A stretch of DNA of 64,000 bases from Bryobacterales bacterium. Lineage in GTDB: Bacteria; Acidobacteriota; Terriglobia; Bryobacterales; Bryobacteraceae. The position numbers and the translations under genes were made by a program. The notes below the pieces were generated by a model, which did no database searches, was not told the DNA's origin, and worked only from the letters and a program-made list of their open reading frames with translations. The stretch spans positions 1-64,000 of the forward strand of contig PLRS01000016.1 of NCBI GenBank assembly GCA_003164035.1, written 5' to 3'. This document shows, in pieces, positions 1 to 64,000 of this stretch; within the stretch, counting starts at the first letter, position 1; each line of letters begins with the position of its first letter.

Positions 1-343
1 GGTTGATGCGCGGGAAGGCCAGATCGCGCGCGCCGATCATCATCGGTATCAGAAAGTTGCCGAGCGTGGCCGGAATGGACGGAATCAGGAAGAAGAAGAT
101 CATCATGATTCCGTGCATGGTGAACAGCCGGTTATAGATGTCCGACGATACCAGGTCGCCCTGCGGGGTGAGCAACTCGACGCGGATGAGCGTGGCGAAG
201 GCGCCACCGATAAAGAAAAACAGCGTGATCGTGGCCATGTACAGCAGGGCGATCCGTTTGTGGTCCTTGGTCAACAGCCACGACTTCAGACCGTAACTGT
301 TAGTCAGATAATTTTCTTGTTCCTGTGCAACCGGAGTCGTCAT
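1..343 (-). CDS. ctaD: Cytochrome c oxidase subunit I, N-terminal part (cut by window edge)
   Basis: The first 114 residues of the heme-copper oxidase subunit I, the catalytic membrane subunit that reduces O2. The start ATG at 343 gives [12 protein letters not shown], followed by the typical [10 protein letters not shown] segment before the first membrane helix and the family hallmark [15 protein letters not shown], then [19 protein letters not shown] at the edge. The heme ligand region lies outside the window. It sits 6 bp downstream of ctaC and is last in the act-sco-ctaC-ctaD operon as far as visible. The family assignment is secure; only the subtype depends on the missing part. Confidence 0.95.
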
Positions 344-349
344 ATTTCT

Positions 350-1330
350 TTACCGATTGGATGCCTGCGCCTTGTTATCCGCCGCCGGCGCGGGAGCCAG
401 CGGTTTGGGCGTCAGCGACTTCACGTATTCCACCAGTTCCAGCACGTCTTCCTCGGTGACCTGGCCCTGGAAGGTCGGCATTAGCGGCTGGTAGCCGAAG
501 ACTACCTTGGCGTCGGGACGCAGAATGGATTCCCGGATGTAGGCTTCGTCCGCTTTCGCCGTTGTGCCGCCGACCAGCTTGACGTTGGAACCGAACACAT
601 TCACCAGGGTCGGGCAGCGGCCGGAATTGTCGGGCTTGTGGCAATTGGAGCAGGCCAGGTCGTTGAACAGCTTCTCGCCGCGCTCCGCCAGGGTCCCGGT
701 CTTCTTGCCGCCGCTCAGCCAATCCTGGTAATCCTCCGGCGACAGCACGTAGACCCATCCGGTCATGCCGGAATGCTTGGTGCCGCAATATTCGGCGCAG
801 AACAGATGATACTTGCCGGTCTGGGTGGGAGTGAACCAGGTAGTGGAGTAGCGGCCCGGCACCACGTCCTGCTTGGTGCGGAACGCCGGCACATAAAAGG
901 AGTGGATCACGTCCTCAGACGTCATGGTGAGACGGATGGGCCGGCCCACCGGGATGTGAAGCTCGTTGATCTCGCGCTGCCCCTCCATGTGCTCTAACTT
1001 CCACATCCACTGTTTGGCGACCACATAGATAGACAGTGCGTTCTGGGGCGGACGGCTCTCGCGGAAGAAAATCTCCGCGCCCCACCCGAACATCACCATG
1101 GACAGCCCAAACGGAATTACGGACCAGACGATTTCGAGGGCAATGCCGGTGTGCACCGCCTTCGGCACGCCGTCGTTCCCCGCGCGCTTCCGGTACTTGA
1201 TCGCCAGAAAGAAGATCGAGGCGAAAATCAGTATCGTAAAGAACACCGACACGGCAACCAGATAGAAGTAGAGGTGGTCCACATCGGGAGCGAAGGTGGA
1301 CGCCTGTTCCGGGAAAAGAGGTATTTTCAT
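350..1330 (-). CDS. ctaC: Cytochrome c oxidase subunit II with fused cytochrome c domain (caa3 type)
   Basis: A 326-residue subunit II. Two membrane helices lie near residues 17-45 and 68-90, followed by the cupredoxin domain with the aromatic KQWMWK stretch and the CuA site (HSFYVPAFRTK, then CAEYCGTKHSGM with both Cys, His and Met). The C-terminal third is a cytochrome c domain with the heme motif CSNCH and a later Met ligand in PLMPTF. The fusion marks a caa3-type oxidase that takes electrons from a c-type cytochrome. The ATG at 1330 overlaps the SCO stop by 4 bp (ATGA); a longer frame reaches 1495 but only through the SCO gene. Confidence 0.95.
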   Translation of the reverse strand: MKIPLFPEQASTFAPDVDHLYFYLVAVSVFFTILIFASIFFLAIKYRKRAGNDGVPKAVHTGIALEIVWSVIPFGLSMVMFGWGAEIFFRESRPPQNALSIYVVAKQWMWKLEHMEGQREINELHIPVGRPIRLTMTSEDVIHSFYVPAFRTKQDVVPGRYSTTWFTPTQTGKYHLFCAEYCGTKHSGMTGWVYVLSPEDYQDWLSGGKKTGTLAERGEKLFNDLACSNCHKPDNSGRCPTLVNVFGSNVKLVGGTTAKADEAYIRESILRPDAKVVFGYQPLMPTFQGQVTEEDVLELVEYVKSLTPKPLAPAPAADNKAQASNR

Positions 1331-2328
1331 CGCGCAGAATCCGTTTGCACCCGGCCGTTCCGCGCGCGCGCGTCCCGCCGGAAGAACACCAGCAGGACAG
1401 CTCCGCCCACCAGAACGAAGGCGCCGGCGGCGCCGCGCAGAATGTTGATCGCGATGGCGCCGTACTTTCCCGTAGTGGGATCGTAATGATAGCAATACAG
1501 CAAAATCTCATCCACCGGCGTGCCAATCTTTTCCTGGGAAGCTTCCACCAGGCCCAGCCTCAGATCGCGCGGCGAATAATCCACCCCGTAGAAGTATTTC
1601 GAAATGCGGCCCTCCGGAGTGAGGATCATGATGGCGCTGGCATGGGCGAATTGCTCGGTCGCCGGGTCATATTTGTAATGGAAGCCGACGGCATCGGTAA
1701 ACGCCTTGATATTGGCCTCGTCACCGGTGAGGAAGTGCCAGCCGTTGGCCGAATTCGGGCGCTTGTACCGTTTCACGTACATCTGCTTCTTGGCCGCGGC
1801 CAGCTCCGGGGTATCTTTCGGGTCGAAGCTGATGCTGACGACGTGAAAATCCTTTCCGGCATCGAGCGAAACCGCCTTCAGCGCGCTCTCGAGGCCGGTC
1901 AGGATCTCGGTGCAGAGCATGGGGCAGCGATAGTAGACCAGGGCGAGGATGACCGGCTTGCCGTCGGCGAAGAAGCTGGATAGCGGCAGGACGCGGCCGG
2001 CCTCGTCGCGGAAATCGACGTCCAGCGGGACCTGCTGGTTCAGCCGTTGCTCGATGCTCACGCCGGCGAGGGCGCCCGGCAAGGCGGGCCTCAAATTGGA
2101 ATCCTGCAAGCTGTAGCTGGGCTGCGCCGGAGCGGGCTGGCCGGGCTGAGCCAGAGCCGCCAAGGCAGCCAGCAAGAGGGATGCACAAAGCTTTCCGGCG
2201 GTACTTCCGTGGGGCAGACCATCGTTTCTTGTGGTCTGCCCTACACAGCGCGCTCCGCCAGCATCGAAAGAAGGCCGGCTGGGCAGACCACGAAAAACGA
2301 TGGTCTGCCCCACGGTGATCTGCATCAT
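1327..2328 (-). CDS. SCO1/SenC copper-delivery protein with a repeat element in its N-terminus
   Basis: A 333-residue member of the SCO1/SenC/PrrC family, which delivers copper to the CuA site of subunit II, its operon neighbour. The thioredoxin fold carries the Cu-binding CPMLC motif (YYRCPMLCTEIL) and a conserved His in EQFAHASAIM; a C-terminal membrane helix (GAFVLVGGAVLLVFF) would anchor it. The start at 2328 has a strong AGGAGG eight bases upstream and overlaps the previous stop (ATGA). Residues 6-40 are encoded exactly by a 105-bp palindromic repeat (2209-2313), so the export signal (KLCASLLLAALAALA) begins only after about 43 residues. No in-frame start after the repeat was found, so the repeat appears to be translated. 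Confidence 0.9.
   Translation of the reverse strand: MMQITVGQTIVFRGLPSRPSFDAGGARCVGQTTRNDGLPHGSTAGKLCASLLLAALAALAQPGQPAPAQPSYSLQDSNLRPALPGALAGVSIEQRLNQQVPLDVDFRDEAGRVLPLSSFFADGKPVILALVYYRCPMLCTEILTGLESALKAVSLDAGKDFHVVSISFDPKDTPELAAAKKQMYVKRYKRPNSANGWHFLTGDEANIKAFTDAVGFHYKYDPATEQFAHASAIMILTPEGRISKYFYGVDYSPRDLRLGLVEASQEKIGTPVDEILLYCYHYDPTTGKYGAIAINILRGAAGAFVLVGGAVLLVFFRRDARARNGRVQTDSAR
2209..2313. repeat. Two-armed palindromic element (family A, copy 1), in frame inside the SCO gene
   Basis: Two 33-bp arms, 2209-2241 and 2281-2313, are inverted copies with two mismatches, separated by 39 bp. Each arm is itself a hairpin (GGGCAGACCA ... TGGTCTGCCC around a TCGTTT-type loop). The layout resembles REPIN/BIME elements: two inverted REP-like hairpins. 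The whole unit is 105 bp (35 codons) and stays open in the SCO frame. Copies 2 and 3 are at 4624-4713 and 49821-49910. Confidence 0.9.
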
Positions 2329-2852
2329 TTGCCTCCTAATTCCGGCGCCAACGGTCCGCCCGGCTGTTGCACTTTGGCGCCAAGGCCAGCTTCGGTGGGG
2401 ACGCTCACTTCGCTCGCGGGCGGAGGCGCGGGCCGCGACGGCAATCCGCGCTGGGACATCAGTTCGATGGCGCGTTCGATCGGCAGCCTCACCACGCCGG
2501 CCGGCTTGTCGATCCAGCCGTAGGTGTGCAGCAGTTCTTCTTCGGCGGCGCGTTCACGCGCCAGATCGAGCGCGGGGGTTTCCTCCAACTGCGGAGCCGG
2601 GGGACGCTGCCCCTCGCCGGCGACCACGTTTTGCTTGCCGGTCGGTACGCCGCTGGTGACGTGCTCCAAATAGCGGAAAACTCCCACCACGATGGCGAAA
2701 GACGCGATACACAGCAGCGCCAGTCCAATTCCGAACTTGCTTACCGCCAGGACATTGACATCGCGCCGCTCATGACGGTCGGCGGGATTGTCCAGATTAA
2801 GGTGCTCCGCCTCCGGTGCGCCATGCGGATGATCCGGTTTATTCGCGGCCAT
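2325..2852 (-). CDS. Single-pass membrane protein of the act-cta operon
   Basis: A 175-residue protein of unknown function. It has a charged His-rich N-terminus (about 35 residues), one membrane helix near residues 38-60 (FGIGLALLCIASFAIVVGVF), a Pro-rich linker, and a conserved-looking C-terminal block LLHTYGWIDKPAGVVRLPIERAIELM, a motif I associate with small proteins encoded next to ACIII/oxidase genes in acidobacteria (recollection, not searched). It overlaps the end of actF by 14 bp and the start of the SCO gene by 4 bp, so it is translated with the oxidase genes. A role as accessory subunit or assembly factor is inference from context. Confidence 0.8.
   Translation of the reverse strand: MAANKPDHPHGAPEAEHLNLDNPADRHERRDVNVLAVSKFGIGLALLCIASFAIVVGVFRYLEHVTSGVPTGKQNVVAGEGQRPPAPQLEETPALDLARERAAEEELLHTYGWIDKPAGVVRLPIERAIELMSQRGLPSRPAPPPASEVSVPTEAGLGAKVQQPGGPLAPELGGK
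2332..2337 (-). promoter_or_regulatory. Ribosome binding site fixing the SCO gene start
   Basis: AGGAGG on the minus strand, four bases before the tandem ATGATG at 2328-2323. It matters because it places translation initiation upstream of the palindromic repeat and supports translation through the repeat. Confidence 0.7.
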
Positions 2853-4047
2853 GATTCAGAGCCTCCTCCAGGTTCGGCTCGTGCAACGGCATCAACGGCC
2901 GCTTCTCTAGTTGGATGAAAAAATACGCCAGCCAGATTCCGATCAGCCCGGCCGGAGCGGCAATATCCATCCAACTCAGGTGGAACGCGCTGCCGTAGAA
3001 GTAAGGCGTCACCTGCCAGAACAGGTCCACCATGCGCATGAACAGCACGAAAATCGCCACGTTGCGCAGCAGCTTGGCATTCCGTTTCAGGTCGCGCGAC
3101 AGCAGGAGGGAAAACGGCAGCGCAAAGTGGAACAGCACCAGCCCCATCGCGATGTACCCCCAACCGCCGTTAGTGCGCGACAGGTACCAGGGAATCTCCT
3201 CGGGCAGATTGCCGGTCCAGATGATCAGAAATTGCGAATAGGAGAAGTACGCCCACACCATGGTCAGCGCGAACATCAGCTTGCCCAGGTCGTGGAAGTG
3301 ACGCTTGGTGAGCACCTGCGACATCGGCGCGCGCGCCTGGAGCGCCACCAGCAGGGCGATCAGAAACGCCATCGAGGTCAGGCCCTGGCCCACCATGAAG
3401 AGCAGTCCGAACATGGTCGAGAACCACTGCGAGTGCAGCGACAGCACCCAATCGATGGACATGAAGGTGACGCTCAGCGACCAGAAAATTACTCCGGGCC
3501 CGGCCAGGAAGGACATCTTGCCATGAGCTTTGGCCGGCCCGTCGCGGTCTTCCACCAGCGACCAGCGGTTGAAATAGTACGACAGGAACATCCAGCCGAA
3601 GAAATACACCAACGCGCGCAACAGGAAAAATCGGTAGTTCAAATACGGCGCCTGGTGGGTCAGCACGCGGTCGGCGGCGACCACCGCCGGGTGCGCCCAC
3701 GGATACAGGTTGGGAATCCCGATGATGATGGGCAGGAACAGCACCAGCACCAGCGGCAAAGTGCGCGCGGCGGCTTCGGCGGGGCGGCGAATGACCACCC
3801 CCCACGCGCCGCCGGTCAGGTATTGCAGCATCAGCCAGGCCAGCGGTCCGACAGCCAAGCCCAGCACAAAGAGGAACGCCCAAAGGTACGACTGGTAGAA
3901 CTGGAAAGGCTGATGGAAAACCAGCAGTCCGGCGGCCATTGCCAGCATGCCGATGACGCCCACGATCAGCGCCCGCGTTCGCCAGCGCCCCAGGTCGGAA
4001 CGGAGCCCATCGGAAACCCGGAAATCGACGCTGGTTTGCGCCGTCAC
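2839..4047 (-). CDS. actF: Alternative complex III membrane subunit ActF
   Basis: A 402-residue polytopic protein with about ten hydrophobic helices, of the NrfD/PsrC-like class, homologous to ActC. ACIII oxidises membrane quinol and passes electrons to a cytochrome c or directly to an oxidase. Visible family features include LYPWAHP near residue 115, FFGWMFLSYYFNRWS, and the long hydrophobic C-terminal half ending in a charged tail. The ATG at 4047 overlaps the actE stop by 4 bp. Position in the actABCDEF order and size agree with ActF; a stand-alone NrfD protein is unlikely here. Confidence 0.93.
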   Translation of the reverse strand: MTAQTSVDFRVSDGLRSDLGRWRTRALIVGVIGMLAMAAGLLVFHQPFQFYQSYLWAFLFVLGLAVGPLAWLMLQYLTGGAWGVVIRRPAEAAARTLPLVLVLFLPIIIGIPNLYPWAHPAVVAADRVLTHQAPYLNYRFFLLRALVYFFGWMFLSYYFNRWSLVEDRDGPAKAHGKMSFLAGPGVIFWSLSVTFMSIDWVLSLHSQWFSTMFGLLFMVGQGLTSMAFLIALLVALQARAPMSQVLTKRHFHDLGKLMFALTMVWAYFSYSQFLIIWTGNLPEEIPWYLSRTNGGWGYIAMGLVLFHFALPFSLLLSRDLKRNAKLLRNVAIFVLFMRMVDLFWQVTPYFYGSAFHLSWMDIAAPAGLIGIWLAYFFIQLEKRPLMPLHEPNLEEALNHGRE

Positions 4048-4637
4048 TGCGCACCTCCCTGGGAGAGCTGCCCGCGCGCGTCGGGAGGCACATCGTTGAG
4101 TGTGCCGTTCTCGCTCAGTTGCAAAGTCCGGATGTAGGAGACAATCGCCCAGCGGTCCGCCGGCGCAACCTGGGCGGCATAATCCTGCATGGCCCCGAAT
4201 CCGTTGGTGATCACGTCGAAGATGTAGCCGGCCTGCACTTGCCGCAGCCGGTCGCTATGGTACGAAGGCGGATGCTTATAGCCGCGCCGCACGATTTTGC
4301 CGTCGCCGAATCCCAGCCGGCCGTGGCACGGAGAGCAATAAACATTGAAGCGGTTCTGGCCCCGTTCGATCACCTGGCGGGTCACCGGGAACGGGAAGGT
4401 TTCCAGGAATGTCTTGCCGTCAGGCCCCTTGCCGGTATAGAAGGCAGCGTCGTCGTCCAGGTGGCCGCGCGGTATCGTCCCCTCGATCAGCGGACGCTGG
4501 GACCGGCCGTCCTCGAAGAATGTGCTGGGCCGCAGCGGAGTATATTTGGGCTGATCCTGCATGTCCGACCGGCAACCCACAGTCGCGGCCAGCGCCAGCA
4601 GGACAACGCCCCAGACAACGGTGGTGGGACAGACCAT
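4044..4637 (-). CDS. actE: Alternative complex III monoheme cytochrome c subunit ActE (start uncertain)
   Basis: A lipoprotein cytochrome c of ACIII. From the ATG at 4637 it is 197 residues: an export signal VVWGVVLLALAATVGC with a lipobox Cys at residue 22, then one heme motif CSPCH and a candidate Met ligand in GFGAMQDY. The start lies inside palindromic element A copy 2 and has no clear Shine-Dalgarno. The frame stays open upstream through the whole element and repeat B; an alternative GTG at 4799 has AGGA upstream and would add 54 repeat-derived residues. The neighbouring act genes overlap by ATGA, so the original actE start has probably been displaced by repeat insertion. The core assignment is secure, the start is not. 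Confidence 0.9.
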   Translation of the reverse strand: MVCPTTVVWGVVLLALAATVGCRSDMQDQPKYTPLRPSTFFEDGRSQRPLIEGTIPRGHLDDDAAFYTGKGPDGKTFLETFPFPVTRQVIERGQNRFNVYCSPCHGRLGFGDGKIVRRGYKHPPSYHSDRLRQVQAGYIFDVITNGFGAMQDYAAQVAPADRWAIVSYIRTLQLSENGTLNDVPPDARGQLSQGGAQ

Positions 4638-4713
4638 CGTTTTTCGTGGTCTGTCATGCCCTGGCCAGTCCGCAACGGCCCGACAGACGACAAAAAACGA
4701 TCGTCTGTCCCAC
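4624..4713. repeat. Two-armed palindromic element (family A, copy 2) at the actE start
   Basis: A 90-bp unit beginning GTGGGACAGACC and ending in its near inverse; each arm is a hairpin of the GACAGACCA/TGGTCTGTC type around a TCGTTTTTCG loop. It has the same length as copy 3 (49821-49910), and the central spacers are similar too (both contain a GCCAG-CCG core). It is open in the actE frame (30 codons) and supplies the only ATG close to the lipoprotein signal. Confidence 0.9.
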
Positions 4714-4753
4714 CGGATGCCCCTGCCGACGCCCGCTGCCACGGAGCGAAGAA

Positions 4754-4799
4754 GCGTCGAGCTGAGACTCGACGCGGCACGCACGAGTGCGTGCGCCAC
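4754..4799. repeat. Double hairpin repeat (type B, copy 1) between actD and actE
   Basis: Two adjacent perfect hairpins: GCGTCGAG/CTCGACGC (4754-4775) and GCACGCAC/GTGCGTGC (4777-4794). The outer sequence GTGGCGCACGCACTCGTGCG, read on the minus strand, recurs at 18954-18973. It lies in what is otherwise a tightly overlapping operon. Confidence 0.75.
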
Positions 4800-4824
4800 G
4801 GTGAAGTTAATCCTGCACTGATCC

Positions 4825-5394
4825 TTAGTGCGCAACTTCGGACACCTCTTTAGCATCCAGGCTCTCCAGGAACTGGGCCGTCTTCTGGCGTTCGAACAGC
4901 GGGTCCTCCGATTCGATGCACAGAAAGAACCGGTCGCGCGATGCCAGCGCGAACCGCTTGGCATTGAACACCGGGTGATACGGCATCGGCAAGCCGCACA
5001 GGCCCAACAGGCCCAACACGGTCGTCAAACCGGCAAATAGAATCGTGCATTCGAAGGTGATGACAAAATACTCCGGCCAGCTATGGAGCGGCCGGCCGCC
5101 CACGTTGATCGGGTAATAGATCACCGTGACGAAGTACTGCAGCAGATAGCCGAGCGCGCCGCCCGTGAGCCCTCCCAGTAGCACCAGCAGGGGCAGACGG
5201 TTGTGATGCAAGTGGAGCGCGTCGGTCAACTCTTCGATCGGAAACGGGGTGTACGCGTCCAGCTTGCGGTAGCCTTTCTCGCGCGCTGCGCGGGCCGCTT
5301 TCACCAGCGCGTTGGGAGTCTGGAATTCGGCGATCAGCCCGTAGGCCGGAGCGCTTTCGGCCGTGGCGTGACCGCTCGCGGAAGGTTCACTCAT
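4825..5394 (-). CDS. actD: Alternative complex III subunit ActD
   Basis: A 189-residue ActD (DUF3341 family). A soluble N-terminal part carries the family pattern YGLIAEFQTPNALVKAARAAREKGYRKLDAYTPFP, followed by two hydrophobic helices around residues 67-90 and 108-135 (LLGGLTGGALGYLLQYF; CTILFAGLTTVLGLLGLCGL). The C-terminal part ends with a FFLCIESEDPLF-type strand. It overlaps actC by 4 bp (ATGA). About 190 bp of repeats separate it from the actE signal sequence, unlike the other junctions of the operon. ActD is a structural membrane subunit without known cofactors. Confidence 0.93.
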   Translation of the reverse strand: MSEPSASGHATAESAPAYGLIAEFQTPNALVKAARAAREKGYRKLDAYTPFPIEELTDALHLHHNRLPLLVLLGGLTGGALGYLLQYFVTVIYYPINVGGRPLHSWPEYFVITFECTILFAGLTTVLGLLGLCGLPMPYHPVFNAKRFALASRDRFFLCIESEDPLFERQKTAQFLESLDAKEVSEVAH

Positions 5395-6779
5395 TCCGCC
5401 ACCTCCTTGTCCACCTTGGCGTGCGGCAGCAGCGTGCGCACTTCAAAAATGGAGATCATGGGCAATCCGCGGATGAACAGGAAAAACAACGTCAGGAACA
5501 GGCCGATGGTGCCGAGGAAAACGCCCCAGTCCCAACGCGTGGCGTGGAAGATGCCCCACGAAGACGTGACAAAATCCTGCGCCAGGCTGCTGACGATAAT
5601 CACGAACCGCTCCAGCCACATGCCGCACAGCACCACCATCGAAGACAGGAACAGCAGCGCCGGCGTGTTCCGGATCCTCTTGAACCAGAGCAACTGCGGC
5701 GCGATGATGTTACACGCCACCAGGCTCCAGTAAGAGCTCATGTACGGCCCGGTCATGCGATGGTGAATGGCCGCGGCCTCGAAGATATTGCCGCTGTACC
5801 AGCCGGTGAACGCTTCCAGGATATAGGCGTATGCCACGATCAGGCCGGTCGCCAGCATCACCTTGCCGCAATTATCCAGGTGCTTGTCGGTGATCAGCCC
5901 TTCCAGGCCATAAACCGAGCGCAGCGGAATGGCCAGCACCAGCACCATGGCAAAGCCGGAATAAATCGCGCCCGCCACGAAGTACGGGGGGAAGAAGGTG
6001 CTGTGCCAGCCGGGAACGATTGCCACGGTGAAGTCGAAGCTCACCACCGTGTGCACCGAAAGCACCAGCGGCGTGGCCAGACCGGCCAGCAGCAGCGAAG
6101 CCGTCTCGTAAACGCTCCAGTGCTTCGCCGAGCCGCGCCAGCCCATCGCCAGCAGTCCGTAAATCACGCGCGCGATTTTATTCCCGGCGCGGTCGCGCAG
6201 CGTCGCCAGGTCGGGAATCAAGCCGACAAACCAGAACACCGCCGAAATGGTGGCGTACGTCGATACCGCGAACACGTCCCACACCAGCGGGCTGCGAAAG
6301 TTGGGCTCGATACCCATCGTATCGGGATACGGGAACAGCCAGAATGCCAGCCACGGGCGCCCCAGGTGCAGAATTGGAAACATGCCCGCGCACGCCACCG
6401 CGAACAACGTCATGGCCTCCGCGAACCGGTTGATGGAGTTGCGCCATTTCTGGTTCAACAGCAACAAAATCGCCGAAATCAGCGTTCCCGCGTGGCCGAT
6501 ACCGATCCACCAGACGAAATTAGTGATGGCGAATCCCCACATTACCGGCGTCCGCAGCCCCCAGATACCGGGCCCCAGGATGAACAGCAGGGTCGTTGAG
6601 ATCGCAAAAACGCCGAGCAGCGCCAGCCCCAACCCGAAACCCAGGAACCAGAACGGCGGGGTGCGCTTGGTTTGCACCACGCTGGCGATCTGGTCGGTGA
6701 TGCTGCTGAACGTATAGCCGGGCGCGATGATCTCGTGCGGTTCCGGTCTTTCCATTACCACGTTTTGTTCTTCCGCCAT
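5391..6779 (-). CDS. actC: Alternative complex III quinol-oxidising membrane subunit ActC (NrfD/PsrC family)
   Basis: A 462-residue polytopic protein with about ten membrane helices. Family landmarks include PGYTFSSITDQIASVVQTKRTPPFW at the N-terminus, WWIGIGHAGTLISAILLLL, PILHLGRPWLAFWLFPYPD and the SVHTVVSFDFTVAIVPGWHSTFFPPYF segment. ActC is the main quinol-binding subunit candidate in ACIII structures. It lies 9 bp downstream of actB and overlaps actD by 4 bp. Confidence 0.95.
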   Translation of the reverse strand: MAEEQNVVMERPEPHEIIAPGYTFSSITDQIASVVQTKRTPPFWFLGFGLGLALLGVFAISTTLLFILGPGIWGLRTPVMWGFAITNFVWWIGIGHAGTLISAILLLLNQKWRNSINRFAEAMTLFAVACAGMFPILHLGRPWLAFWLFPYPDTMGIEPNFRSPLVWDVFAVSTYATISAVFWFVGLIPDLATLRDRAGNKIARVIYGLLAMGWRGSAKHWSVYETASLLLAGLATPLVLSVHTVVSFDFTVAIVPGWHSTFFPPYFVAGAIYSGFAMVLVLAIPLRSVYGLEGLITDKHLDNCGKVMLATGLIVAYAYILEAFTGWYSGNIFEAAAIHHRMTGPYMSSYWSLVACNIIAPQLLWFKRIRNTPALLFLSSMVVLCGMWLERFVIIVSSLAQDFVTSSWGIFHATRWDWGVFLGTIGLFLTLFFLFIRGLPMISIFEVRTLLPHAKVDKEVAE

Positions 6780-6788
6780 GTTCGCGCC

Positions 6789-9808
<3,020 letters not shown>

Positions 9809-9812
<4 letters not shown>

Positions 9813-10468
9813 CGGTGACAAGTGGAACAACTGGTCAGTGTTCGCGCGTCCTGTATCTTGTATTCCGCTACCAGGCGGGTCCCGATCTCTCCCTGGTTCC
9901 CGGCCGGCTCATAACCCATGGTGGTGATCGACTCGCGCGGTCTTACATATTTCTCCGGGTTGCGGTGGCAATCGAGACACCACGACATCTGCAGCGTCGG
10001 ATGCTGCGCTGTCAGCGCCATCTTATCGATCCGCCCGTGGCAGGTCTCGCACCCCACTCCTTTGTTCACGTGAATGCTGTGATTGAAATACACGAAGTCG
10101 GGCAGGTCGTAAACCCGCGTCCAGCGAATCGTGCCGCCGGTGCGAAAGGCCTCCCGCACCGGTTCCAGCGTGGGACTGGTCTTCCAGATCTGCGAATGGC
10201 AGTTCATGCAAGTCTTGATCGGTGGAATGTTGGCGAACCCGGAAGTCTCCACCGTTGTATGGCAATACCGGCAGTCGATGCCGAGCGCGCCCACGTGGTG
10301 CGCATGGCTGAACGGCACCGGCTGCTCACGTACCTCGCCCTGCCGCGTCATATAACCGGAGCGGTTCAAAGTGTCGAACGCCCAGCCGGCGAACGCGATC
10401 AGGAACACCACGCCGAAGATGCTAATCCGCGCCAACGCATTGGAACTGCGATTGAATATCTGGGACAT
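9809..10468 (-). CDS. actA: Alternative complex III pentaheme cytochrome c ActA
   Basis: A 219-residue cytochrome with exactly five CXXCH motifs (CRYCH, CMNCH, CETCH, CLDCH, CSTCH), as expected for ActA. An N-terminal helix (ISIFGVVFLIAFAGWAF) acts as membrane anchor or uncleaved signal. It is the first gene of the act operon; the 204 bp before it (10469-10672) must hold the operon promoter. A NapC/NirT-type cytochrome is excluded by the gene order. Confidence 0.95.
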
Positions 10469-10672
10469 AGTTTTAGATCGGGCTGAATCCCAGTGACCGA
10501 GAGTTGTGCCTTCGCATTGTTTGTGTCAGACAGCTTGAAACCCGGAGACTCCCGCTTGTTGCCTGCGCCCGGCTAACTCGGCGCGGCAACAGCCTTCGCT
10601 CCGGCGTTTTTCCATTGTAAACGACCCGGGGTCCCAACTTAGATCCAATTAGTGCTGTAAATTCCTACAATT
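10469..10672 (-). promoter_or_regulatory. Upstream region of the act-cta operon
   Basis: A 204-bp gap between the asparaginase gene and actA, both on the minus strand. The part from 10600 to 10672 is clearly more A+T-rich than its surroundings and contains a TACAAT hexamer (minus strand, near 10617), a possible -10; no good -35 at normal spacing was found. The operon promoter must lie here or read through from upstream. Confidence 0.35.
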
Positions 10673-11806
10673 TTAAGAACGTTCCAGCAGATACACCGCA
10701 TCCTCGTGCCGGCTGCCTTCGGCCGTACACACCGCCAACTGCGCCTTTCGCCGTGTCTCGACCGACGGCCTGTCCCAGAGCGAAGCGCCGCAGTATTCCC
10801 CATCCTTACGCAGTACGTAAAAGTGCAAATCGATGGCTTCCAGACGCTTCCGGTCGTTGTCGAAATTGCGCGCCACGCGCTTCAACGCCTCGATCGCGGC
10901 CTCCTTAGGCGGCAATCCGTGGTGCATGTTCTCCACAATCAGATGCGCGCCGCACACGCGAAGATTCTCTTCTCCTCGTCCGGTCGAGCCCGCCCCCCCG
11001 ATGTCCTGATCGAGCCACAGCCCGCCGCCCACGATCGGCGAATCCCCCAGCCGCCCGGCCAGCTTCCAGGCCATCCCGCTGGTGGTGGTCACCGCCGACA
11101 TCTCGCCCTTCTCGTTCAAGGCAATGCAATTGATGGTGCCGTGCGGCGGATGGATGGCGTAATCCCACAGCTCGGCCAGCGTCTCTTCGCCGATCTGGGG
11201 AAACCTCCGTTGGACTTCCCGAATCACCGCCGTTTTGCGCGCCTCCGGCGGCGCATCCACGCCCGGCCCCCAGTTGCTATGCCCGTTCGCGTCGCGCAGC
11301 GCGCGTTTCCACATCAGCCAGGCCGCGCGCGCTTCGTCGGTGAAAATATCCTCTTCCTTGAAACCCTCCGCTTTGGCGAATTTCAGCGCCCCCGCTCCCA
11401 CCAGCATCATGTGGTCGGTGTCCTGCATCACGCGCTGCGCCACCTGCGACGGCGTCTTGATATTCTGCAGCGCCCCCACCGCGCCCATGCGCCGGCTGGG
11501 GCCGTGCACCACGCTCGCGTCCAGCTCCACCACGCCGTCTTCGTTGGGCAGCCCGCCGTAGCCCACGCTGTGATCGCGCGGGTCGAGCTCCACGATATTG
11601 ACTCCCGCAATCACCGCGTCGAGCGTGTCGCCACCGCCCGCGATCACCTCCATCGCCTTGGCGCAGCAATGCAGACCGCCGTCGTTCATGTTGGCGCTCG
11701 AAATCACAATCCGCTTCGGCCGCGCCTGGGCCGCGACGATCCCCGCCGCCGGCAGCGCGGCAGCGCCCATCAAAACCGCTCTCCTACTCCATTCCGGCCC
11801 GCTCAT
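10673..11806 (-). CDS. Tat-exported N4-glycosylasparaginase / isoaspartyl peptidase family hydrolase
   Basis: A 377-residue Ntn-hydrolase. The N-terminus is a twin-arginine signal (SRRAVLMGAAALPAAGIVAAQA). The family is made as a precursor that cleaves itself before a nucleophilic Thr; here that site is HGTINCIAL, about Thr224 from this start. Further conserved blocks are AGGGDTLDAVIAGVNIVE, DPRDHSVGYGGLPNEDGVVELDAS and GDSPIVGGGLWLDQ. It should cleave Asn-linked sugar-asparagine or related amide bonds in the periplasm. The ATG at 11806 is chosen because it puts the twin arginine near the N-terminus; a GTG at 11824 is possible. It stands alone, upstream of the act operon. Confidence 0.9.
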   Translation of the reverse strand: MSGPEWSRRAVLMGAAALPAAGIVAAQARPKRIVISSANMNDGGLHCCAKAMEVIAGGGDTLDAVIAGVNIVELDPRDHSVGYGGLPNEDGVVELDASVVHGPSRRMGAVGALQNIKTPSQVAQRVMQDTDHMMLVGAGALKFAKAEGFKEEDIFTDEARAAWLMWKRALRDANGHSNWGPGVDAPPEARKTAVIREVQRRFPQIGEETLAELWDYAIHPPHGTINCIALNEKGEMSAVTTTSGMAWKLAGRLGDSPIVGGGLWLDQDIGGAGSTGRGEENLRVCGAHLIVENMHHGLPPKEAAIEALKRVARNFDNDRKRLEAIDLHFYVLRKDGEYCGASLWDRPSVETRRKAQLAVCTAEGSRHEDAVYLLERS

Positions 11807-12020
11807 TTCCCCTTTGTCGCCCACAGCGAAGCCCGCCCTGAAGCCGTCGCCTAGCCGAACTCCGCATCTCTACTTTTGGCAGAAAGACATTATGTCACAG
11901 CCGGAGCGGGATGGTGTACTCCGGTTTTGGAAGCGTTTTGCATGCCTATCCCCGGCATTGACGAGCCCCGCCCGTCGCCCTACACTGAGAACAGGGTCGC
12001 ACGTCGACCGTAGTGTCAAC

Positions 12021-12269
12021 ATGACCGTTACCGTCAAAAGCAAAATGCCGATTGTCGTCCCTCCCTCCGTTCGCCGGCTGGCGGGTTTCAAGAGCGGGGA
12101 CAAGCTCGAATTCAAGGTGAGCGGTGGCATCGTTTCCATTCTTCCTAAACGGGATTCCGGCGACACCCTGACGCCCGAGGAAGCGAAGGTCGTGCGCCGC
12201 GGCGAGGCGCAACTTAAACGCGGCGACTCGAAACCCTGGCGCGCCGTGAAACATGCGCTGGCTCGCTGA
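12021..12269 (+). CDS. AbrB/MazE-type DNA-binding protein, apparently without toxin partner
   Basis: An 82-residue protein. The first 50 residues fit the SpoVT/AbrB swapped-hairpin domain (KMPIVVPPSVRRLAGFKSGDKLEFKVSGGIVSILPK), typical of antitoxins that bind their own promoter. The tail (TPEEAKVVRRGEAQLKRGD) resembles the toxin-binding end of such antitoxins but is short. No RelE, PIN or MazF gene follows; the next frames are not protein-like. It may be a solo regulator or the remnant of a toxin-antitoxin pair. No strong ribosome binding site is visible. Confidence 0.7.
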   Translation: MTVTVKSKMPIVVPPSVRRLAGFKSGDKLEFKVSGGIVSILPKRDSGDTLTPEEAKVVRRGEAQLKRGDSKPWRAVKHALAR

Positions 12270-12437
12270 GATCTCCGGCGGAGCCCAAAGGCACTATCCT
12301 TCAAGGGTGCAACCCCATATGTGGTACGGTTCTGGGCCGAGGCCACATGGAAATGCGGTGGTTTCTGTGGAAAACACGAAAAAACTACCCACACCGGCTA
12401 GCCACGGCGCGTCTGTATATATAGAATTAGAGTCGTT

Positions 12438-12629
12438 ATGCCCACTGATCTTGAGCTACTCATCGAATTGGCGCGCAAACATCAAATGACGGCAGCCGAA
12501 TGCGACGCTCAGATCCGGAGCTTCGCCTACGGCAACACTCATTTTGAAAACGAGTCGATAACCCGCGAGGATGTTGACCGGGCTGTAACGTCCTTGACCG
12601 CCGACGACACGCGGTTCCCGCGCACTTAA
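12438..12629 (+). CDS. Small protein coupled to fic, possible Fic antitoxin
   Basis: A 63-residue acidic protein (DLELLIELARKHQMTAAECD, then IRSFAYGNTHFENESITRED). Its stop codon (12627-12629) is immediately followed by the GTG start of the fic reading frame, so the two would be translationally coupled. Class I Fic proteins are silenced by a small partner carrying (S/T)xxxE(G/N); the SFAYGN stretch fits that spacing except that Glu is replaced by Gly. Antitoxin function is therefore inference from context and a partial motif. The upstream 30 bp are A+T-rich (TATATATAGAATTAGAG), a likely promoter. Confidence 0.6.
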   Translation: MPTDLELLIELARKHQMTAAECDAQIRSFAYGNTHFENESITREDVDRAVTSLTADDTRFPRT

Positions 12630-13249
12630 GTGCCCGGCCTGTATCGCACGGGGGAAGAAAAGCGCCAACTGGAGTCCAGGAACGGTGCTATCCAGTTTCT
12701 GGCCGTGCTTAACTACATCGATGAGTGGGGGCCAGAGTCAATCCTGACTCCGGTGATCGTGCTGGAGCTCCAGCGGCTAGCCGTGAACCAGATTTATACG
12801 TGTGCGGGTAACTCCGCAGCGGCCCCGTCATGATCGCCGGCGTGGATCACCACCCCCCAAACCACGCCGAGGTCCCCTCCCTTGTGGATGGGATGTGCCT
12901 CTACGTCAACCAAAACTGGAGCCGCGGTCCGATCCACTTGGCGTCATACCTGATGTGGAGGGTGAACTGGATCCATCCATTCTTCGGGGGGAACGGCAGA
13001 ACGGCCAGGGCGGTTTCGTATCTCGTTCTGTGCGCTCGTTTGGGGTTCCGGATTCCTGGTACGCCTACGATTCCGGAGTCCATTGCCGCGGAACGTGGAC
13101 CGTATTATCGGGCATCACAGGCAGCCGATACAGCTTGGGCCGACGGTCGCATTGACCTGAGCGAGATGGAAGCCCTGATGACAGGCCTTCTCGCCAAGCA
13201 GTTACTTGCGGTGCACCGCCAAGCCACCGGCAATCCAGATCGGCTCTAA
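12630..13249 (+). pseudogene. Fic-family AMP transferase, frameshifted
   Basis: Two adjacent frames together form one Fic protein of about 206 residues. Frame 1 (12630-12833) gives LYRTGEEKRQLESRNGAIQFL ... AVNQIYTCAGN; frame 2 (12830-13249) gives MIAGVDHHPPNHAEVPSLVDGM and the active-site motif HPFFGGNGRTAR (family HxFx(D/E)GNGRxxR; a Gly stands where Asp/Glu is usual). The join is at about 12812-12814, where AACTCCGC would read AACTTCCGC (NFR) with one more T. Fic enzymes transfer AMP to target proteins. Either the gene is broken by a 1-base deletion or this is a sequencing error; both halves look otherwise intact. Confidence 0.8.
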
Positions 13250-13379
13250 GACTGCCCTTCCCTCCCCTTGCGCCTCACCCTCAAACCCTGCATAATGGCC
13301 TAATTCCCTGACGCCTGCAGCCCTTGCCGGGACGCGGTGGTTTTTTCATCCGGGAAGGCTGGAGACCGAGGCTGGTGAA

Positions 13380-14693
13380 ATGACGAAAAACGAAATCATC
13401 CTGGCCAACCAGGAATTCCTGTTCCCCGCCGTCTTTCATTATTATAAGGAGCCACTGGTAGTGGCTCGCGCCAAGAACCAATACCTTTGGGACGCCGATG
13501 GCAATCAATACCTGGATTTCTTCGGCGGCATCGTTACGGTGAGCGTAGGCCACTCGAACGACCAGGTGAACGCCAGGCTTCACCAACAGATCGACACCCT
13601 GCAGCACGTTTCCACCCTTTTCGCCAATGAGCCGCAAGCGGCCCTGGCCAAGAAAATCGCCTCCATCACGCCGGGCGGCGGCCAACTCACCAAATCGTTC
13701 TTTACCTGTAGCGGCACCGAAGCCAACGAAACCGCCATCCTCGCCGCCCGCTGCTATACCGGCAACACCGAAATCGTGGCCCTGCGCCACTCCTATCACG
13801 GGCGCTCGTCGATGGCCATGTCCCTCACCGGCGTCGGTTCCTGGCGCCTCGGCCCGCCGCAGGCCGGCGTGGTCCACGCCCACAACGCGTATTGCTACCG
13901 CTGCCCCTTCGGCCTGAAATATCCCGATTGCGAAGTCCGCTGCGCCGCCGATATCGAGGAGCTGATCCGCAGCTCCACTTCCGGCCGCATCGCTGGCTTT
14001 ATCGCCGAGCCCATCCAGGGCGTCGGCGGCTTCATCACCCCGCCCAGGGAGTATTTCCGGATCGTCGAAAAGGTGGTCCGCAACTACGGCGGCATCTTCA
14101 TCAGCGACGAAGTCCAGACCGGCTGGGGACGCACCGGCGGCAAGTGGTTCGGCATCGAACAGTATGGCGTCGTGCCCGATATCATCACCGCCGCCAAGGG
14201 GCTGGCCAACGGCAGCCCCATCGGCCTTACCGTGGCCAAACCCGAAGTGGCCGACGCCGTCAAGGGCCTCACCATCTCCACCTTCGGCGGCAACCCCGTC
14301 ACCTGCACCGCCGCCAAAGCCGTCATCGATTTTATCGAAGAGCAGGACCTGCTCACCAACTGCACCGAAACCGGCGCCTATCTGCACGGCCGCCTGGCCG
14401 AACTGAAAGATAAGCACGAAATCATCGGCGAAGTGCGCGGCATGGGCTTAATGGCCGCGCTGGAACTGGTGACCGACCGCCGGAGCAAAACCCCCGCGCC
14501 CGCCGAAACCGCCCTGGCTCTCGAAGCCGCCCGCGAGAACCGCATCATTCTCGGAAAGGGCGGCATGTATGGTAATGTGCTGCGGATCTCCCCGCCCATG
14601 AACGTCGGCCGCTCCGACGTCGACCAGTTTATCCAGCTTCTGGACAAGAGCCTGGCAGCCGCGACCGCCGCCGTGGCCGGGAGCGCGCGATGA
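13380..14693 (+). CDS. Class III aminotransferase of pyrimidine catabolism (beta-alanine/beta-aminoisobutyrate type)
   Basis: A 437-residue PLP-dependent aminotransferase of the AGXT2-like subgroup. Seen in the sequence: YLDFFGGIVTVSVGHSN, the cofactor-binding CSGTEANETA turn, ISDEVQTGWGRTGGKWF with the conserved Asp, and the Schiff-base lysine in IITAAKGLANGSP. Family members move the amino group of beta-alanine or (R)-3-aminoisobutyrate to pyruvate or glyoxylate. The gene opens the operon and overlaps preT by 4 bp (ATGA), so it most likely handles the beta-amino acids released from uracil and thymine. Substrate choice is inferred from context. Confidence 0.9.
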   Translation: MTKNEIILANQEFLFPAVFHYYKEPLVVARAKNQYLWDADGNQYLDFFGGIVTVSVGHSNDQVNARLHQQIDTLQHVSTLFANEPQAALAKKIASITPGGGQLTKSFFTCSGTEANETAILAARCYTGNTEIVALRHSYHGRSSMAMSLTGVGSWRLGPPQAGVVHAHNAYCYRCPFGLKYPDCEVRCAADIEELIRSSTSGRIAGFIAEPIQGVGGFITPPREYFRIVEKVVRNYGGIFISDEVQTGWGRTGGKWFGIEQYGVVPDIITAAKGLANGSPIGLTVAKPEVADAVKGLTISTFGGNPVTCTAAKAVIDFIEEQDLLTNCTETGAYLHGRLAELKDKHEIIGEVRGMGLMAALELVTDRRSKTPAPAETALALEAARENRIILGKGGMYGNVLRISPPMNVGRSDVDQFIQLLDKSLAAATAAVAGSAR

Positions 14694-16060
14694 GCCATGC
14701 ATCGGCCTCCTTGCGCCCGGCGCCGGCCGTTCCGCGCAATCTCGAGCAGTTCCCCGAGTTGCATCCGCCCCTCGATCCACAGTCGGCCATTGCCGAAGCC
14801 AACCGCTGCCTGTTCTGCTTCGACGCCCCATGTACCGGCGCCTGCCCCACCCACATCGATGTGCCGCGCTTCATCAAGAAAATCGCCTCCGGCAACCTGC
14901 GCGGCTCGGCATCGACCATTCTCGATGCCAACATTCTGGGCCTGAGCTGCTCCCGCGTCTGCCCGGTCGACGTGCTCTGCGAAGGCGCCTGCGTGCTGCA
15001 CCGTTACAATAAGAAGCCCATCGAGATCGGCCGCCTCCAGCGCTACGCCATGGACGCCTTCTATGCCGCTTCGGGCGGCGTCGCCGCCCCCTTCCCGGTT
15101 CCTCCCGTCGCGGATCGAACTCAAAAGGCGGCGTGCATCGGCGGCGGCCCGGCATCGCTCGCTTGCGCCGCCGAGTTGCGCCGCCACGGCTATCCGGTCG
15201 CCGTATTCGACAACCGCGCCTTTCCCGGCGGCCTCAACACCTACGGCGTCGCCGAATACAAGCTGCGCCCGTCCGACAGCCTCAGAGAGGTGGAGATGGT
15301 TCGCTCCCTGGGAGTCGAATTCCGCCAGGCCGACGTCGGCGTTTCCGTTTCCCTGGAGGCCATCGAGGAAGAGTTCGCCCTCGTCTTTCTCGGCATGGGA
15401 TTGGGCGCCATGGAGCGGCTCGATATTCCCGGCGAGGACCTGCGCGGCGTCATCGATGCACTGCATTTCATCGAACGCTACAAAACCGCCGCGGATTTCG
15501 CCGTGGGCAAAAGAGTGGTCGTGATCGGAGCCGGCAATACCGCCATCGATGCCGCCAACGCCGCGCGCCGCCTGGGCGCCGAGGAGGTCCATATTTTCTA
15601 TCGCCGCACCGAGCGCGAAATGCCCGCCTTCGGCTTCGAATTCGCGCACGCCAAGCTGGAGGGCGTCCGTTTCCATTGGCTCGCCCAACCGGTCGAAATC
15701 TTCGGCCGCGATGGCCGCGTCACCGGTGTCAAGTTCCAGGAAACCAGCCTGTCGGGTACCCATGCCGGCGGGCGCCGCAAGGTCTTGCCCGTCCCCGGTG
15801 TCTTTTTCGAATGCGCCTGCGATATGCTCATCCCCGCCCTGGGACAATCGCGCCTCACCGGCTTGCTCGAACACAAACAGGGCCTCGAGGTGTCGGGCGG
15901 CGTGATCGTGGTGGAACGCGCCACCGGCCAAACGGGCAATCCCCGCTATTTTGCCGGCGGCGATTGCGTCAACGGAGGCCGCGAAGTGGTCGATGCGGTG
16001 GCCGACGGGAAACGCGCCGCGGCTGGCATGATCGCCCGCCTGGGGGCCCGGCATGGCTAA
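14690..16060 (+). CDS. preT: NAD(P)H-dependent dihydropyrimidine dehydrogenase, flavin/Fe-S subunit PreT
   Basis: A 456-residue glutamate-synthase-small-subunit-like protein. The N-terminal domain carries two cysteine clusters (CLFCFDAPCTGACPTHID and CSRVCPVDVLCEGAC), then an FAD-binding GGGPASL motif near residue 145, a NAD(P)H-binding VVVIGAGNTAIDAANAARRLG near residue 270 and a C-terminal GGDCVNGG flavin motif. With PreA it reduces uracil and thymine to the 5,6-dihydro bases. It overlaps both neighbours (4 and 8 bp), consistent with a stoichiometric two-subunit enzyme. Confidence 0.93.
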   Translation: MSHASASLRPAPAVPRNLEQFPELHPPLDPQSAIAEANRCLFCFDAPCTGACPTHIDVPRFIKKIASGNLRGSASTILDANILGLSCSRVCPVDVLCEGACVLHRYNKKPIEIGRLQRYAMDAFYAASGGVAAPFPVPPVADRTQKAACIGGGPASLACAAELRRHGYPVAVFDNRAFPGGLNTYGVAEYKLRPSDSLREVEMVRSLGVEFRQADVGVSVSLEAIEEEFALVFLGMGLGAMERLDIPGEDLRGVIDALHFIERYKTAADFAVGKRVVVIGAGNTAIDAANAARRLGAEEVHIFYRRTEREMPAFGFEFAHAKLEGVRFHWLAQPVEIFGRDGRVTGVKFQETSLSGTHAGGRRKVLPVPGVFFECACDMLIPALGQSRLTGLLEHKQGLEVSGGVIVVERATGQTGNPRYFAGGDCVNGGREVVDAVADGKRAAAGMIARLGARHG

Positions 16061-17411
16061 TCTCACCACCAACTTCGCCGGTATCCGCTGCCCCAACCCT
16101 TTCTGGCTGGCTTCCGGACCGCCTACCAATTGCGGCGAGCAGGTCATGCGCGCCTTCGACGCCGGCTGGGGCGGCGCCGTCTGGAAGACTATCGGCGACC
16201 CCATCGTCAACGTATCCTCGCGCTACTCCTCGGTGGATTGGGCCGGCCAGCGCATGATGGGGCTCAACAACATCGAGCTCATCAGCGACCGCCCCATTGA
16301 AGTCAACCTGCGCGAAATCGCCGACGTGAAGAAGCGCTATCCCAAACATGCCGTCATCGCTTCGCTCATGGTGGAATCCAAACGCGAAGCCTGGCACGAC
16401 ATCGTCAAACGCAGTGAAGACGCCGGCGCCGACGGCCTGGAGCTCAACTTCGGCTGCCCGCACGGCATGAGCGAACGCGGCATGGGCTCCGCCGTGGGCC
16501 AGGTGCCCGAATACGCGTGCCTGATCACCGAGTGGGCGAAGGAAGTCGCGCGCGCTCCCGTGCTGGTCAAACTCACCCCCAATATCACCGATATCCGCGC
16601 CGTCGCGCGCGCCGCCAAACGCGGCGGGGCCGACGCCCTCAGCGCCATCAATACCATCAACTCGATCACCGGCATCGACCTCGATACTTTCACGCCGCGC
16701 CCGGACGTGGGCGGGCTCTCCTCCCATGGCGGCTACTGCGGTCCGGCGGTGAAACCCATCGCCCTGCACCTGGTCGAGCGGGTGGCCTCCGACCCCGAGG
16801 TCGGCCTGCCGATTTCCGGCATCGGCGGTATCGGCGGCTGGCGCGAAGCAGCCGAATTCATGCTGCTCGGCTGCGGCACCGTCCAGGTTTGCACCGCCGT
16901 CATGCACTACGGCTATCGCATCGTCGAAGATATGATCGACGGCCTATCCAACTGGATGGATGAAAAGGGCTTCGCCACCATCGGCGATTTCCGCGGCCGC
17001 GCCCTCGCCAAGATCACCGAGTGGAAGCACCTCGACCTCAACTACAAAATCGTGGCCCGCATCCACGCCGACAAGTGCATCGGATGCGAGCTCTGCTATA
17101 TCGCCTGCTGGGATGGCGCGCACCAGTGCATTCACCTCGACGCGGCTCACTACGCGCACATCAAACCCGCCGATTTGGAAGCCGCCAGCCGTGCGCGCAT
17201 CGCCGTCACTCCAATCGCCAAACTGGGCACACCCCACGCCGCGCCCTCCACCACCCCGCCCGAGCGCATTCCCCACGTGGATGAAGAGGAATGCGTCGGC
17301 TGCAACCTGTGCTGGCTGGTTTGCCCCGCCCCCGGCGCCATCACCATGGAACAAGTCCCCGTCGGTAAGCAGTCTGAATCCTGGCACCAGAGGACCGAGT
17401 CCCATGCCTGA
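16053..17411 (+). CDS. preA: Dihydropyrimidine dehydrogenase catalytic subunit PreA
   Basis: A 452-residue subunit: an FMN-binding dihydroorotate-dehydrogenase-like barrel (NPFWLASGPPTNCGEQVMRAF; ELNFGCPHGMSERGMGSAVGQ; TNI/PISGIGGIGGW phosphate-binding end) followed by a ferredoxin domain with CIGCELCYIACWDGAHQC and CVGCNLCWLVCP. In the animal enzyme the catalytic loop is GLACGQ with an active-site Cys; here the loop reads GSAVGQ, Val in place of Cys. From memory E. coli PreA also lacks Cys there, so this probably marks the bacterial subtype rather than loss of function. It forms the enzyme with PreT. Confidence 0.93.
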   Translation: MANLTTNFAGIRCPNPFWLASGPPTNCGEQVMRAFDAGWGGAVWKTIGDPIVNVSSRYSSVDWAGQRMMGLNNIELISDRPIEVNLREIADVKKRYPKHAVIASLMVESKREAWHDIVKRSEDAGADGLELNFGCPHGMSERGMGSAVGQVPEYACLITEWAKEVARAPVLVKLTPNITDIRAVARAAKRGGADALSAINTINSITGIDLDTFTPRPDVGGLSSHGGYCGPAVKPIALHLVERVASDPEVGLPISGIGGIGGWREAAEFMLLGCGTVQVCTAVMHYGYRIVEDMIDGLSNWMDEKGFATIGDFRGRALAKITEWKHLDLNYKIVARIHADKCIGCELCYIACWDGAHQCIHLDAAHYAHIKPADLEAASRARIAVTPIAKLGTPHAAPSTTPPERIPHVDEEECVGCNLCWLVCPAPGAITMEQVPVGKQSESWHQRTESHA

Positions 17412-17413
17412 TC

Positions 17414-17471
17414 GTGGGACAGGCCTCCTGGCCTGTCAACCCGCAACTGTGGGGCAGGTTGTCAACCTGCC
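17414..17471. repeat. Tandem hairpin repeat (type F) between preA and hydA
   Basis: Two consecutive hairpins: GACAGGCC-tcct-GGCCTGTC type (17418-17437) and GCAGGTTG-t-CAACCTGC (17453-17470). They begin GTGGGACAG and GTGGGGCAG, the same opening as families A and E. Together with flanks they fill the 98-bp gap between preA and hydA and could act as an mRNA stability or attenuation site within the operon. Confidence 0.75.
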
Positions 17472-17509
17472 GGCCGCTTGTCAATCGGCCTTTTGGAGCT
17501 GCCTGAAAA

Positions 17510-18907
<1,398 letters not shown>

Positions 18908-18953
18908 CCGGCGCCTCTGTGCATTTCCACCCGGTCGGAACCCCTTGCGTTTT

Positions 18954-18973
18954 GTGGCGCACGCACTCGTGCG
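18954..18973. repeat. Hairpin repeat type B, copy 2
   Basis: GTGGCGCACGCACTCGTGCG, the same core as at 4780-4799 on the other strand, with the hairpin CGCAC/GTGCG. It lies in the 284-bp gap 18908-19191, which otherwise shows no gene; the downstream part must hold the promoter of the DUF4189 gene (a TATACT box is at about 19163). Confidence 0.65.
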
Positions 18974-19191
18974 AACCCGCTGCCTCCTGCCCGAATGGAG
19001 CGGTATGCCAGAATGCCGGCAATCCGCAGCCCGGACCTTCGCTCGCAGCCCGGCCGTTACCGGCCGGACCGGAACAAGGGAGAACAGAACCCATCGAACA
19101 ACAAGGCAAAACCACCGCGTCCGCAATAACGGACGAATCGCCCCTGCAAATCCTTTGGGGGGTATACTGTGTACCGGAAGGATGGCTTCTC

Positions 19192-20049
19192 ATGAATCGA
19201 CAGTCCACTCCGGGCGCGTTCGATGGGAAGGCGGCCTGGAAGCCTCGTTGGATGATCTTCGGTTTGTCGCTTGGCTTCGCGTTCGGCTTGACGCCACAAC
19301 TGGTGCGCGGGCAGACCTGCTTTGAGAGTTGCCAGAACAGTTGCAGCGGCGTTCCTGAAATTGTCAGACAGGGATGCGTCGACACCTGCGCTAGCAACTG
19401 CAAAAAAGAGCCACCTAAGCCCTACGGCGCCGTCGCCTTTGGCACGCACGGAGCCGAGGGGATCTCCTGGGCCAGACAGACTCAGGACGAGGCCGATCGG
19501 GACGCCCTAGCCTCCTGCAGCAAAATCGGGACTAACTGCAAGATCGTGTTCCGATACCAGTACACGTGTGCCGCGCTGGCGGTAGCGACCGGGGCCCAGC
19601 ATTATGAGGCGGCGACGGGCTACAGCGAGAAGGACGCAGAAGCGAATGCCACGTCTGTATGCCAGCAGAGTTGGGGCAAATGTTTGACTAACCTATCCGC
19701 GTGTTCGGCGGCCGGCGCGGGTAGGGCATATCCGCCGGCGCCGCCCAAAGCGACATCCTGGGGCGCCATCGCCTACAGCACGGCGGATATGGGCGCTGGA
19801 TGGTCGATGGGCAAGAGTGATCGGCCCGGCGCGGAGAAAGAGGCCATGAACACCTGTTCCCAGCGCGGCAGGGCCTGCGTTTTGCGCGCAGCCTTTAACA
19901 AGCAGTGCGGGGCACTTGCGGCGGATCGGGATTTCGCCGGTTTGGGAGTCTCCACCGATCAGAGAGACGCGCAGCGAAAGGCGATTGATGAGTGCACCAA
20001 GGCCGGTGGCACGAGATGCGTCTTGCACATTGCCTTTTGCTCCTTTTGA
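19192..20049 (+). CDS. Exported cysteine-rich protein with two DUF4189 domains
   Basis: A 285-residue exported protein. A signal peptide (MIFGLSLGFAFGLTPQLVRG) precedes a Cys-rich segment (CFESCQNSCSG ... GCVDTCASNCKK) and two DUF4189-like repeats, each starting YGAVAFGTHG or WGAIAYSTAD and holding regularly spaced cysteines (ALASCSKIGTNCKIVF; AMNTCSQRGRACVLRA; AIDECTKAGGTRCVLH). The function of DUF4189 is unknown to me; disulfide-stabilised extracytoplasmic modules are likely. The ATG at 19192 has GGAAGG upstream. The frame stays open to 18919 but the signal peptide fixes the later start. Confidence 0.75.
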   Translation: MNRQSTPGAFDGKAAWKPRWMIFGLSLGFAFGLTPQLVRGQTCFESCQNSCSGVPEIVRQGCVDTCASNCKKEPPKPYGAVAFGTHGAEGISWARQTQDEADRDALASCSKIGTNCKIVFRYQYTCAALAVATGAQHYEAATGYSEKDAEANATSVCQQSWGKCLTNLSACSAAGAGRAYPPAPPKATSWGAIAYSTADMGAGWSMGKSDRPGAEKEAMNTCSQRGRACVLRAAFNKQCGALAADRDFAGLGVSTDQRDAQRKAIDECTKAGGTRCVLHIAFCSF

Positions 20050-20217
20050 CTGTTGGGCATCCAATTCTCCGGCTTCGCTATGACTTCTTGCTTCTGGAAT
20101 CGCGCTGATCTCGAATTTCGTAGCCGCAAAAGGAAACTCTCAGAATTGTATTGCCTTTTTGACCTCTCTGTCATAATGCCTTCACCTCTTCCCCGCTACC
20201 CTGAGTAAGCTCGGCCT

Positions 20218-20943
20218 ATGAATATCCTCAAACTAACGCGCACTATCATTCTCTCCGGCTTCCTGGCCGGATCGCTGTTTGGCCAAGTCCCGGCCAAAGC
20301 CCCCAAAACCCCCATCTTTATCTCACCCGCATTGGTCGACGCCGTGGTATTGATGGCTCCGCCGCCCGCGCTCGACTCGAAAAAAATGTCCCAGGCCATC
20401 GGCGAAATCTACGCCATCCATCGCTCCGCCACCCCGCAAGAGATCGAACGCGCCAAGTGGGACAACGAGCACGAAAACCTCTTCGCCATCGCGAGCGTAC
20501 TCGGCGACAAGTTCACCCGGGAATCCATGCCCGCCACCGCCCGACTGTGGGCCGATATGGATAACGATCAGGGCATGGTCGTCTCCGCGGCGAAGAAGTT
20601 CTTCCAGGAACCGCGCCCGTATGATCTCGATCCGAATATCAAGTCCGTCTGCGGCGCCAAGCCCGGCGGCCCCAGGAATTCCTACCCCAGCGGTCATGGC
20701 ACCATCGGCTATCTGAGCGCCCTCGTCCTCAGCATGATGGTTCCGGAAAAGAGCGAACTCATACGCGCCCGCGCCGACGAATACGCGCACAACCGCGTCG
20801 TGTGCGGCGATCATTATGCAGCCGACCTTCAGGGGAGCAAAGAAGCCGCCGAGCTGATTATGGGCAACATGATTGGCAACCCGAAGTTCCAACAGGAATT
20901 CGCCGCCGCGAAAGCCGAAGTGCGTCAGGCCCTCGGCCTCTGA
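20218..20943 (+). CDS. Class A acid phosphatase (PAP2 family), exported
   Basis: A 241-residue periplasmic phosphatase. After a signal peptide (IILSGFLAGSLFGQ), the three PAP2 signature blocks are present: KKFFQEPRP (KxxxxxxRP), SYPSGHGT and NRVVCGDHYAADL (RxxxxHxxxD type), the two histidines being catalytic. It hydrolyses phosphate monoesters non-specifically in the class A (PhoN-like) family. It stands alone between the DUF4189 gene and the minus-strand HEAT gene. Confidence 0.9.
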   Translation: MNILKLTRTIILSGFLAGSLFGQVPAKAPKTPIFISPALVDAVVLMAPPPALDSKKMSQAIGEIYAIHRSATPQEIERAKWDNEHENLFAIASVLGDKFTRESMPATARLWADMDNDQGMVVSAAKKFFQEPRPYDLDPNIKSVCGAKPGGPRNSYPSGHGTIGYLSALVLSMMVPEKSELIRARADEYAHNRVVCGDHYAADLQGSKEAAELIMGNMIGNPKFQQEFAAAKAEVRQALGL

Positions 20944-21200
20944 TGCACGCGTCCGGGTGGGAGAAGCCATCGCACTTTGAGGTCTCGCGAGATTCTCGAC
21001 ACGTGCGGGAAGGTAGTACGATTGGAATCGCGAAGGACCGGCTGTCAGGTTTCCGCAAATGGCCGTAAAGGCGCCAGAAAGTAGCCCATTGGGCTAAGCC
21101 ATGGGCTCCCAAGCCAAGCCGGCCCCTGGTCACCTTAGGAGCAGGAGGACCAGCCTGGCCGAAATTCCGGCGCAGGGGTAATGCCATGCCCCTTGTGGCT

Positions 21201-21728
21201 CTACACGCGAAACCGTTCGCGCAGGGTGTCCGTATAGTCTTGTCGAGACCAATCCTCCCGGTCGGTGTCCATCCCCAGGATCGTGTAAGCGGCTTCCACG
21301 ATGCGGTCGGTAATTGTGGGCTGTTCCAGAGCTTTGAGGAGCGTTGCAAGACCGCGCGTGTCGTGTCGCTTGGCAAGTCCGATTAGAGCTTCCTCGCGTA
21401 CGTCCGCGTTTGAGCCGTTCAGCCTCAAATAGAGCGCATCGCGGATTTCGGCGGAATCTTCATCCCCGAGAACTCCAAGCCCGAACGTGGCCCAGTCGCG
21501 CACATCCTCATCGGCATCTTCCATTAGAGTGAGGAGGGTGGCGACACTCAGCGCATCGTTAGGTAACGAGCCCAGGGCGCAAGCAACGCTGAACCACTCA
21601 GCCGCCTTCTCGAATACCTGCCGCGTTCCAATCCGGCGCAATGCGTTCACCGCCCCCCAGGGCGCATCGTCGTCGTAGTCGCCCTGCAAAGTCCGGTCGA
21701 AAAGCTCGTCAATGTCAATCGCGGCCAT
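21201..21728 (-). CDS. HEAT-repeat protein
   Basis: A 175-residue soluble protein of alternating helices with HEAT/PBS-lyase-like repeats (ATLLTLMEDADEDVRDWATFGLGVLGDED; LYLRLNGSNADVREEALIGLAKR; ALEQPTITDRIVEAAYTILG). These repeats usually mediate protein contacts. The ATG at 21728 is preferred over an ATG eight codons upstream. The partner is unknown. It ends 257 bp after the phosphatase gene; that gap shows no gene. Confidence 0.75.
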   Translation of the reverse strand: MAAIDIDELFDRTLQGDYDDDAPWGAVNALRRIGTRQVFEKAAEWFSVACALGSLPNDALSVATLLTLMEDADEDVRDWATFGLGVLGDEDSAEIRDALYLRLNGSNADVREEALIGLAKRHDTRGLATLLKALEQPTITDRIVEAAYTILGMDTDREDWSRQDYTDTLRERFRV

Positions 21729-21788
21729 CGATGCGATTTTAACGGATCGCAACAGGGGCCAGCTCCCAGCGGATCGCGAGAGAGTATT

Positions 21789-22130
21789 TCACGCCGCTCC
21801 CAACAGCGCCTTTTCCACCGCCTCCGGGAAACGATCGATCACCATGAGATAAGCGCGGACAGCGCTCGGCGGTTTCGCCCGGCCAAGCTCCCAATCCTGC
21901 AATGTGCGAACACTGAATCCAAAGCGGCGCGCAAACTGAGATTGCGATAGGCCCGACTTCGCGCGAATCGCTTTCACATCTACCGGGCCCGGCACGTCGT
22001 ACTCGTATTCTCGCAGAGAGACCTCGCCCCGAACGTGCGCGGTGGCTTCCTTCAAGCCTTCCACAACGTCCCTCCCTACGCGGCTGAGCTTCTCAGGTGC
22101 GCGCCTACTTACCCGCTTGTCTCTTGGCAT
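21789..22130 (-). CDS. HTH antitoxin-like regulator (HigA/NadS type), no toxin visible
   Basis: A 113-residue protein with a C-terminal Xre-type helix-turn-helix (DVKAIRAKSGLSQSQFARRFGFSVRTLQDWELGRAKP) and an N-terminal extension containing GRDVVEGLKEATAHVRGE, the layout of NadS/HigA2-like antitoxins encoded after a HigB-type toxin. Upstream is the beta-helix gene, ending 10 bp away, so no toxin is present next to it. It may be a solitary regulator or the survivor of a pair. Confidence 0.75.
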   Translation of the reverse strand: MPRDKRVSRRAPEKLSRVGRDVVEGLKEATAHVRGEVSLREYEYDVPGPVDVKAIRAKSGLSQSQFARRFGFSVRTLQDWELGRAKPPSAVRAYLMVIDRFPEAVEKALLGAA

Positions 22131-22140
22131 CGAGAATCCC

Positions 22141-23295
22141 TCACGCGCCGTGCCCCGAAAGGCACCCCGGGTTATCCTTCACCACGGCTCCCTCGCCGTG
22201 GCCGCCTAGATCCACGATCAGTTGCTGGATCGCACCGTCGTGCAAAACGTTGTTGCTGATGACACAATGTTGCAGCTCTTTGTAAACGATGCCGTACGAG
22301 GGCGACCAGATGCCGGCGCTGTTATCGTCGCGGCCGACCACGAGATTGTTGCCGCAGCAAGTGACCCCTCGCGCGCGCTCCAGCCGAATCTGGGAGGAAT
22401 CATATGTGCCGGGTTTCGCAATCTTTCCGCTGCGCTTAACGAAGTTGCCGGTGATGCTCATCTGCTCCCCGCCCAATATAGCCAGCCCGCAAGTTCCCGC
22501 GCGATCGAAAAAGTTCCCGGTAATGTTGTAGCCGTTACCGCCGACAATCAAAATTCCCTCGCGGTTCCACTCGATCCGATTCCCGGTGAACGTACACGAG
22601 GCGTTCTCGTCGCGCGCGGCAAAGCCGGCGCCGCGGTTTCCGGAAAGCCAATTATCGAGGAAGAACCCGTCCCACCCTCGTAGCGAAATGCCGTCGCCGG
22701 CGTTGTAGGCGATCATCGAATGGCGGATGGAGAAACACCAGGCGCGCGTCAGGCGCACGCCGTCGCCAGTGAAATTGGCGATCTGGGACCGTTCGATACG
22801 AAACGTGTCTTCCTGCTTGCCGTAATCCGGCTTGTTGAGCCAGACGCCGTGCACGCCGTCGCCCAGTTTGCCGCCATCGAGGGAGACTCCGTCGATGGTC
22901 GCGCCAAACGCGCCGGTGATGTTGAGCAGGCACCCGGCGCGTCCATCCGCCAGCCGGATCACGGAGCCGAATCCGTGCTCGTAATCCCACGCCGGAACGC
23001 CGGTGAGCGCTACGTGGGGGCGCATTTGCAGTTCCGCGCTTCGATAGATGCCGGGAGGCACGAACACGGCGCCGCCGCGCGCGGCCGCGGCGTCAATCGC
23101 GCTTTGGATCGCCTTGGTGTCGTCGCTGGTTCCATCGCCTTTGGCTCCGAACTGGCGAACGTTGATAACGGTGTCCTCAACCACCGGCGCGGCGCCCATC
23201 CCCCGCTTCATGGCCAACCATGCTCCGCCGAGCGCGGCGGCTCGCGCGATCTGCCGCCGGCCGGTAGGGGGTTTTATAGTGTCTTCGGGCATCAC
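22141..23295 (-). CDS. Tat-exported right-handed beta-helix (pectate-lyase-like) protein
   Basis: A 384-residue protein. A twin-arginine signal (TGRRQIARAAALGGAWLAM) is followed by the pectate lyase superfamily 3 start INVRQFGAKGDGTSDDTKAIQSAIDAA, AVFVPPGIYRS, and then parallel beta-helix coils (YNAGDGISLRGWDGFFLDN; FTGNRIEWNREGILIVGGNGYNITGNFFD). Such proteins bind or cleave polysaccharides; no lyase or glycosidase active site could be assigned, so the substrate is open. It has two possible starts (23295 and 23292). Confidence 0.8.
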   Translation of the reverse strand: MMPEDTIKPPTGRRQIARAAALGGAWLAMKRGMGAAPVVEDTVINVRQFGAKGDGTSDDTKAIQSAIDAAAARGGAVFVPPGIYRSAELQMRPHVALTGVPAWDYEHGFGSVIRLADGRAGCLLNITGAFGATIDGVSLDGGKLGDGVHGVWLNKPDYGKQEDTFRIERSQIANFTGDGVRLTRAWCFSIRHSMIAYNAGDGISLRGWDGFFLDNWLSGNRGAGFAARDENASCTFTGNRIEWNREGILIVGGNGYNITGNFFDRAGTCGLAILGGEQMSITGNFVKRSGKIAKPGTYDSSQIRLERARGVTCCGNNLVVGRDDNSAGIWSPSYGIVYKELQHCVISNNVLHDGAIQQLIVDLGGHGEGAVVKDNPGCLSGHGA

Positions 23296-23345
23296 GTCTC
23301 AGTATATGTCTGAGGATGCCAATGCGCCATGTGTCCCAGGCTCGG

Positions 23346-23491
23346 AGGTGCTTAACCGATCTGGGGATTTCACAGTTGAGTCCCGGCAACCGCTCCCTTG
23401 ACGGTCGCGGCTTCGGTTACGGACACCGCGTGTTTGCAGTCACTTACCGAGCCGCGACCGTAAGGGACGGTTACCGGAAACTAACTCCCCC
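23346..23491. repeat. Long inverted repeat (family C, copy 1)
   Basis: An imperfect palindrome of about 146 bp. The left half holds CGGCAACCGCTCCCTTGACGGTCGCGGCTTCGGTTAC-type sequence and the right half its inverse (GAGCCGCGACCG, AGGGACGGTTACCGG). The outer part starts GGTGCTTAACCGATCTGGG, as in copy 2, but the matching right terminus is missing. It lies in the 232-bp gap between the divergent beta-helix and QueG-like genes. Confidence 0.85.
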
Positions 23492-23527
23492 AAATGCTAC
23501 AATTGTGGATATTCCGGTGGGTTTACT

Positions 23528-24385
23528 ATGAAACCAAGCCTCGCGCTCGCTTCGCCCAAGCCGCGTATTGAATCGAATCTGAAGGACGAAATCGCCGATG
23601 AAGTGCTCCGGCTTGGCGGCAACTTGGTCGGGTTCGCTCCGGTGGCTCGTTGGGCCGATGCCGGAGAAGTGCCGCCGGAATACCGTCCCGAAGCGATCTG
23701 GCAACTGGCGAAGACGGTCGTGGTAGTGGGTGTGCCCATGCTCCTGCCGATTGTGGAAAGCACCCCATCCATCAATTACCAGGAGATGTACAACGCCAGC
23801 AACGTGCTGCTGGATCAAATTGCGTTTCGCCTTTCGCTATTCCTCAACGGGCGGGGGTTTGCCTCCATTCCCATCCCTCGCGACGGCTACGGCAACCTGA
23901 AGATCCTGTTAAAGAAGATGCCAGCGTCGTTCAGCCATGTTTACGCCGGCAAATACGCGGGTCTGGGGACCATCGGCTTCAGCCATAACCTGATCAATCC
24001 CCAGTACGGTCCGCGTGCCCGCTACGTTTCCCTCTTCACCACCGCCGAAATCGAAGGCGACCCGGTTATCGAGAAGCACCTTTGCAAGAAGTGCGCATTG
24101 TGCGGCAGGCTCTGCCCGGCCAAGGCGCTTACGGCGAACCCCGGAAAACTGGCGGCGGAGTTCGACGCGGTGGCTTGCACCAGGCACCATCAGATCCTGG
24201 TATCGCAATCGCGCTGGCCCTGCGGCGTCTGCCTCAAGGTCTGTCCCATCGGCGAGGACCGCAAGCTATACCAGCGCACCAATGTCGCGGACTATCTCAG
24301 GGAAGCCGAGGCGTTACGGACAGACCCGCGTGACCCGCGCTATAAACACCTGACCCACCTGCGCACGCACGGTTCCGAGAGCTGA
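23528..24385 (+). CDS. QueG-like 4Fe-4S protein
   Basis: A 285-residue cytoplasmic protein related to epoxyqueuosine reductase and the soluble part of reductive dehalogenases (COG1600-like). Two 4Fe-4S sites are seen: CKKCALCGRLCPAKAL near residue 190 and CGVCLKVCPIGED near residue 236. The corrinoid/substrate part contains GKYAGLGTIGFSHNLINPQYGPRAR. True QueG is longer and carries HEAT repeats, which are absent, so the substrate is uncertain; a short QueG-like oxidoreductase is the best call. Confidence 0.75.
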   Translation: MKPSLALASPKPRIESNLKDEIADEVLRLGGNLVGFAPVARWADAGEVPPEYRPEAIWQLAKTVVVVGVPMLLPIVESTPSINYQEMYNASNVLLDQIAFRLSLFLNGRGFASIPIPRDGYGNLKILLKKMPASFSHVYAGKYAGLGTIGFSHNLINPQYGPRARYVSLFTTAEIEGDPVIEKHLCKKCALCGRLCPAKALTANPGKLAAEFDAVACTRHHQILVSQSRWPCGVCLKVCPIGEDRKLYQRTNVADYLREAEALRTDPRDPRYKHLTHLRTHGSES

Positions 24386-24404
24386 AAACTTAGGGGGCGC
24401 GCAA

Positions 24405-24430
24405 CGGTCGGCTTCCCGAAAGCCGAACCG
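24405..24430. terminator. Possible shared terminator hairpin
   Basis: A CGGCTT/AAGCCG stem with a cccga loop, extended by CGG/CCG outer pairs, lies between the convergent QueG-like and cysteine synthase genes. There is no clear T tract on either strand, so it is only a candidate. Confidence 0.35.
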
Positions 24431-24433
24431 GGA

Positions 24434-25384
24434 TTACACGATTCCTTCGAAAAGTATCGAAGTCAGATATCGCTCACCGGAATCGGGCAGCACCACGACA
24501 ATGGTTTTGCCGTGGAATTCAGGCTGGCGGGCCAGGCGGGCGGCTACGGCAGCGGCGGCCCCGCTCGAAATGCCCGAAAGAATTCCTTCCTCGCGAGCCA
24601 GCCGGCGCGCCGTCTCAACCGACTCTTCGTTGGAAACCGTTTCCACGCGGTCTACCACGGAGAGGTCCAGCGTACCCGGGATGATACCGGCTCCAATTCC
24701 CTGGATCTTATGCGGGCCCGGCTTCAGCGCTTCGCCGCGCAGATGTTGCGTAATCACCGGACTGGCCGCGGGTTCCACGCCGACCGCGACAATGGCTCTG
24801 CCCCTTACGTTCTTGATGTAGCGCGAAACCCCGGTGATGGTCCCGCCGGTGCCGATTCCGCTGACCAGAACGTCTATCTGGCCCTCGGTATCGTCCCAGA
24901 TCTCCGGCCCGGTGGTCCGGAAATGGATGTCCGGGTTGGCGGGGTTCTGAAATTGCTGCAGCAGGACATAGTGATCGGGGTCGGAGCGGTAGATTTCCTC
25001 GGCTTTCGCAATGGCGCCCTTCATGCCGGCCGGGCCCTCGGTCAACACCAGGCGCGCGCCAAAAGCGGCCAGCACCTTGCGCCGTTCCAGCGACATGGTT
25101 TCCGGCATGGTGAGCGTGATGGCGTAGCCCTTGGCCGCCGCCACGAAGGCCAGCGCGATTCCCGTGTTCCCGCTGGTCGGCTCAATCAGTTCCTTGCCCG
25201 GTGCGAGTACGCCGCGCGCTTCGGCGTCCCACACCATCGATGCGCCGATGCGACACTTAACCGAATAGGAGGGATTACGGCCTTCGATTTTGGCCAGTAC
25301 CGTGGCTTGATTCCCGTCGACGATCCGGTTCAGTTTTACCAGCGGCGTTCGGCCGATACTCAAAGCGTTGTCGTTGAATCTCAT
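24434..25384 (-). CDS. cysK: Cysteine synthase (O-acetylserine sulfhydrylase)
   Basis: A 316-residue PLP enzyme of the CysK/CysM group. The PLP lysine is in [14 protein letters not shown] near residue 43; the substrate loop is [12 protein letters not shown], the phosphate-binding turn [11 protein letters not shown] and the late block [15 protein letters not shown]. It forms cysteine from O-acetylserine and sulfide. The NPSYSVKCR sequence and the [11 protein letters not shown] helix favour CysK over cystathionine beta-synthase. Length is normal. Confidence 0.93.
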
Positions 25385-25520
25385 GGCTTAGCTCCATTTA
25401 AGGGAATATCAGACTAGAATATCCCATAATAGATCGACTTGCGGGGGATTGCAAATCGCGGCACCGTCATCCCCAGGGGGCATCCGCAACGTTTGCGCCG
25501 GCTACCACCGATCTGACACA

Positions 25521-25880
25521 ATGAAACTCGATCCTATGACCGTCATTGACACTGCCGCGCTTCCCTGGGAGGAACGCTGGAACGAGCATCTCGGTGAGAC
25601 GCTCTACCGCAAGAATCTGATCGAAGATCCCGAAACCGGAGCCGAGATTCGGGTCGTCCGCTATCCGAAGGGCGTCATCAACACCCGCCACGTCCATACC
25701 TGCGCGCACGGCATGTACGTGCTCGAGGGAACGTTGGTCACGCACGACGGAAGCTTCGGGCCCGGTCATTTCGTTTGGTTTCCCGCCGGAATCGAGATGG
25801 AGCATGGAGCCACGGCGGAGAGCGACGTCACGGTTCTGTTCATTACGAACCGCAAATTCGATATCCAATATCTTCCCTAG
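25521..25880 (+). CDS. Cupin-domain protein
   Basis: A 119-residue single-domain cupin. The metal-binding cupin motif 1 is seen as GVINTRHVHTCAHGMYVLEGTL (His, His, then Glu) and motif 2 as GPGHFVWFPAGIEMEHGATAES. Small cupins are dioxygenases, isomerases or sensors; the sequence alone does not say which. The ATG at 25521 gives MKLDPMTVID; the frame extends to 25449 without a better start. It is convergent with the NimA-like gene, overlapping it by 4 bp. Confidence 0.75.
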   Translation: MKLDPMTVIDTAALPWEERWNEHLGETLYRKNLIEDPETGAEIRVVRYPKGVINTRHVHTCAHGMYVLEGTLVTHDGSFGPGHFVWFPAGIEMEHGATAESDVTVLFITNRKFDIQYLP

Positions 25881-26368
25881 ACGTTTCCGCAGGCGGGACG
25901 ATGCGCCTTGCCGGCGATTTGTTCCAGGCGGATGCGCACCACGGCTGTGCGGGAGCCGGAAGTGGCGATAGCCTTTTCCGCCTCGGGCGACAGCGCCCCG
26001 CAGAAACGGACGGCCAGAAGTTCCAGCGCCCGTCGTTTCTCCGTGGGATCTGTCACCAGCGCCGCGCGGCCGAATACGACGGCGCTCTCATAGAGGGTGG
26101 ATAGCTTGGCCGGCAACACCGTGGCACCCGCCACGGCGCAGAAGGAAACCCGCTCTTCATGAGCGATGTTCTCCAGTTTATGGCCCTCCAAGGCGCAGTG
26201 AATGTAGAGCACGTTCTCCGACAGCACGTGGTTCACCGGGACCGCATAAGGCCATCCATCGGCTCCCACCGTAGCCAGCACGCCGTGCTCCGCCCGAGCC
26301 AGAATTTCACGCGCCTGGTCCTTGGTCAGCGCCCTGTCGGCCCGTCGTATGTCGCGAAAAGCAGTCAT
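25877..26368 (-). CDS. NimA-like flavin-binding protein (PNP-oxidase fold)
   Basis: A 163-residue split-barrel flavoprotein. The family pattern is clear: EILARAEHGVLATVGADGWPYAVPVNHVL, then LYIHCALEGHKLENIAHEERVSFCAVA and TLYESAVVFGRAALVTDPTEKRRAL. Members bind FMN or heme; some (NimA) reduce nitroimidazoles. No resistance role can be claimed from sequence alone. The gene is downstream, in the same direction, of a sulfurtransferase remnant. Confidence 0.85.
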   Translation of the reverse strand: MTAFRDIRRADRALTKDQAREILARAEHGVLATVGADGWPYAVPVNHVLSENVLYIHCALEGHKLENIAHEERVSFCAVAGATVLPAKLSTLYESAVVFGRAALVTDPTEKRRALELLAVRFCGALSPEAEKAIATSGSRTAVVRIRLEQIAGKAHRPACGNV

Positions 26369-26399
26369 CTCACCGATTCCATGAATAGGTTAGCAAGGA

Positions 26400-26522
26400 T
26401 CATCGCATTGCCGGCGAGACCACGGGCAGTTCGAAGCGTCTGCTCCAATCCTGAAACGAGCCATCGTAGAGCCTCGCACTCAGTCCCAGGTAGCGTGCCA
26501 CAAAGTATGGTGCAGATTGCCA
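26400..26522 (-). pseudogene. C-terminal remnant of a sulfurtransferase (rhodanese family)
   Basis: About 40 codons on the minus strand end in TGA at 26402-26400 and read APYFVARYLGLSARLYDGS, then FQDWSRRFELPVV. That is the characteristic end of two-domain thiosulfate/3-mercaptopyruvate sulfurtransferases (YDGSWxEW followed by LPV). The catalytic Cys loop should lie just upstream, but the preceding bases no longer encode it and run into the HD-GYP gene end at 26568. The stretch is therefore a decayed 3' end of a lost gene. Confidence 0.65.
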
Positions 26523-26567
26523 TGGCGGCGATATTCTCTCTTCCGATTCATTCTAGTCCGGGCTGCT

Positions 26568-27446
26568 TTATGTCTGCCGCGATGGCGCTGCTTCGAAGCC
26601 GGCGGCAGGCTCCGCGGCGCGGTCCACGCGAACATCCAGCGAGAGGCCGGCGCAGGGCGGGGCTTGCCGGGCAACTTTGCGTTCCAACTCCTCATACCGC
26701 CGCGCCAGCAGGTCCACCACGTCGGGGTCGAAACTGGCGCCCGCCCGGATGGCGACCTCGCGCATCGCTTCCTCGAGAGGCAGAGCTTTTCGATACCGGC
26801 GGTCGCTCGAGAGCGCGTCGAGCGCGTCCACCGCCGAAAGGATCCGCGCGCCCAGAGGGATCCGGTTGCCGCCGAGCCCGTCCGGATACCCGCTGCCGTC
26901 CCATCGTTCATGGTGCGCGCGCACGATGGCCGGTACCATGGGATCGAAGCCGGCCCGCTCCAGAATCTCGGCGCCCACCAATGGGTGCGCTTTTACCTTT
27001 TCGAATTCATCCGGCGTAAGCTTGCCCGGCTTGGAGGCGATTCTCTCCGGCAGGGCGAGTTTACCGATGTCGTGCAGCAGGGCGGCCGCCTGCAAGCACT
27101 CCAGTTCCCGGCCGCGGACACCCATTTCCCGCGCCAGTTCGACCGCATAGACGCGGACACGCCCCAGATGGCCGCGAGTCTCCGGGTCTTTGGCGTGGAG
27201 CGCCAGCGAGAGGGCTTCGATGGTACCGGAATGCAAAGTCTCGATCTCGTCCCGGTTCAGGCGGCCCTCCTCGCAGCGGCGCACATACATGCGGTAGGAA
27301 CGGCAGATCGCATAGAACAGGGGCGGCGCCAGAGCCAGGCTGTAGGGTCGCCCCGGCGCCACCGCCGACCAAATCGACCACGCCAGGAACGAACCCAACA
27401 GACAGACATACGCTCCGGCTCTCGGTGTCCAGAAGTCCCGCCGCAT
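26568..27446 (-). CDS. HD-GYP domain phosphodiesterase with N-terminal membrane helices
   Basis: A 292-residue protein. Two hydrophobic helices occupy residues 10-50 (AYVCLLGSFLAWSIWSAV; ALAPPLFYAICRSY), followed by an HD-GYP domain: HLGRVRVYAVELAREMG, the HD pair in ALLHDIGKLALPE, and the GYP loop HHERWDGSGYPDGLGG. HD-GYP enzymes degrade cyclic di-GMP. The C-terminus (about 40 residues) is a low-complexity tail. It is divergent from the Flp-type pilin gene across 231 bp, which could link surface attachment and c-di-GMP (inference). Confidence 0.88.
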   Translation of the reverse strand: MRRDFWTPRAGAYVCLLGSFLAWSIWSAVAPGRPYSLALAPPLFYAICRSYRMYVRRCEEGRLNRDEIETLHSGTIEALSLALHAKDPETRGHLGRVRVYAVELAREMGVRGRELECLQAAALLHDIGKLALPERIASKPGKLTPDEFEKVKAHPLVGAEILERAGFDPMVPAIVRAHHERWDGSGYPDGLGGNRIPLGARILSAVDALDALSSDRRYRKALPLEEAMREVAIRAGASFDPDVVDLLARRYEELERKVARQAPPCAGLSLDVRVDRAAEPAAGFEAAPSRQT

Positions 27447-27677
27447 TCATCCTAACTGTCCCCCAGGACACTGCGGAAATCAATTTGCCGGCGCACCATA
27501 TAAGTACTAAGCGCTTTGTCAGCGGGACATCGGTAACATTCGATAACCAACTAAGGTTAATGGCACGGCGCGGGAGAGCTGAGACCGCTATCAATCGGCC
27601 GCGCTTGGAGTATTTACCAATAGCCGATATCTAAAGTGGTAGTAATCGTGTAAGGCTCGGAGCGGAAGAATAAAGAT

Positions 27678-27890
27678 ATGGCCGTATCGGTCCAGGCGAG
27701 CATCGGGGACTTTCTCAAGGACGAACAAGCGCAAAATCTCTCCGAGTACTGTTTGATTACGGCTGGAATCGCGGTGGCTGGGCTGCTGATTATTCTGGGT
27801 GTGACGGGTGGTCTGCACAACATCTGGCAGATTGCGAGCGCCACGACGAATGCCGCCAGCTCCAGCAGCGGCACGGTGGCCGGGCAGTAA
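27678..27890 (+). CDS. Flp/Fap-type pilin subunit
   Basis: A 70-residue protein: a short charged leader (GDFLKDEQAQNLSEYCLITAG) runs into one hydrophobic helix (IAVAGLLIILGVTGGLHNIW) and a Ser/Ala-rich tail. The pattern matches Flp pilins, in which a prepilin peptidase cuts before a helix containing a conserved Glu (here NLSEY). No tad assembly genes lie in the window. Its stop is 2 bp from the convergent uxaC end. Confidence 0.7.
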   Translation: MAVSVQASIGDFLKDEQAQNLSEYCLITAGIAVAGLLIILGVTGGLHNIWQIASATTNAASSSSGTVAGQ

Positions 27891-27891
27891 C

Positions 27892-29304
27892 TCAGTCGAC
27901 GTCCAGGCCAAGGAACCGGTGGGCGTTGGCGTAGCAGATGTTACGGACGATGGGGCCGACCAGTTCGAAGCTGTCGGGAAGCTCGCCACTCTCCATGTCG
28001 TCTCCGAACAGGTTCGAGAGCACGCGGCGGAAATATTCGTGCCGCGGGTAAGACATGAAAGAGCGGGAATCGGTGAGCATGCCGATGAAGCGCGAGATCA
28101 AGCCGCAGTTGGACAGGGCATTCATCTGCCACGTCATGGCTTCCTTCTGGTCGAGGAACCACCAGCCGGAGCCGAATTGGATCTTGCCCGCGACCGAGCC
28201 GTCCTGGAAGTTACCGATCATGGTGGCCAGGGCGTAGTCGTCGGCGGGGTTCAGATTATAGAGGACGGTTTTGGGCAGGGCATTGTCCTGGTCGAGCCGG
28301 TCCAGGTATTGGGCCAAGGCGTCGACCTGGGGCCAATCGCCGATGGAATCGAAGCCGGTGTCCGGCCCGAGCTGGTGTAAGCGGCGGGTATTGTTGCTCC
28401 GGCGCGCGCCGAGGTGAAGCTGTTTGGTCCAGCCCTTTTCGGCGTCCCAGCGGCCGAATTCCAGCATCAGATAGGAAGCGAAGCGGGTGTATTCGGCCGG
28501 CGAGGCGGCCTGGCCGTAGCGGGCATTGGCAAAGATAGCGGCGGCTTCGGCTTCGCCCGGAAAGTCGGCGAAGGCCTGGTTCAGACCGTGGTCGGAGAGC
28601 CGCCCGCCCATCTGGTGGAAGAAGTCGTGGCGTTGCTTGAGGGCGGCCATGAATTCGCTGAACTTGCCGATCTCGATATTGCTAACGGCGGCCAGGCGGT
28701 CCACCCAAGGATTGAACAGCTCGGGCAGGTGGACGTTGAGGGCCTTATCGGGACGGAAGCAGGGAAAGACTTTGGTCTTGAGTCCGGAGGCGGCAATGGT
28801 CTTATGATGGGCGAGGTCGTCGGTGGGGTCGTCGGTGGTGCAGAGGGCGCGGACGTGGAATTTCGCCAGGATCCCGTGGGCGCTCAAAGCCTCGGTGGCG
28901 AGCTGTTCGTTGGCGGCATTCCAGATGCGCGCGGCGCTCGATTCATCCAGCAGCTCATCGATGCCGAAATAGCGTTTCAGTTCCAGGTGGGTCCAATGAT
29001 AGAGCGGATTGCGCACCGTGAAGGGAACGGTGCGGGCCCAGGCAAGGAACTTTTCGTAGGGTGGAACATCGCCCGTGCAATAAGTTTCGTCGACGCCATT
29101 GGCGCGCATGGCCCGCCACTTGTAGTGGTCGCCTTCCAGCCAGATTTCGAACAGATTGCCGAAGCGGCGGTTTCGGGCGACGTCCTGGGGCGGCAGGTGG
29201 CAATGGTAATCCAGAATGGGCTGGTCTTCGGCGAATTCGTGATACAGACGGCGGGCCGAGGCGGATCTTAACAGGAAGTCGTCGTGGACAAAGGACATTG
29301 GCAT
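27892..29304 (-). CDS. uxaC: Glucuronate isomerase
   Basis: A 470-residue uronate isomerase (amidohydrolase superfamily), normal length for UxaC. Seen: YHEFAEDQPILDYHCHLPP (metal-binding HxH), EIWLEGDHYKWRAMRANGV, TDDPTDDL, PCFRPDKALN and GWWFLDQKEAM. It converts D-glucuronate/D-galacturonate to fructuronate/tagaturonate. It is the only gene of that pathway here; the CE15 glucuronoyl esterase at 54.5 kb acts on related substrates. A second ATG at 29298 has better spacing to AGGGG, so the exact start is open. Confidence 0.93.
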   Translation of the reverse strand: MPMSFVHDDFLLRSASARRLYHEFAEDQPILDYHCHLPPQDVARNRRFGNLFEIWLEGDHYKWRAMRANGVDETYCTGDVPPYEKFLAWARTVPFTVRNPLYHWTHLELKRYFGIDELLDESSAARIWNAANEQLATEALSAHGILAKFHVRALCTTDDPTDDLAHHKTIAASGLKTKVFPCFRPDKALNVHLPELFNPWVDRLAAVSNIEIGKFSEFMAALKQRHDFFHQMGGRLSDHGLNQAFADFPGEAEAAAIFANARYGQAASPAEYTRFASYLMLEFGRWDAEKGWTKQLHLGARRSNNTRRLHQLGPDTGFDSIGDWPQVDALAQYLDRLDQDNALPKTVLYNLNPADDYALATMIGNFQDGSVAGKIQFGSGWWFLDQKEAMTWQMNALSNCGLISRFIGMLTDSRSFMSYPRHEYFRRVLSNLFGDDMESGELPDSFELVGPIVRNICYANAHRFLGLDVD

Positions 29305-29391
29305 TCACCCCTGCGCGGGCGGCGCATTCGGCAACGAAAGCAAGCAGCATAGCATGCGGCGCGCGAGACCAAGTTCCCTCGGCCCCCCGCT

Positions 29392-29555
29392 GGGGTGCTT
29401 AATCGATCTGGGATTTCGCAGTTTAGGCGCGGCAACCGCTCCCTTACGGTCGCGGCTTCGGTTACGGACATTGCGTGTTTGCTGTCACTTGCCGAGCCGC
29501 GACCGTCAGGGAGCGGTTGCCGGGAGCTAATTCCCCCAAGTCGGTTAAGCACCCC
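29392..29555. repeat. Long inverted repeat (family C, copy 2), complete with terminal repeats
   Basis: A 164-bp palindrome with matching ends GGGGTGCTTAA ... TTAAGCACCCC and inner arms GCGGCAACCGCTCCCTTACGG / CAGGGAGCGGTTGCC around a GGTCGCGGCTTCGG core. It is the most complete copy; the others are at 23346-23491 and 54441-54533. It fills most of the 380-bp gap 29305-29684 between divergent uxaC and the multicopper oxidase gene; the rest shows no gene. Confidence 0.88.
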
Positions 29556-29671
29556 TTCGCTGGGATCGGCCGCGTTTGAGGTTGCCCCGGTTGCTCCGGT
29601 TGCCGGGGCAGGCATCGACCCGCCTTGCCGCGCTTTATAATGAAGCCGCATGCCGGATTCGATTGAAGGGC

Positions 29672-29677
29672 AGGAGG
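29672..29677 (+). promoter_or_regulatory. Ribosome binding site supporting a TTG start
   Basis: AGGAGG seven bases before TTG at 29685. There is no ATG nearby in frame that leaves the Tat signal intact, so this site decides the start of the multicopper oxidase gene. Confidence 0.7.
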
Positions 29678-29684
29678 TTTCCAC

Positions 29685-31067
29685 TTGAACCGCCGCGGCT
29701 TCCTGGCGGCCATGGCGGCGGCGGGCGGACGCACGCTGGTTGGCCAGCCGGCCGAGGGGCCGGTGGATTTCACCCTGCGCATCGGCGCGGTGGAAGTGGA
29801 GATCGCGCCCAAGCGGTTCGTCAAGACCACCGGCTACAACGGCTCGTTTCCCGGGGCGCCGCTACGGCTTGACGAGGGGCGGCCGGTTACCGCCGCGGTG
29901 TACAACGACACCGCGATTCCGGAGCTGGTGCACTGGCACGGGCTGTTCACTCCGCCCGAAGTGGACGGATCCGCCGAAGAGGGGACGCCGTTCGTGCCGC
30001 CGCACAGCCGCCGGACGATCACCTTCACCCCGGAGCCGGCCGGCACGCGCTGGTATCATTCCCATATCTACGCTGGCCGCGATCTGCATCGCGCCACCTA
30101 CACCGGCCAATTCGGGTTTCTGCAGATCGTGCCAAAGTCCGAACCCGGGCGCTACGACCAGGAGGTTTCGCTCGCGCTGCACGGCTGGAATCCGTACCTG
30201 GCCCCGATGGGCGGCCCTGGAGAAGGCAGCGAAGGCACGCTCGAAGTGAACTATGGCGCTTTCACCGTCAACGGCCATGCGCTGGGCGGCGGCGAGCCGG
30301 TTCGGGTGAAGCCGGGCGAGCGGGTGCTGTTCCGCATCCTCAACGCGAATGCCACCATGGCCCACCGGCTGGCGCTGGCGGGGCACCGCTTCCAGGTAAT
30401 CGCTCTCGACGGCAACCCGGTGCCGGCGCCGCGCGAGGTCGACGTGTTGGAACTGGCGGCGGCGGAGCGAATCGACGCCATAGTCGAGATGGATCGACCG
30501 GGCGTATGGACGCTCGGCGAGGTGGACGAGAAAGCGCGCAAGCTGGGCCTCGGGATCGTGGTGGAGTACGCCGGCCGGTCAGGCGAGCCGCAGTGGGCCG
30601 CGCCACCCAACCCGACCTGGGATTACACCCAATTCGGCGGCGGCGGGATGGCGCCCGAACCGGACGAGCGGATTCCGCTGGTGTTCAAGAACAAGTGGGC
30701 CGGCAACCGCTGGGTAGACCATTGGACCATCAACGGCAAGGAATACCCCAAGACCGATCCCATCCGCGTGCGGACCAACGGAAAATACCGGCTGATTTTC
30801 GATAATCGAAGCGACGACGCCCACCCGATACACTTACACCGTCACTCCTTCGAGTTAGTCAGCGTGGCCGGCAAGCCGACGGCGGGGATACTGAAAGACG
30901 TGGTGAACGTGCAGCCGCGGACGCAAGTGGAAGTGCACCTGGTGGCGAACCACCCCGGCCCGTCGCTGTTTCATTGCCACATGCAGATCCACATGGATTA
31001 CGGATTCATGACACTGCTGGAATATGTGGATGCGCCGGGCACGGGGATGAAGCACACGCACGGGTAG
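29685..31067 (+). CDS. Tat-exported multicopper oxidase
   Basis: A 460-residue three-cupredoxin oxidase with a TTG start. The Tat signal is NRRGFLAAMAAAGG. All four copper motifs are present: HWHGLF (about residue 87), HSHIYAG (about 125), HPIHLHRHSFEL (about 385) and HCHMQIHMDYGFM (about 433), providing types 1, 2 and 3 copper. Members oxidise phenols, metals or Cu(I) in the periplasm; the Met-rich insert of CueO is not evident, so the substrate is open. It stands alone, convergent with the aldo/keto reductase. Confidence 0.92.
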   Translation: MNRRGFLAAMAAAGGRTLVGQPAEGPVDFTLRIGAVEVEIAPKRFVKTTGYNGSFPGAPLRLDEGRPVTAAVYNDTAIPELVHWHGLFTPPEVDGSAEEGTPFVPPHSRRTITFTPEPAGTRWYHSHIYAGRDLHRATYTGQFGFLQIVPKSEPGRYDQEVSLALHGWNPYLAPMGGPGEGSEGTLEVNYGAFTVNGHALGGGEPVRVKPGERVLFRILNANATMAHRLALAGHRFQVIALDGNPVPAPREVDVLELAAAERIDAIVEMDRPGVWTLGEVDEKARKLGLGIVVEYAGRSGEPQWAAPPNPTWDYTQFGGGGMAPEPDERIPLVFKNKWAGNRWVDHWTINGKEYPKTDPIRVRTNGKYRLIFDNRSDDAHPIHLHRHSFELVSVAGKPTAGILKDVVNVQPRTQVEVHLVANHPGPSLFHCHMQIHMDYGFMTLLEYVDAPGTGMKHTHG

Positions 31068-31085
31068 GGCCCGGAAATCGCGCCG

Positions 31086-32060
31086 CTACCCGTCCACGTG
31101 ATGCAGGAAGAAGCGATCCAGCGCCTGCTTGTTCTTCTCCGACAGCATGCCCGAAATCCGCCGCATCTCCCCGGCGGGCAGCGGCTTGAACGCGCTCGCG
31201 AGCCGCGCATTGTGGTCGATATGCTCCAGCTTGGGCATGCCTACCACGGCCGCGGTCACCGGTAGCGAGAGCGTGTAGTAGAGCAGCTTTTCCACGGGGG
31301 CCTGGCCGATCAGCGCTTCCTGTGCGAAGGCCTTGATCGCCAGCACTCCCATCTTTTTGCGGATGGCCACCGGCAGGGCCAGGGTTTCGAAACTGGACCT
31401 GACACCCGGATCGGGAACCATGCCATGCTGGCCGCCCATCATGGACACGGTGCCGGCGTTGAGCGCCATCTGGGTGCAGTCGAAGTCGTGCCGCTCCAGG
31501 GCCGTCTGGAGCACTGCCGGATCGGCGTGGCTGGTGATACCGATGAAGCGGGTCACTTTCTGCTCGCGCAGTTTCAGTATCTGATCGAGCGGTCCGCCCT
31601 TGGCTTCAATCTTCGCCAGGTCTTCGGCGGTGGTGAGCGAGTGGATGTGCAGCAGATCCAGGCGGTCCACCTGCAGCGCCTTGAGGCTCTTTTCCACGAT
31701 GCGCTGGGACTGGTTGCCGTCGCGGCTGGTCAGCTTGGTGGCCAGAAAGAGCTTGTCGCGGCGTCCCTTGATGGCGATTCCGACGCGCCGCTCGGACAAA
31801 TGTTCGCTGCCGTAGTCGTCGGAGGTATCGATGTAGGTGATGCCCAGGTCGAGCGCCCGGGTGAGCGCGGCCACGGCCTGGTCTTCTTCGGTATAACTCA
31901 GGAAGCGGCTGCCGGCGCCGAATGCCAAAATCGATACTTGCGCGCCCGTCCTGCCTAAAACACGCGCAGGCAGCGGCGTATTGCCGGTACCGGCTGGCGC
32001 GCCGGCCGCCATACCGGCAGCCGCCGCGGTTCCGATGAATTCGCGTCGTGAAATGCTCAT
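31086..32060 (-). CDS. Tat-exported aldo/keto reductase
   Basis: A 324-residue (beta/alpha)8 oxidoreductase with a twin-arginine signal (SRREFIGTAAAAGMAAG). The catalytic tetrad is visible: Asp in YIDTSDDYG, Tyr in DDYG, Lys in LATKLTS and His in LLHIHSL. The cofactor-binding end includes AIKAFAQEAL. The start at 32060 is fixed by AAGGAGGGG just upstream (32071-32063); a frame reaching 32228 lacks such a signal. The C-terminal part (KNKQALDRFFLHHV) is longer than in cytosolic members. Export of an NADPH-dependent enzyme is unusual but common in this clade's gene sets. Confidence 0.87.
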   Translation of the reverse strand: MSISRREFIGTAAAAGMAAGAPAGTGNTPLPARVLGRTGAQVSILAFGAGSRFLSYTEEDQAVAALTRALDLGITYIDTSDDYGSEHLSERRVGIAIKGRRDKLFLATKLTSRDGNQSQRIVEKSLKALQVDRLDLLHIHSLTTAEDLAKIEAKGGPLDQILKLREQKVTRFIGITSHADPAVLQTALERHDFDCTQMALNAGTVSMMGGQHGMVPDPGVRSSFETLALPVAIRKKMGVLAIKAFAQEALIGQAPVEKLLYYTLSLPVTAAVVGMPKLEHIDHNARLASAFKPLPAGEMRRISGMLSEKNKQALDRFFLHHVDG

Positions 32061-32180
32061 TGCCCCTCCTTGACAGCTACGCTTGTGCTGCCGCTGACTA
32101 GAATTGTAGCGCGCCATGAAAGTGCGTCTCTCCGAAACGCGCTGGACAGGCGGAACCGCCCCACCATTGAAAACATGCAC

Positions 32181-32211
32181 CTGCTTTGGTGGCGCAGGCG
32201 GTTCCGCCTGC
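32181..32211. repeat. Hairpin repeat type D, copy 1
   Basis: CTGCTTTGGTGGCGCAGGCG followed by the inverse, forming GCAGGCGG-tt-CCGCCTGC (32194-32211). A second related stem GGCGG-aa-CCGCC sits at about 32149-32160. The same unit, CTGCTTTCGTGGCGCAGGCG, occurs at 48191. It lies in the 215-bp gap before the aldo/keto reductase gene and after the PQQ dehydrogenase end. Confidence 0.75.
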
Positions 32212-32275
32212 GATTTGTGATTTTTCACAGATCCTAAAGGTTGCGGCTCGGACTCGTGCCCTGCTAGCGAACCGT

Positions 32276-34054
32276 TTATTTGACGCTAAACGCGAGCAAG
32301 ACATTACCTGGCATGCTCGAGTAGCCGGAGTTCACATAAAGCAGACCATCCACGACCACGGGGCCGGTGGAGCTGAACGATCCACCCCGGCCGGGAATGC
32401 CATTGACGGTGGTGTAGTCCCTGACGGCATCGTAGTCCCAAACGATTGCGCCGGTCTTGATTTGAAACGCGCGGATGTGGCCGTCCATGGACGGGGAGAA
32501 AACCACCCCCGGAATGACAGTGGGAGGCGAACGTTGGGCGCCCGAACAACCACGCCGGCCCGCGCACGACGGCTTTGGCGGCGGGGTATGCCAGACAAGC
32601 TTGCCCGTCGCCGCATCCAGGGCGAAGAGCCCTCCTCCCGCAAGTGGATCGCCGCGAACCGAATCGGCCAAAGGCGCGAATACCAGCCTATCGGCGGGAC
32701 TATAGGCGATTCCCCATTGAATCCCGCCGCCCGGGCCGCCTTTGCCGATGCGCGTCTGCCACACGGTCTCACCCTGCCGGTCCGGATCGAATCCCCAGAC
32801 GACGGCCGATTTCTGGCCGGCGAGAATCATCTGGCGGCCGTCATCGAGATCCACAAGAATGGGCGAGGCCCCGAAATCCACGTCCGTGCCGGCTTTTTCG
32901 GGACAATTTCCCTTTTGCGGCCCTTGCGCGCCTCTGCCGCCGCAATCCCAATTGAACATGTCCGGAGAGGCCTGCCGGGTCCAACGAATCGCCCCGGTCG
33001 CCATGTCCATGGCAATAATGGCGTCGGCGGTATCTATGTCCGGATCGGAATACCCGTTGCCTGTGGCGACGTACAACAGTTTCCGCTTCAGATCGAGCGT
33101 GGGCGAAGACCAGATCGTCGCGCCCGACGGCCCGTAAAACTGAATGCCCGCCGGGCTTTTCCAGGTGGGCTTGGCCTCGGGAACCGTAAAGGATTTCCAA
33201 ATGAGGGAGCCATCGCTGGCCTTCAGGGCGACGATATTGCCGCGGAACGTGCAGCAGGAATAGAAAGGATTGGCGCCGGCGTTCTCTTCCTGCGACGCGA
33301 TGGGCACGTAAAGGCGGCCGTCGTCGAGCTTGGCTGTACCCGTGATGCGGGTGAACGCCTGGTCGTCCAGCTTCTTCCACCAAATGACCTTCCCGGTGTC
33401 GGCGTCCAGCGCATAGAAATTGGACTCGAGGTCGCCAAAGTAGGCACGCGAGCCAGGACCAATGATCACCGCGTCGCGAACCATGGCTTTTGCCTGGTAG
33501 GTCCAATAGAGGCAGCCGGTCTCGGCATCGATCGCGTACACGGTGCCATCGTTGCTACCCGTGTAGACCCGCCCACCCACAACGGTAGGCTGGCCATAGG
33601 CCGTTATCGTATCCGGGAACCCAAAGGCCCATTTGAGTTTGAGAGACGGAACCTGCTCCGCTGTCAGACCTGCCGCCTTGGCCGGTTGATAGCGCGTATT
33701 CCGTTCATCCGGGCTCCAACCGTTCCAGGCGGAATTGCCGAACTTGGGTTTGGCGCCGGCAGGACAATATCCGGTCATCGCCGGGACGACGGAGGGTCCG
33801 GCTTTCCCCAGATAGCGCGCCACCGCGCGACGCTCTTCGGGTGTGAGTAGCGCTCCCTGGGCCCGCATGGCGCCGGTTTCAAGCGATTTGAGGATGGCCT
33901 CCCAGGGTTTGGACGCCAACGCTTCGGCCAACGGAGCATGCGCATCGCTGTTTTGATCGTGACACTGCTGGCAGTGGGCGATATAAACGCGCGTTCCCTC
34001 TTGCGCCATCGAAACTCCGGCGGTTATCAAGATCAACCTGGCGAAACGATACAT
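32276..34054 (-). CDS. Exported PQQ-type quinoprotein dehydrogenase with N-terminal cytochrome c
   Basis: A 592-residue periplasmic protein. After a signal peptide (LARLILITAGVSMA-like), a small cytochrome c domain has CQQCH near residue 28 and a Met-containing C-terminal helix. The rest is an eight-bladed beta-propeller with PQQ-family repeats (WAFGFPDTITAYGQPTVVGGRVYTGSNDGTVYAIDAETG; GKVIWWKK; GATIWSSPTLDLKRKLLYVATGN). Members oxidise alcohols, sugars or polyvinyl alcohol. The heme comes first rather than at the C-terminus as in many quinohemoproteins, like polyvinyl-alcohol-dehydrogenase-type enzymes. Substrate not assignable. Confidence 0.85.
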   Translation of the reverse strand: MYRFARLILITAGVSMAQEGTRVYIAHCQQCHDQNSDAHAPLAEALASKPWEAILKSLETGAMRAQGALLTPEERRAVARYLGKAGPSVVPAMTGYCPAGAKPKFGNSAWNGWSPDERNTRYQPAKAAGLTAEQVPSLKLKWAFGFPDTITAYGQPTVVGGRVYTGSNDGTVYAIDAETGCLYWTYQAKAMVRDAVIIGPGSRAYFGDLESNFYALDADTGKVIWWKKLDDQAFTRITGTAKLDDGRLYVPIASQEENAGANPFYSCCTFRGNIVALKASDGSLIWKSFTVPEAKPTWKSPAGIQFYGPSGATIWSSPTLDLKRKLLYVATGNGYSDPDIDTADAIIAMDMATGAIRWTRQASPDMFNWDCGGRGAQGPQKGNCPEKAGTDVDFGASPILVDLDDGRQMILAGQKSAVVWGFDPDRQGETVWQTRIGKGGPGGGIQWGIAYSPADRLVFAPLADSVRGDPLAGGGLFALDAATGKLVWHTPPPKPSCAGRRGCSGAQRSPPTVIPGVVFSPSMDGHIRAFQIKTGAIVWDYDAVRDYTTVNGIPGRGGSFSSTGPVVVDGLLYVNSGYSSMPGNVLLAFSVK

Positions 34055-34154
34055 ATCCCCTCCGGATTCTCAACCAGAGCCAGAGAACGCCTGGCCCGAG
34101 TACAACCAATATAACGGAAGGAGTCGCCGGAGCGATCCCGCAATCGTCGAGATT

Positions 34155-34652
34155 TTATTTTGAGAGCGGGTCGAATCTTTCGCCGTTGGCGTCGACCCAG
34201 GCGCGCGACTCCACCGGTTTGGTACCGGCCCGAAAGGTCATTTTGCAGACGCGCCGGTGGTTGCGGAGGAAGGCCCCCATCATTCGATCTGCCAGGCGGG
34301 TGTGATCGCGGAGCCAGGCCGTCAGGTACTCGACTAGCTCTACTCCGGCTTTGGGATCCCCCTGTTCAATCTGGATGACGAATTGTTCGACCCTCCGCTT
34401 GGCCGCGTCATGTTGCTGTTTATGCCAGTTTAGTGAGCCATACCGGGCGGCGCGCATCAGCCGTTCCTCGTGAGCGAAATGCCCTACGATGCAAGCGATC
34501 AGGCGCTCGGTCAGTTTGGGGATCTCCGGCGGCGGACCAGGGCTGGAGAGGGCCGTTTGGAGATGGGAGACCGCCTCGAAGATCTCCTTGTGTTCGTCAT
34601 CGATTTCCGCGACAAACACGGCGTGCGATGTACTCCACTTCAGGGAACGCAT
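34155..34652 (-). CDS. Bacteriohemerythrin
   Basis: A 165-residue four-helix di-iron protein. Iron ligands are seen in SHAVFVAEIDDEHKEIF (His, His), HFAHEERLM (His, Glu) and NWHKQQHD (two His), plus a late HTRLADR (His, Asp). Hemerythrins bind O2 or sense redox state. An inverted repeat TTCGGAC-N6-GTCCGAA lies 17 bp upstream of the start and may be an operator. It is divergent from the glycosidase-like gene. Confidence 0.88.
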   Translation of the reverse strand: MRSLKWSTSHAVFVAEIDDEHKEIFEAVSHLQTALSSPGPPPEIPKLTERLIACIVGHFAHEERLMRAARYGSLNWHKQQHDAAKRRVEQFVIQIEQGDPKAGVELVEYLTAWLRDHTRLADRMMGAFLRNHRRVCKMTFRAGTKPVESRAWVDANGERFDPLSK

Positions 34653-34668
34653 GTCCCATTCTACAAGC

Positions 34669-34688
34669 TTCGGACTTCAATGTCCGAA
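34669..34688. promoter_or_regulatory. Inverted repeat between hemerythrin and glycosidase-like genes
   Basis: A perfect 7-bp dyad TTCGGAC/GTCCGAA with a 6-base spacer, between divergent genes. It could be an operator for either; no known regulator box was matched. A TATACT box follows at 34739-34744 on the plus strand. Confidence 0.35.
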
Positions 34689-34785
34689 TCAGAACCACGT
34701 GTCTAGTACCATTCCGTCCGCGGATGGCCGACTCGATGTATACTGGCTGCAACATTCGGTTGCCACGGAGGTAGAAGCTCCCCTT

Positions 34786-36753
34786 ATGCCGAAGCAAGCG
34801 CTCGCGATGCTGGGAATTCTGGCCGTATCCGCATCCGCCCAGGAAGGCTGGTGGATGCGCGAGCCGATCCGGTGGGTGCAGACCAATCTGCGGCAGACCG
34901 ACGCGGGGCTCGACGCGGGGCGGCTGATCGGGGAGTTGGCGGATATGCGGGCCAACGTACTGCTCGAGGGAATGGGCGGCATTGCCGCCTATTATCCGAC
35001 CACCGCCCCATTTCACTATCCCAGCCCGGAGCTGCCGCCGGGGCGCGACATGTTCGGCGATGTCCTCAAGGAAGCGCACGCGCGCAAGATCCGCGTGGTG
35101 GGCCGCTTCGATTTCAGCAAGACGCGAAAGGCGGTTTTCGACGCCCACCCGGAATGGTTTTTCCGCCAGGCGAATGGCGAGCCGGTGATTTACAACGGGC
35201 TCTATTCGACCTGCATCAATGGCGGCTACTATCGCGTCCAGGCGATGAAGATTCTGGCGGAGGCGCTGGAAAAATACGACGTGGACGGCCTGTTCTTCAA
35301 CATGTTCGGCAACCAGTCGCGGGATTATGGCGGCCGTTACGTGGGCTTGTGCCACTGCGACCAATGCCGGCGCCTCTACCGTGAGCAGTTCCACCAGGAG
35401 ATTCCGGAAACGCCGGACGACGATTACCGGAAGTTCATGTTCCGCTCTTCGCGGGAGGTCGCGGCGGCCATCGGCGGGCTGATCCGCGAAAAGCGGCCGC
35501 AAGCGGGCTATTTCAATTACGTCCAGGAATCGACCGACGGCATCATGTCGGAATCGAACACGGCGGTGGCACGGCCGCTGCCGCTTTGGCCCTATTCGGC
35601 CAGCGATAACGTGAACCGCGCACGCAACAGCCAGCCCGGCAAGATGGCCGTGAACCTGAACATGCAGTTCGTGGATTATTGGTGGCGCTTCGCCACCGTA
35701 CCGCGGGAGGAGATTGCGCTGCGGAGCTGGCAAAACCTGGCGCACGGCGGCGCGCTCACCTTCGAGGTGAACGGGACGCTCGATCTGGAGGATCGCCAGG
35801 CGCTGGAAGCGGTGAAGCCGATTTTTCGCTGGGCGGCGGCTAACGAGCGGTATTATGTTCATCAATCCAGCGCCGCGCGGGTGGTGCTGCTCGGCTCCCC
35901 GGCGGGCACCGGCCGCACCTATAGCCAGGACGCGTACCGCGGCATGTTTCGCCTGTTGAGCGAGGAGCACATTCCCTTCGCCGTCTCCGACAACCTGGAC
36001 TGGATGGGCAAGCGCGATTTCGACGTCGCGATCGCCACCGATTGGGCGCCCGCCGCGCTGCGGCAGTACGCGGAAGGCGGGGGCAAAGTGCTGATCGCGA
36101 GCGCGACCGCGCCCGAATTCGAGGTGGCTCCGGTGGAGCGGACCGAGAGCGACGTGAAGGGCTACATCCGGATTCGCGATCATGCCGCGTTTCCGTCTCT
36201 GAAGGACACCGATCTGTTGCTGCTCAACGGCCCGTTCACAACGGTGAAGACGGGCGGGGAGCGCGCGCTGACGCTGATTCCGCCTTCCCTGATCGGCCCG
36301 CCGGAGTTCGTGCATATCGACATGCACGATACCGATATACCCGCCCTGATGAGCGAGCGCGCCGGGAAAGGCATGGTGGTATGGATTCCTTGGAACCTGG
36401 GCGAGCTGTACTACCGGCTCAGCCTGCCGGCCCACGCCGGACTGTTTCGCGACCTCTTCGACCGGCTGGAGCCGCGGCGGCAGATTCTGACCGACGCGCA
36501 CCGGCTGGTGGAAATGAGCCTGATGCGGCAGGGCGGGCGCACGCTGCTGCACCTGGTCAACCTGAGCGGCCACTCCGAGACCGGATATTTTGCGCCGGTT
36601 CCGATGGACGCGATCCACGTGCGGATTGCGGGCAATTTCCGGTCGGCGCGAACCGTCCGCCGGCCGGGTGCGCTGGCGGTGCGCTCCGCCGGGGCCTATA
36701 GCGAGTTTACGGTGCCCCGGCTCGTCGATTACGAGTTGGTGGTGCTCGATTAG
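34786..36753 (+). CDS. Exported glycoside-hydrolase-like protein (GHL6-type)
   Basis: A 655-residue exported protein with a short signal (LAMLGILAVSASAQ). The N-terminal (beta/alpha)8-like part matches the hypothetical glycosyl hydrolase 6 pattern: ELADMRANVLLEGMGGIAAYYPT, DVLKEAHARKIRVVGRFDFSKTR, AHPEWFFRQANGEPVIYNGLYSTCINGGYY and DGLFFNMFGNQS. A middle region resembles the trimerisation (Rossmann-like) domain of beta-galactosidases (DYWWRFATVPREEIALRSWQNLAHGG; AEGGGKVLIASA). It is followed, 40 bp later, by a TonB-dependent receptor, suggesting a sugar uptake pair. The start at 34786 leaves the signal intact; the longer frame back to 34489 overlaps the hemerythrin gene. Activity is inference. 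Confidence 0.75.
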   Translation: MPKQALAMLGILAVSASAQEGWWMREPIRWVQTNLRQTDAGLDAGRLIGELADMRANVLLEGMGGIAAYYPTTAPFHYPSPELPPGRDMFGDVLKEAHARKIRVVGRFDFSKTRKAVFDAHPEWFFRQANGEPVIYNGLYSTCINGGYYRVQAMKILAEALEKYDVDGLFFNMFGNQSRDYGGRYVGLCHCDQCRRLYREQFHQEIPETPDDDYRKFMFRSSREVAAAIGGLIREKRPQAGYFNYVQESTDGIMSESNTAVARPLPLWPYSASDNVNRARNSQPGKMAVNLNMQFVDYWWRFATVPREEIALRSWQNLAHGGALTFEVNGTLDLEDRQALEAVKPIFRWAAANERYYVHQSSAARVVLLGSPAGTGRTYSQDAYRGMFRLLSEEHIPFAVSDNLDWMGKRDFDVAIATDWAPAALRQYAEGGGKVLIASATAPEFEVAPVERTESDVKGYIRIRDHAAFPSLKDTDLLLLNGPFTTVKTGGERALTLIPPSLIGPPEFVHIDMHDTDIPALMSERAGKGMVVWIPWNLGELYYRLSLPAHAGLFRDLFDRLEPRRQILTDAHRLVEMSLMRQGGRTLLHLVNLSGHSETGYFAPVPMDAIHVRIAGNFRSARTVRRPGALAVRSAGAYSEFTVPRLVDYELVVLD

Positions 36754-36793
36754 GGGTCGGGCTATGAAGCCATAACAGAAAGGTGGGGGGGAA

Positions 36794-39700
36794 ATGATAC
36801 GGAAGTATTTTCGCTACGCAGCGCTGTGTTTGATCGGCAGTTACTCCGTCTTTGCGCAGGTATCGACGGGTACAATCACGGGCTATGTTCACGATGCGTC
36901 GGACGCCGCCATCGTGGGAGCGAAGGTGAGCATTCTCGAAACCCAGACGGGAGAGCGCCGGGAGACAGTTACCAATGAACGGGGCGACTTCAACGCACCT
37001 TACCTGCAGCGCGGGACCTACTCGGTTACGGTGACCGCGAACGGGTTCAAGAGCCAGCAGTACACCGCCATCACTCTGGCGGTGGATCAGACGCTTCGGC
37101 TCCCGGTGACGCTGGAGCCGGGCGTGGTGCAGCAATCGGTCGAAGTCACGGCCGCCGCTCCGCTGCTGGATAGTGTGACTTCGTCTCTCGGCCAGGTGAT
37201 CGATAACACGAAAATCATGGATATGCCGCTCAACGGCCGGGACGTCTGGACGCTGGGGCTGCTTTCGGGCAACTCGGCGCCGGTAAAAGGGGTTGCCTCG
37301 AATCTCCCCTTTGTCGCGGGAGGAGGACGGTTCCAAAATAACGACATTCTGCTGGACGGCATCGACAATAACACCATGGCTACGGCCGGCGGAATCGGTG
37401 TGACCGGCATTAACTACACGCCCTCGGTGGACGCCATTTTCGAGTTTAAAGTCAAAACCAACAACTACAGCGCCGAGTTTGGCCGCTCGGCCGGAACCAT
37501 CGTCAGCGCCACGACCAAATCCGGAACCAATACGGCGAACGGCGATTGCTGGGAGTTTCTGCGCAACGACGACATGGACTCCAACAATTTCTTTTCCAAT
37601 GCCGCGGGGGCAGCCAAGCAGCCGTATAAGCAGAATCAATTCGGTTGTACGCTGGGCGGCCCAATTGTAATTCCCAAAGTTTACAACGGCCGAAACAAGA
37701 CGTTCTTCTTCGTGGACTATGAAGGCTTGCGAAGAGTTACTTCGGCCTCGTCGACGATTGAAGACATTCCGCCCGATTCGTTTCGCAACGGCAATTTTTC
37801 CAGCTATCCTTACACGATCTTCGACCCGGCGGCGAGACAGTTGGCCGCCAACGGCACAGTGGTCAGCACGCCGTTCCCGGGCAATCAGATTCCCGCGTCC
37901 CGCCTGAATGCCGGCGCGGTAGCTACGCTCAATCTTCTGCCGCAACCGAATTTCGGCTCGGCCACGGCGCTCTCGCGCAATTATCTGTTTTCCGGCAGCC
38001 AGCCTTTCGATAGCGATCAATTCGACGTCCGGATCGACCATCAGTTCAGCGAAAAGAACACTTTGTTCGGCCGCATTTCCCGCGCCATTCAATCGAACAC
38101 CAGTCCGGGAAACTTTAACGGGTTTTTGGGCGGCGGCACGGACGGCATCAACAATTCCGTCAGCGGCACCTTGAACGACGTCGAAGTGTTTACGCCGAAC
38201 CTCGTGAACGAAGCGCGTTTCGGATATTCGCGGCACAACGGGAACCAGGAGCCTTTGGACTTAAGCCAGGGAGTGACGTTTGCGAGCCAGAACGGGGTCG
38301 CCATGTACCCCTTTCCGGTGCTGGCATATCCGCAAATCCTGTTCTCATCCTCAGGCCAGAACACCGGTGGAACGAACGAGTTTCAACTCATCGGCTCGGC
38401 GACGCCAAACCTGAACATCGAGAACCTGTTCGAGGGCGCCGACGACCTTTCCTGGAACAGAGGCAACCACTCGATCAAGATAGGAGGCGATATCCGCAGG
38501 GACCGTTTCGACACCGTCTATGGAGGGGGCGAGACGGTTTTTGGACCCATTTTCACGTCATCTTCCAACTCGCCGAACTCGGGCGCGCCGTTAGCCGACT
38601 TCTTACTCGGCGATCCGGCGCAACTTACCGGGACGCAGTTACTCGACTGGGCCCGTCTCCGCGACATATACGCCGGAGTGTATGTCCAGGACGATTGGAA
38701 GCTGAGCTCGCACCTGACGATCAACCTGGGGGTTCGTTACGAGCTTTTTACGCAGCCGGTGGACGCCAAGAACAAAGGTGCGCTGTTTGACGCCGCCACG
38801 GGGGAGTTCGTTCTGCCCGGGCAAAGCGGCTATTCCGACTCGATCGTGAAAGGCCACCACTTAGACTTCGCCCCGCGGCTGGGCTTTGCTTACAGCCCTT
38901 CCAGCCGCTTGACCGTACGGGGCGGTACGGGATTTTTTTACGGGCCGCGATCCCCGAATCAGCAGTCAACCGTATTTGGCGCGAATCCGCCGAATGCGCC
39001 CACGGTGATTACGCCGTCGGTGAGTGCCACCAGCACGTTGGCGCCTCCCATTAATCTGAACACGCCGATTCAGGTCGGGCCGATGTCCCCGGATCTGAGT
39101 TCGTTCACGCCACAGAATAGCCTGGGCTTGCTGATCCGCACGGCGGATTTCAACAACAGCCGCCCGGCGCAGCTTTATGAGTGGAATCTGGGCCTTCAGT
39201 ATCAGGCCACCAAGAGTCTTGTTTTGGAAGCGACTTACTCGGCCGAGCGCGGCAATCACCTGACCAGCCGTGTCAATCTCAATCAGATTCCCTGGGCCGT
39301 GGGCATGGCCGGTTGCACGACTCAGGCCTGCCGTAAGTTTCCCAACGTGGGAAACCAGGTGGTGATGGATTCGTCGGCGGGCAACAACTTCTACAACGCT
39401 CTGAACCTTCGGGCCGAAAAGCGGCTGACGGCGGGTTTGAATTTCCTGCTGAATTATACGCGGGCGAAGAACCTGGAGGCCAACGGCACGGGCGGAAACA
39501 GCTCTTTCAGCCAGAACGGCGGCACCACTAATCCGCTGGATAGCTGGAACCTGCACAAGGAGAAATCCTACGCTCCGTTAGATCTGCCGAACGTTTTCGT
39601 GGCGAGCGTGGGTTACGAGCTGCCCTTCGGCGCGGGGAAGCGTTGGGCGCATGACTCGGGGGTATTGCGGGCGGTTCTGGGCGGCTGGGCGGCTAACGGA

Positions 39701-40168
39701 ATTCTGACTCTGGAGAGCGGTTTTCCCACCGACATCCGGACTCCCAATTCGTCGTCCGGCCAGTTATTCACCACTTACAATCTCCCCAACGCCGTCACGG
39801 GGGTATCGCCCTATGTACCGAATCCGGGCCCTAATGGGTGGTTCAATCCGGCGGCTTTTACCGAACCCGGGCAAGCGATCAATGTCAAGGGGACGCCGAT
39901 TACGGAGTTTGGCGATCTGGCACGGCGAGCGGGGCGCGGACCGGGGACCAGGAATCTGGATTTCTCGGTATTCAGAAACTTCGCGATCCGGGAACGGGTG
40001 CGGCTGCAATTTCGCGCCGAGGCGTTCAATATCAGCAATACGCCGGCGTTTTTTCTGCCGGCGGCGAACAGTCCGGAATTGACCATTGGAAACTCGAGTT
40101 TCGGCCTGCTGGCCGCATCCTCGGCGGTGGCGCGGCAGATTCAATTCGGCCTCAAATTGTATTTCTGA
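36794..40168 (+). CDS. TonB-dependent receptor, Oar-like (copy 1)
   Basis: A 1124-residue outer-membrane protein. Signal peptide (YAALCLIGSYSVFAQ), then a carboxypeptidase-regulatory-like domain (STGTITGYVHDASDAAIVGAKVSILE; GDFNAPYLQRGTYSVTVTANGF), a plug (LGQVIDNTKIMDMPLNGRDVWTL; NNDILLDGIDNN) and a long beta-barrel ending QIQFGLKLYF with a terminal aromatic residue. Such receptors are abundant in acidobacteria and import large ligands, probably oligosaccharides. It follows the glycosidase-like gene by 40 bp, so the two may be cotranscribed. Ligand unknown. Confidence 0.92.
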   Translation: MIRKYFRYAALCLIGSYSVFAQVSTGTITGYVHDASDAAIVGAKVSILETQTGERRETVTNERGDFNAPYLQRGTYSVTVTANGFKSQQYTAITLAVDQTLRLPVTLEPGVVQQSVEVTAAAPLLDSVTSSLGQVIDNTKIMDMPLNGRDVWTLGLLSGNSAPVKGVASNLPFVAGGGRFQNNDILLDGIDNNTMATAGGIGVTGINYTPSVDAIFEFKVKTNNYSAEFGRSAGTIVSATTKSGTNTANGDCWEFLRNDDMDSNNFFSNAAGAAKQPYKQNQFGCTLGGPIVIPKVYNGRNKTFFFVDYEGLRRVTSASSTIEDIPPDSFRNGNFSSYPYTIFDPAARQLAANGTVVSTPFPGNQIPASRLNAGAVATLNLLPQPNFGSATALSRNYLFSGSQPFDSDQFDVRIDHQFSEKNTLFGRISRAIQSNTSPGNFNGFLGGGTDGINNSVSGTLNDVEVFTPNLVNEARFGYSRHNGNQEPLDLSQGVTFASQNGVAMYPFPVLAYPQILFSSSGQNTGGTNEFQLIGSATPNLNIENLFEGADDLSWNRGNHSIKIGGDIRRDRFDTVYGGGETVFGPIFTSSSNSPNSGAPLADFLLGDPAQLTGTQLLDWARLRDIYAGVYVQDDWKLSSHLTINLGVRYELFTQPVDAKNKGALFDAATGEFVLPGQSGYSDSIVKGHHLDFAPRLGFAYSPSSRLTVRGGTGFFYGPRSPNQQSTVFGANPPNAPTVITPSVSATSTLAPPINLNTPIQVGPMSPDLSSFTPQNSLGLLIRTADFNNSRPAQLYEWNLGLQYQATKSLVLEATYSAERGNHLTSRVNLNQIPWAVGMAGCTTQACRKFPNVGNQVVMDSSAGNNFYNALNLRAEKRLTAGLNFLLNYTRAKNLEANGTGGNSSFSQNGGTTNPLDSWNLHKEKSYAPLDLPNVFVASVGYELPFGAGKRWAHDSGVLRAVLGGWAANGILTLESGFPTDIRTPNSSSGQLFTTYNLPNAVTGVSPYVPNPGPNGWFNPAAFTEPGQAINVKGTPITEFGDLARRAGRGPGTRNLDFSVFRNFAIRERVRLQFRAEAFNISNTPAFFLPAANSPELTIGNSSFGLLAASSAVARQIQFGLKLYF

Positions 40169-40200
40169 AACGGCGCGGGCCCGGGGAGTTTTTGGTGGCA

Positions 40201-41337
40201 TTATGACGCAGGGCAGTCAATCGGTTGAGGCGTCACGGCCGGGAAGCGCAAGGTAAAGGTGGTGCCTTTGCCGGGCTCGCTTGCCACCTCGATGGCACCC
40301 TGGGCCTGCTTTACGATTCCATAAACAGTCGCCAGACCCAGTCCCGTGCCCTTTCCCTCCGGTTTCGTAGTGAAGAACGGCTCGAAGATGCGCGTCATCA
40401 CCTCGGGAGACATGCCGATGCCGGTGTCGCTTACGCCGATCTGGATCTGGCGGGTGGCCGGAATCGACGCGGTCTCGATTCTCAGCCGGCCGCCCTCGGG
40501 CATGGCATCCCGGGCGTTGACGGCCAGGTTCATCAGGACCTGGTCGATCTGTCCGGGGTCGGCGTGAAGGACTCCGGCGCCAGGATCGAGCGATAGTTCG
40601 AGTTGAATCCCTTCGCCGAGGACACGCGCCAGCATCTTCTCGAAATTGCGCACCAGTTCATTCAGGACCACGTCCCGCGGCTCGGCGCGCTGGGGCTGGC
40701 TGAAGATCAGCAGGCGGCGAGCCAGGTCGGCTGCCCGCTTGGCCGCTTCGTCGATTTGGGTAAACGCTTCGTGCAAGTCGTCGGCCGGATGCACCTGGCT
40801 CATTCCCATGCGGGCGTACCCGGCGATCACGGTCAGCAGATTGTTGAAATCGTGCGCCACCGCGCCGGCCAGCCGTCCGATGCTTTCCATCTTCTGGGCC
40901 CGATGGAACTGCGCCTCCAGCCGCTGGCGCTCGGCCTCGGCGGCGCGGAGTTCCCGCCGGGCCAGGGCGTCCCCAATCTCCCTCGCTACGGCGGGAGCCA
41001 GACGCGTCAGATTGCTCTTCATCACATAGTCGTGCGCGCCGGCTTTCATCATGGCCACCGCGCGTTCTTCGCCGATGGTGCCGGAAACCACCAGGAACGG
41101 GATATCGTGGCCGCTTTCGCGCACCATGGCCAGAGCGGAGGGGGCGTCGAAATGCGGCAGGCGATGGTCGGCGACAATGACGTCGTATGCCGGATCGGCC
41201 AACGCCGCGCGCAGCTCGCCGGCGGTTTCGACGCGGCTCGCGGCAACGTCGTAACCGGCGTTTTTCAGATGCCACACGATCAGCGCCGCGTCGCTATCCG
41301 AGTCTTCGATCAAGAGAACGCGCAACGGTTGACTCAT
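40201..41337 (-). CDS. Receiver-histidine kinase hybrid (REC-HisKA-HATPase)
   Basis: A 378-residue cytoplasmic kinase. The N-terminal receiver has LIEDSDSD and the phospho-acceptor Asp in DVIVADHRLPH; the kinase part has the phospho-His in GAVAHDFNNLLTVI, the N box NLAVNARDAMPEGG and the G boxes SDTGIGMS and GKGTGLGLATVYGI. The receiver is closely similar to that of the neighbouring 630-residue kinase (both KNAGYDV, DAPSAL, AVAMMKAGAHDYV), so the two genes look like a tandem duplication. It starts at 41337 with a 4-bp overlap of the upstream stop and is last in a four-gene operon. Confidence 0.9.
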   Translation of the reverse strand: MSQPLRVLLIEDSDSDAALIVWHLKNAGYDVAASRVETAGELRAALADPAYDVIVADHRLPHFDAPSALAMVRESGHDIPFLVVSGTIGEERAVAMMKAGAHDYVMKSNLTRLAPAVAREIGDALARRELRAAEAERQRLEAQFHRAQKMESIGRLAGAVAHDFNNLLTVIAGYARMGMSQVHPADDLHEAFTQIDEAAKRAADLARRLLIFSQPQRAEPRDVVLNELVRNFEKMLARVLGEGIQLELSLDPGAGVLHADPGQIDQVLMNLAVNARDAMPEGGRLRIETASIPATRQIQIGVSDTGIGMSPEVMTRIFEPFFTTKPEGKGTGLGLATVYGIVKQAQGAIEVASEPGKGTTFTLRFPAVTPQPIDCPAS

Positions 41338-43226
41338 GTGGCCCTCTCGTAACGGCTCACGGCGGGAAGGATCTCCGCCAGCAGTTGCTCGCGGGTGTAA
41401 GGCTTGGGCAGGAAGCTGCACGCCTCGATGTTGCTGAAGCGCTCTTGCACGTCGCGATCCTGAAAACCGCTGCTGACGATCACGCGGACGTCCGGGCGCA
41501 GTTTGCGAATGATAGGCAAAGCCTGGTCTCCGGGCATTCCGGGCATGGCCATGTCCAGCAGAATGGCGCGCACGGCGCCCCCCTCGCTGGTGAGGCGCTC
41601 GATGGCTTCGGTGCCGCTGCCGGCTTCGAGCACCGGGATGCCCCGTCTTTTTAGCAAAGCGGCGGCCATTTTGCGGATCATCGGCTCATCGTCGACGATC
41701 AGGACGGTGCCGTATCCGCCGGAGGCCGCAACGGGCGCGGGCGCGGCGGGCGCAGGCTCGGCAGCTTGGGAAACAGGCAGAACCACCGCCATGCGAGTGC
41801 CTGCCCCGACCGCGCTATCGACCACAATCCGGCCGTCGAGCGAGCGGACGATTCCCTCCACCGCGGCCAGACCCAGGCCCCGGCCTGGAAATTTGCTGCT
41901 AAAGAACGGGTCGAAGATCCGCTTCTGGGTTTCCGCGTCCATGCCGCATCCGTCATCGGAGACCTCGATCGATACGGAATTGTTTTCGAACGCGGTGCGG
42001 ACGGTGACGTTTCCGGATCGCCCGTCGGGGATCGCCTCCACCGCGTTCAGAATCAGGTTCGAAAACATTTGCTCCAGTTGGCCGGGATCCATCAGCAAGG
42101 GCGGGAGATCCGCGGCGAAATCGGTGCGCAGCCGGATCCTCTCCGGTAGTGACGGAAGCAGAATGGCGACGGCCTGCTCGCCGACGCCGGAGACGGAGAC
42201 GGGCTTGCGAATGAAGGCGCCTTTGCCCGCATAGGCAAGCAACTGGCGTGTCAGGCAGGCCGCCCGCTGCACCGATTCCAGCGCGGCCGGCAGCACCGAC
42301 CTGGCTTCGCAATCGGGGCAGGAATCTTCCAAAGCCAGAGTGATGTTGCCGGCCACTACGGTCAGAATATTATTGAAATCGTGGGCAATCCCTCCGGCCA
42401 GCAAGGCGATGCTTTCGAGCTTCTGGGCCTGCTGCAAGCGCTGCTCGTCGCGCTTTTTTTCGCTGATATCGCGCGCGATGGTGACGGCGCCGGTGATTTG
42501 GCCGCCGGCATCGCGCATGGGCGAAGAGGAGCTTTCGAAGGTCCGTCCTTCGCCCCGCTGCTCCACGCCGACCACTGTTTCGCCCGCCAGGGCCCGCCGG
42601 GTGGCGCTCTCTTGGGGCCCGGCGGCAAGCTTAAGCTTTTCCAGGATGGCGGCGTTTGCCATTCCGGTGGGATCGAACCCGAAAATGGCGGAAGCCGCGG
42701 GATTGGCGTGAATGGCAATGCCCGCCGTGTCGTATACAACAACCGCATCCATTTGCGCGGTGAAGACGGCATCCAGAAGCCGATGGCCGCGCTCGGTTTC
42801 CTGGCGCGCGAGGCGCAGCGCCTCATCGGCGGCCTTGCGCTCCCGCCGGACCGTAGCCTCCTGGATTTCGCGTTCCACGGCGGGTACCAGCCGCGTCAGG
42901 CTGCTCTTCAACACATAGTCGTGGGCGCCTGCTTTCATCATGGCCACCGCACGGTCCTCGCCCACGGCTCCGGAGACGACGATGAAGGGAATATCCAGTT
43001 CGGTCTCGCGCAGGACCGCCAAGGCCGAGGGAGCGTCGAACTGGGGTAAATGATAGTCGGCAATGATCGCATCCCAGGCCCGCTTTTCCAGCGCGGCCCG
43101 CATTTGCGGAGCTGTTTCCACCCGCTCCGCATGCACGTCATAGCCGGCGTTTTTGAGGAGGCGAACGATCAGCGTTGCATCGCTCTCGGAATCTTCCACC
43201 TGGAGGAGGCTTAAAGCTTTACTCAT
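41334..43226 (-). CDS. Hybrid histidine kinase (REC-PAS-HisKA-HATPase-REC)
   Basis: A 630-residue cytoplasmic protein. Order: receiver with acceptor Asp in DAIIADYHLPQ (about residues 5-125), PAS sensor (LLDAVFTAQMDAVVVYDTAGIAIHANPAASAIFGF), HisKA with GGIAHDFNNILTVV, HATPase (NLILNAVEAIPDG; SDDGCGMD; GRGLGLAAVEGI) and a second receiver (TVLIVDDEPMIRK; ILLDMAMPGMPGD). It can both receive and pass phosphate, a phosphorelay part. Start 43226 gives MSKALSLLQVEDS; an ATG six codons upstream overlaps the CheY-like gene stop. Confidence 0.9.
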   Translation of the reverse strand: MSKALSLLQVEDSESDATLIVRLLKNAGYDVHAERVETAPQMRAALEKRAWDAIIADYHLPQFDAPSALAVLRETELDIPFIVVSGAVGEDRAVAMMKAGAHDYVLKSSLTRLVPAVEREIQEATVRRERKAADEALRLARQETERGHRLLDAVFTAQMDAVVVYDTAGIAIHANPAASAIFGFDPTGMANAAILEKLKLAAGPQESATRRALAGETVVGVEQRGEGRTFESSSSPMRDAGGQITGAVTIARDISEKKRDEQRLQQAQKLESIALLAGGIAHDFNNILTVVAGNITLALEDSCPDCEARSVLPAALESVQRAACLTRQLLAYAGKGAFIRKPVSVSGVGEQAVAILLPSLPERIRLRTDFAADLPPLLMDPGQLEQMFSNLILNAVEAIPDGRSGNVTVRTAFENNSVSIEVSDDGCGMDAETQKRIFDPFFSSKFPGRGLGLAAVEGIVRSLDGRIVVDSAVGAGTRMAVVLPVSQAAEPAPAAPAPVAASGGYGTVLIVDDEPMIRKMAAALLKRRGIPVLEAGSGTEAIERLTSEGGAVRAILLDMAMPGMPGDQALPIIRKLRPDVRVIVSSGFQDRDVQERFSNIEACSFLPKPYTREQLLAEILPAVSRYERAT

Positions 43227-43240
43227 ACAGCGACTACTTA

Positions 43241-43693
43241 TCAAGCTTGCTTTACTTTCGGCGGCGGCTCATTCCACACCAGCCAGTATAGGCCCAGATG
43301 CGCGATGGCTTGCGTAAACTGCTCGAAATCCACAGGTTTACGGATGTAGCTGTTGGCGCCCAGATCGTAGCCGGCGGCGAGATCCTGTTCCTCCTTGGAA
43401 GAAGTGAGGATCACCACCGGCAGGCGCCGGGTTCTGGCATCCGCGCGAACGCGGCGGAGCACCTCCAAGCCGGGCACCTTGGGCAGCTTGAGGTCGAGCA
43501 GCGTCACGGCGGGCAAATCGGAGACGTCGCGGCCGGCGTGGGCGCCTTCGCCCCACAGATAATCCAGGGCTTGCTTGCCGTCCCTGGCGACCACCACTTC
43601 GTTGGCTATGCGGCCCTTTTCCAGGGCCCGCCTGGTGAGATCGACATCGCTGGAGTTGTCTTCAATGAGCAGAATCACTTTCCGATCGTTCAC
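43241..43693 (-). CDS. CheY-like response regulator
   Basis: A 150-residue single receiver of the subgroup linked to phytochrome-like kinases. Acidic pocket LIEDNSSD, acceptor Asp in TLLDLKLPKVPG, and the switch Thr/Lys in ILTSSKEEQD and SYIRKPVDFEQF. The GTG at 43693 overlaps the TGA of the upstream kinase (GTGA) and is preferred over the ATG at 43753 inside that gene. No output domain is present, so it probably signals by protein contact or phosphotransfer to the next kinases. Confidence 0.9.
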   Translation of the reverse strand: MNDRKVILLIEDNSSDVDLTRRALEKGRIANEVVVARDGKQALDYLWGEGAHAGRDVSDLPAVTLLDLKLPKVPGLEVLRRVRADARTRRLPVVILTSSKEEQDLAAGYDLGANSYIRKPVDFEQFTQAIAHLGLYWLVWNEPPPKVKQA

Positions 43694-46600
43694 TTCTCGG
43701 CTCCAATGGTGAAATAAAAGCTGGCTCCCAGGTCTGGCTCGGCTTCGGCCCAAATACGGCCGCCGTGACGGTGAATCACGCGCTGCACGGTAGCCAGACC
43801 GATGCCGGTGCCGGGGAATTCGGAATCGCTGTGCAGGCGCTGAAAAGCGCCGAAAAGCGTACCGGCGTAAGCCATGTCAAAACCCACGCCATTGTCGCGA
43901 ACCACGAACGCGGTCTGCCCCTCGTAGTTAGCGGTTCCAAACTCAATGCGCGCATGCGCGCACGGTCCGGTGAACTTCACCGCGTTTTCGAGTAGGTTGG
44001 TCAATGCAACTTCGAGCAGGCGGGCGTCACCGAAAGCCGTCAGCGCCGGCCGGATCGCGAATTCCAGGTCCCGTTGCGGATTGGCCTCACGGAGCCTGGC
44101 GGCGATCGATTCGGCGGCCCGGCTCAGGTCCACCGCGTGGCGATGCATCTCCGCGCGGGTAATGCGGGAAAGCTGCAGCATATCGTCAATCAGGTGCCCC
44201 ATGCGCTGGGTCTCGGAACGGACGCGGTCCAGGTACTCGCGGCCTTTTCCTTTGTACTTCTCGCACTGGCTGCAATAGTCCTCGATTAATGCCAACGTCC
44301 AGCCGTCTATGCCCCGCAGCGGCGCGCGCAAGTCGTGGGATACCGAGTAGGCGAACGCCTCCAGCTCCTTGTTGGAGGCTTCGAGCTGAGAGGTGCGATC
44401 GCGGACGCGCTGTTCCAGTTCGGTATTGAGCCGGCGAATCTCCTCTTCCGTCCGCTTGCGGTCCGTAATGTCGCGCGCCACAACCACCGACCCGGCGATC
44501 CGACCGTCCGGGTCCCGAATGGGGCCGAAGCTGTAACTTCCAATCCAGGTTTCGCCGGTGTCTTTGCGCCGCAAAGTGTATTCGGCGCTGGTGGCCACTT
44601 CGCCCCGCAGGGCGCGCGGCACCGCCCACATCTCCAGCGGCGCCGGGGTTCCGTCCGGAAGGAACACATCCAGAATGGCGGGGTACTCGGCAAGGGTCTT
44701 GGCGCATTCCTCCTTAGTCGAGAACCGGTGGAACGTCGCGAACGCGTCGTTGATATGGATAAACCGCCCCTCGGCGTCGGAAATGAAGACAGCCTCGGTC
44801 ATGCTGGCCAACGCCGCCTCCAGCTTCGACCGGCTTTCCCGCAGCGCCTCCTCCGTCCGCTTGCGTTGGGTAACGTCCCGGAAAAACTGCGACATACCGT
44901 CCGCCGACGGGTGGACACTTACCTCAGTCCACATCTTCAGGGGCGCATAATAATCCTCGAAGGTCAGGCTGACCTGCTCTGCAATTGCGCGCTCGTATCG
45001 GACCAGGAAGGCGGTTGCGTCGGGATAGAGCACGCGCATGTCCTGGCCCAGCAACTCCTCGCGCTTGCGCCCTTGCAGACGCTCCGCCGCGGCATTTACG
45101 TACGTATAGCGCCACTCGCGGTCGCAGGCGACGAACCCGTCGCCGAGGCTCTCCAGGATGCCCGCGAGCTTTTCGTGGGCAAGCCGCAGCGCCTCTTCAG
45201 TCGCCGCTTGCTCGGTCACATCCCACACAATCGCCAGGATCGATGGTTCGTCGCCCGCGGCGGAGGGCAAGCGCACGACCTGGCCATCCCATATGGCGTT
45301 GGGCTTACCTGGGATAGGCGCTCCGAAGCGTTCCACAATCCAAGGCTCACCGGTCTCGATCACCTGCTGGAGCCTCGCTTCGGCGCCCGCGGCGGCGGCT
45401 TGCGGGAACGCTTCCCGGTAAGGTCGTCCAACGAATTGAACTTCAGGCCCGACCATTGCCTGGTACGCCGGATTGACCATCTCGAACACGAGGTCGCGCC
45501 CTTTGCAAACCGAGATGCCATAAGGCGCACTGGCGAGAAGGCGGGCCAGAAACTCGCGCTGCCGGCGTTGCTCGGATTCGCTCTCGCGGAGGGCCTCCTC
45601 GGCCTGCTTGCGTTCGGTAATGTCGCGATTGATTTCGAGGTATCCAGCCGGCTGGCCCGCATCGTCGCGCTGGAGAACCTGGCGGCTTTCGACCGCGATT
45701 TGCCGCCCGTCGGAACGGGTGTGGGCCAGCTCTCCATGCCAGCGGCCTTCCCGAGCCAGAATCCGGTCCACCTCCGCGATAGGGGTCGACGAGCTGGTGT
45801 GCAGGAGTTCATGCATCGTCTGGCCCACCGCTTCTTTCTCCGCCCAGCCGTACATCTCTTGCGCGCCGGAGTTCCATCCGGTGATGACGCGGTTGCCGTC
45901 AGCCGTGATGATGGCGTCGTGGGAAAGGTCTATCAGCCGGGACTGGCGGGCCAGCACCACTTCCGCCTGGTTGCGCTCGTGGATATGGCGCTCGATGGCA
46001 CCACCCGCCAGGATCAGCAGAAGCACCAGGGATCCACTGCCCAACCCCAGAATCCAGCGGGTGCGCGAGTCGGCCGCGCTGGCGGCCATGGCGCGGCTGT
46101 GGAGGAGCCGGCGCTCTTCGTTATCCACGGCGTCCAGGATGGCCCTCAGTTGATCCCCCCTTTCCTTGCCGCGGTTGGCGCGGACCAGGTCGGCGACGGC
46201 CGCCGTTCCCTGCTGCCTGCGCAGCTCGATTGCACCGGCCAGCATATCCAGCCTGGTCCGCAATAGCTGGTCGAACTCGTCCAGGCGAGCCTGTTCGACT
46301 GGGTTATCGGCGGTCAGGAGGCGGAGAGTGGCTCGCACCTGCCGTTCGGAAGCGATGGCCGACTGGTATGCTTCGAGATACTGGTCGCTTCCGGTAAGCA
46401 GATATCCGCGCTGGGACGTTTGAGCGCGCTCCAGGTACGATCGCACAGAGCTGGCCGCGTTGAGCACCTGGTACGTGTGCTCGATCCACCGTTCGGCGTT
46501 CGTGGAGCGCTGCAAGCCATTCCAAAGCAAGGAGGCCAGAATACCTAATGCCACCGCGGCGGCGGCGACCGTGGCAACCCGCCGCAACAGGGGCGTCCCA

Positions 46601-46986
46601 ACCGGATCGGCGCCCGTTCGCTCCAGCCGGTCTGCACCAAGCCTCCCGGAAAAAGAGCCGGGCGCCTCCAGAAGGCTGATGGCGATACCAATCACGGCAA
46701 ACAGGCCCAGTCCCACGAGATCGGTGGGGTGCGCCACCACAAATGAGAAACGCGGCTCCAGGAACAAATACAAGATGCTGAGGACGCTTAACACGGTGGC
46801 GGCCAAGCCGGACGCGCGGCCCCCCAGCCGGGCCGCGGCCAGGACTGCGGCGATAAAGGTTATATACGGGGCCTGAGCGCCGAGCAGAGGGTCGAGAGAC
46901 AGCCGTAGGCCTACCGCGGCAGCCACGGCCAAAGCGGCAATGGCATAGTGCCGTGTCGCGAACCTCTTTATGAACCTAGCGGGCAT
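43690..46986 (-). CDS. Membrane sensor histidine kinase (DUF4118-CHASE3-PASx4-HisKA-HATPase)
   Basis: A 1098-residue sensor. Membrane helices at residues about 12-110 form a DUF4118 (KdpD-like) module (YAIAALAVAAAVGLRLSL; APYITFIAAVLAAARLGG). After another helix comes a CHASE3 periplasmic sensor (LERAQTSQRGYLLTGSDQYLEAY) and a further helix. Four PAS domains follow (LIDLSHDAIITADGN; LLASAPYGISVCKGRD; ILESLGDGFVACDREW; ALASMTEAVFISDAEG), then HisKA with phospho-His in YSVSHDLRAPLRGIDGW and the HATPase (NLLENAVKF; RDNGVGFDM; GTGIGLATV). First gene of the phosphorelay operon. An ATG at 47112 would add 42 residues of unlikely sequence. Confidence 0.92.
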   Translation of the reverse strand: MPARFIKRFATRHYAIAALAVAAAVGLRLSLDPLLGAQAPYITFIAAVLAAARLGGRASGLAATVLSVLSILYLFLEPRFSFVVAHPTDLVGLGLFAVIGIAISLLEAPGSFSGRLGADRLERTGADPVGTPLLRRVATVAAAAVALGILASLLWNGLQRSTNAERWIEHTYQVLNAASSVRSYLERAQTSQRGYLLTGSDQYLEAYQSAIASERQVRATLRLLTADNPVEQARLDEFDQLLRTRLDMLAGAIELRRQQGTAAVADLVRANRGKERGDQLRAILDAVDNEERRLLHSRAMAASAADSRTRWILGLGSGSLVLLLILAGGAIERHIHERNQAEVVLARQSRLIDLSHDAIITADGNRVITGWNSGAQEMYGWAEKEAVGQTMHELLHTSSSTPIAEVDRILAREGRWHGELAHTRSDGRQIAVESRQVLQRDDAGQPAGYLEINRDITERKQAEEALRESESEQRRQREFLARLLASAPYGISVCKGRDLVFEMVNPAYQAMVGPEVQFVGRPYREAFPQAAAAGAEARLQQVIETGEPWIVERFGAPIPGKPNAIWDGQVVRLPSAAGDEPSILAIVWDVTEQAATEEALRLAHEKLAGILESLGDGFVACDREWRYTYVNAAAERLQGRKREELLGQDMRVLYPDATAFLVRYERAIAEQVSLTFEDYYAPLKMWTEVSVHPSADGMSQFFRDVTQRKRTEEALRESRSKLEAALASMTEAVFISDAEGRFIHINDAFATFHRFSTKEECAKTLAEYPAILDVFLPDGTPAPLEMWAVPRALRGEVATSAEYTLRRKDTGETWIGSYSFGPIRDPDGRIAGSVVVARDITDRKRTEEEIRRLNTELEQRVRDRTSQLEASNKELEAFAYSVSHDLRAPLRGIDGWTLALIEDYCSQCEKYKGKGREYLDRVRSETQRMGHLIDDMLQLSRITRAEMHRHAVDLSRAAESIAARLREANPQRDLEFAIRPALTAFGDARLLEVALTNLLENAVKFTGPCAHARIEFGTANYEGQTAFVVRDNGVGFDMAYAGTLFGAFQRLHSDSEFPGTGIGLATVQRVIHRHGGRIWAEAEPDLGASFYFTIGAEK

Positions 46987-47489
46987 GTAAGACCACGGAA
47001 CATCACCTGCCGCAGGCCGCGGGAAATGGAGCGCCAAGAAAACCCAAAGGGACCAGCACGTACGACCCCAAAAGGGGACCCCTAACCTTAGTAATACTTT
47101 AGGGGCTCTCATTCTAATTAATTCGGGTGAGAATAGTGGGTACCGGTGAATGCGCGCTTGAAATGAGGGTCATATCACCCAACTTGGCTGGAAGAGGCGT
47201 CCGGCCTGTCCGCCACGAATTGACCTGCGATTCCTGCGCGAATGGCCCCATCTTCTAATGTTCATCTGTGGCTCGAATTCAATTCTTTCACAGGTTCTCA
47301 GGGAACGGTTGCCGGTAATGGAAACGCCTATTTCTGACAGATTCTTACCGCCCTTGGTTGCCAGCTCTCTTGGGAAACTTAGTACTCTTACCTCCATCGT
47401 CTCCGGCAACGCCGGGAATATAATCAAGTAAGCAGGCCGGATAGAAACTAATGGAATCGCCGAACCAGCCGGAGCAACGCCGGAGTAAC
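46987..47489. other. 503-bp divergent intergenic region with hairpins
   Basis: Lies between the sensor kinase (minus) and the 213-residue protein (plus). No gene is supported. Near the kinase side are two hairpins: CCCC-aaaa-GGGG (47066-47077) and CCCCTAA/TTAGGGG (47079-47105), which would fall in the kinase 5' leader. A half copy of repeat C is at 47295-47315. A TATAAT box at 47419-47424 could serve the plus-strand gene, without a clear -35. Confidence 0.5.
47295..47315. repeat. Half copy of repeat family C
   Basis: CTCAGGGAACGGTTGCCGGTA matches the right inner arm of family C (CAGGGAGCGGTTGCCGGGA) with one or two changes; the left arm is absent. Confidence 0.45.
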
Positions 47490-48131
47490 ATGCCATTCGA
47501 AAGCTCGACGCGGGGAGTCTCGCCGCAGGACGCCGTTACCTGGGACCTTCCTCCGTTGATTCTTCACCCATTTAATGAACGGGTATCTCCCCAATCGCTG
47601 CTCGATAACTCCAGGGCCGCATTGATGCTCACTGGCCTGCTGCCGACCGACGGGTCGGACGAGGAGACCTTGAAATCCAAAGTGCTGGCCGGCCGCTACA
47701 CCGAGCTCCGCATGCTGTTCTTTCTCGGCAAGGATCTGTTCCGCTGGATCGATCAATGCGTGGAAAGTTGCAGCCGTCCGCCGGTGCGCGGCAGAAACCC
47801 GCTCCAACCCCAGCGCCTGGCTCGCGTCCTCGTCTCCGAAACACCCCAACCGGTACGCGACAAGCTGATCCAGTGGGGAGTGGTCGATTACGCCGCTATT
47901 TTCAGGCGCGCCATCGGCCTCCACTGCCTCTTCACCCAACCGCCGGTGGCGGCACAGTTGGGCTTGGAGTTCCTCTCCAATTATCATCGTTATACCGACG
48001 CGGTGTACCGCACATTCCTTGAATCCGCGCCGGAGGAGCCGCCCGCCGAACCCGGTCAGTATCGCTTTCAAATCTACGCCTCCGGGGAATACTCGCGCCT
48101 GCTCGAATCCGAGTGGGACGCATCGTCGTAG
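47490..48131 (+). CDS. Uncharacterised soluble protein
   Basis: A 213-residue protein that I do not recognise. It starts PFESSTRGVSPQDAVTWDLPPLILHPFNE, has a mainly helical middle (LLDNSRAALMLTGLLP; GRYTELRMLFFLGKDLFRWIDQCVESC; RRAIGLHCLF) and a Pro/Glu-rich end (ESAPEEPPAEPGQYRFQIYASGEYSRLLESEW). No signal peptide or membrane helix. The ATG at 47490 has CGGAG seven bases upstream; an ATG at 47451 adds 13 residues but has no such site. Its position next to the phosphorelay operon may or may not be meaningful. Confidence 0.65.
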   Translation: MPFESSTRGVSPQDAVTWDLPPLILHPFNERVSPQSLLDNSRAALMLTGLLPTDGSDEETLKSKVLAGRYTELRMLFFLGKDLFRWIDQCVESCSRPPVRGRNPLQPQRLARVLVSETPQPVRDKLIQWGVVDYAAIFRRAIGLHCLFTQPPVAAQLGLEFLSNYHRYTDAVYRTFLESAPEEPPAEPGQYRFQIYASGEYSRLLESEWDASS

Positions 48132-48190
48132 GCTCGCCGGAGAGTTTCTTTAAACTGCCCTTCGTACAGGCGACCCCGAAGTCGCCCCCC

Positions 48191-48220
48191 CTGCTTTCGT
48201 GGCGCAGGCGCTCCGCCTGC
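48191..48220. repeat. Hairpin repeat type D, copy 2
   Basis: CTGCTTTCGTGGCGCAGGCG then CGCCTGC, forming GCAGGCG-ctc-CGCCTGC. Nearly identical in its first 20 bases to 32181-32200. Confidence 0.75.
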
Positions 48221-48296
48221 AGCGCCGAGATTCCGATTCATGTGCAAAAATCAGTTTGAATCCCGAGCGTACGTGGGCGCAGGGCAGGGTGTAATT

Positions 48297-48413
48297 GTGG
48301 GGCAGCTAATTCTTGCCGCAGCCGGCTTTAGCCGGCTCTCGTCGGGCGGGAAAACTCGCCACGCTTCGAAGAGCCGCCTGAAAAGGCGGCTGCGGGCAAA
48401 TTGCCCGCCCCAC
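48297..48413. repeat. Multi-hairpin repeat (type E) with GTGGGGCAG ends
   Basis: A 117-bp unit starting GTGGGGCAG and ending GCCCGCCCCAC, with inner hairpins AGCCGGCT-tt-AGCCGGCT type (48318-48337) and AGCCGCC-tgaaaa-GGCGGCT (48372-48391). It lies with repeat D in the 379-bp gap 48132-48510 before the DUF2088 gene; the gap shows no gene. Confidence 0.75.
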
Positions 48414-48510
48414 GTGCCGCACTTCGCGCCCATGGGGTGCCATATTCTCTTCACGCATTCTCAATCGGCGGTTCCTTGCGGCGCCCAATCCCGGTTAAAA
48501 TGAAATCGCT

Positions 48511-49788
48511 ATGCAACTGCCGCGTTTGATGATTGTCCGTCAGAAGTTTCCCGACCGGCGCATTGCCGACGTTGGCGGCGAAGTCCGCCGTCAATTATCC
48601 GTGGCCGGTTTTGCCTCGCGCCTGAAACCGGGATCGCGGGTGGCGATCGGCGTGGGCAGCCGCGGAATTCATAACATCGCCACCATCATTCGCAATGTGG
48701 TCGACTACTGGAAAGACGCCGGCATGCGGCCGTTCCTGTTCCCGGCCATGGGCAGCCACGGAGCCGCTTCCGCCGCCGGGCAGGCCGACGTGCTGGCTCA
48801 TTACGGCATCACCGAACCTGAAATGGGATGCCCCATCGTCAGCCAATTGGAGGTGGTGTCGCTGGGCAAGACTTCCGACGGCATCGAAGCGTTCATGGAC
48901 CGGGCGGCCTACGAATCGGACGGCGTCATGCTGGTGGGGCGCGTGAAGTGGCATACCGATTTCGCCGGCAAGATTGAAAGCGGTCTCTTCAAGATGATGG
49001 CGATCGGTCTCGGCAAGTTCGCCGGCGCCCAGCGCTACCACGCTTACGCTTACAGGCTGGGCCTGGAACACGTCATCCGCACCGTCGGACGCCAGGTTCT
49101 GGGCTCGGGCAGGATTTTGGGCGGGCTCGCCGTCCTGGAAGACGCCTGGCACAATACCGCCAGGCTGGACCCCGTGCCGGTGGAAGCGATGGAGCAGCGC
49201 GAGGAAGAGAACCTGGCACTGGTGAAATCCTGGATGGCGCGCATTCCGGTCGACGCCGATATCCTGATCCTGGACGAGATCGGCAAGAATATCTCCGGCG
49301 CCGGGTTCGATACCAAGGTGGCCAACCGCAACCCGGTCGGCGCCTACAACCCCTGGCCCGATACCCCCCGCTTCGAGCGAATCTTCCTGCGCGACCTGAG
49401 CGAGCTGACCTATAACAGCGGCGTGGGCCTGGGCATGGCCGATGTGGTCACCGACCGGCTGGTGAACCGCATCGATTGGGAACCCACCTGGATCAACTCC
49501 CTCACCGCCAATACTCCGGCCGCCATTCGCACCCCCATCCATTTCCCCACCGATCGGGAATGCCTGGAGCGCATCGTACCCACGGTCGGCAGGCTCGACC
49601 CCGCCGAGGTCACCTTCGCCTGGATCCGGAATACCATGGAGCTCGGCCGGCTGGCCATCAGCGAGAATCTGCGGCCCGCTATTGAAGCCAACCCGCTGGC
49701 AGAAGTTGAGGCCGTGGTGGATTTCGAGTTCGATGGCGCCGAGAACCTGGTGAGCCCATTCGCTCCGGTGCTGGAGACCGCCGGCTAG
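48511..49788 (+). CDS. LarA/DUF2088-family protein
   Basis: A 425-residue cytoplasmic protein with a lactate-racemase-like N-terminal domain (GSRVAIGVGSRGIHNIATIIRNVVDYW; PFLFPAMGSHGAASAAGQADVLAHYGI; GVMLVGRVKWHTDFAGKIESGLFKMMAIGLGKF). LarA racemases use a nickel-pincer nucleotide bound to a lysine; I cannot place that lysine or the C-terminal LarA domain with certainty, so it may belong to a related, unnamed branch. Later conserved-looking text is DADILILDEIGKNISGAGFDTKV. It is followed by palindromic element A copy 3. Confidence 0.75.
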   Translation: MQLPRLMIVRQKFPDRRIADVGGEVRRQLSVAGFASRLKPGSRVAIGVGSRGIHNIATIIRNVVDYWKDAGMRPFLFPAMGSHGAASAAGQADVLAHYGITEPEMGCPIVSQLEVVSLGKTSDGIEAFMDRAAYESDGVMLVGRVKWHTDFAGKIESGLFKMMAIGLGKFAGAQRYHAYAYRLGLEHVIRTVGRQVLGSGRILGGLAVLEDAWHNTARLDPVPVEAMEQREEENLALVKSWMARIPVDADILILDEIGKNISGAGFDTKVANRNPVGAYNPWPDTPRFERIFLRDLSELTYNSGVGLGMADVVTDRLVNRIDWEPTWINSLTANTPAAIRTPIHFPTDRECLERIVPTVGRLDPAEVTFAWIRNTMELGRLAISENLRPAIEANPLAEVEAVVDFEFDGAENLVSPFAPVLETAG

Positions 49789-49820
49789 CGCGGCGGCTGC
49801 GCGACCAAAGCGCGGGGATG

Positions 49821-49910
49821 GTGGGACAGACCATCGTTTTTCGCGGTCTGTCGGCTCCTCGCCAGGCCGTAACAGCCTGACAGACGACCAAAAACGATCG
49901 TCTGTCCCAC
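49821..49910. repeat. Two-armed palindromic element (family A, copy 3)
   Basis: A 90-bp unit from GTGGGACAGACC to its inverse GTCTGTCCCAC, with hairpin arms around TCGTTTTTCG/CAAAAACGA loops. It is the same length as copy 2 and shares part of the central spacer (GCCAGGCCG-AAC). This copy is intergenic, between the ends of the LarA-like gene and the convergent GntR gene, and could act as a bidirectional terminator. Confidence 0.9.
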
Positions 49911-49978
49911 CCCTGGGCCAGGCACTTTCCCTTGGCCACCTAGAATGCCGGGGTGACAATGTGCGGAGCTCGGGCCGC

Positions 49979-50773
49979 TTATTTTCCGCGCGCCACCTGC
50001 GCGGCGTAGCGAACGCCCTGGTGCCCGCTATCGACGGCCAGGTCCAGCACGATGCTATAGCGGTCTCCGCGCATCACGCTGGTCACGAATTCGAATGGCT
50101 TGCCATTGGCCAGGAAGGTAATGCGTTCGGCGGCGAATACAGGTGCGCCGGGGCAAATGCGCAGCAGTTTGGCGGCGGTGTGGTCCGCCACGCTGGCGAT
50201 ATAGGTTTCCCGCGCGCGCACCGGCCAAAGCCCCCGGCTGCGCAACACGTCGTAAAGGGATCGGTCCTCAAAACTTTCGTTTTCGAGACCGGGCGCCAGC
50301 GCGCTGGGCACATGGGCGGTCTGAACACCCATCGGCTCGCCGTCGGCCAGGCGCAGGCGCTTCAGCCGCACCACGTTTGCCCCCGGTTCCAGTTCGAGCG
50401 GCCCGGCGATAGCTACGTCCGCCTTGGTGACGTCGAGCTTCAGAACCTTGGTAGCCGGCGCCAGGTGCCGCCGTTGCATCTCTTCGTTGAAGCCGAGCAG
50501 TTCGTGCGGCCCCTGATCCAGCTTCAATTTCGATACGAAAGTGCCCCGGCCCTGCTCGCGCCGTACGTAGCCGTGGTTGGCCAGCCCGTGCAGGGCCTGC
50601 CGGACGGTGATTTTACTAACTGCAAAGCATTGCGCCAATTGGCCTTCGTTGGGAAGTTGCTGGCCCGCTTCGTATTCGCCGCTCTCGATCGCGCGCCGCA
50701 AAACGCACTCCAACTGGTGGTAGAGCGGCGACGGCAAATTCTTGTCGAGCGAACCCATTGACATTATAATCAT
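49979..50773 (-). CDS. GntR-family transcription regulator (HutC/UTRA type)
   Basis: A 264-residue regulator. The winged helix-turn-helix is PLYHQLECVLRRAIESGEYEAGQQLPNEGQLAQCFAVSKITVRQALHGL ... YVRREQGRGTFVS, followed by a UTRA ligand domain (LGFNEEMQRRHLAPATKVLKLDV; RETYIASVADHTAAKLL; ITFLANGKPFEFVTSVMRGDRYSIVLDL). UTRA domains bind small molecules such as sugars or amino acids. It is divergent from the second TonB receptor, whose promoter region (50774-50978, A+T-rich on the regulator side with an ATTATAAT palindrome at 50764-50771) it may control. Confidence 0.9.
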   Translation of the reverse strand: MIIMSMGSLDKNLPSPLYHQLECVLRRAIESGEYEAGQQLPNEGQLAQCFAVSKITVRQALHGLANHGYVRREQGRGTFVSKLKLDQGPHELLGFNEEMQRRHLAPATKVLKLDVTKADVAIAGPLELEPGANVVRLKRLRLADGEPMGVQTAHVPSALAPGLENESFEDRSLYDVLRSRGLWPVRARETYIASVADHTAAKLLRICPGAPVFAAERITFLANGKPFEFVTSVMRGDRYSIVLDLAVDSGHQGVRYAAQVARGK

Positions 50774-50978
50774 ATAACTGCATACTCTTATTCATCTAGT
50801 CAAGGTCTTTTGAAACGTAGTCGGTGCTCTGTCGCACGGAAATCGGAGCCCAGGGTGCGCTTCGGCGTTCCCCGCGGAGATCGAGAACGGGGAGAAAAAT
50901 CCACACAGGAATGCAGGGCCGCGGACCTTTCCGGTTGCCGGATTTGGGGCCGCGGATTACTGGCTGAAAGGGGTCGGT

Positions 50979-53900
50979 ATGGTTGGAAAAGCATGGTTTA
51001 CGATTGCGGGGATTACGTGCCTGAGCATCGCGTCGGCGTATGCGCAGGAGGTTAGCGCCGGGATTACCGGTCGCGTCACCGATCCATCCGGAGGCTCGAT
51101 CGTCGGTGCCAAAGTCACAGCGAAGGACTTGGACCGCGATACCTTATGGCCCACGACGACAAATGTCGACGGCATCTACGCGTTTCCGCGCGTACCCATC
51201 GGCAGGTATGAACTGAAGATAGAAGCCGCCGGCTTCAAGACTTATGTCAATGACGAGGTTGCTCTCGAAGTCAACCAGAGGGCCCGTGTCGATGTCGCCA
51301 TGCAGGTGGGCTCGATCACCGAAAACGTTTCCGTCACCGGTGAAGCGCCCCTGCTGCAGACGGATACCACGCAGGTAGGCGCGGTGATTTCGTCGGATCT
51401 GATCGCCAACACGCCGCTGATCAGCCGCAACCCGGTTGCCTTGACGCTCTTGACTGCCGGCGTGACCAATCCCGATCCGGGCAGCTTCAACAGCGGCCTG
51501 CGGGGCGCCGGCGGCGGTCGCCCGTACGTGAATGGCAATCGCGAGGAGGCCAATAACTTCCTGCTCGATGGGGTGGACAATAACTACACGTCCGACAACC
51601 TTGTGGCCTACCAGCCCAATCCCGACGCCATCGAAGAGTTCAAGCTGATCACCAGTAACGCGTCGGCCGAATTCGGCAATTTCGAGGGCGGCATCATCAA
51701 TGTGGTGATCAAGTCCGGCACCAACCAGTTTCACGGCGATGTATTCGAGTATTTCCGCAACGACAAGCTGAACGCCAACAATTGGGCGCGCAACTGGGAG
51801 AACCTGCCCAAACCGGCCCTGCGCTGGAACCAGTTCGGTGGCACCGTCGGCGGCCGCATCTTTAAGGATAAGCTGTTCTTCTTCGCCGATTATCAGGGTC
51901 TTCGGCAAGCCAGTCCGCCCGCCCTCACCGCGGCGACGGTAATGCCGACCCCATGGCGTAATGGCGATTTCTCCTCGTTGTTGAGCGCCACCGGGCCCTT
52001 CTCGATCGGAAAGGTCCTTCAACTCTACAACCCCGGCTCGGCCGACCCCACCACTGGCCTCCGCGTGCCGCTTCCGAACAACCAGATTCCCACCGGCCTG
52101 CTGAGCCCGGCGGCGGTCAAGCTAATGAACAACGCCGCGCTCTATCCGTTGCCGCAAACGACTACCGTCACTACCACCAATTACAGCTACAGCTCCGCCA
52201 GCTATATCGGCACGGACCAGGGCGATTTGAAACTCGATTGGAAACCCAAGGACAACGACTACGCCAGTTTCCGCCTTTCGCATGGCATGCAGAGCAACCC
52301 CGGCGTTAACAATTTCCCATTGTTCTACAACAGTTTCAGTCTCTCGCCGTTCCAGAACGAGGTGATCAACTGGACGCACACGTTCAGCCCCACGCTGGTA
52401 AACGAAGCTCGCTTTGGAGTGAATAACGTCTTGAATTACAATGGCGGCGCCGACAAGGGGCTGGGCAACATCGCCCTCAACGCCGGCATCGCGGCCGCCG
52501 GACCCGGCCTGCTGAGCCTCCAGGGCATGACCTATGTCAGCAGTATCGGCAACGCCAATATCGGCGCGCAGCAAGTCTTCGCCAATACCACCTTCCACTA
52601 CGCCGACAACATGACCCTGATTCGAGGGCGGCACATGATGAAGTTCGGCGGACAGGCTCTGCGGGAATGGCTGAACATATTCTACGCGGGCAATAACGGA
52701 CGCACCGGCTATATCGCTTTCGACGGCCGCTTTAGCACGCAGAACGCCGTCAACCCGGCCGGAACGCTGCTGGGCGAGGCCGATTTCATGATGGGTCTTC
52801 CCGACGACGTTGGCCGCGGCCTGCAATCGGGCACATGGGGACAACGGTCTACCATCTGGGGCTTGTATTTCCAGGACGACTGGCGCGCCACCAATACTCT
52901 GACCCTGAACCTCGGCCTGCGCTGGGAATACCACACGCCGTGGGTGGAAGTGGAGAACCGGCAGGCCAACTTCGGCATGTTCTCCGGACAGTTGGAACTG
53001 GCCGCGCCGCTGCCTTCGGGCCTCGCCGCGCCGCCTGGACCGGCGCCGCTGGTGGAAAGCAACCGCGCACTTTATAACGCCTTCAAGAAGGACTTTCAAC
53101 CGCGCATCGGCTTCGCCTATACGCCCGACATACTCAGCAAGAAGCTGGTCTTCCGCGGTTCGTACACCATTTCTTCCTACCTGGAGGGCACCGGGACCAA
53201 CCTCAGGCTGACCCTGAACCCGCCCTACGAACAGGAATTCGAAGACAACTACAACATTGCGGGAACCCAATACGAAATGCCGGGCAGCACGCTCGACCAG
53301 GGGCTTTCCATCCTGAATCCCAAGAATCCCTACGCCGGCGCCACCATCCGCCTGTGGGATCCGGACGTTCGGCCCGCCATCGTGCAGCAGTGGAATGTCA
53401 CCTCCGAGTACGAATTCAAAGGAGGCAACGTTCTCACCGTCGGTTATGTGGGCCAGCATGGCACCCACCTGATGGTTGCCATGCCGTATTTCCAGAACGA
53501 GATCGTGAACGGCGCCGTGGTGTCGGGTCCGTACCTTTCGGGCAATCCCGTGCTGCGTAGCGAGATCGGCCAGATCTCCGGCACCTGCTCCTGCGCCAAA
53601 CAGAAATACAATGCCCTGCAGGCCACCATGCACAAGCGCTTCAGCATCGGCCTGAGTTACCAGGTGGCCTTCACCTGGTCGCGCGGCATGTCCGATTCGA
53701 TCGGCTACTATGGCCAGGGCGCACAGGCCGGCAGCCAATCGGCTTACTGGCAGAACCTCTTCAACCAGCAGTCCGAATTCGGCCCGACGTATTTCGACGA
53801 GAAGTTCAACCTGGTTCCCTCCTTCGTATATGAACTGCCGTTCGGCCGGGGCCGCAAGATGGGCGCGCACTGGAACAAGGGCGTCGATGCGGTTCTGGGT

Positions 53901-54341
53901 GGCTGGCAACTGGGCGGCATCTTCACCTATCACACGGGCTTGCCGTGGACCATTAAATTGTCGAGCGATCCGTCCGGCACCGGCGCGCGCAGTTACCGCG
54001 CCCAGGTGATCGGCACGCCGCACGATCCGCACCAAATCGGTCCAGGCGTCAGTTGGTTGGATGTTTCCGCGTACACAACTCCGGCGTTACACACTTTTGG
54101 CGATGCCGGCGTCGGCACCGAGCGGGGTACGGGCGAAACCCGCCTGGATCTCTCGATTGCCAAGCAGTTCCACCTCACCGAGCGCCGATACTTCGAACTG
54201 CGCGGCGAGGCGTTCGGCCTGACCAACACGCCGATCTTCTACAGCCCGGCATCGCAATCGATTGCGTCTACATTATTCGGACAGATTCGCAGTTCCGAAG
54301 GCGAGCGCAATATGCAGGTAGTCGGCAAGTTCTACTTCTGA
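50979..54341 (+). CDS. TonB-dependent receptor, Oar-like (copy 2)
   Basis: A 1120-residue outer-membrane receptor. Signal peptide (AWFTIAGITCLSIASAYAQ), carboxypeptidase-regulatory-like domain (SAGITGRVTDPSGGSIVGAKVTAKD; YAFPRVPIGRYELKIEAAGFK), plug (TTQVGAVISSDLIANTPLISRNPV; EANNFLLDGVDNNYTSDN) and beta-barrel ending MQVVGKFYF. Same class and nearly the same length as copy 1. It is divergent from the GntR regulator and followed by a strong terminator and a convergent CE15 esterase, so a role in uptake of plant-cell-wall fragments is likely but unproven. Confidence 0.92.
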   Translation: MVGKAWFTIAGITCLSIASAYAQEVSAGITGRVTDPSGGSIVGAKVTAKDLDRDTLWPTTTNVDGIYAFPRVPIGRYELKIEAAGFKTYVNDEVALEVNQRARVDVAMQVGSITENVSVTGEAPLLQTDTTQVGAVISSDLIANTPLISRNPVALTLLTAGVTNPDPGSFNSGLRGAGGGRPYVNGNREEANNFLLDGVDNNYTSDNLVAYQPNPDAIEEFKLITSNASAEFGNFEGGIINVVIKSGTNQFHGDVFEYFRNDKLNANNWARNWENLPKPALRWNQFGGTVGGRIFKDKLFFFADYQGLRQASPPALTAATVMPTPWRNGDFSSLLSATGPFSIGKVLQLYNPGSADPTTGLRVPLPNNQIPTGLLSPAAVKLMNNAALYPLPQTTTVTTTNYSYSSASYIGTDQGDLKLDWKPKDNDYASFRLSHGMQSNPGVNNFPLFYNSFSLSPFQNEVINWTHTFSPTLVNEARFGVNNVLNYNGGADKGLGNIALNAGIAAAGPGLLSLQGMTYVSSIGNANIGAQQVFANTTFHYADNMTLIRGRHMMKFGGQALREWLNIFYAGNNGRTGYIAFDGRFSTQNAVNPAGTLLGEADFMMGLPDDVGRGLQSGTWGQRSTIWGLYFQDDWRATNTLTLNLGLRWEYHTPWVEVENRQANFGMFSGQLELAAPLPSGLAAPPGPAPLVESNRALYNAFKKDFQPRIGFAYTPDILSKKLVFRGSYTISSYLEGTGTNLRLTLNPPYEQEFEDNYNIAGTQYEMPGSTLDQGLSILNPKNPYAGATIRLWDPDVRPAIVQQWNVTSEYEFKGGNVLTVGYVGQHGTHLMVAMPYFQNEIVNGAVVSGPYLSGNPVLRSEIGQISGTCSCAKQKYNALQATMHKRFSIGLSYQVAFTWSRGMSDSIGYYGQGAQAGSQSAYWQNLFNQQSEFGPTYFDEKFNLVPSFVYELPFGRGRKMGAHWNKGVDAVLGGWQLGGIFTYHTGLPWTIKLSSDPSGTGARSYRAQVIGTPHDPHQIGPGVSWLDVSAYTTPALHTFGDAGVGTERGTGETRLDLSIAKQFHLTERRYFELRGEAFGLTNTPIFYSPASQSIASTLFGQIRSSEGERNMQVVGKFYF

Positions 54342-54365
54342 TCCACCGGTAACCCGGATCGCACC

Positions 54366-54408
54366 AACGCCCGTCCTTTCCATTGCGGAAGGGGCGGGCG
54401 TTGTTTTT
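54366..54408 (+). terminator. Rho-independent terminator of TonB receptor copy 2
   Basis: AACGCCCG ... CGGGCGTT stem extended by CCTTTCC/GGAAGG around an attgc loop, followed by GTTTTT. It is 25 bp after the receptor stop. Confidence 0.8.
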
Positions 54409-54440
54409 GGGGGGCTAGGAGGGAACGCCGTTCCCCGTCG

Positions 54441-54533
54441 TCGGCAACCGCTCCCTTGCGGTCGCGGCTCGGTTACGGGCACCGCTCGTTTGCAGCCGCC
54501 TACCGAGTCGCGACCGCCAGGGAGCGGTTGCCG
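54441..54533. repeat. Long inverted repeat (family C, copy 3), short form
   Basis: Inner arms CGGCAACCGCTCCCTTGCGG and CCAGGGAGCGGTTGCCG are conserved; the GGTGCTTAA outer ends of copies 1 and 2 are missing. It lies between the receptor terminator and the end of the convergent esterase gene. Confidence 0.85.
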
Positions 54534-54539
54534 CAGTGA

Positions 54540-55850
54540 TTATTGACCGCCCTTGAGATGCATATCCATGAACTCGAGGAAGTATTTCCAATCCCCGGGC
54601 ATGGTGCCGTGGGGGCCATCGTGCATGTAGTAGCCGATGGTGTGGAAAATGGGCTGGCCGGCGGCGGGCATTTGGCTGGTGCCCAGACCTTGTTTGCCTA
54701 AGAGGCGAAAGACCGGTTCGGCCGCCACGGCCGCCAGGAACTCTCCCTTCGGATCGGACCAATAGTCGGTGGTTCCAGTCTGCAACAGCACCGGCCGCGG
54801 CGCCATCAGCGCCACAAGCATATTGGCGTCCACCGGCAATTGGTCCACGTGGGCGGCGTAGCGGGCGTAGTTGGCACAGAACTGATACGGGAAACGGTCG
54901 GGCGCGGTGAGGTGGGCGATGGTTTCGCCATAGTTGCGGCGGCTCAGCGCCGCGCCGCCTTCGCCCGAACAACTGGCGATCACCAGGGCGAAGCGGGTAT
55001 CGCGCGCCCCCGCCCACATCACCGTCTTGCCTAACCGGGAAACGCCGTAAATGCCGACGCGCCTCGGATCGACGGCCTTGTCGGTTTCGAGATAATCCAT
55101 GGCGCGGCTCATTCCCCAGCCCCAGGCGGCGATGGCGCCCCATTCGTCCGGCGCCGGTTCCGTCTTGCCCGGCTTGAGGTAAAGAGCGCGCACGCCGAAG
55201 GGCAAGCCGCCGAGGAAATCCGGCTCGATGTCGCCGTAGTAGATGGCGGCGACGCCGTAGCCGGCGGCCAGCAGGTTGTCGATCTTCATGTGAAACATGC
55301 CGCTGCCGCGCTCGGCGGGCACTCGCTTATGGTCGCGGTTCCAGATCTCGCCCAGCTTGATGCCGGCATCGTCGAAGGTGCCGGCGTTGGGGGAAAAATC
55401 GATGCACAGAAGCAGCGGTACCGGTTTCGATGCGCCCGCCGGGACGTAGACGACCAGGTCTTCCTTGGGGCCGTTCTTGTCCTTCGAAAAGTAGATCGTG
55501 ACCTGTTTGCGGATGGCCTTTCCATCCATCGCCGGCGTGCCGGTATCGAAGACGTCGAAGGTCATGTCGGCCGGACGAGCGGGAGAGCGGCCATATTGAT
55601 TTTCTTCGAAGAGGCGGACGATTTCGGGCCGGCGCTTTTCAGTCCAGGTGCGGGCGTCGCGCACCTGTTTGCCATTGGCCATCTTCAGCGGATCGGGAAG
55701 CTGATAGGTTCCGACGAGCGCCTCGTCGTAATTCACCGGGATGCCGGCGGTCACCCTGGGCAGCGACGCCGGCGCGGGCGGCGGATTCTGGGTCTGGGCT
55801 TCGAGAGCGAAGCAGATCGCAAAGGCGGCGAAGCAAAACGGGGTTCGCAT
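54540..55850 (-). CDS. Glucuronoyl esterase (CE15 family), exported
   Basis: A 436-residue alpha/beta hydrolase with a signal peptide (FAAFAICFALEA). CE15 enzymes cleave the ester between lignin and 4-O-methyl-glucuronic acid of xylan. The family nucleophile motif G(C/V)SRxGK is present as GVSRLGK (Ser271), an acidic residue in CSGEGG (Glu297) and the catalytic His in HDGPHGT (His414). The N-terminal segment LPDPLKMANGKQVRDARTWTEKRRPEIVRLFEENQYGRSP is typical. It is convergent with the second TonB receptor. Confidence 0.92.
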   Translation of the reverse strand: MRTPFCFAAFAICFALEAQTQNPPPAPASLPRVTAGIPVNYDEALVGTYQLPDPLKMANGKQVRDARTWTEKRRPEIVRLFEENQYGRSPARPADMTFDVFDTGTPAMDGKAIRKQVTIYFSKDKNGPKEDLVVYVPAGASKPVPLLLCIDFSPNAGTFDDAGIKLGEIWNRDHKRVPAERGSGMFHMKIDNLLAAGYGVAAIYYGDIEPDFLGGLPFGVRALYLKPGKTEPAPDEWGAIAAWGWGMSRAMDYLETDKAVDPRRVGIYGVSRLGKTVMWAGARDTRFALVIASCSGEGGAALSRRNYGETIAHLTAPDRFPYQFCANYARYAAHVDQLPVDANMLVALMAPRPVLLQTGTTDYWSDPKGEFLAAVAAEPVFRLLGKQGLGTSQMPAAGQPIFHTIGYYMHDGPHGTMPGDWKYFLEFMDMHLKGGQ

Positions 55851-55911
55851 GGGAACATCCTAGCGCCTATTCAGCAGGAGTGGGCAGGCGGAAACGCGGG
55901 TACCCGTGTCA

Positions 55912-56325
55912 TCACTCTTGCCGCTGGAGGATACGCCTTATCGTCCGCAGTTCCTCTTCGACGAGCGGCAGACCTCGCCTGAATGCCTCTTCGGGCATGG
56001 AGGGAGGCTTGACCAGCGTGATCATGTAGACAGAATCGTGCGCTCCCGCCGGCACAATCCGGGCGGAGACTTGCCACGATCCTTCCTTCGGATCGACGAA
56101 CTCGTGGTCGAGGATACCGGACGCCCGGTCATAGCGCGGAACCAGTTTTCCGGGACCGCGAGGCGTTTGAATCTCCCACTCGTTTTGCCCCACGGGCCGG
56201 ATCGATTTGACATTGTGGATAGCCCACCGCGGCATTGTGGTGGGATCGGCGACGAATCGGTAAGCTTCTGCCGCGGGGCAGCCAATTTGAACAGACAAGG
56301 TCGCGGAAGCCGTAGTTATAGTCAT
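55912..56325 (-). CDS. SRPBCC-family protein
   Basis: A 137-residue START/polyketide-cyclase-like protein: SVQIGCPAAEAYRFVADPTTMPRWAIHNVKSIRP at the N-terminus, a central sheet (WEIQTPRGPGKLVPRYD; GILDHEFVDPKEGSWQVSARIVP) and a long C-terminal helix (LPLVEEELRTIRRILQRQ). Such proteins bind hydrophobic ligands. The ATG at 56325 has AAAGGA upstream. Third gene of the marR-DUF1398-SRPBCC set. Confidence 0.82.
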   Translation of the reverse strand: MTITTASATLSVQIGCPAAEAYRFVADPTTMPRWAIHNVKSIRPVGQNEWEIQTPRGPGKLVPRYDRASGILDHEFVDPKEGSWQVSARIVPAGAHDSVYMITLVKPPSMPEEAFRRGLPLVEEELRTIRRILQRQE

Positions 56326-56378
56326 CGTGTTTCCTTTCTTTGGTTCAGATCCGATGCTTGGGCATGATCCAATCTTGC

Positions 56379-56774
56379 TCACGCCCGCGGCTTCGGGAAC
56401 TCCTCGATGTGCTGTTCGCCTTTCCGGCCGAAGTAGATCACCCTTTTGCCCGTCAGGAACGCCCAATAGCCAATCACACCCGCGGCGGTCGACCGCTTCA
56501 CAAACTCGGGGTACCGCACCGTGTCTGCCTGGGCGCCACGAATTGCCGCCACCAAGCCGGCACTGTCGAGCTCGGCCGCTACCCGGCCAGGGTCCAGGAT
56601 CATGGGCACCGTGTGCGTGGTTCCGTCCGTTAGGTAGTGAGTCTTCTGCTTTGCCGCGAAGTCTACGAGGTACGATTCCACCCCGGCTTCGAGCAGCCCT
56701 TTGACGACCTGAGGGAAGGTCAACTTGCCTTGCTGTGTTGCGATCGCCAGTTCGTGAATTACCTGCTTGCTCAT
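56379..56774 (-). CDS. DUF1398-family protein
   Basis: A 131-residue protein. The pattern FPQVVKGLLEAGVESYLVDFAAKQKTHYLTDG and the YPEFVKRSTAAGVIGYWAFLTGKRVIYFGRKGEQHIEEFP ending match DUF1398 (E. coli YbcV-like) as I know it; no function is established to my knowledge. It starts 10 bp after marR with AAAGGAG upstream and is in the same operon. Confidence 0.78.
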   Translation of the reverse strand: MSKQVIHELAIATQQGKLTFPQVVKGLLEAGVESYLVDFAAKQKTHYLTDGTTHTVPMILDPGRVAAELDSAGLVAAIRGAQADTVRYPEFVKRSTAAGVIGYWAFLTGKRVIYFGRKGEQHIEEFPKPRA

Positions 56775-56784
56775 TTTTTCTCCT

Positions 56785-57258
56785 TTACTCGGTTGGTAGT
56801 GTCTCGAGGCCGTGCGCCCGCACGAGCTTCTTCATCATTGCAATCAGCGCCGCACGCTCTCCGGTTGAGAGGGGATGAAAGAACTCCTCGTCGTTCCGGT
56901 CGGCCAGTGCGGCCAGTTGCGGGAGCAGTCGCCGCCCTGCCGCCGTCAGCGCAATCGACTGGAAGCGGCGGTCGTCGCTTTGTTCCCGGCGGGTGATCAG
57001 CTTCTTGCTCACGAGCCGATCCACCAGCTTGGAGACGCCGCCGCGCGTCATCCCAATCCGCTCCGCCAGAACGCCCGGCGAAGTCTCCCCGCCGTCGAAC
57101 ATCTCCCGCATCACCACCCACTCGGCCACGGTCGCTCCGCTGGCCAGGAGCTTGCGGGCAAAAGCGTGCGAGACGTGATTGGAGACGAAGCGCAGCCAGA
57201 ATCCCACGTGCTCTTTCAGGTCGCTGACGGTCGGATCGGGCACCTTGGCGTCTTTCAT
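56785..57258 (-). CDS. MarR-family transcription regulator
   Basis: A 157-residue winged-helix regulator: TVAEWVVMREMFDGGETSPGVLAERIGMTRGGVSKLVDRLVSKKLITRREQSDDRRFQSIALTAAGRRLLPQL covers the recognition helix and the wing (DDRR). MarR proteins usually repress their own operon and respond to small ligands. The ATG at 57258 is preferred over an upstream ATG at 57294 because the palindromic operator lies between them. It heads the DUF1398-SRPBCC operon. Confidence 0.9.
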   Translation of the reverse strand: MKDAKVPDPTVSDLKEHVGFWLRFVSNHVSHAFARKLLASGATVAEWVVMREMFDGGETSPGVLAERIGMTRGGVSKLVDRLVSKKLITRREQSDDRRFQSIALTAAGRRLLPQLAALADRNDEEFFHPLSTGERAALIAMMKKLVRAHGLETLPTE

Positions 57259-57264
57259 GGATAT

Positions 57265-57297
57265 TAGTTTATATGGAAACAGTTTCCATGTCAACTA
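57265..57297. promoter_or_regulatory. Palindromic operator upstream of marR
   Basis: ATGGAAACAGTTTCCAT (57273-57289) is a near-perfect dyad, set inside a wider one (TAGTT ... AACTA). It lies 7 to 39 bp before the marR start, where a self-repressing MarR protein would bind. Confidence 0.65.
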
Positions 57298-57578
57298 GCT
57301 TTTTGAAAACTGCGAACTCGCCGCGTGCCGAGCGGCTGCTCAACCGTCGGCAAATCCGGGGCAAAGGAGAATCCTTTGGTCCGTCGTAAACACGAACCTG
57401 GCTCTGCCGCCTAGCACTGCTTGACCGGCTTCCCGAACGCTGTCTCAGGCTACTGTCCGAATCGGTGAATTGCGGCAGGGCAGCGGCAGACTGCTGCGCC
57501 GGTGCTGGAAAGGGCCTTGAAATACTTTTCTCGCTTTTCGCTTATCCCAATGAGGGATTGCATGGGGAAAGGAGTAAA
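57298..57578. other. Intergenic region between marR and the 355-residue protein
   Basis: No gene supported. The 355-residue frame stays open back to 57465, but the stretch MNCGRAAADCCAGAGKGLEI does not look protein-like and no ribosome binding site precedes it. The region must hold the promoter of the plus-strand gene; no clear box was found. Confidence 0.4.
57568..57574 (+). promoter_or_regulatory. Ribosome binding site deciding a GTG start
   Basis: AAAGGAG, four bases before GTG at 57579. It favours the 355-residue form over the 393-residue form starting at 57465. Confidence 0.6.
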
Positions 57579-58646
57579 GTGCCAACTGCCAAGGAGTACA
57601 TCGAAAAACTGGCGGCATCCGTCAATCTGGCTGATAAGTTTTGGACGCATTACGGATGGGTAACTTCGCAAGCGTACGCCACTGCGTACAAAACAAACCA
57701 GAACGTTCTAACGGGAGTAAAGGTCGCTCAGGAGGCGCACAGGAAAGCTGACGAAGCTGCGATGTCATTTCTTCTCTCGGTGCTTACGGTCGGCGTTGCG
57801 GGAGGAGTTGCCGGTGCTGTTGCCAGGTCCGCCGCTAAGGCGTTTTACGACGGTTCGAAAGTTGCCGAAGATGTGAAAAAGGACGTGCTCAAATGGCTGC
57901 TAATTCAGCAAGCCGTCGGCCCGCTGAACAAAAGATTGGTTGAGGCGCTGAATCCCGCGGCAACAGCTAGCGATGTTTTTGTGCCGTCCGACATCACCCC
58001 CGAGGAGTACACGGCTAGTCTGTTCGAAGGAATCTCTTATAACATTGCGCTTTTGACATGGCTTCTGTATGAAGCGCAGTGGGAGCCGACCCTTAACCGG
58101 GTGAATTATGAAGGTACGAAGATTCAACTTCGGTCTGGCGGTGAACTGACCGTGGATGGCGCCAAGCGGCTGACGGAAGCGGTCCTTTCCACTTCGTTCA
58201 TGAAGGAAATGCCGCCTTTGGAAGTCAGCATCCCTGCGATGACACGCAAAGCATCGCTGGCACTGTGGATCGGTTGGGCATTATCCAGAGATGCCAAATA
58301 TTGGAAGAAAGCCTGGGATTACCCGCCGAAGGTGGATATGTTGGGCCAGCGAATTGGGTCCAATCCCGCCTGGGAGCAACTCGACTGGGAGCCTGTCCGG
58401 TCGGCGCTTATTGGGTTGGGCGCTCCCCATGCAGTCATTACTGTTGACGTAATACAGGATCGGAAGGGTCTAATCGCACGAGGTTTGGACATGTATGCAT
58501 TCATGGCTTGGGCCGCCGGCCCGCATTCGACGGCGCTGTTATTCGACGATTCGATCCCCAGGAATGCGAAAGGTTTCGAGATGGTCACGCAGCGAAAGTC
58601 TCGTCGGACGCTGACGCCTTATGGTTGGGCCGGCGATCTCAATTAG
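57579..58646 (+). CDS. Uncharacterised protein with a glycine-rich hydrophobic segment
   Basis: A 355-residue protein that I do not recognise. The N-terminal 60 residues are helical (AKEYIEKLAASVNLADKFW; VAQEAHRKADEAAM), then a Gly/Ala-rich hydrophobic stretch (FLLSVLTVGVAGGVAGAVARSAAKAF), a charged helix (VAEDVKKDVLKWLLIQQAV), and a Trp-rich C-terminal half (LTWLLYEAQWEPTLNRVNYEGTKIQL; KYWKKAWDYPPKVDML; AFMAWAAGPHS). No signal peptide. The coding text is visibly more A+T-rich than its neighbours, suggesting a recent arrival. The membrane-active hairpin look recalls some toxins, but that is speculation. Confidence 0.65.
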   Translation: MPTAKEYIEKLAASVNLADKFWTHYGWVTSQAYATAYKTNQNVLTGVKVAQEAHRKADEAAMSFLLSVLTVGVAGGVAGAVARSAAKAFYDGSKVAEDVKKDVLKWLLIQQAVGPLNKRLVEALNPAATASDVFVPSDITPEEYTASLFEGISYNIALLTWLLYEAQWEPTLNRVNYEGTKIQLRSGGELTVDGAKRLTEAVLSTSFMKEMPPLEVSIPAMTRKASLALWIGWALSRDAKYWKKAWDYPPKVDMLGQRIGSNPAWEQLDWEPVRSALIGLGAPHAVITVDVIQDRKGLIARGLDMYAFMAWAAGPHSTALLFDDSIPRNAKGFEMVTQRKSRRTLTPYGWAGDLN

Positions 58647-58719
58647 GCGAAGGACTCGTCCCGCGATGTCTTAACCGCTCAGTCCATCGCCGATGACCGA
58701 TGGGCGTCTGAAACGCGGG

Positions 58720-59781
58720 TCAGCAAATCCGCGGCAATTGTTCCCCGATCTGCATCGGGATGACGCGTTTGGCGCCGAGGGCGGTGCGCGCGACGACTAG
58801 GCCGGGGTGCTCCTTCGTGACACGGCCGACGATGGCGGCGCCGCGGCCTTTGGGATGGCGGCGCATGGCTTCGAGGACGGCTGAGGCGGCGGCGGCTTCG
58901 ACCACGGCCACCAGCTTGCCCTCGTTGGCGACGTAGACCGGGTCGAGGCCGAGCAATTCGCAGGCGGATTGAACTTCGGGGCGAATGGGTAGCGCAGTTT
59001 CGTCGATGGCGATGCCGACCTTCGAGGCATGGGCGATTTCGTTGAGGGTGGATGCCAAGCCGCCGCGGGTGGGGTCGCGCATCGCGTGAACGGCTGGGCC
59101 GGCGGCTTTGAAAATGGCCGCGGTCATTTCGTGGAGCGGGGCGCAATCGCTCTCGATGGCGGTTTCGAATTCCAGCCCTTCGCGGACGCTCATAATCGCC
59201 ATGCCATGGTCGCCGAGAAAACCGCTGACCAGAATGGCGTCGCCGGGGCGGGCGAGGGAAGGGCCGACGTCGATGCCATCGATGACGACGCCGATGCCGG
59301 CGGTATTGATGTAGCAGCCATCGCCGTGGCCCTTCTCGACCACCTTGGTATCGCCGGTGGCGATGGTGACGCCGGCCGAGCGGGCGGCGGCGGCCATATG
59401 ATCGACGATGCGGGCCAGCTCGGCGAGCGGGAAACCTTCTTCCAGAATGAAGCCGGCGCTGAGATAAAGGGGACGCGCGCCGGATACGGCCAGATCGTTG
59501 ACCGTGCCATTGACGGAGAGATCGCCGATGGAGCCGCCGGGGAAAAACAGCGGGCGCACCACGAAGCTGTCGGTGGAAAACGCCAATCGGCCGGAGGGTA
59601 CATCGAGGAGGGCTGCATCGCCGAGATCGGCCAGAGCCGTGTTGCGGAAGGCGGGCAGGAACAGGTGCTCGACCAGCTCGGCGGAAAGCTTGCCACCGCC
59701 GCCGTGGCCGATCACGATGTTGGGATAATCGCGCAGCGGCAGGGGGCAGGACCAAACGGAAAAATCGGGCGCGTCAGGCAT
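58720..59781 (-). CDS. hypE: [NiFe]-hydrogenase maturation protein HypE
   Basis: A 353-residue HypE that dehydrates the thiocarbamoyl group on its own C-terminal cysteine to make the CN ligand of the hydrogenase Fe site. The C-terminus is the functional PRIC. Other features: [59 protein letters not shown] and [13 protein letters not shown] (ATP-binding, PurM-like fold). Overlaps hypD by 8 bp. No hydrogenase structural genes or HypA/B/F are visible in the window. Confidence 0.95.
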
Positions 59782-60886
59782 GCGTCAGCTCATCGGCGGA
59801 AAGAAAGCGGCCGTAGTTGAAATAGGCGGCGCAGGCTCCTTCGCTCGACACCATGGTGGCACCGAGCGGGTGGCGCGGGGTGCATTGGTTGCCGAAAGCG
59901 GGGCAATCGGTGGGCTTGATGGCGCCGCGAAGCACGTCGCCCGAGCGGCACAGAGGCGACTCATGGGTGTGAATGCCCGTAACCTCGAAACGCAGCTCGG
60001 CATCGAAATCGCGATAGGCCGGGCTGAGACGCCAGCCGCTTTGCGGGATGACGCCGATGCCGCGCCAGGCGCGGTCGGTGACTTCGAAAACCTGGCTCAG
60101 GAGCGCCTGCGCGGGGCGGTTGCCTTCGAATGTGACCACGCGCGCGTAGGCGTTCTCGACTTCGGCTCGCCCCGATTCAAGCTGGTGAACGGCGCGGCGG
60201 ATGCCCTCCAGCAGATCGAGCGGCTCGAAACCGGTGACCACGATGGGGACGTGAAAGCGCTCCGCCAGCGGCGGATATTGCCAGTAGCCCATCACGCTGC
60301 AGACGTGGCCGGCGGCGAGGAACGCCTGCACCTGGTTCAAGGGCGATTGCATGATGGCCTCGATGGCGGGCGGCACGAGCACGTGCGACACCAGCATGGA
60401 AAAATTGCGCAGCCCTTCGTTTTTTGCCAGGTGGATGGCCATCGCGTTGGCGGGCGCGGTGGTTTCGAAGCCCACGCCGAAAAAGACGACTTCCTTGGAG
60501 GGATTCCGGCGGGCGAGATTGACGGCATCGAGCGGCGAATAGACGATGCGGACGTCGCCACCTTCGGATTTGACGCGGAACAGGTCTTTTTCGCTGCCGG
60601 GGACGCGCAGCATGTCGCCGAAGGAACAGAAGACGACGCTGGGGAGGGCGGCGATGGCGAGGGCACGGTCGATCAGCTCGAGCGGCGTGACGCAGACGGG
60701 GCAGCCGGGACCGTGCACGAGTTGGAGCGAGGAGGGCAACAACTGATCGATGCCATGGCGAATGATAGAGTGCGTCTGGCCGCCGCAGACCTCCATGATC
60801 TTCCAGGGGCGGGTCGCGGTGCGACGGATTTCATCAGCGAGTTTGCGGGCGATGGCGCCATCGCGAAATTCGGTGAGGTACTTCAT
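59774..60886 (-). CDS. hypD: [NiFe]-hydrogenase maturation protein HypD
   Basis: A 370-residue HypD that, with HypC, holds the Fe atom while CN and CO ligands are attached. Conserved cysteine blocks are [16 protein letters not shown] and [25 protein letters not shown] and [15 protein letters not shown] are also typical, and a C-terminal region holds the 4Fe-4S-binding cysteines ([26 protein letters not shown]). It lies 8 bp after hypC and overlaps hypE. Confidence 0.95.
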
Positions 60887-60894
60887 GGAGAGCT

Positions 60895-61149
60895 TTACTT
60901 TTCCGCTTCGCCGAGCTCTTCGTCGAGCAGGCCTAATTGGCGGAACATGTCGAGGGTCTCGCGGGCCTGCGCTTCGTCGATTCTGGAAATGGCGAAACCG
61001 ACGTGGACGATGGTGTAGTCGCCGACGCCGATCTCAGGGACGTAGGCCAGGCAAACCTCTTTCACCACGCCGCCAAAGTCGACTCTTGCCATGCGGGAGC
61101 CGAAGCCCTCGTAAATCTCTTCCACACGGCCGGGAACGGCCAGGCACAT
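60895..61149 (-). CDS. hypC: [NiFe]-hydrogenase maturation chaperone HypC
   Basis: An 84-residue HypC/HupF. The N-terminal MCLAVPGRV carries the essential Cys2 that contacts the Fe precursor; [36 protein letters not shown] is the family core. GGAGG precedes the ATG at 61149. First gene of hypCDE here; 104 bp separate it from the peptidoglycan-binding gene upstream. Confidence 0.95.
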
Positions 61150-61253
61150 ACGGCCTCCTTTGCCTCCTCGGTGGTACAGGCGACCGCCAGAATACCACGG
61201 CTCACTCTCAGCGATGTAAGCAAAGAAGATACAAACAGATGGGGCTGGGCGAC

Positions 61254-61817
61254 TTACTGAACTTGGGCAGGCCCCGGATCGGCTACCGGCCTGGCGGGGA
61301 GGTTGTCGTGCTTGGGACCGAGGCCGAGGGCGATCAGAGAAAGAGAATTGAGTTTTCCGGAGGATTCCAATTTTTGCTCATCCTGGAAGCGTTTGAGAGC
61401 ATCCACGGAATTCTGGTCCCATACGCCGGTGGCCTGATCGGGCTGGAGATAGCCGCGGGAAGCCAGGGCATCCTGAATCTCCTTGTAGCGTTCCGGCGAG
61501 GGCACCACCTGACGGGGACGCCACGCGGCCGCGGTGCGAACCTGTCTGGTCCCGGTGCGGCGAACGATGGGGCGGCCAGCGCCGGCTTTTGCGGTGGTGG
61601 CGCCGGCTCTTGCGGTGGAGTTGGCTATGGTCTTATGGACTGAAACTGGGGCCTTTACCTGGGCTGCGGGGGCTTTGTGGGCTACGGTTCTCGCTTGAGT
61701 TGCGGGCGCCTTGGGCGCGACGGTCTTCTTCTGCAGTTGCGGCGCCGGGGCAGCCGACCACGCGAGCACGGTCATCAAGGCCGCCACGGGGCAGCAGATG
61801 AGAGCCGGTTTCAGCAT
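61254..61817 (-). CDS. Exported peptidoglycan-binding-domain protein
   Basis: A 187-residue protein. A signal peptide (ALICCPVAALMTVLAWSAA) is followed by a Lys/Ala/Thr/Val-rich disordered linker of about 80 residues with repeated KAPA and VHK units, then a PG_binding_1 domain (YKEIQDALASRGYLQPDQATGVWDQNSVDALKRFQDEQKL). It should bind the cell wall in the periplasm. No catalytic domain is visible. Confidence 0.82.
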   Translation of the reverse strand: MLKPALICCPVAALMTVLAWSAAPAPQLQKKTVAPKAPATQARTVAHKAPAAQVKAPVSVHKTIANSTARAGATTAKAGAGRPIVRRTGTRQVRTAAAWRPRQVVPSPERYKEIQDALASRGYLQPDQATGVWDQNSVDALKRFQDEQKLESSGKLNSLSLIALGLGPKHDNLPARPVADPGPAQVQ

Positions 61818-61879
61818 CCTTATATAGTATCAACTCTCCCAAGATGCTGGTTTTATTATTAGTCCTCCGGTCCCATCCA

Positions 61880-62707
61880 TCATCGGGTGGTTAAGCGGGT
61901 GCTCGCGGTGCCAAGGTGGATGTGGGCGCCGGTGGCTATGCCGGGGAGGGCCTCGTGGAAGGCGAAAAAGGGGATGCGATGGAGGGTGAGATAGCCGATG
62001 AGCCACTGGCCTTCGGGTTGATCGGGTTGGAGGGCTACATCGACGCGGCCGCGGTGATCGAAGCCCATTTCGCGGTGGGTTTCGGTCTGGCCCATGGCGG
62101 AAACGGGAAGCGGCTTCGAGAACTCGGCCTCGAAGGCGGCATTGGTGCGCTGGAAGATTTCGGCAGTGAAGATGCCGTTGCCATCGAAACGCTCGGCCAC
62201 GTCGGGCGATAGCGGGCGGGATTCGGCGAGGCGGGCGGCGAGGGCGGCTTCGACTTCAGCGCTGCGCGCCAGTTCACGAGCCAGGCGGGCGCGCGCTTCG
62301 GCCAAGTCGTACTGTTTGCGGGCGAATTCCAAATCGCGCAGGGAAGTGTCGAGGGACATTTGGGGGGCAATGCCGGATTTGACCTGTTTTTCGGCATCGT
62401 CGAAGGCGAGCTTGCGGCGATCGAAGAGGCGGCTGGCGGCGGCGATCAACTCGTCGCCTTGCTTTTCGGTGAGATCGGGGCTGGAGACGCTCTGTCGAAG
62501 GATGACGGTGTCCTGGGCGTCGACGAGAGCGGCGCGGGCTTTTTCCAGCTCGATAGGGGGTGCGACACCGGAAGTTACCAGGGCTTCGACGCGCTGTACC
62601 TCCATCCGCGCACGGAGAACATCGGCCTCTTCCTGGGCGAAGAGTGGGAGGGCGAGGAGGAAGACGGAGAACAGCAGATTAGGCAAGCGATGTCCCAACA
62701 AGGGCAT
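61880..62707 (-). CDS. Exported coiled-coil protein with C-terminal peptidase-like domain
   Basis: A 275-residue exported protein. Signal peptide (LPNLLFSVFLLALPLFA), then about 140 residues of coiled-coil resembling TolC-type repeats (ARMEVQRVEALVTSGVAPPIELEKARAAL; KLAFDDAEKQVKSGIAPQMSLDTSLRDLEFARKQYDLAEARARLA), then a small globular domain (GNGIFTAEIFQRTNAAFEAEFSKPLPVSAMGQTETHREMGFDHRGRVDVALQP ... ATGAHIHLGTAS). The His/Asp/His-x-His spacing recalls zinc M15-type DD-peptidases, but the family signature is not exact. The two direct coiled repeats (VTSGVAPP / VKSGIAPQ) are internal duplications. Confidence 0.65.
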   Translation of the reverse strand: MPLLGHRLPNLLFSVFLLALPLFAQEEADVLRARMEVQRVEALVTSGVAPPIELEKARAALVDAQDTVILRQSVSSPDLTEKQGDELIAAASRLFDRRKLAFDDAEKQVKSGIAPQMSLDTSLRDLEFARKQYDLAEARARLARELARSAEVEAALAARLAESRPLSPDVAERFDGNGIFTAEIFQRTNAAFEAEFSKPLPVSAMGQTETHREMGFDHRGRVDVALQPDQPEGQWLIGYLTLHRIPFFAFHEALPGIATGAHIHLGTASTRLTTR

Positions 62708-62764
62708 GGGACATCGCCCACACCTAATCTAAGTCTACACCTGACGGGCTTTTGGGACCGTCAG

Positions 62765-63634
62765 TTACCGTTCTCCCGGCGGCGGGGCGTTAACGTTTCC
62801 GCCCGTGGGGGGCTTCCAGCCATCGTTCGAGGGACCGTTCTGGAAGAAATAAGCATCCTTGCTGTACGGGCCTGTGGCGTAATTCGCATTGGCCTCGCCG
62901 AAGATCTTCCCGGCCCGCAGCACGTCGTCGTGAATCTTATTGATCAGCAGCGCGTAGCGCGGGTCCGATTGGGGAAATCCCGAAAACACGCTCAGATCGT
63001 TGTTACCGACGATGACCACGTCCACGCCGGGCACCGATGCGATGTCGTAGGCGTTCGCCACGCCGGTGGGCGTCTCGATCATGATCACCACCAGCATATT
63101 GTCATTGGCCGTCTTGGCGTAATCGATCCCGTTGATGCCCCAGATGGTGCGCATCTGTCCCTGGCCGGTGCTGCGCCGCGCCACCGGGGGGTAACGCGCC
63201 CACTTGGCCGCTTCCCGCGCCCTGTCCACGTCGTCCACGGTCGGCACCACGACGCCCAGCGCACCGATGTCGGTGGCGTGCTGGATGTGCCACTCCTGCG
63301 CGTCCGGCAACCGGACCATGGGAGTGGCGGCTACGTGCGGACACGCCGCGATCATCGCCTCGATGTCTTTGAACTCGAGGGTGCTGTGCTGCATTTCAAA
63401 CCAGGTGTAATCGTAATGCTTGGCCGCCTCGCAGTAGCCGGGGATATCCATTTTCGATTGCGTGAAGCTGAAGACTTTTTTGCCATCCAGCAGCTTCTGC
63501 TTGGCCGTGTTATACAGCTTGGGTTTCATGGCGCCCTGCCCCTGACCCTGCTGTTGCGCTACCGCCAGGACGCTTAGCAGCACAACGGCCAAAAGCGAAC
63601 TGATTGCCCATCTTATCGGTGACGTTCTCGTCAT
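62765..63634 (-). CDS. Exported HpcH/HpaI-type aldolase
   Basis: A 289-residue member of the HpcH/HpaI aldolase/citrate lyase family with an N-terminal signal (WAISSLLAVVLLSVLAVAQ). Family landmarks: HYDYTWFEMQHSTLEFKDIEAMIAACPHV, TPMVRLPDAQEWHIQHATDIGALGVVVPTVDDVDRAREA, MIETPTGVANAYDIASVPGVDVVIVGNNDLSV with the metal-binding Glu and Asp. Cytosolic relatives cleave 2-keto-3-deoxy acids; the export signal is unusual and the substrate unknown. A frame reaching 63925 is an antisense-like extension over the DUF362 gene; the ATG at 63634 has GAAAGGAA upstream. Confidence 0.83.
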   Translation of the reverse strand: MTRTSPIRWAISSLLAVVLLSVLAVAQQQGQGQGAMKPKLYNTAKQKLLDGKKVFSFTQSKMDIPGYCEAAKHYDYTWFEMQHSTLEFKDIEAMIAACPHVAATPMVRLPDAQEWHIQHATDIGALGVVVPTVDDVDRAREAAKWARYPPVARRSTGQGQMRTIWGINGIDYAKTANDNMLVVIMIETPTGVANAYDIASVPGVDVVIVGNNDLSVFSGFPQSDPRYALLINKIHDDVLRAGKIFGEANANYATGPYSKDAYFFQNGPSNDGWKPPTGGNVNAPPPGER

Positions 63635-63681
63635 TTGATACGCGTTTCCTTTCAGGACTTGCCCAGCCGATGCCGCCGGCA

Positions 63682-64000
63682 TCAAGCGTAAGCGGAGAGA
63701 TCTTCCACCAGCGGACGCCGATTGTAACCCAAGTTCGGCGGCAGGTCCAGCATGGGACCTCGCCACTCCAGCATCCGGTCTACATCGGCATTCAGCCCGT
63801 ACTTCCGTTGCACGTCGGCGATTTTGGCGCCGACCACGTCGATCTTGCCCAAGTCGTATTGGCCCAGGCCCCCCTGGTAAGCGTAGTTCAGATAGCCGGG
63901 CCAACTGGCGTCGATTCCCATGCACTCCAGCCCCACCCGGTCCACCGCCAGAAAATCCGTCGAGGCGAGGGCGATGCGATGCGGCACCGGGGTGCCCGAA
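63682..64000 (-). CDS. DUF362-family protein, C-terminal part (cut by window edge)
   Basis: The last 105 codons of a minus-strand gene extending beyond 64000. The text PHRIALASTDFLAVDRVGLECMGI, SWPGYLNYAYQGGLGQYDLGKIDVVG and a C-terminal VQRKYGLNADVDRMLEW match the end of DUF362 proteins as I know them, in which an Asp-containing TDFLAVDRVG loop is conserved. The N-terminus is not in the window. It precedes the aldolase gene by 47 bp in the same direction. Confidence 0.7.
   Translation of the reverse strand, partial: SGTPVPHRIALASTDFLAVDRVGLECMGIDASWPGYLNYAYQGGLGQYDLGKIDVVGAKIADVQRKYGLNADVDRMLEWRGPMLDLPPNLGYNRRPLVEDLSAYA

Follow-up and report, generated by a model that had tools for sequence, protein, structure and literature searches.

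An in-frame REPIN-like palindromic element between the predicted start and the signal-peptide core of a SCO1/SenC gene, with similar insertions before other signal peptides, in a Bryobacterales bacterium

Near one end of the window (the whole 64,000-nucleotide stretch analysed), a gene on the minus strand at positions 1327-2328 encodes a SCO1/SenC copper-delivery protein, identified by its match to Pfam PF02630 (44.7 bits, cut-off 22.8) and by a CPMLC sequence corresponding to the CxxxC copper motif. Its first five native codons, ATG ATG CAG ATC ACC (2328-2314), are preceded immediately by AGGAGG and overlap the TGA of an upstream ORF on the same strand (2325-2852), with which the gene appears to be coupled. 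Directly after these codons, at a codon boundary, lies an element of exactly 105 nt (2209-2313) bounded by GTGGGGCAG and CTGCCCCAC, which contributes 35 codons (VGQTIVFRGLPSRPSFDAGGARCVGQTTRNDGLPH) to the gene and is followed at once by the signal-peptide core. It is a real element, in frame and free of stops, and it consists of two short, closely spaced, facing imperfect palindromes, the arrangement that defines a REPIN: one REP arm at 2209-2244 on the plus strand, GTGGGGCAGACCATCG...TGGTCTGCCCTAC, and an opposing, inverted arm at 2278-2313. The two arms also pair with each other, so that the single strand is predicted to fold at -45.9 kcal/mol (z = -10.3), and a strong RNA hairpin is predicted to start 16 nt into the gene. 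The two-armed palindrome described in the original prediction, 35 codons in frame after MMQIT, is thus exact in both coordinates and codon boundary.

That prediction had also placed a ribosome-binding-site-backed start before the element, and had named proof of a start beyond it as a result that would refute the prediction. No in-frame ATG or GTG occurs between the element and the hydrophobic core of the SCO protein, the only candidates being TTG codons inside the core itself. Given an ATGATG that has Shine-Dalgarno support and overlaps the stop of the preceding ORF, and the lack of a usable later start ahead of the core, translation most likely begins upstream of the element, which would give a long N-terminus including the element-encoded stretch VGQTIVFRGLPSRPSF...

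The element belongs to a dispersed repeat family, designated family A, whose arm GGGCAGACCATCGTTTTT occurs 233 times (≤2 mismatches) in the 8.0-Mb genome, against no occurrence of the reversed control; the genome-wide count called for by the original prediction is therefore high. Two subfamilies can be distinguished. A1, to which the SCO copy belongs, is built on GTGGGGCAGACCATCG with a variable core, while A2, built on GTGGGACAGACSATCG, is about 90 nt long and includes the two other copies in the window, one supplying 30 codons in frame to the n-region of actE (4624-4713) and one with no indication of translation (49821-49910). The match to two further window copies was therefore correctly noticed, although both are of the sister subfamily rather than of A1. 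Family-A arms have GTGG/CCAC at their outer ends and often GTAG inside; many A1 arms have this GTAG at their inner end (GTAGGGCAG), and it is absent from other A1 arms and from A2. The analysis covered 117 stretches around arms among the matches listed, which makes the in-gene copies described below a sample rather than a census; these stretches and the window together contain 147 element loci, and both arms are present at 73. According to a simple codon-usage model, most of these loci lie outside genes, so that the family combines high copy number, dispersal and a largely extragenic position, as is typical of REPINs. Its neighbours are convergent in 43 cases and divergent in 15, a lean towards gene 3' ends like that of other REPs (PMC3733652), and 40 of the 160 gene stops facing family-A elements lie within 20 nt of the element. 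The inserts in SCO and in four of the other genes discussed below (L080, L135, L174 and L113), as well as a different insert in the SCO gene of the relative G030, likewise start some 11-44 nt past an upstream stop; because the genes overlap, this distance falls in the interior of the next gene.

A putative agent of this dispersal is encoded in the same genome. Among 12 matches to Y1 transposases, a gene for a protein of 172 residues (G000:C158, locus L035, 1315-1833) lies between inverted family-A arms, into one of which its C-terminus runs. The product matches Pfam PF01797 (Y1_Tnp; 39.9 bits, cut-off 23), NCBIfam NF047646 (REP-associated tyrosine transposase; 78.7 bits against a cut-off of 80) and the solved structure of TnpArep (PDB 4er8; E = 1.5e-6), and it holds HVH (HxH) and YVESNPVRAGL, with a catalytic tyrosine assigned by inspection. 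It therefore has the Y1/HUH transposase domain, with HxH and catalytic tyrosine, by which RAYTs are recognized. Its closest homologues, 56-64% identical, are found in G020, G030 and G036, which are also the relatives richest in family-A arms (26, 64 and 17, respectively, compared with 10 in G017 and at most two in the other relatives). In G020 and G036, as in L035, the RAYT gene is bracketed by the same repeats, another hallmark of REPIN systems. That family A has been moved by a RAYT of the L035 type is thus well supported by sequence comparison. Two further observations concern transposases of this kind. The contig of the window has, about 16 kb past the window, a RAYT-like match (L349, G000:C126:80185-80412; 54% identity over 77 residues). 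Elsewhere, another RAYT gene (G000:C166:14744-15283) is bracketed by inverted arms of a different family, GTGGGGCGGACC (14651-14673 and 15293-15315), and on account of this bracketing that second REP family may have a transposase of its own.

Comparison with SCO orthologues supports the view that the 35-codon element is an insertion. In four related genera, orthologues with 69-75% identity begin to align no earlier than about residue 29 and in most cases only past the element, and neither they nor more distant orthologues possess the 35 residues; the nearest comparison genomes are those of other genera, so the comparison is made at the level of orthologues rather than of base-level empty sites. 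Three of the four close orthologues have plain short signals (MNRNIAIAQALCAGSLFAAAALAQPGQP, MRESLVVFVLAALPALAQPGQP and MRRIQGCLILVAAACAASAQPGQP), compared with MMQIT, 35 residues and GSTAGKLCASLLLAALAALAQPGQP here. The same site in the fourth, from G030, is occupied by a palindromic insert of a different kind: MAAHASA precedes an insert bounded by GTAGGGCGGACCCCCTGGTCCGC and GGGGGGTCCGCCCTGC, after which GCAVVLLFTALAAFAQPGQP follows. The palindromic motif of this insert is found (≤3 mismatches) at 121 places in G030 and at 56 in the window's genome. Since it is a different repeat at the same place, two REP families are judged, from these sequences, to have entered the orthologous SCO gene independently, each in a different genus. 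The proposal that the element had moved in is thus upheld, both by its absence from every relative compared and by its membership of a dispersed, lineage-specific family.

The SCO gene of this soil bacterium is not an isolated case. At least five other genes are predicted to carry a family-A element in frame between start and signal-peptide core, namely actE, L080, L135, L174 and L113, and in every one the start overlaps the upstream stop. L080 reads MKKLAV, element, KTLAILAVALAPALVFG, with an ATGA overlap and AAGGAGA upstream. In L135, a relative of M1 peptidases, MFSRTPRRTGS precedes the element and VLTPALALLALALPLSAQ follows it, the start overlapping a TAG. L174, presumably a SurA-like protein on recognition of its sequence (neither it nor L080 has a Pfam match), has a TTG start within TTGA and reads MKERGQT, element, QLLLALLALLPLAASA. 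L113, which encodes a GH3 enzyme, has a GTG start within GTGA, and 16 residues and the element come before its signal peptide. In the orthologues of L080, L135 and L174 the signal peptides are short and contain no family-A insert, the insert is also missing from the orthologues of L113, and the overlapping start is kept in relatives of L135 and L174; the L174 orthologue in G020 (L241) has an element of its own upstream, with an assembly gap (NNN) over the frame. As in SCO, no in-frame ATG or GTG occurs between element and core in L080 and L174. In three copies (L084:4469-4504 on the minus strand, L303:2498-2586 and window 4624-4713), the element's own ATG (CGATGGTCTGYCCCAC, encoding MVCPT) immediately precedes a signal-peptide core in the same frame and is a possible start codon.

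The actE case is more complex than the single in-frame copy that had been reported. This gene, for an actE-like cytochrome c lipoprotein (4044-4835, minus strand), is read from a TTG overlapping the actD stop, and its orthologues likewise have a TTG start after GAGGTGTCCGAAG or a close variant, overlapping the actD stop. From the TTG at 4835 it would encode MRTKDQCRINFT, about 30 residues from a second repeat, family B, 30 residues from family A and then TVVWGVVLLALAATVGC. The n-region thus holds two unrelated palindromic repeats, of which family B (core 4747-4799, minus strand, in frame) is the first after the upstream stop. Family B gave 41 matches in 1.1 Mb of the genome. It recurs in actE of G020, at the same distance from the TTG and followed by further palindromic sequence, in frame before the lipoprotein core LRRRAPLLLVLALASLFAAC in L175 (TTGA overlap with GAGGAGG), and in frame before a signal core in L129. 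The window contains other repeats as well. A third palindromic family, CCCTTACGGTCGCGGCTTCGGTTACGG...CCGAGCCGCGACCGTCAGGGA, is present in three copies (23396-23467, 29441-29512 and 54452-54523), and related sequence is nested in the family-A element of L186. A direct repeat some 41 nt long, which occurs three times in the 1.2 kb at 44435-45627, probably represents repeated domains of one protein.

Nine family-A elements (in SCO, actE, L080, L135, L174, L113, L084, L176 and L303) lie directly before a coding stretch that itself has no convincing start, the start of L176 being uncertain and L084 and L303 being possible cases of a start at the element's ATG. All nine stretches have a hydrophobic stretch within 35 residues, compared with 26% of 507 baseline genes; the probability of this by chance is 6e-6, or 2e-4 for nine of 11 if two dubious loci are counted against, for a set hand-picked from the sample of listed copies after the pattern had been noticed, and under a crude hydropathy rule. 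The enrichment is support for the pattern, not proof of it. No clear in-frame N-terminal copy in a cytosolic protein was found at the family-A loci among the matches listed. Several candidate intragenic copies were set aside: in L131 a YjbR domain starts downstream of the element and the arms have diverged, L144 and L108:8764 are weak arm matches in ordinary genes, L345 likely has a later start and the frame of L148 is ambiguous. L137 carries only one arm, in an ORF for a membrane protein in which the frame looks broken further on.

How might such a pattern arise? The element would be a non-autonomous, REPIN-like REP doublet spread by the RAYT still encoded between the same arms. RAYT-dispersed REPs would accumulate close to gene 3' ends, and in a packed operon, where the next start overlaps the stop and leaves no spacer, an insertion would land a few codons into the next gene. 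There it would persist only if it kept the frame, contained no stop and did no harm. In the cytoplasmic n-region of a Sec or lipoprotein signal peptide, 20-35 added residues before the hydrophobic core would be tolerated, and these would be removed with the signal peptide once the protein is exported, leaving the mature protein unchanged, whereas an N-terminal insert of this size elsewhere would usually be harmful. That RAYT-dispersed REPs land near 3' ends and survive mainly in cleavable signal peptides appears to us a probable explanation of the whole. The main challenge to it is the argument, made for P. putida, C. koseri and S. maltophilia (PMC3733652), that such elements are untranslated and lie in 5' leaders, with translation starting from or past their 3' end. 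This is what L125, L133, L151 and L173, in which a copy lies just before a good start, would suggest, as would the possible MVCPT starts of L303 and L084. As a general account it nevertheless seems unlikely, because SCO, L080 and L174 offer no ATG or GTG between element and core, and because Shine-Dalgarno-like sequences accompany the upstream starts, which overlap the preceding stop and in L135, L174 and actE are kept in relatives.

The original prediction had proposed instead that copies stay open through selection for codable insertions or have been domesticated as N-terminal leaders. Most paired copies do have at least three of six frames open, as would be expected if the family were under selection for codability so that copies land in genes harmlessly. 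However, the number of open frames per copy in the 72 paired copies is 0-6, much as in random windows drawn from this genome, and the majority of copies are extragenic, which makes such selection very improbable. Because stops are no rarer in the elements than in random genomic DNA, the filter would act on insertions and not on the design of the element. Domestication, in which a hairpin past the start codon or a longer n-region would tune translation or export, might be suggested by the strong hairpin near the start of the SCO gene and by the several repeats piled up in actE. We found no positive evidence for an N-terminal leader, though: the frame in which the element is read varies among insertions, so that no shared peptide has been kept, and relatives do without the inserts. 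We regard domestication as improbable, if less so than selection for codability. Tolerance inside a cleaved signal peptide fits the pattern better than either.

REPs owe their name to being extragenic. The present system resembles known REP/REPIN-RAYT systems with GTAG-tagged REPs (PMC3733652, PMC3116915) in having imperfect palindromes that are short and form inverted doublets, copies in the hundreds, a RAYT gene flanked by these repeats, and a lean towards gene 3' ends. Intragenic REPs encoding 20-30 residues have been described (PMC3733652, PMC3116915), and N-terminal ones have mostly been attributed to misannotated starts (PMC3733652). Here, by contrast, both gene overlap and orthologues fix the starts, and the elements lie in the n-regions of signal peptides. 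The palindromic elements of Rickettsia (RPEs; PMC10969869) are also found in frame, and apparently tolerated, in unrelated genes, but they occur in many kinds of protein rather than before signal-peptide cores. A CGTC tag has been reported at one end of R. conorii RPEs, whereas the arms here end in GTGG or GTAG and no CGTC was found at their ends. The only type of case that we found in the literature linking REPs to signal peptides is that of the enterobacterial RU-2 in YPO1552 of Yersinia (PMC2759123), which concerns chiefly one locus and in which the element supplies part of the signal itself, while the elements described here, from two repeat families, extend the n-regions of signals that already exist, and do so in many genes. 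We found no description of in-frame insertions that recur in the n-regions of signal peptides where starts overlap, involve more than one repeat family and affect orthologous genes in different genera.

With starts pinned by overlapping genes and orthologues, a real in-frame insertion is the simpler reading, and the findings suggest that signal peptides, which are cut off, are a tolerated place for mobile palindromic repeats. Several REP families appear repeatedly in n-regions at overlapping starts, and it is possible, if somewhat less likely than not, that cleavable signal peptides generally shelter translated mobile DNA in compact bacterial genomes, where inserts may also modulate coupled translation or export. 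This would offer a concrete rule for the tolerance of mobile DNA in a compact genome, namely insertion into a part of the protein that is discarded. On this view, genomes rich in REPs should have signal-peptide n-regions of unusual length, and annotation pipelines should not shift such starts downstream.
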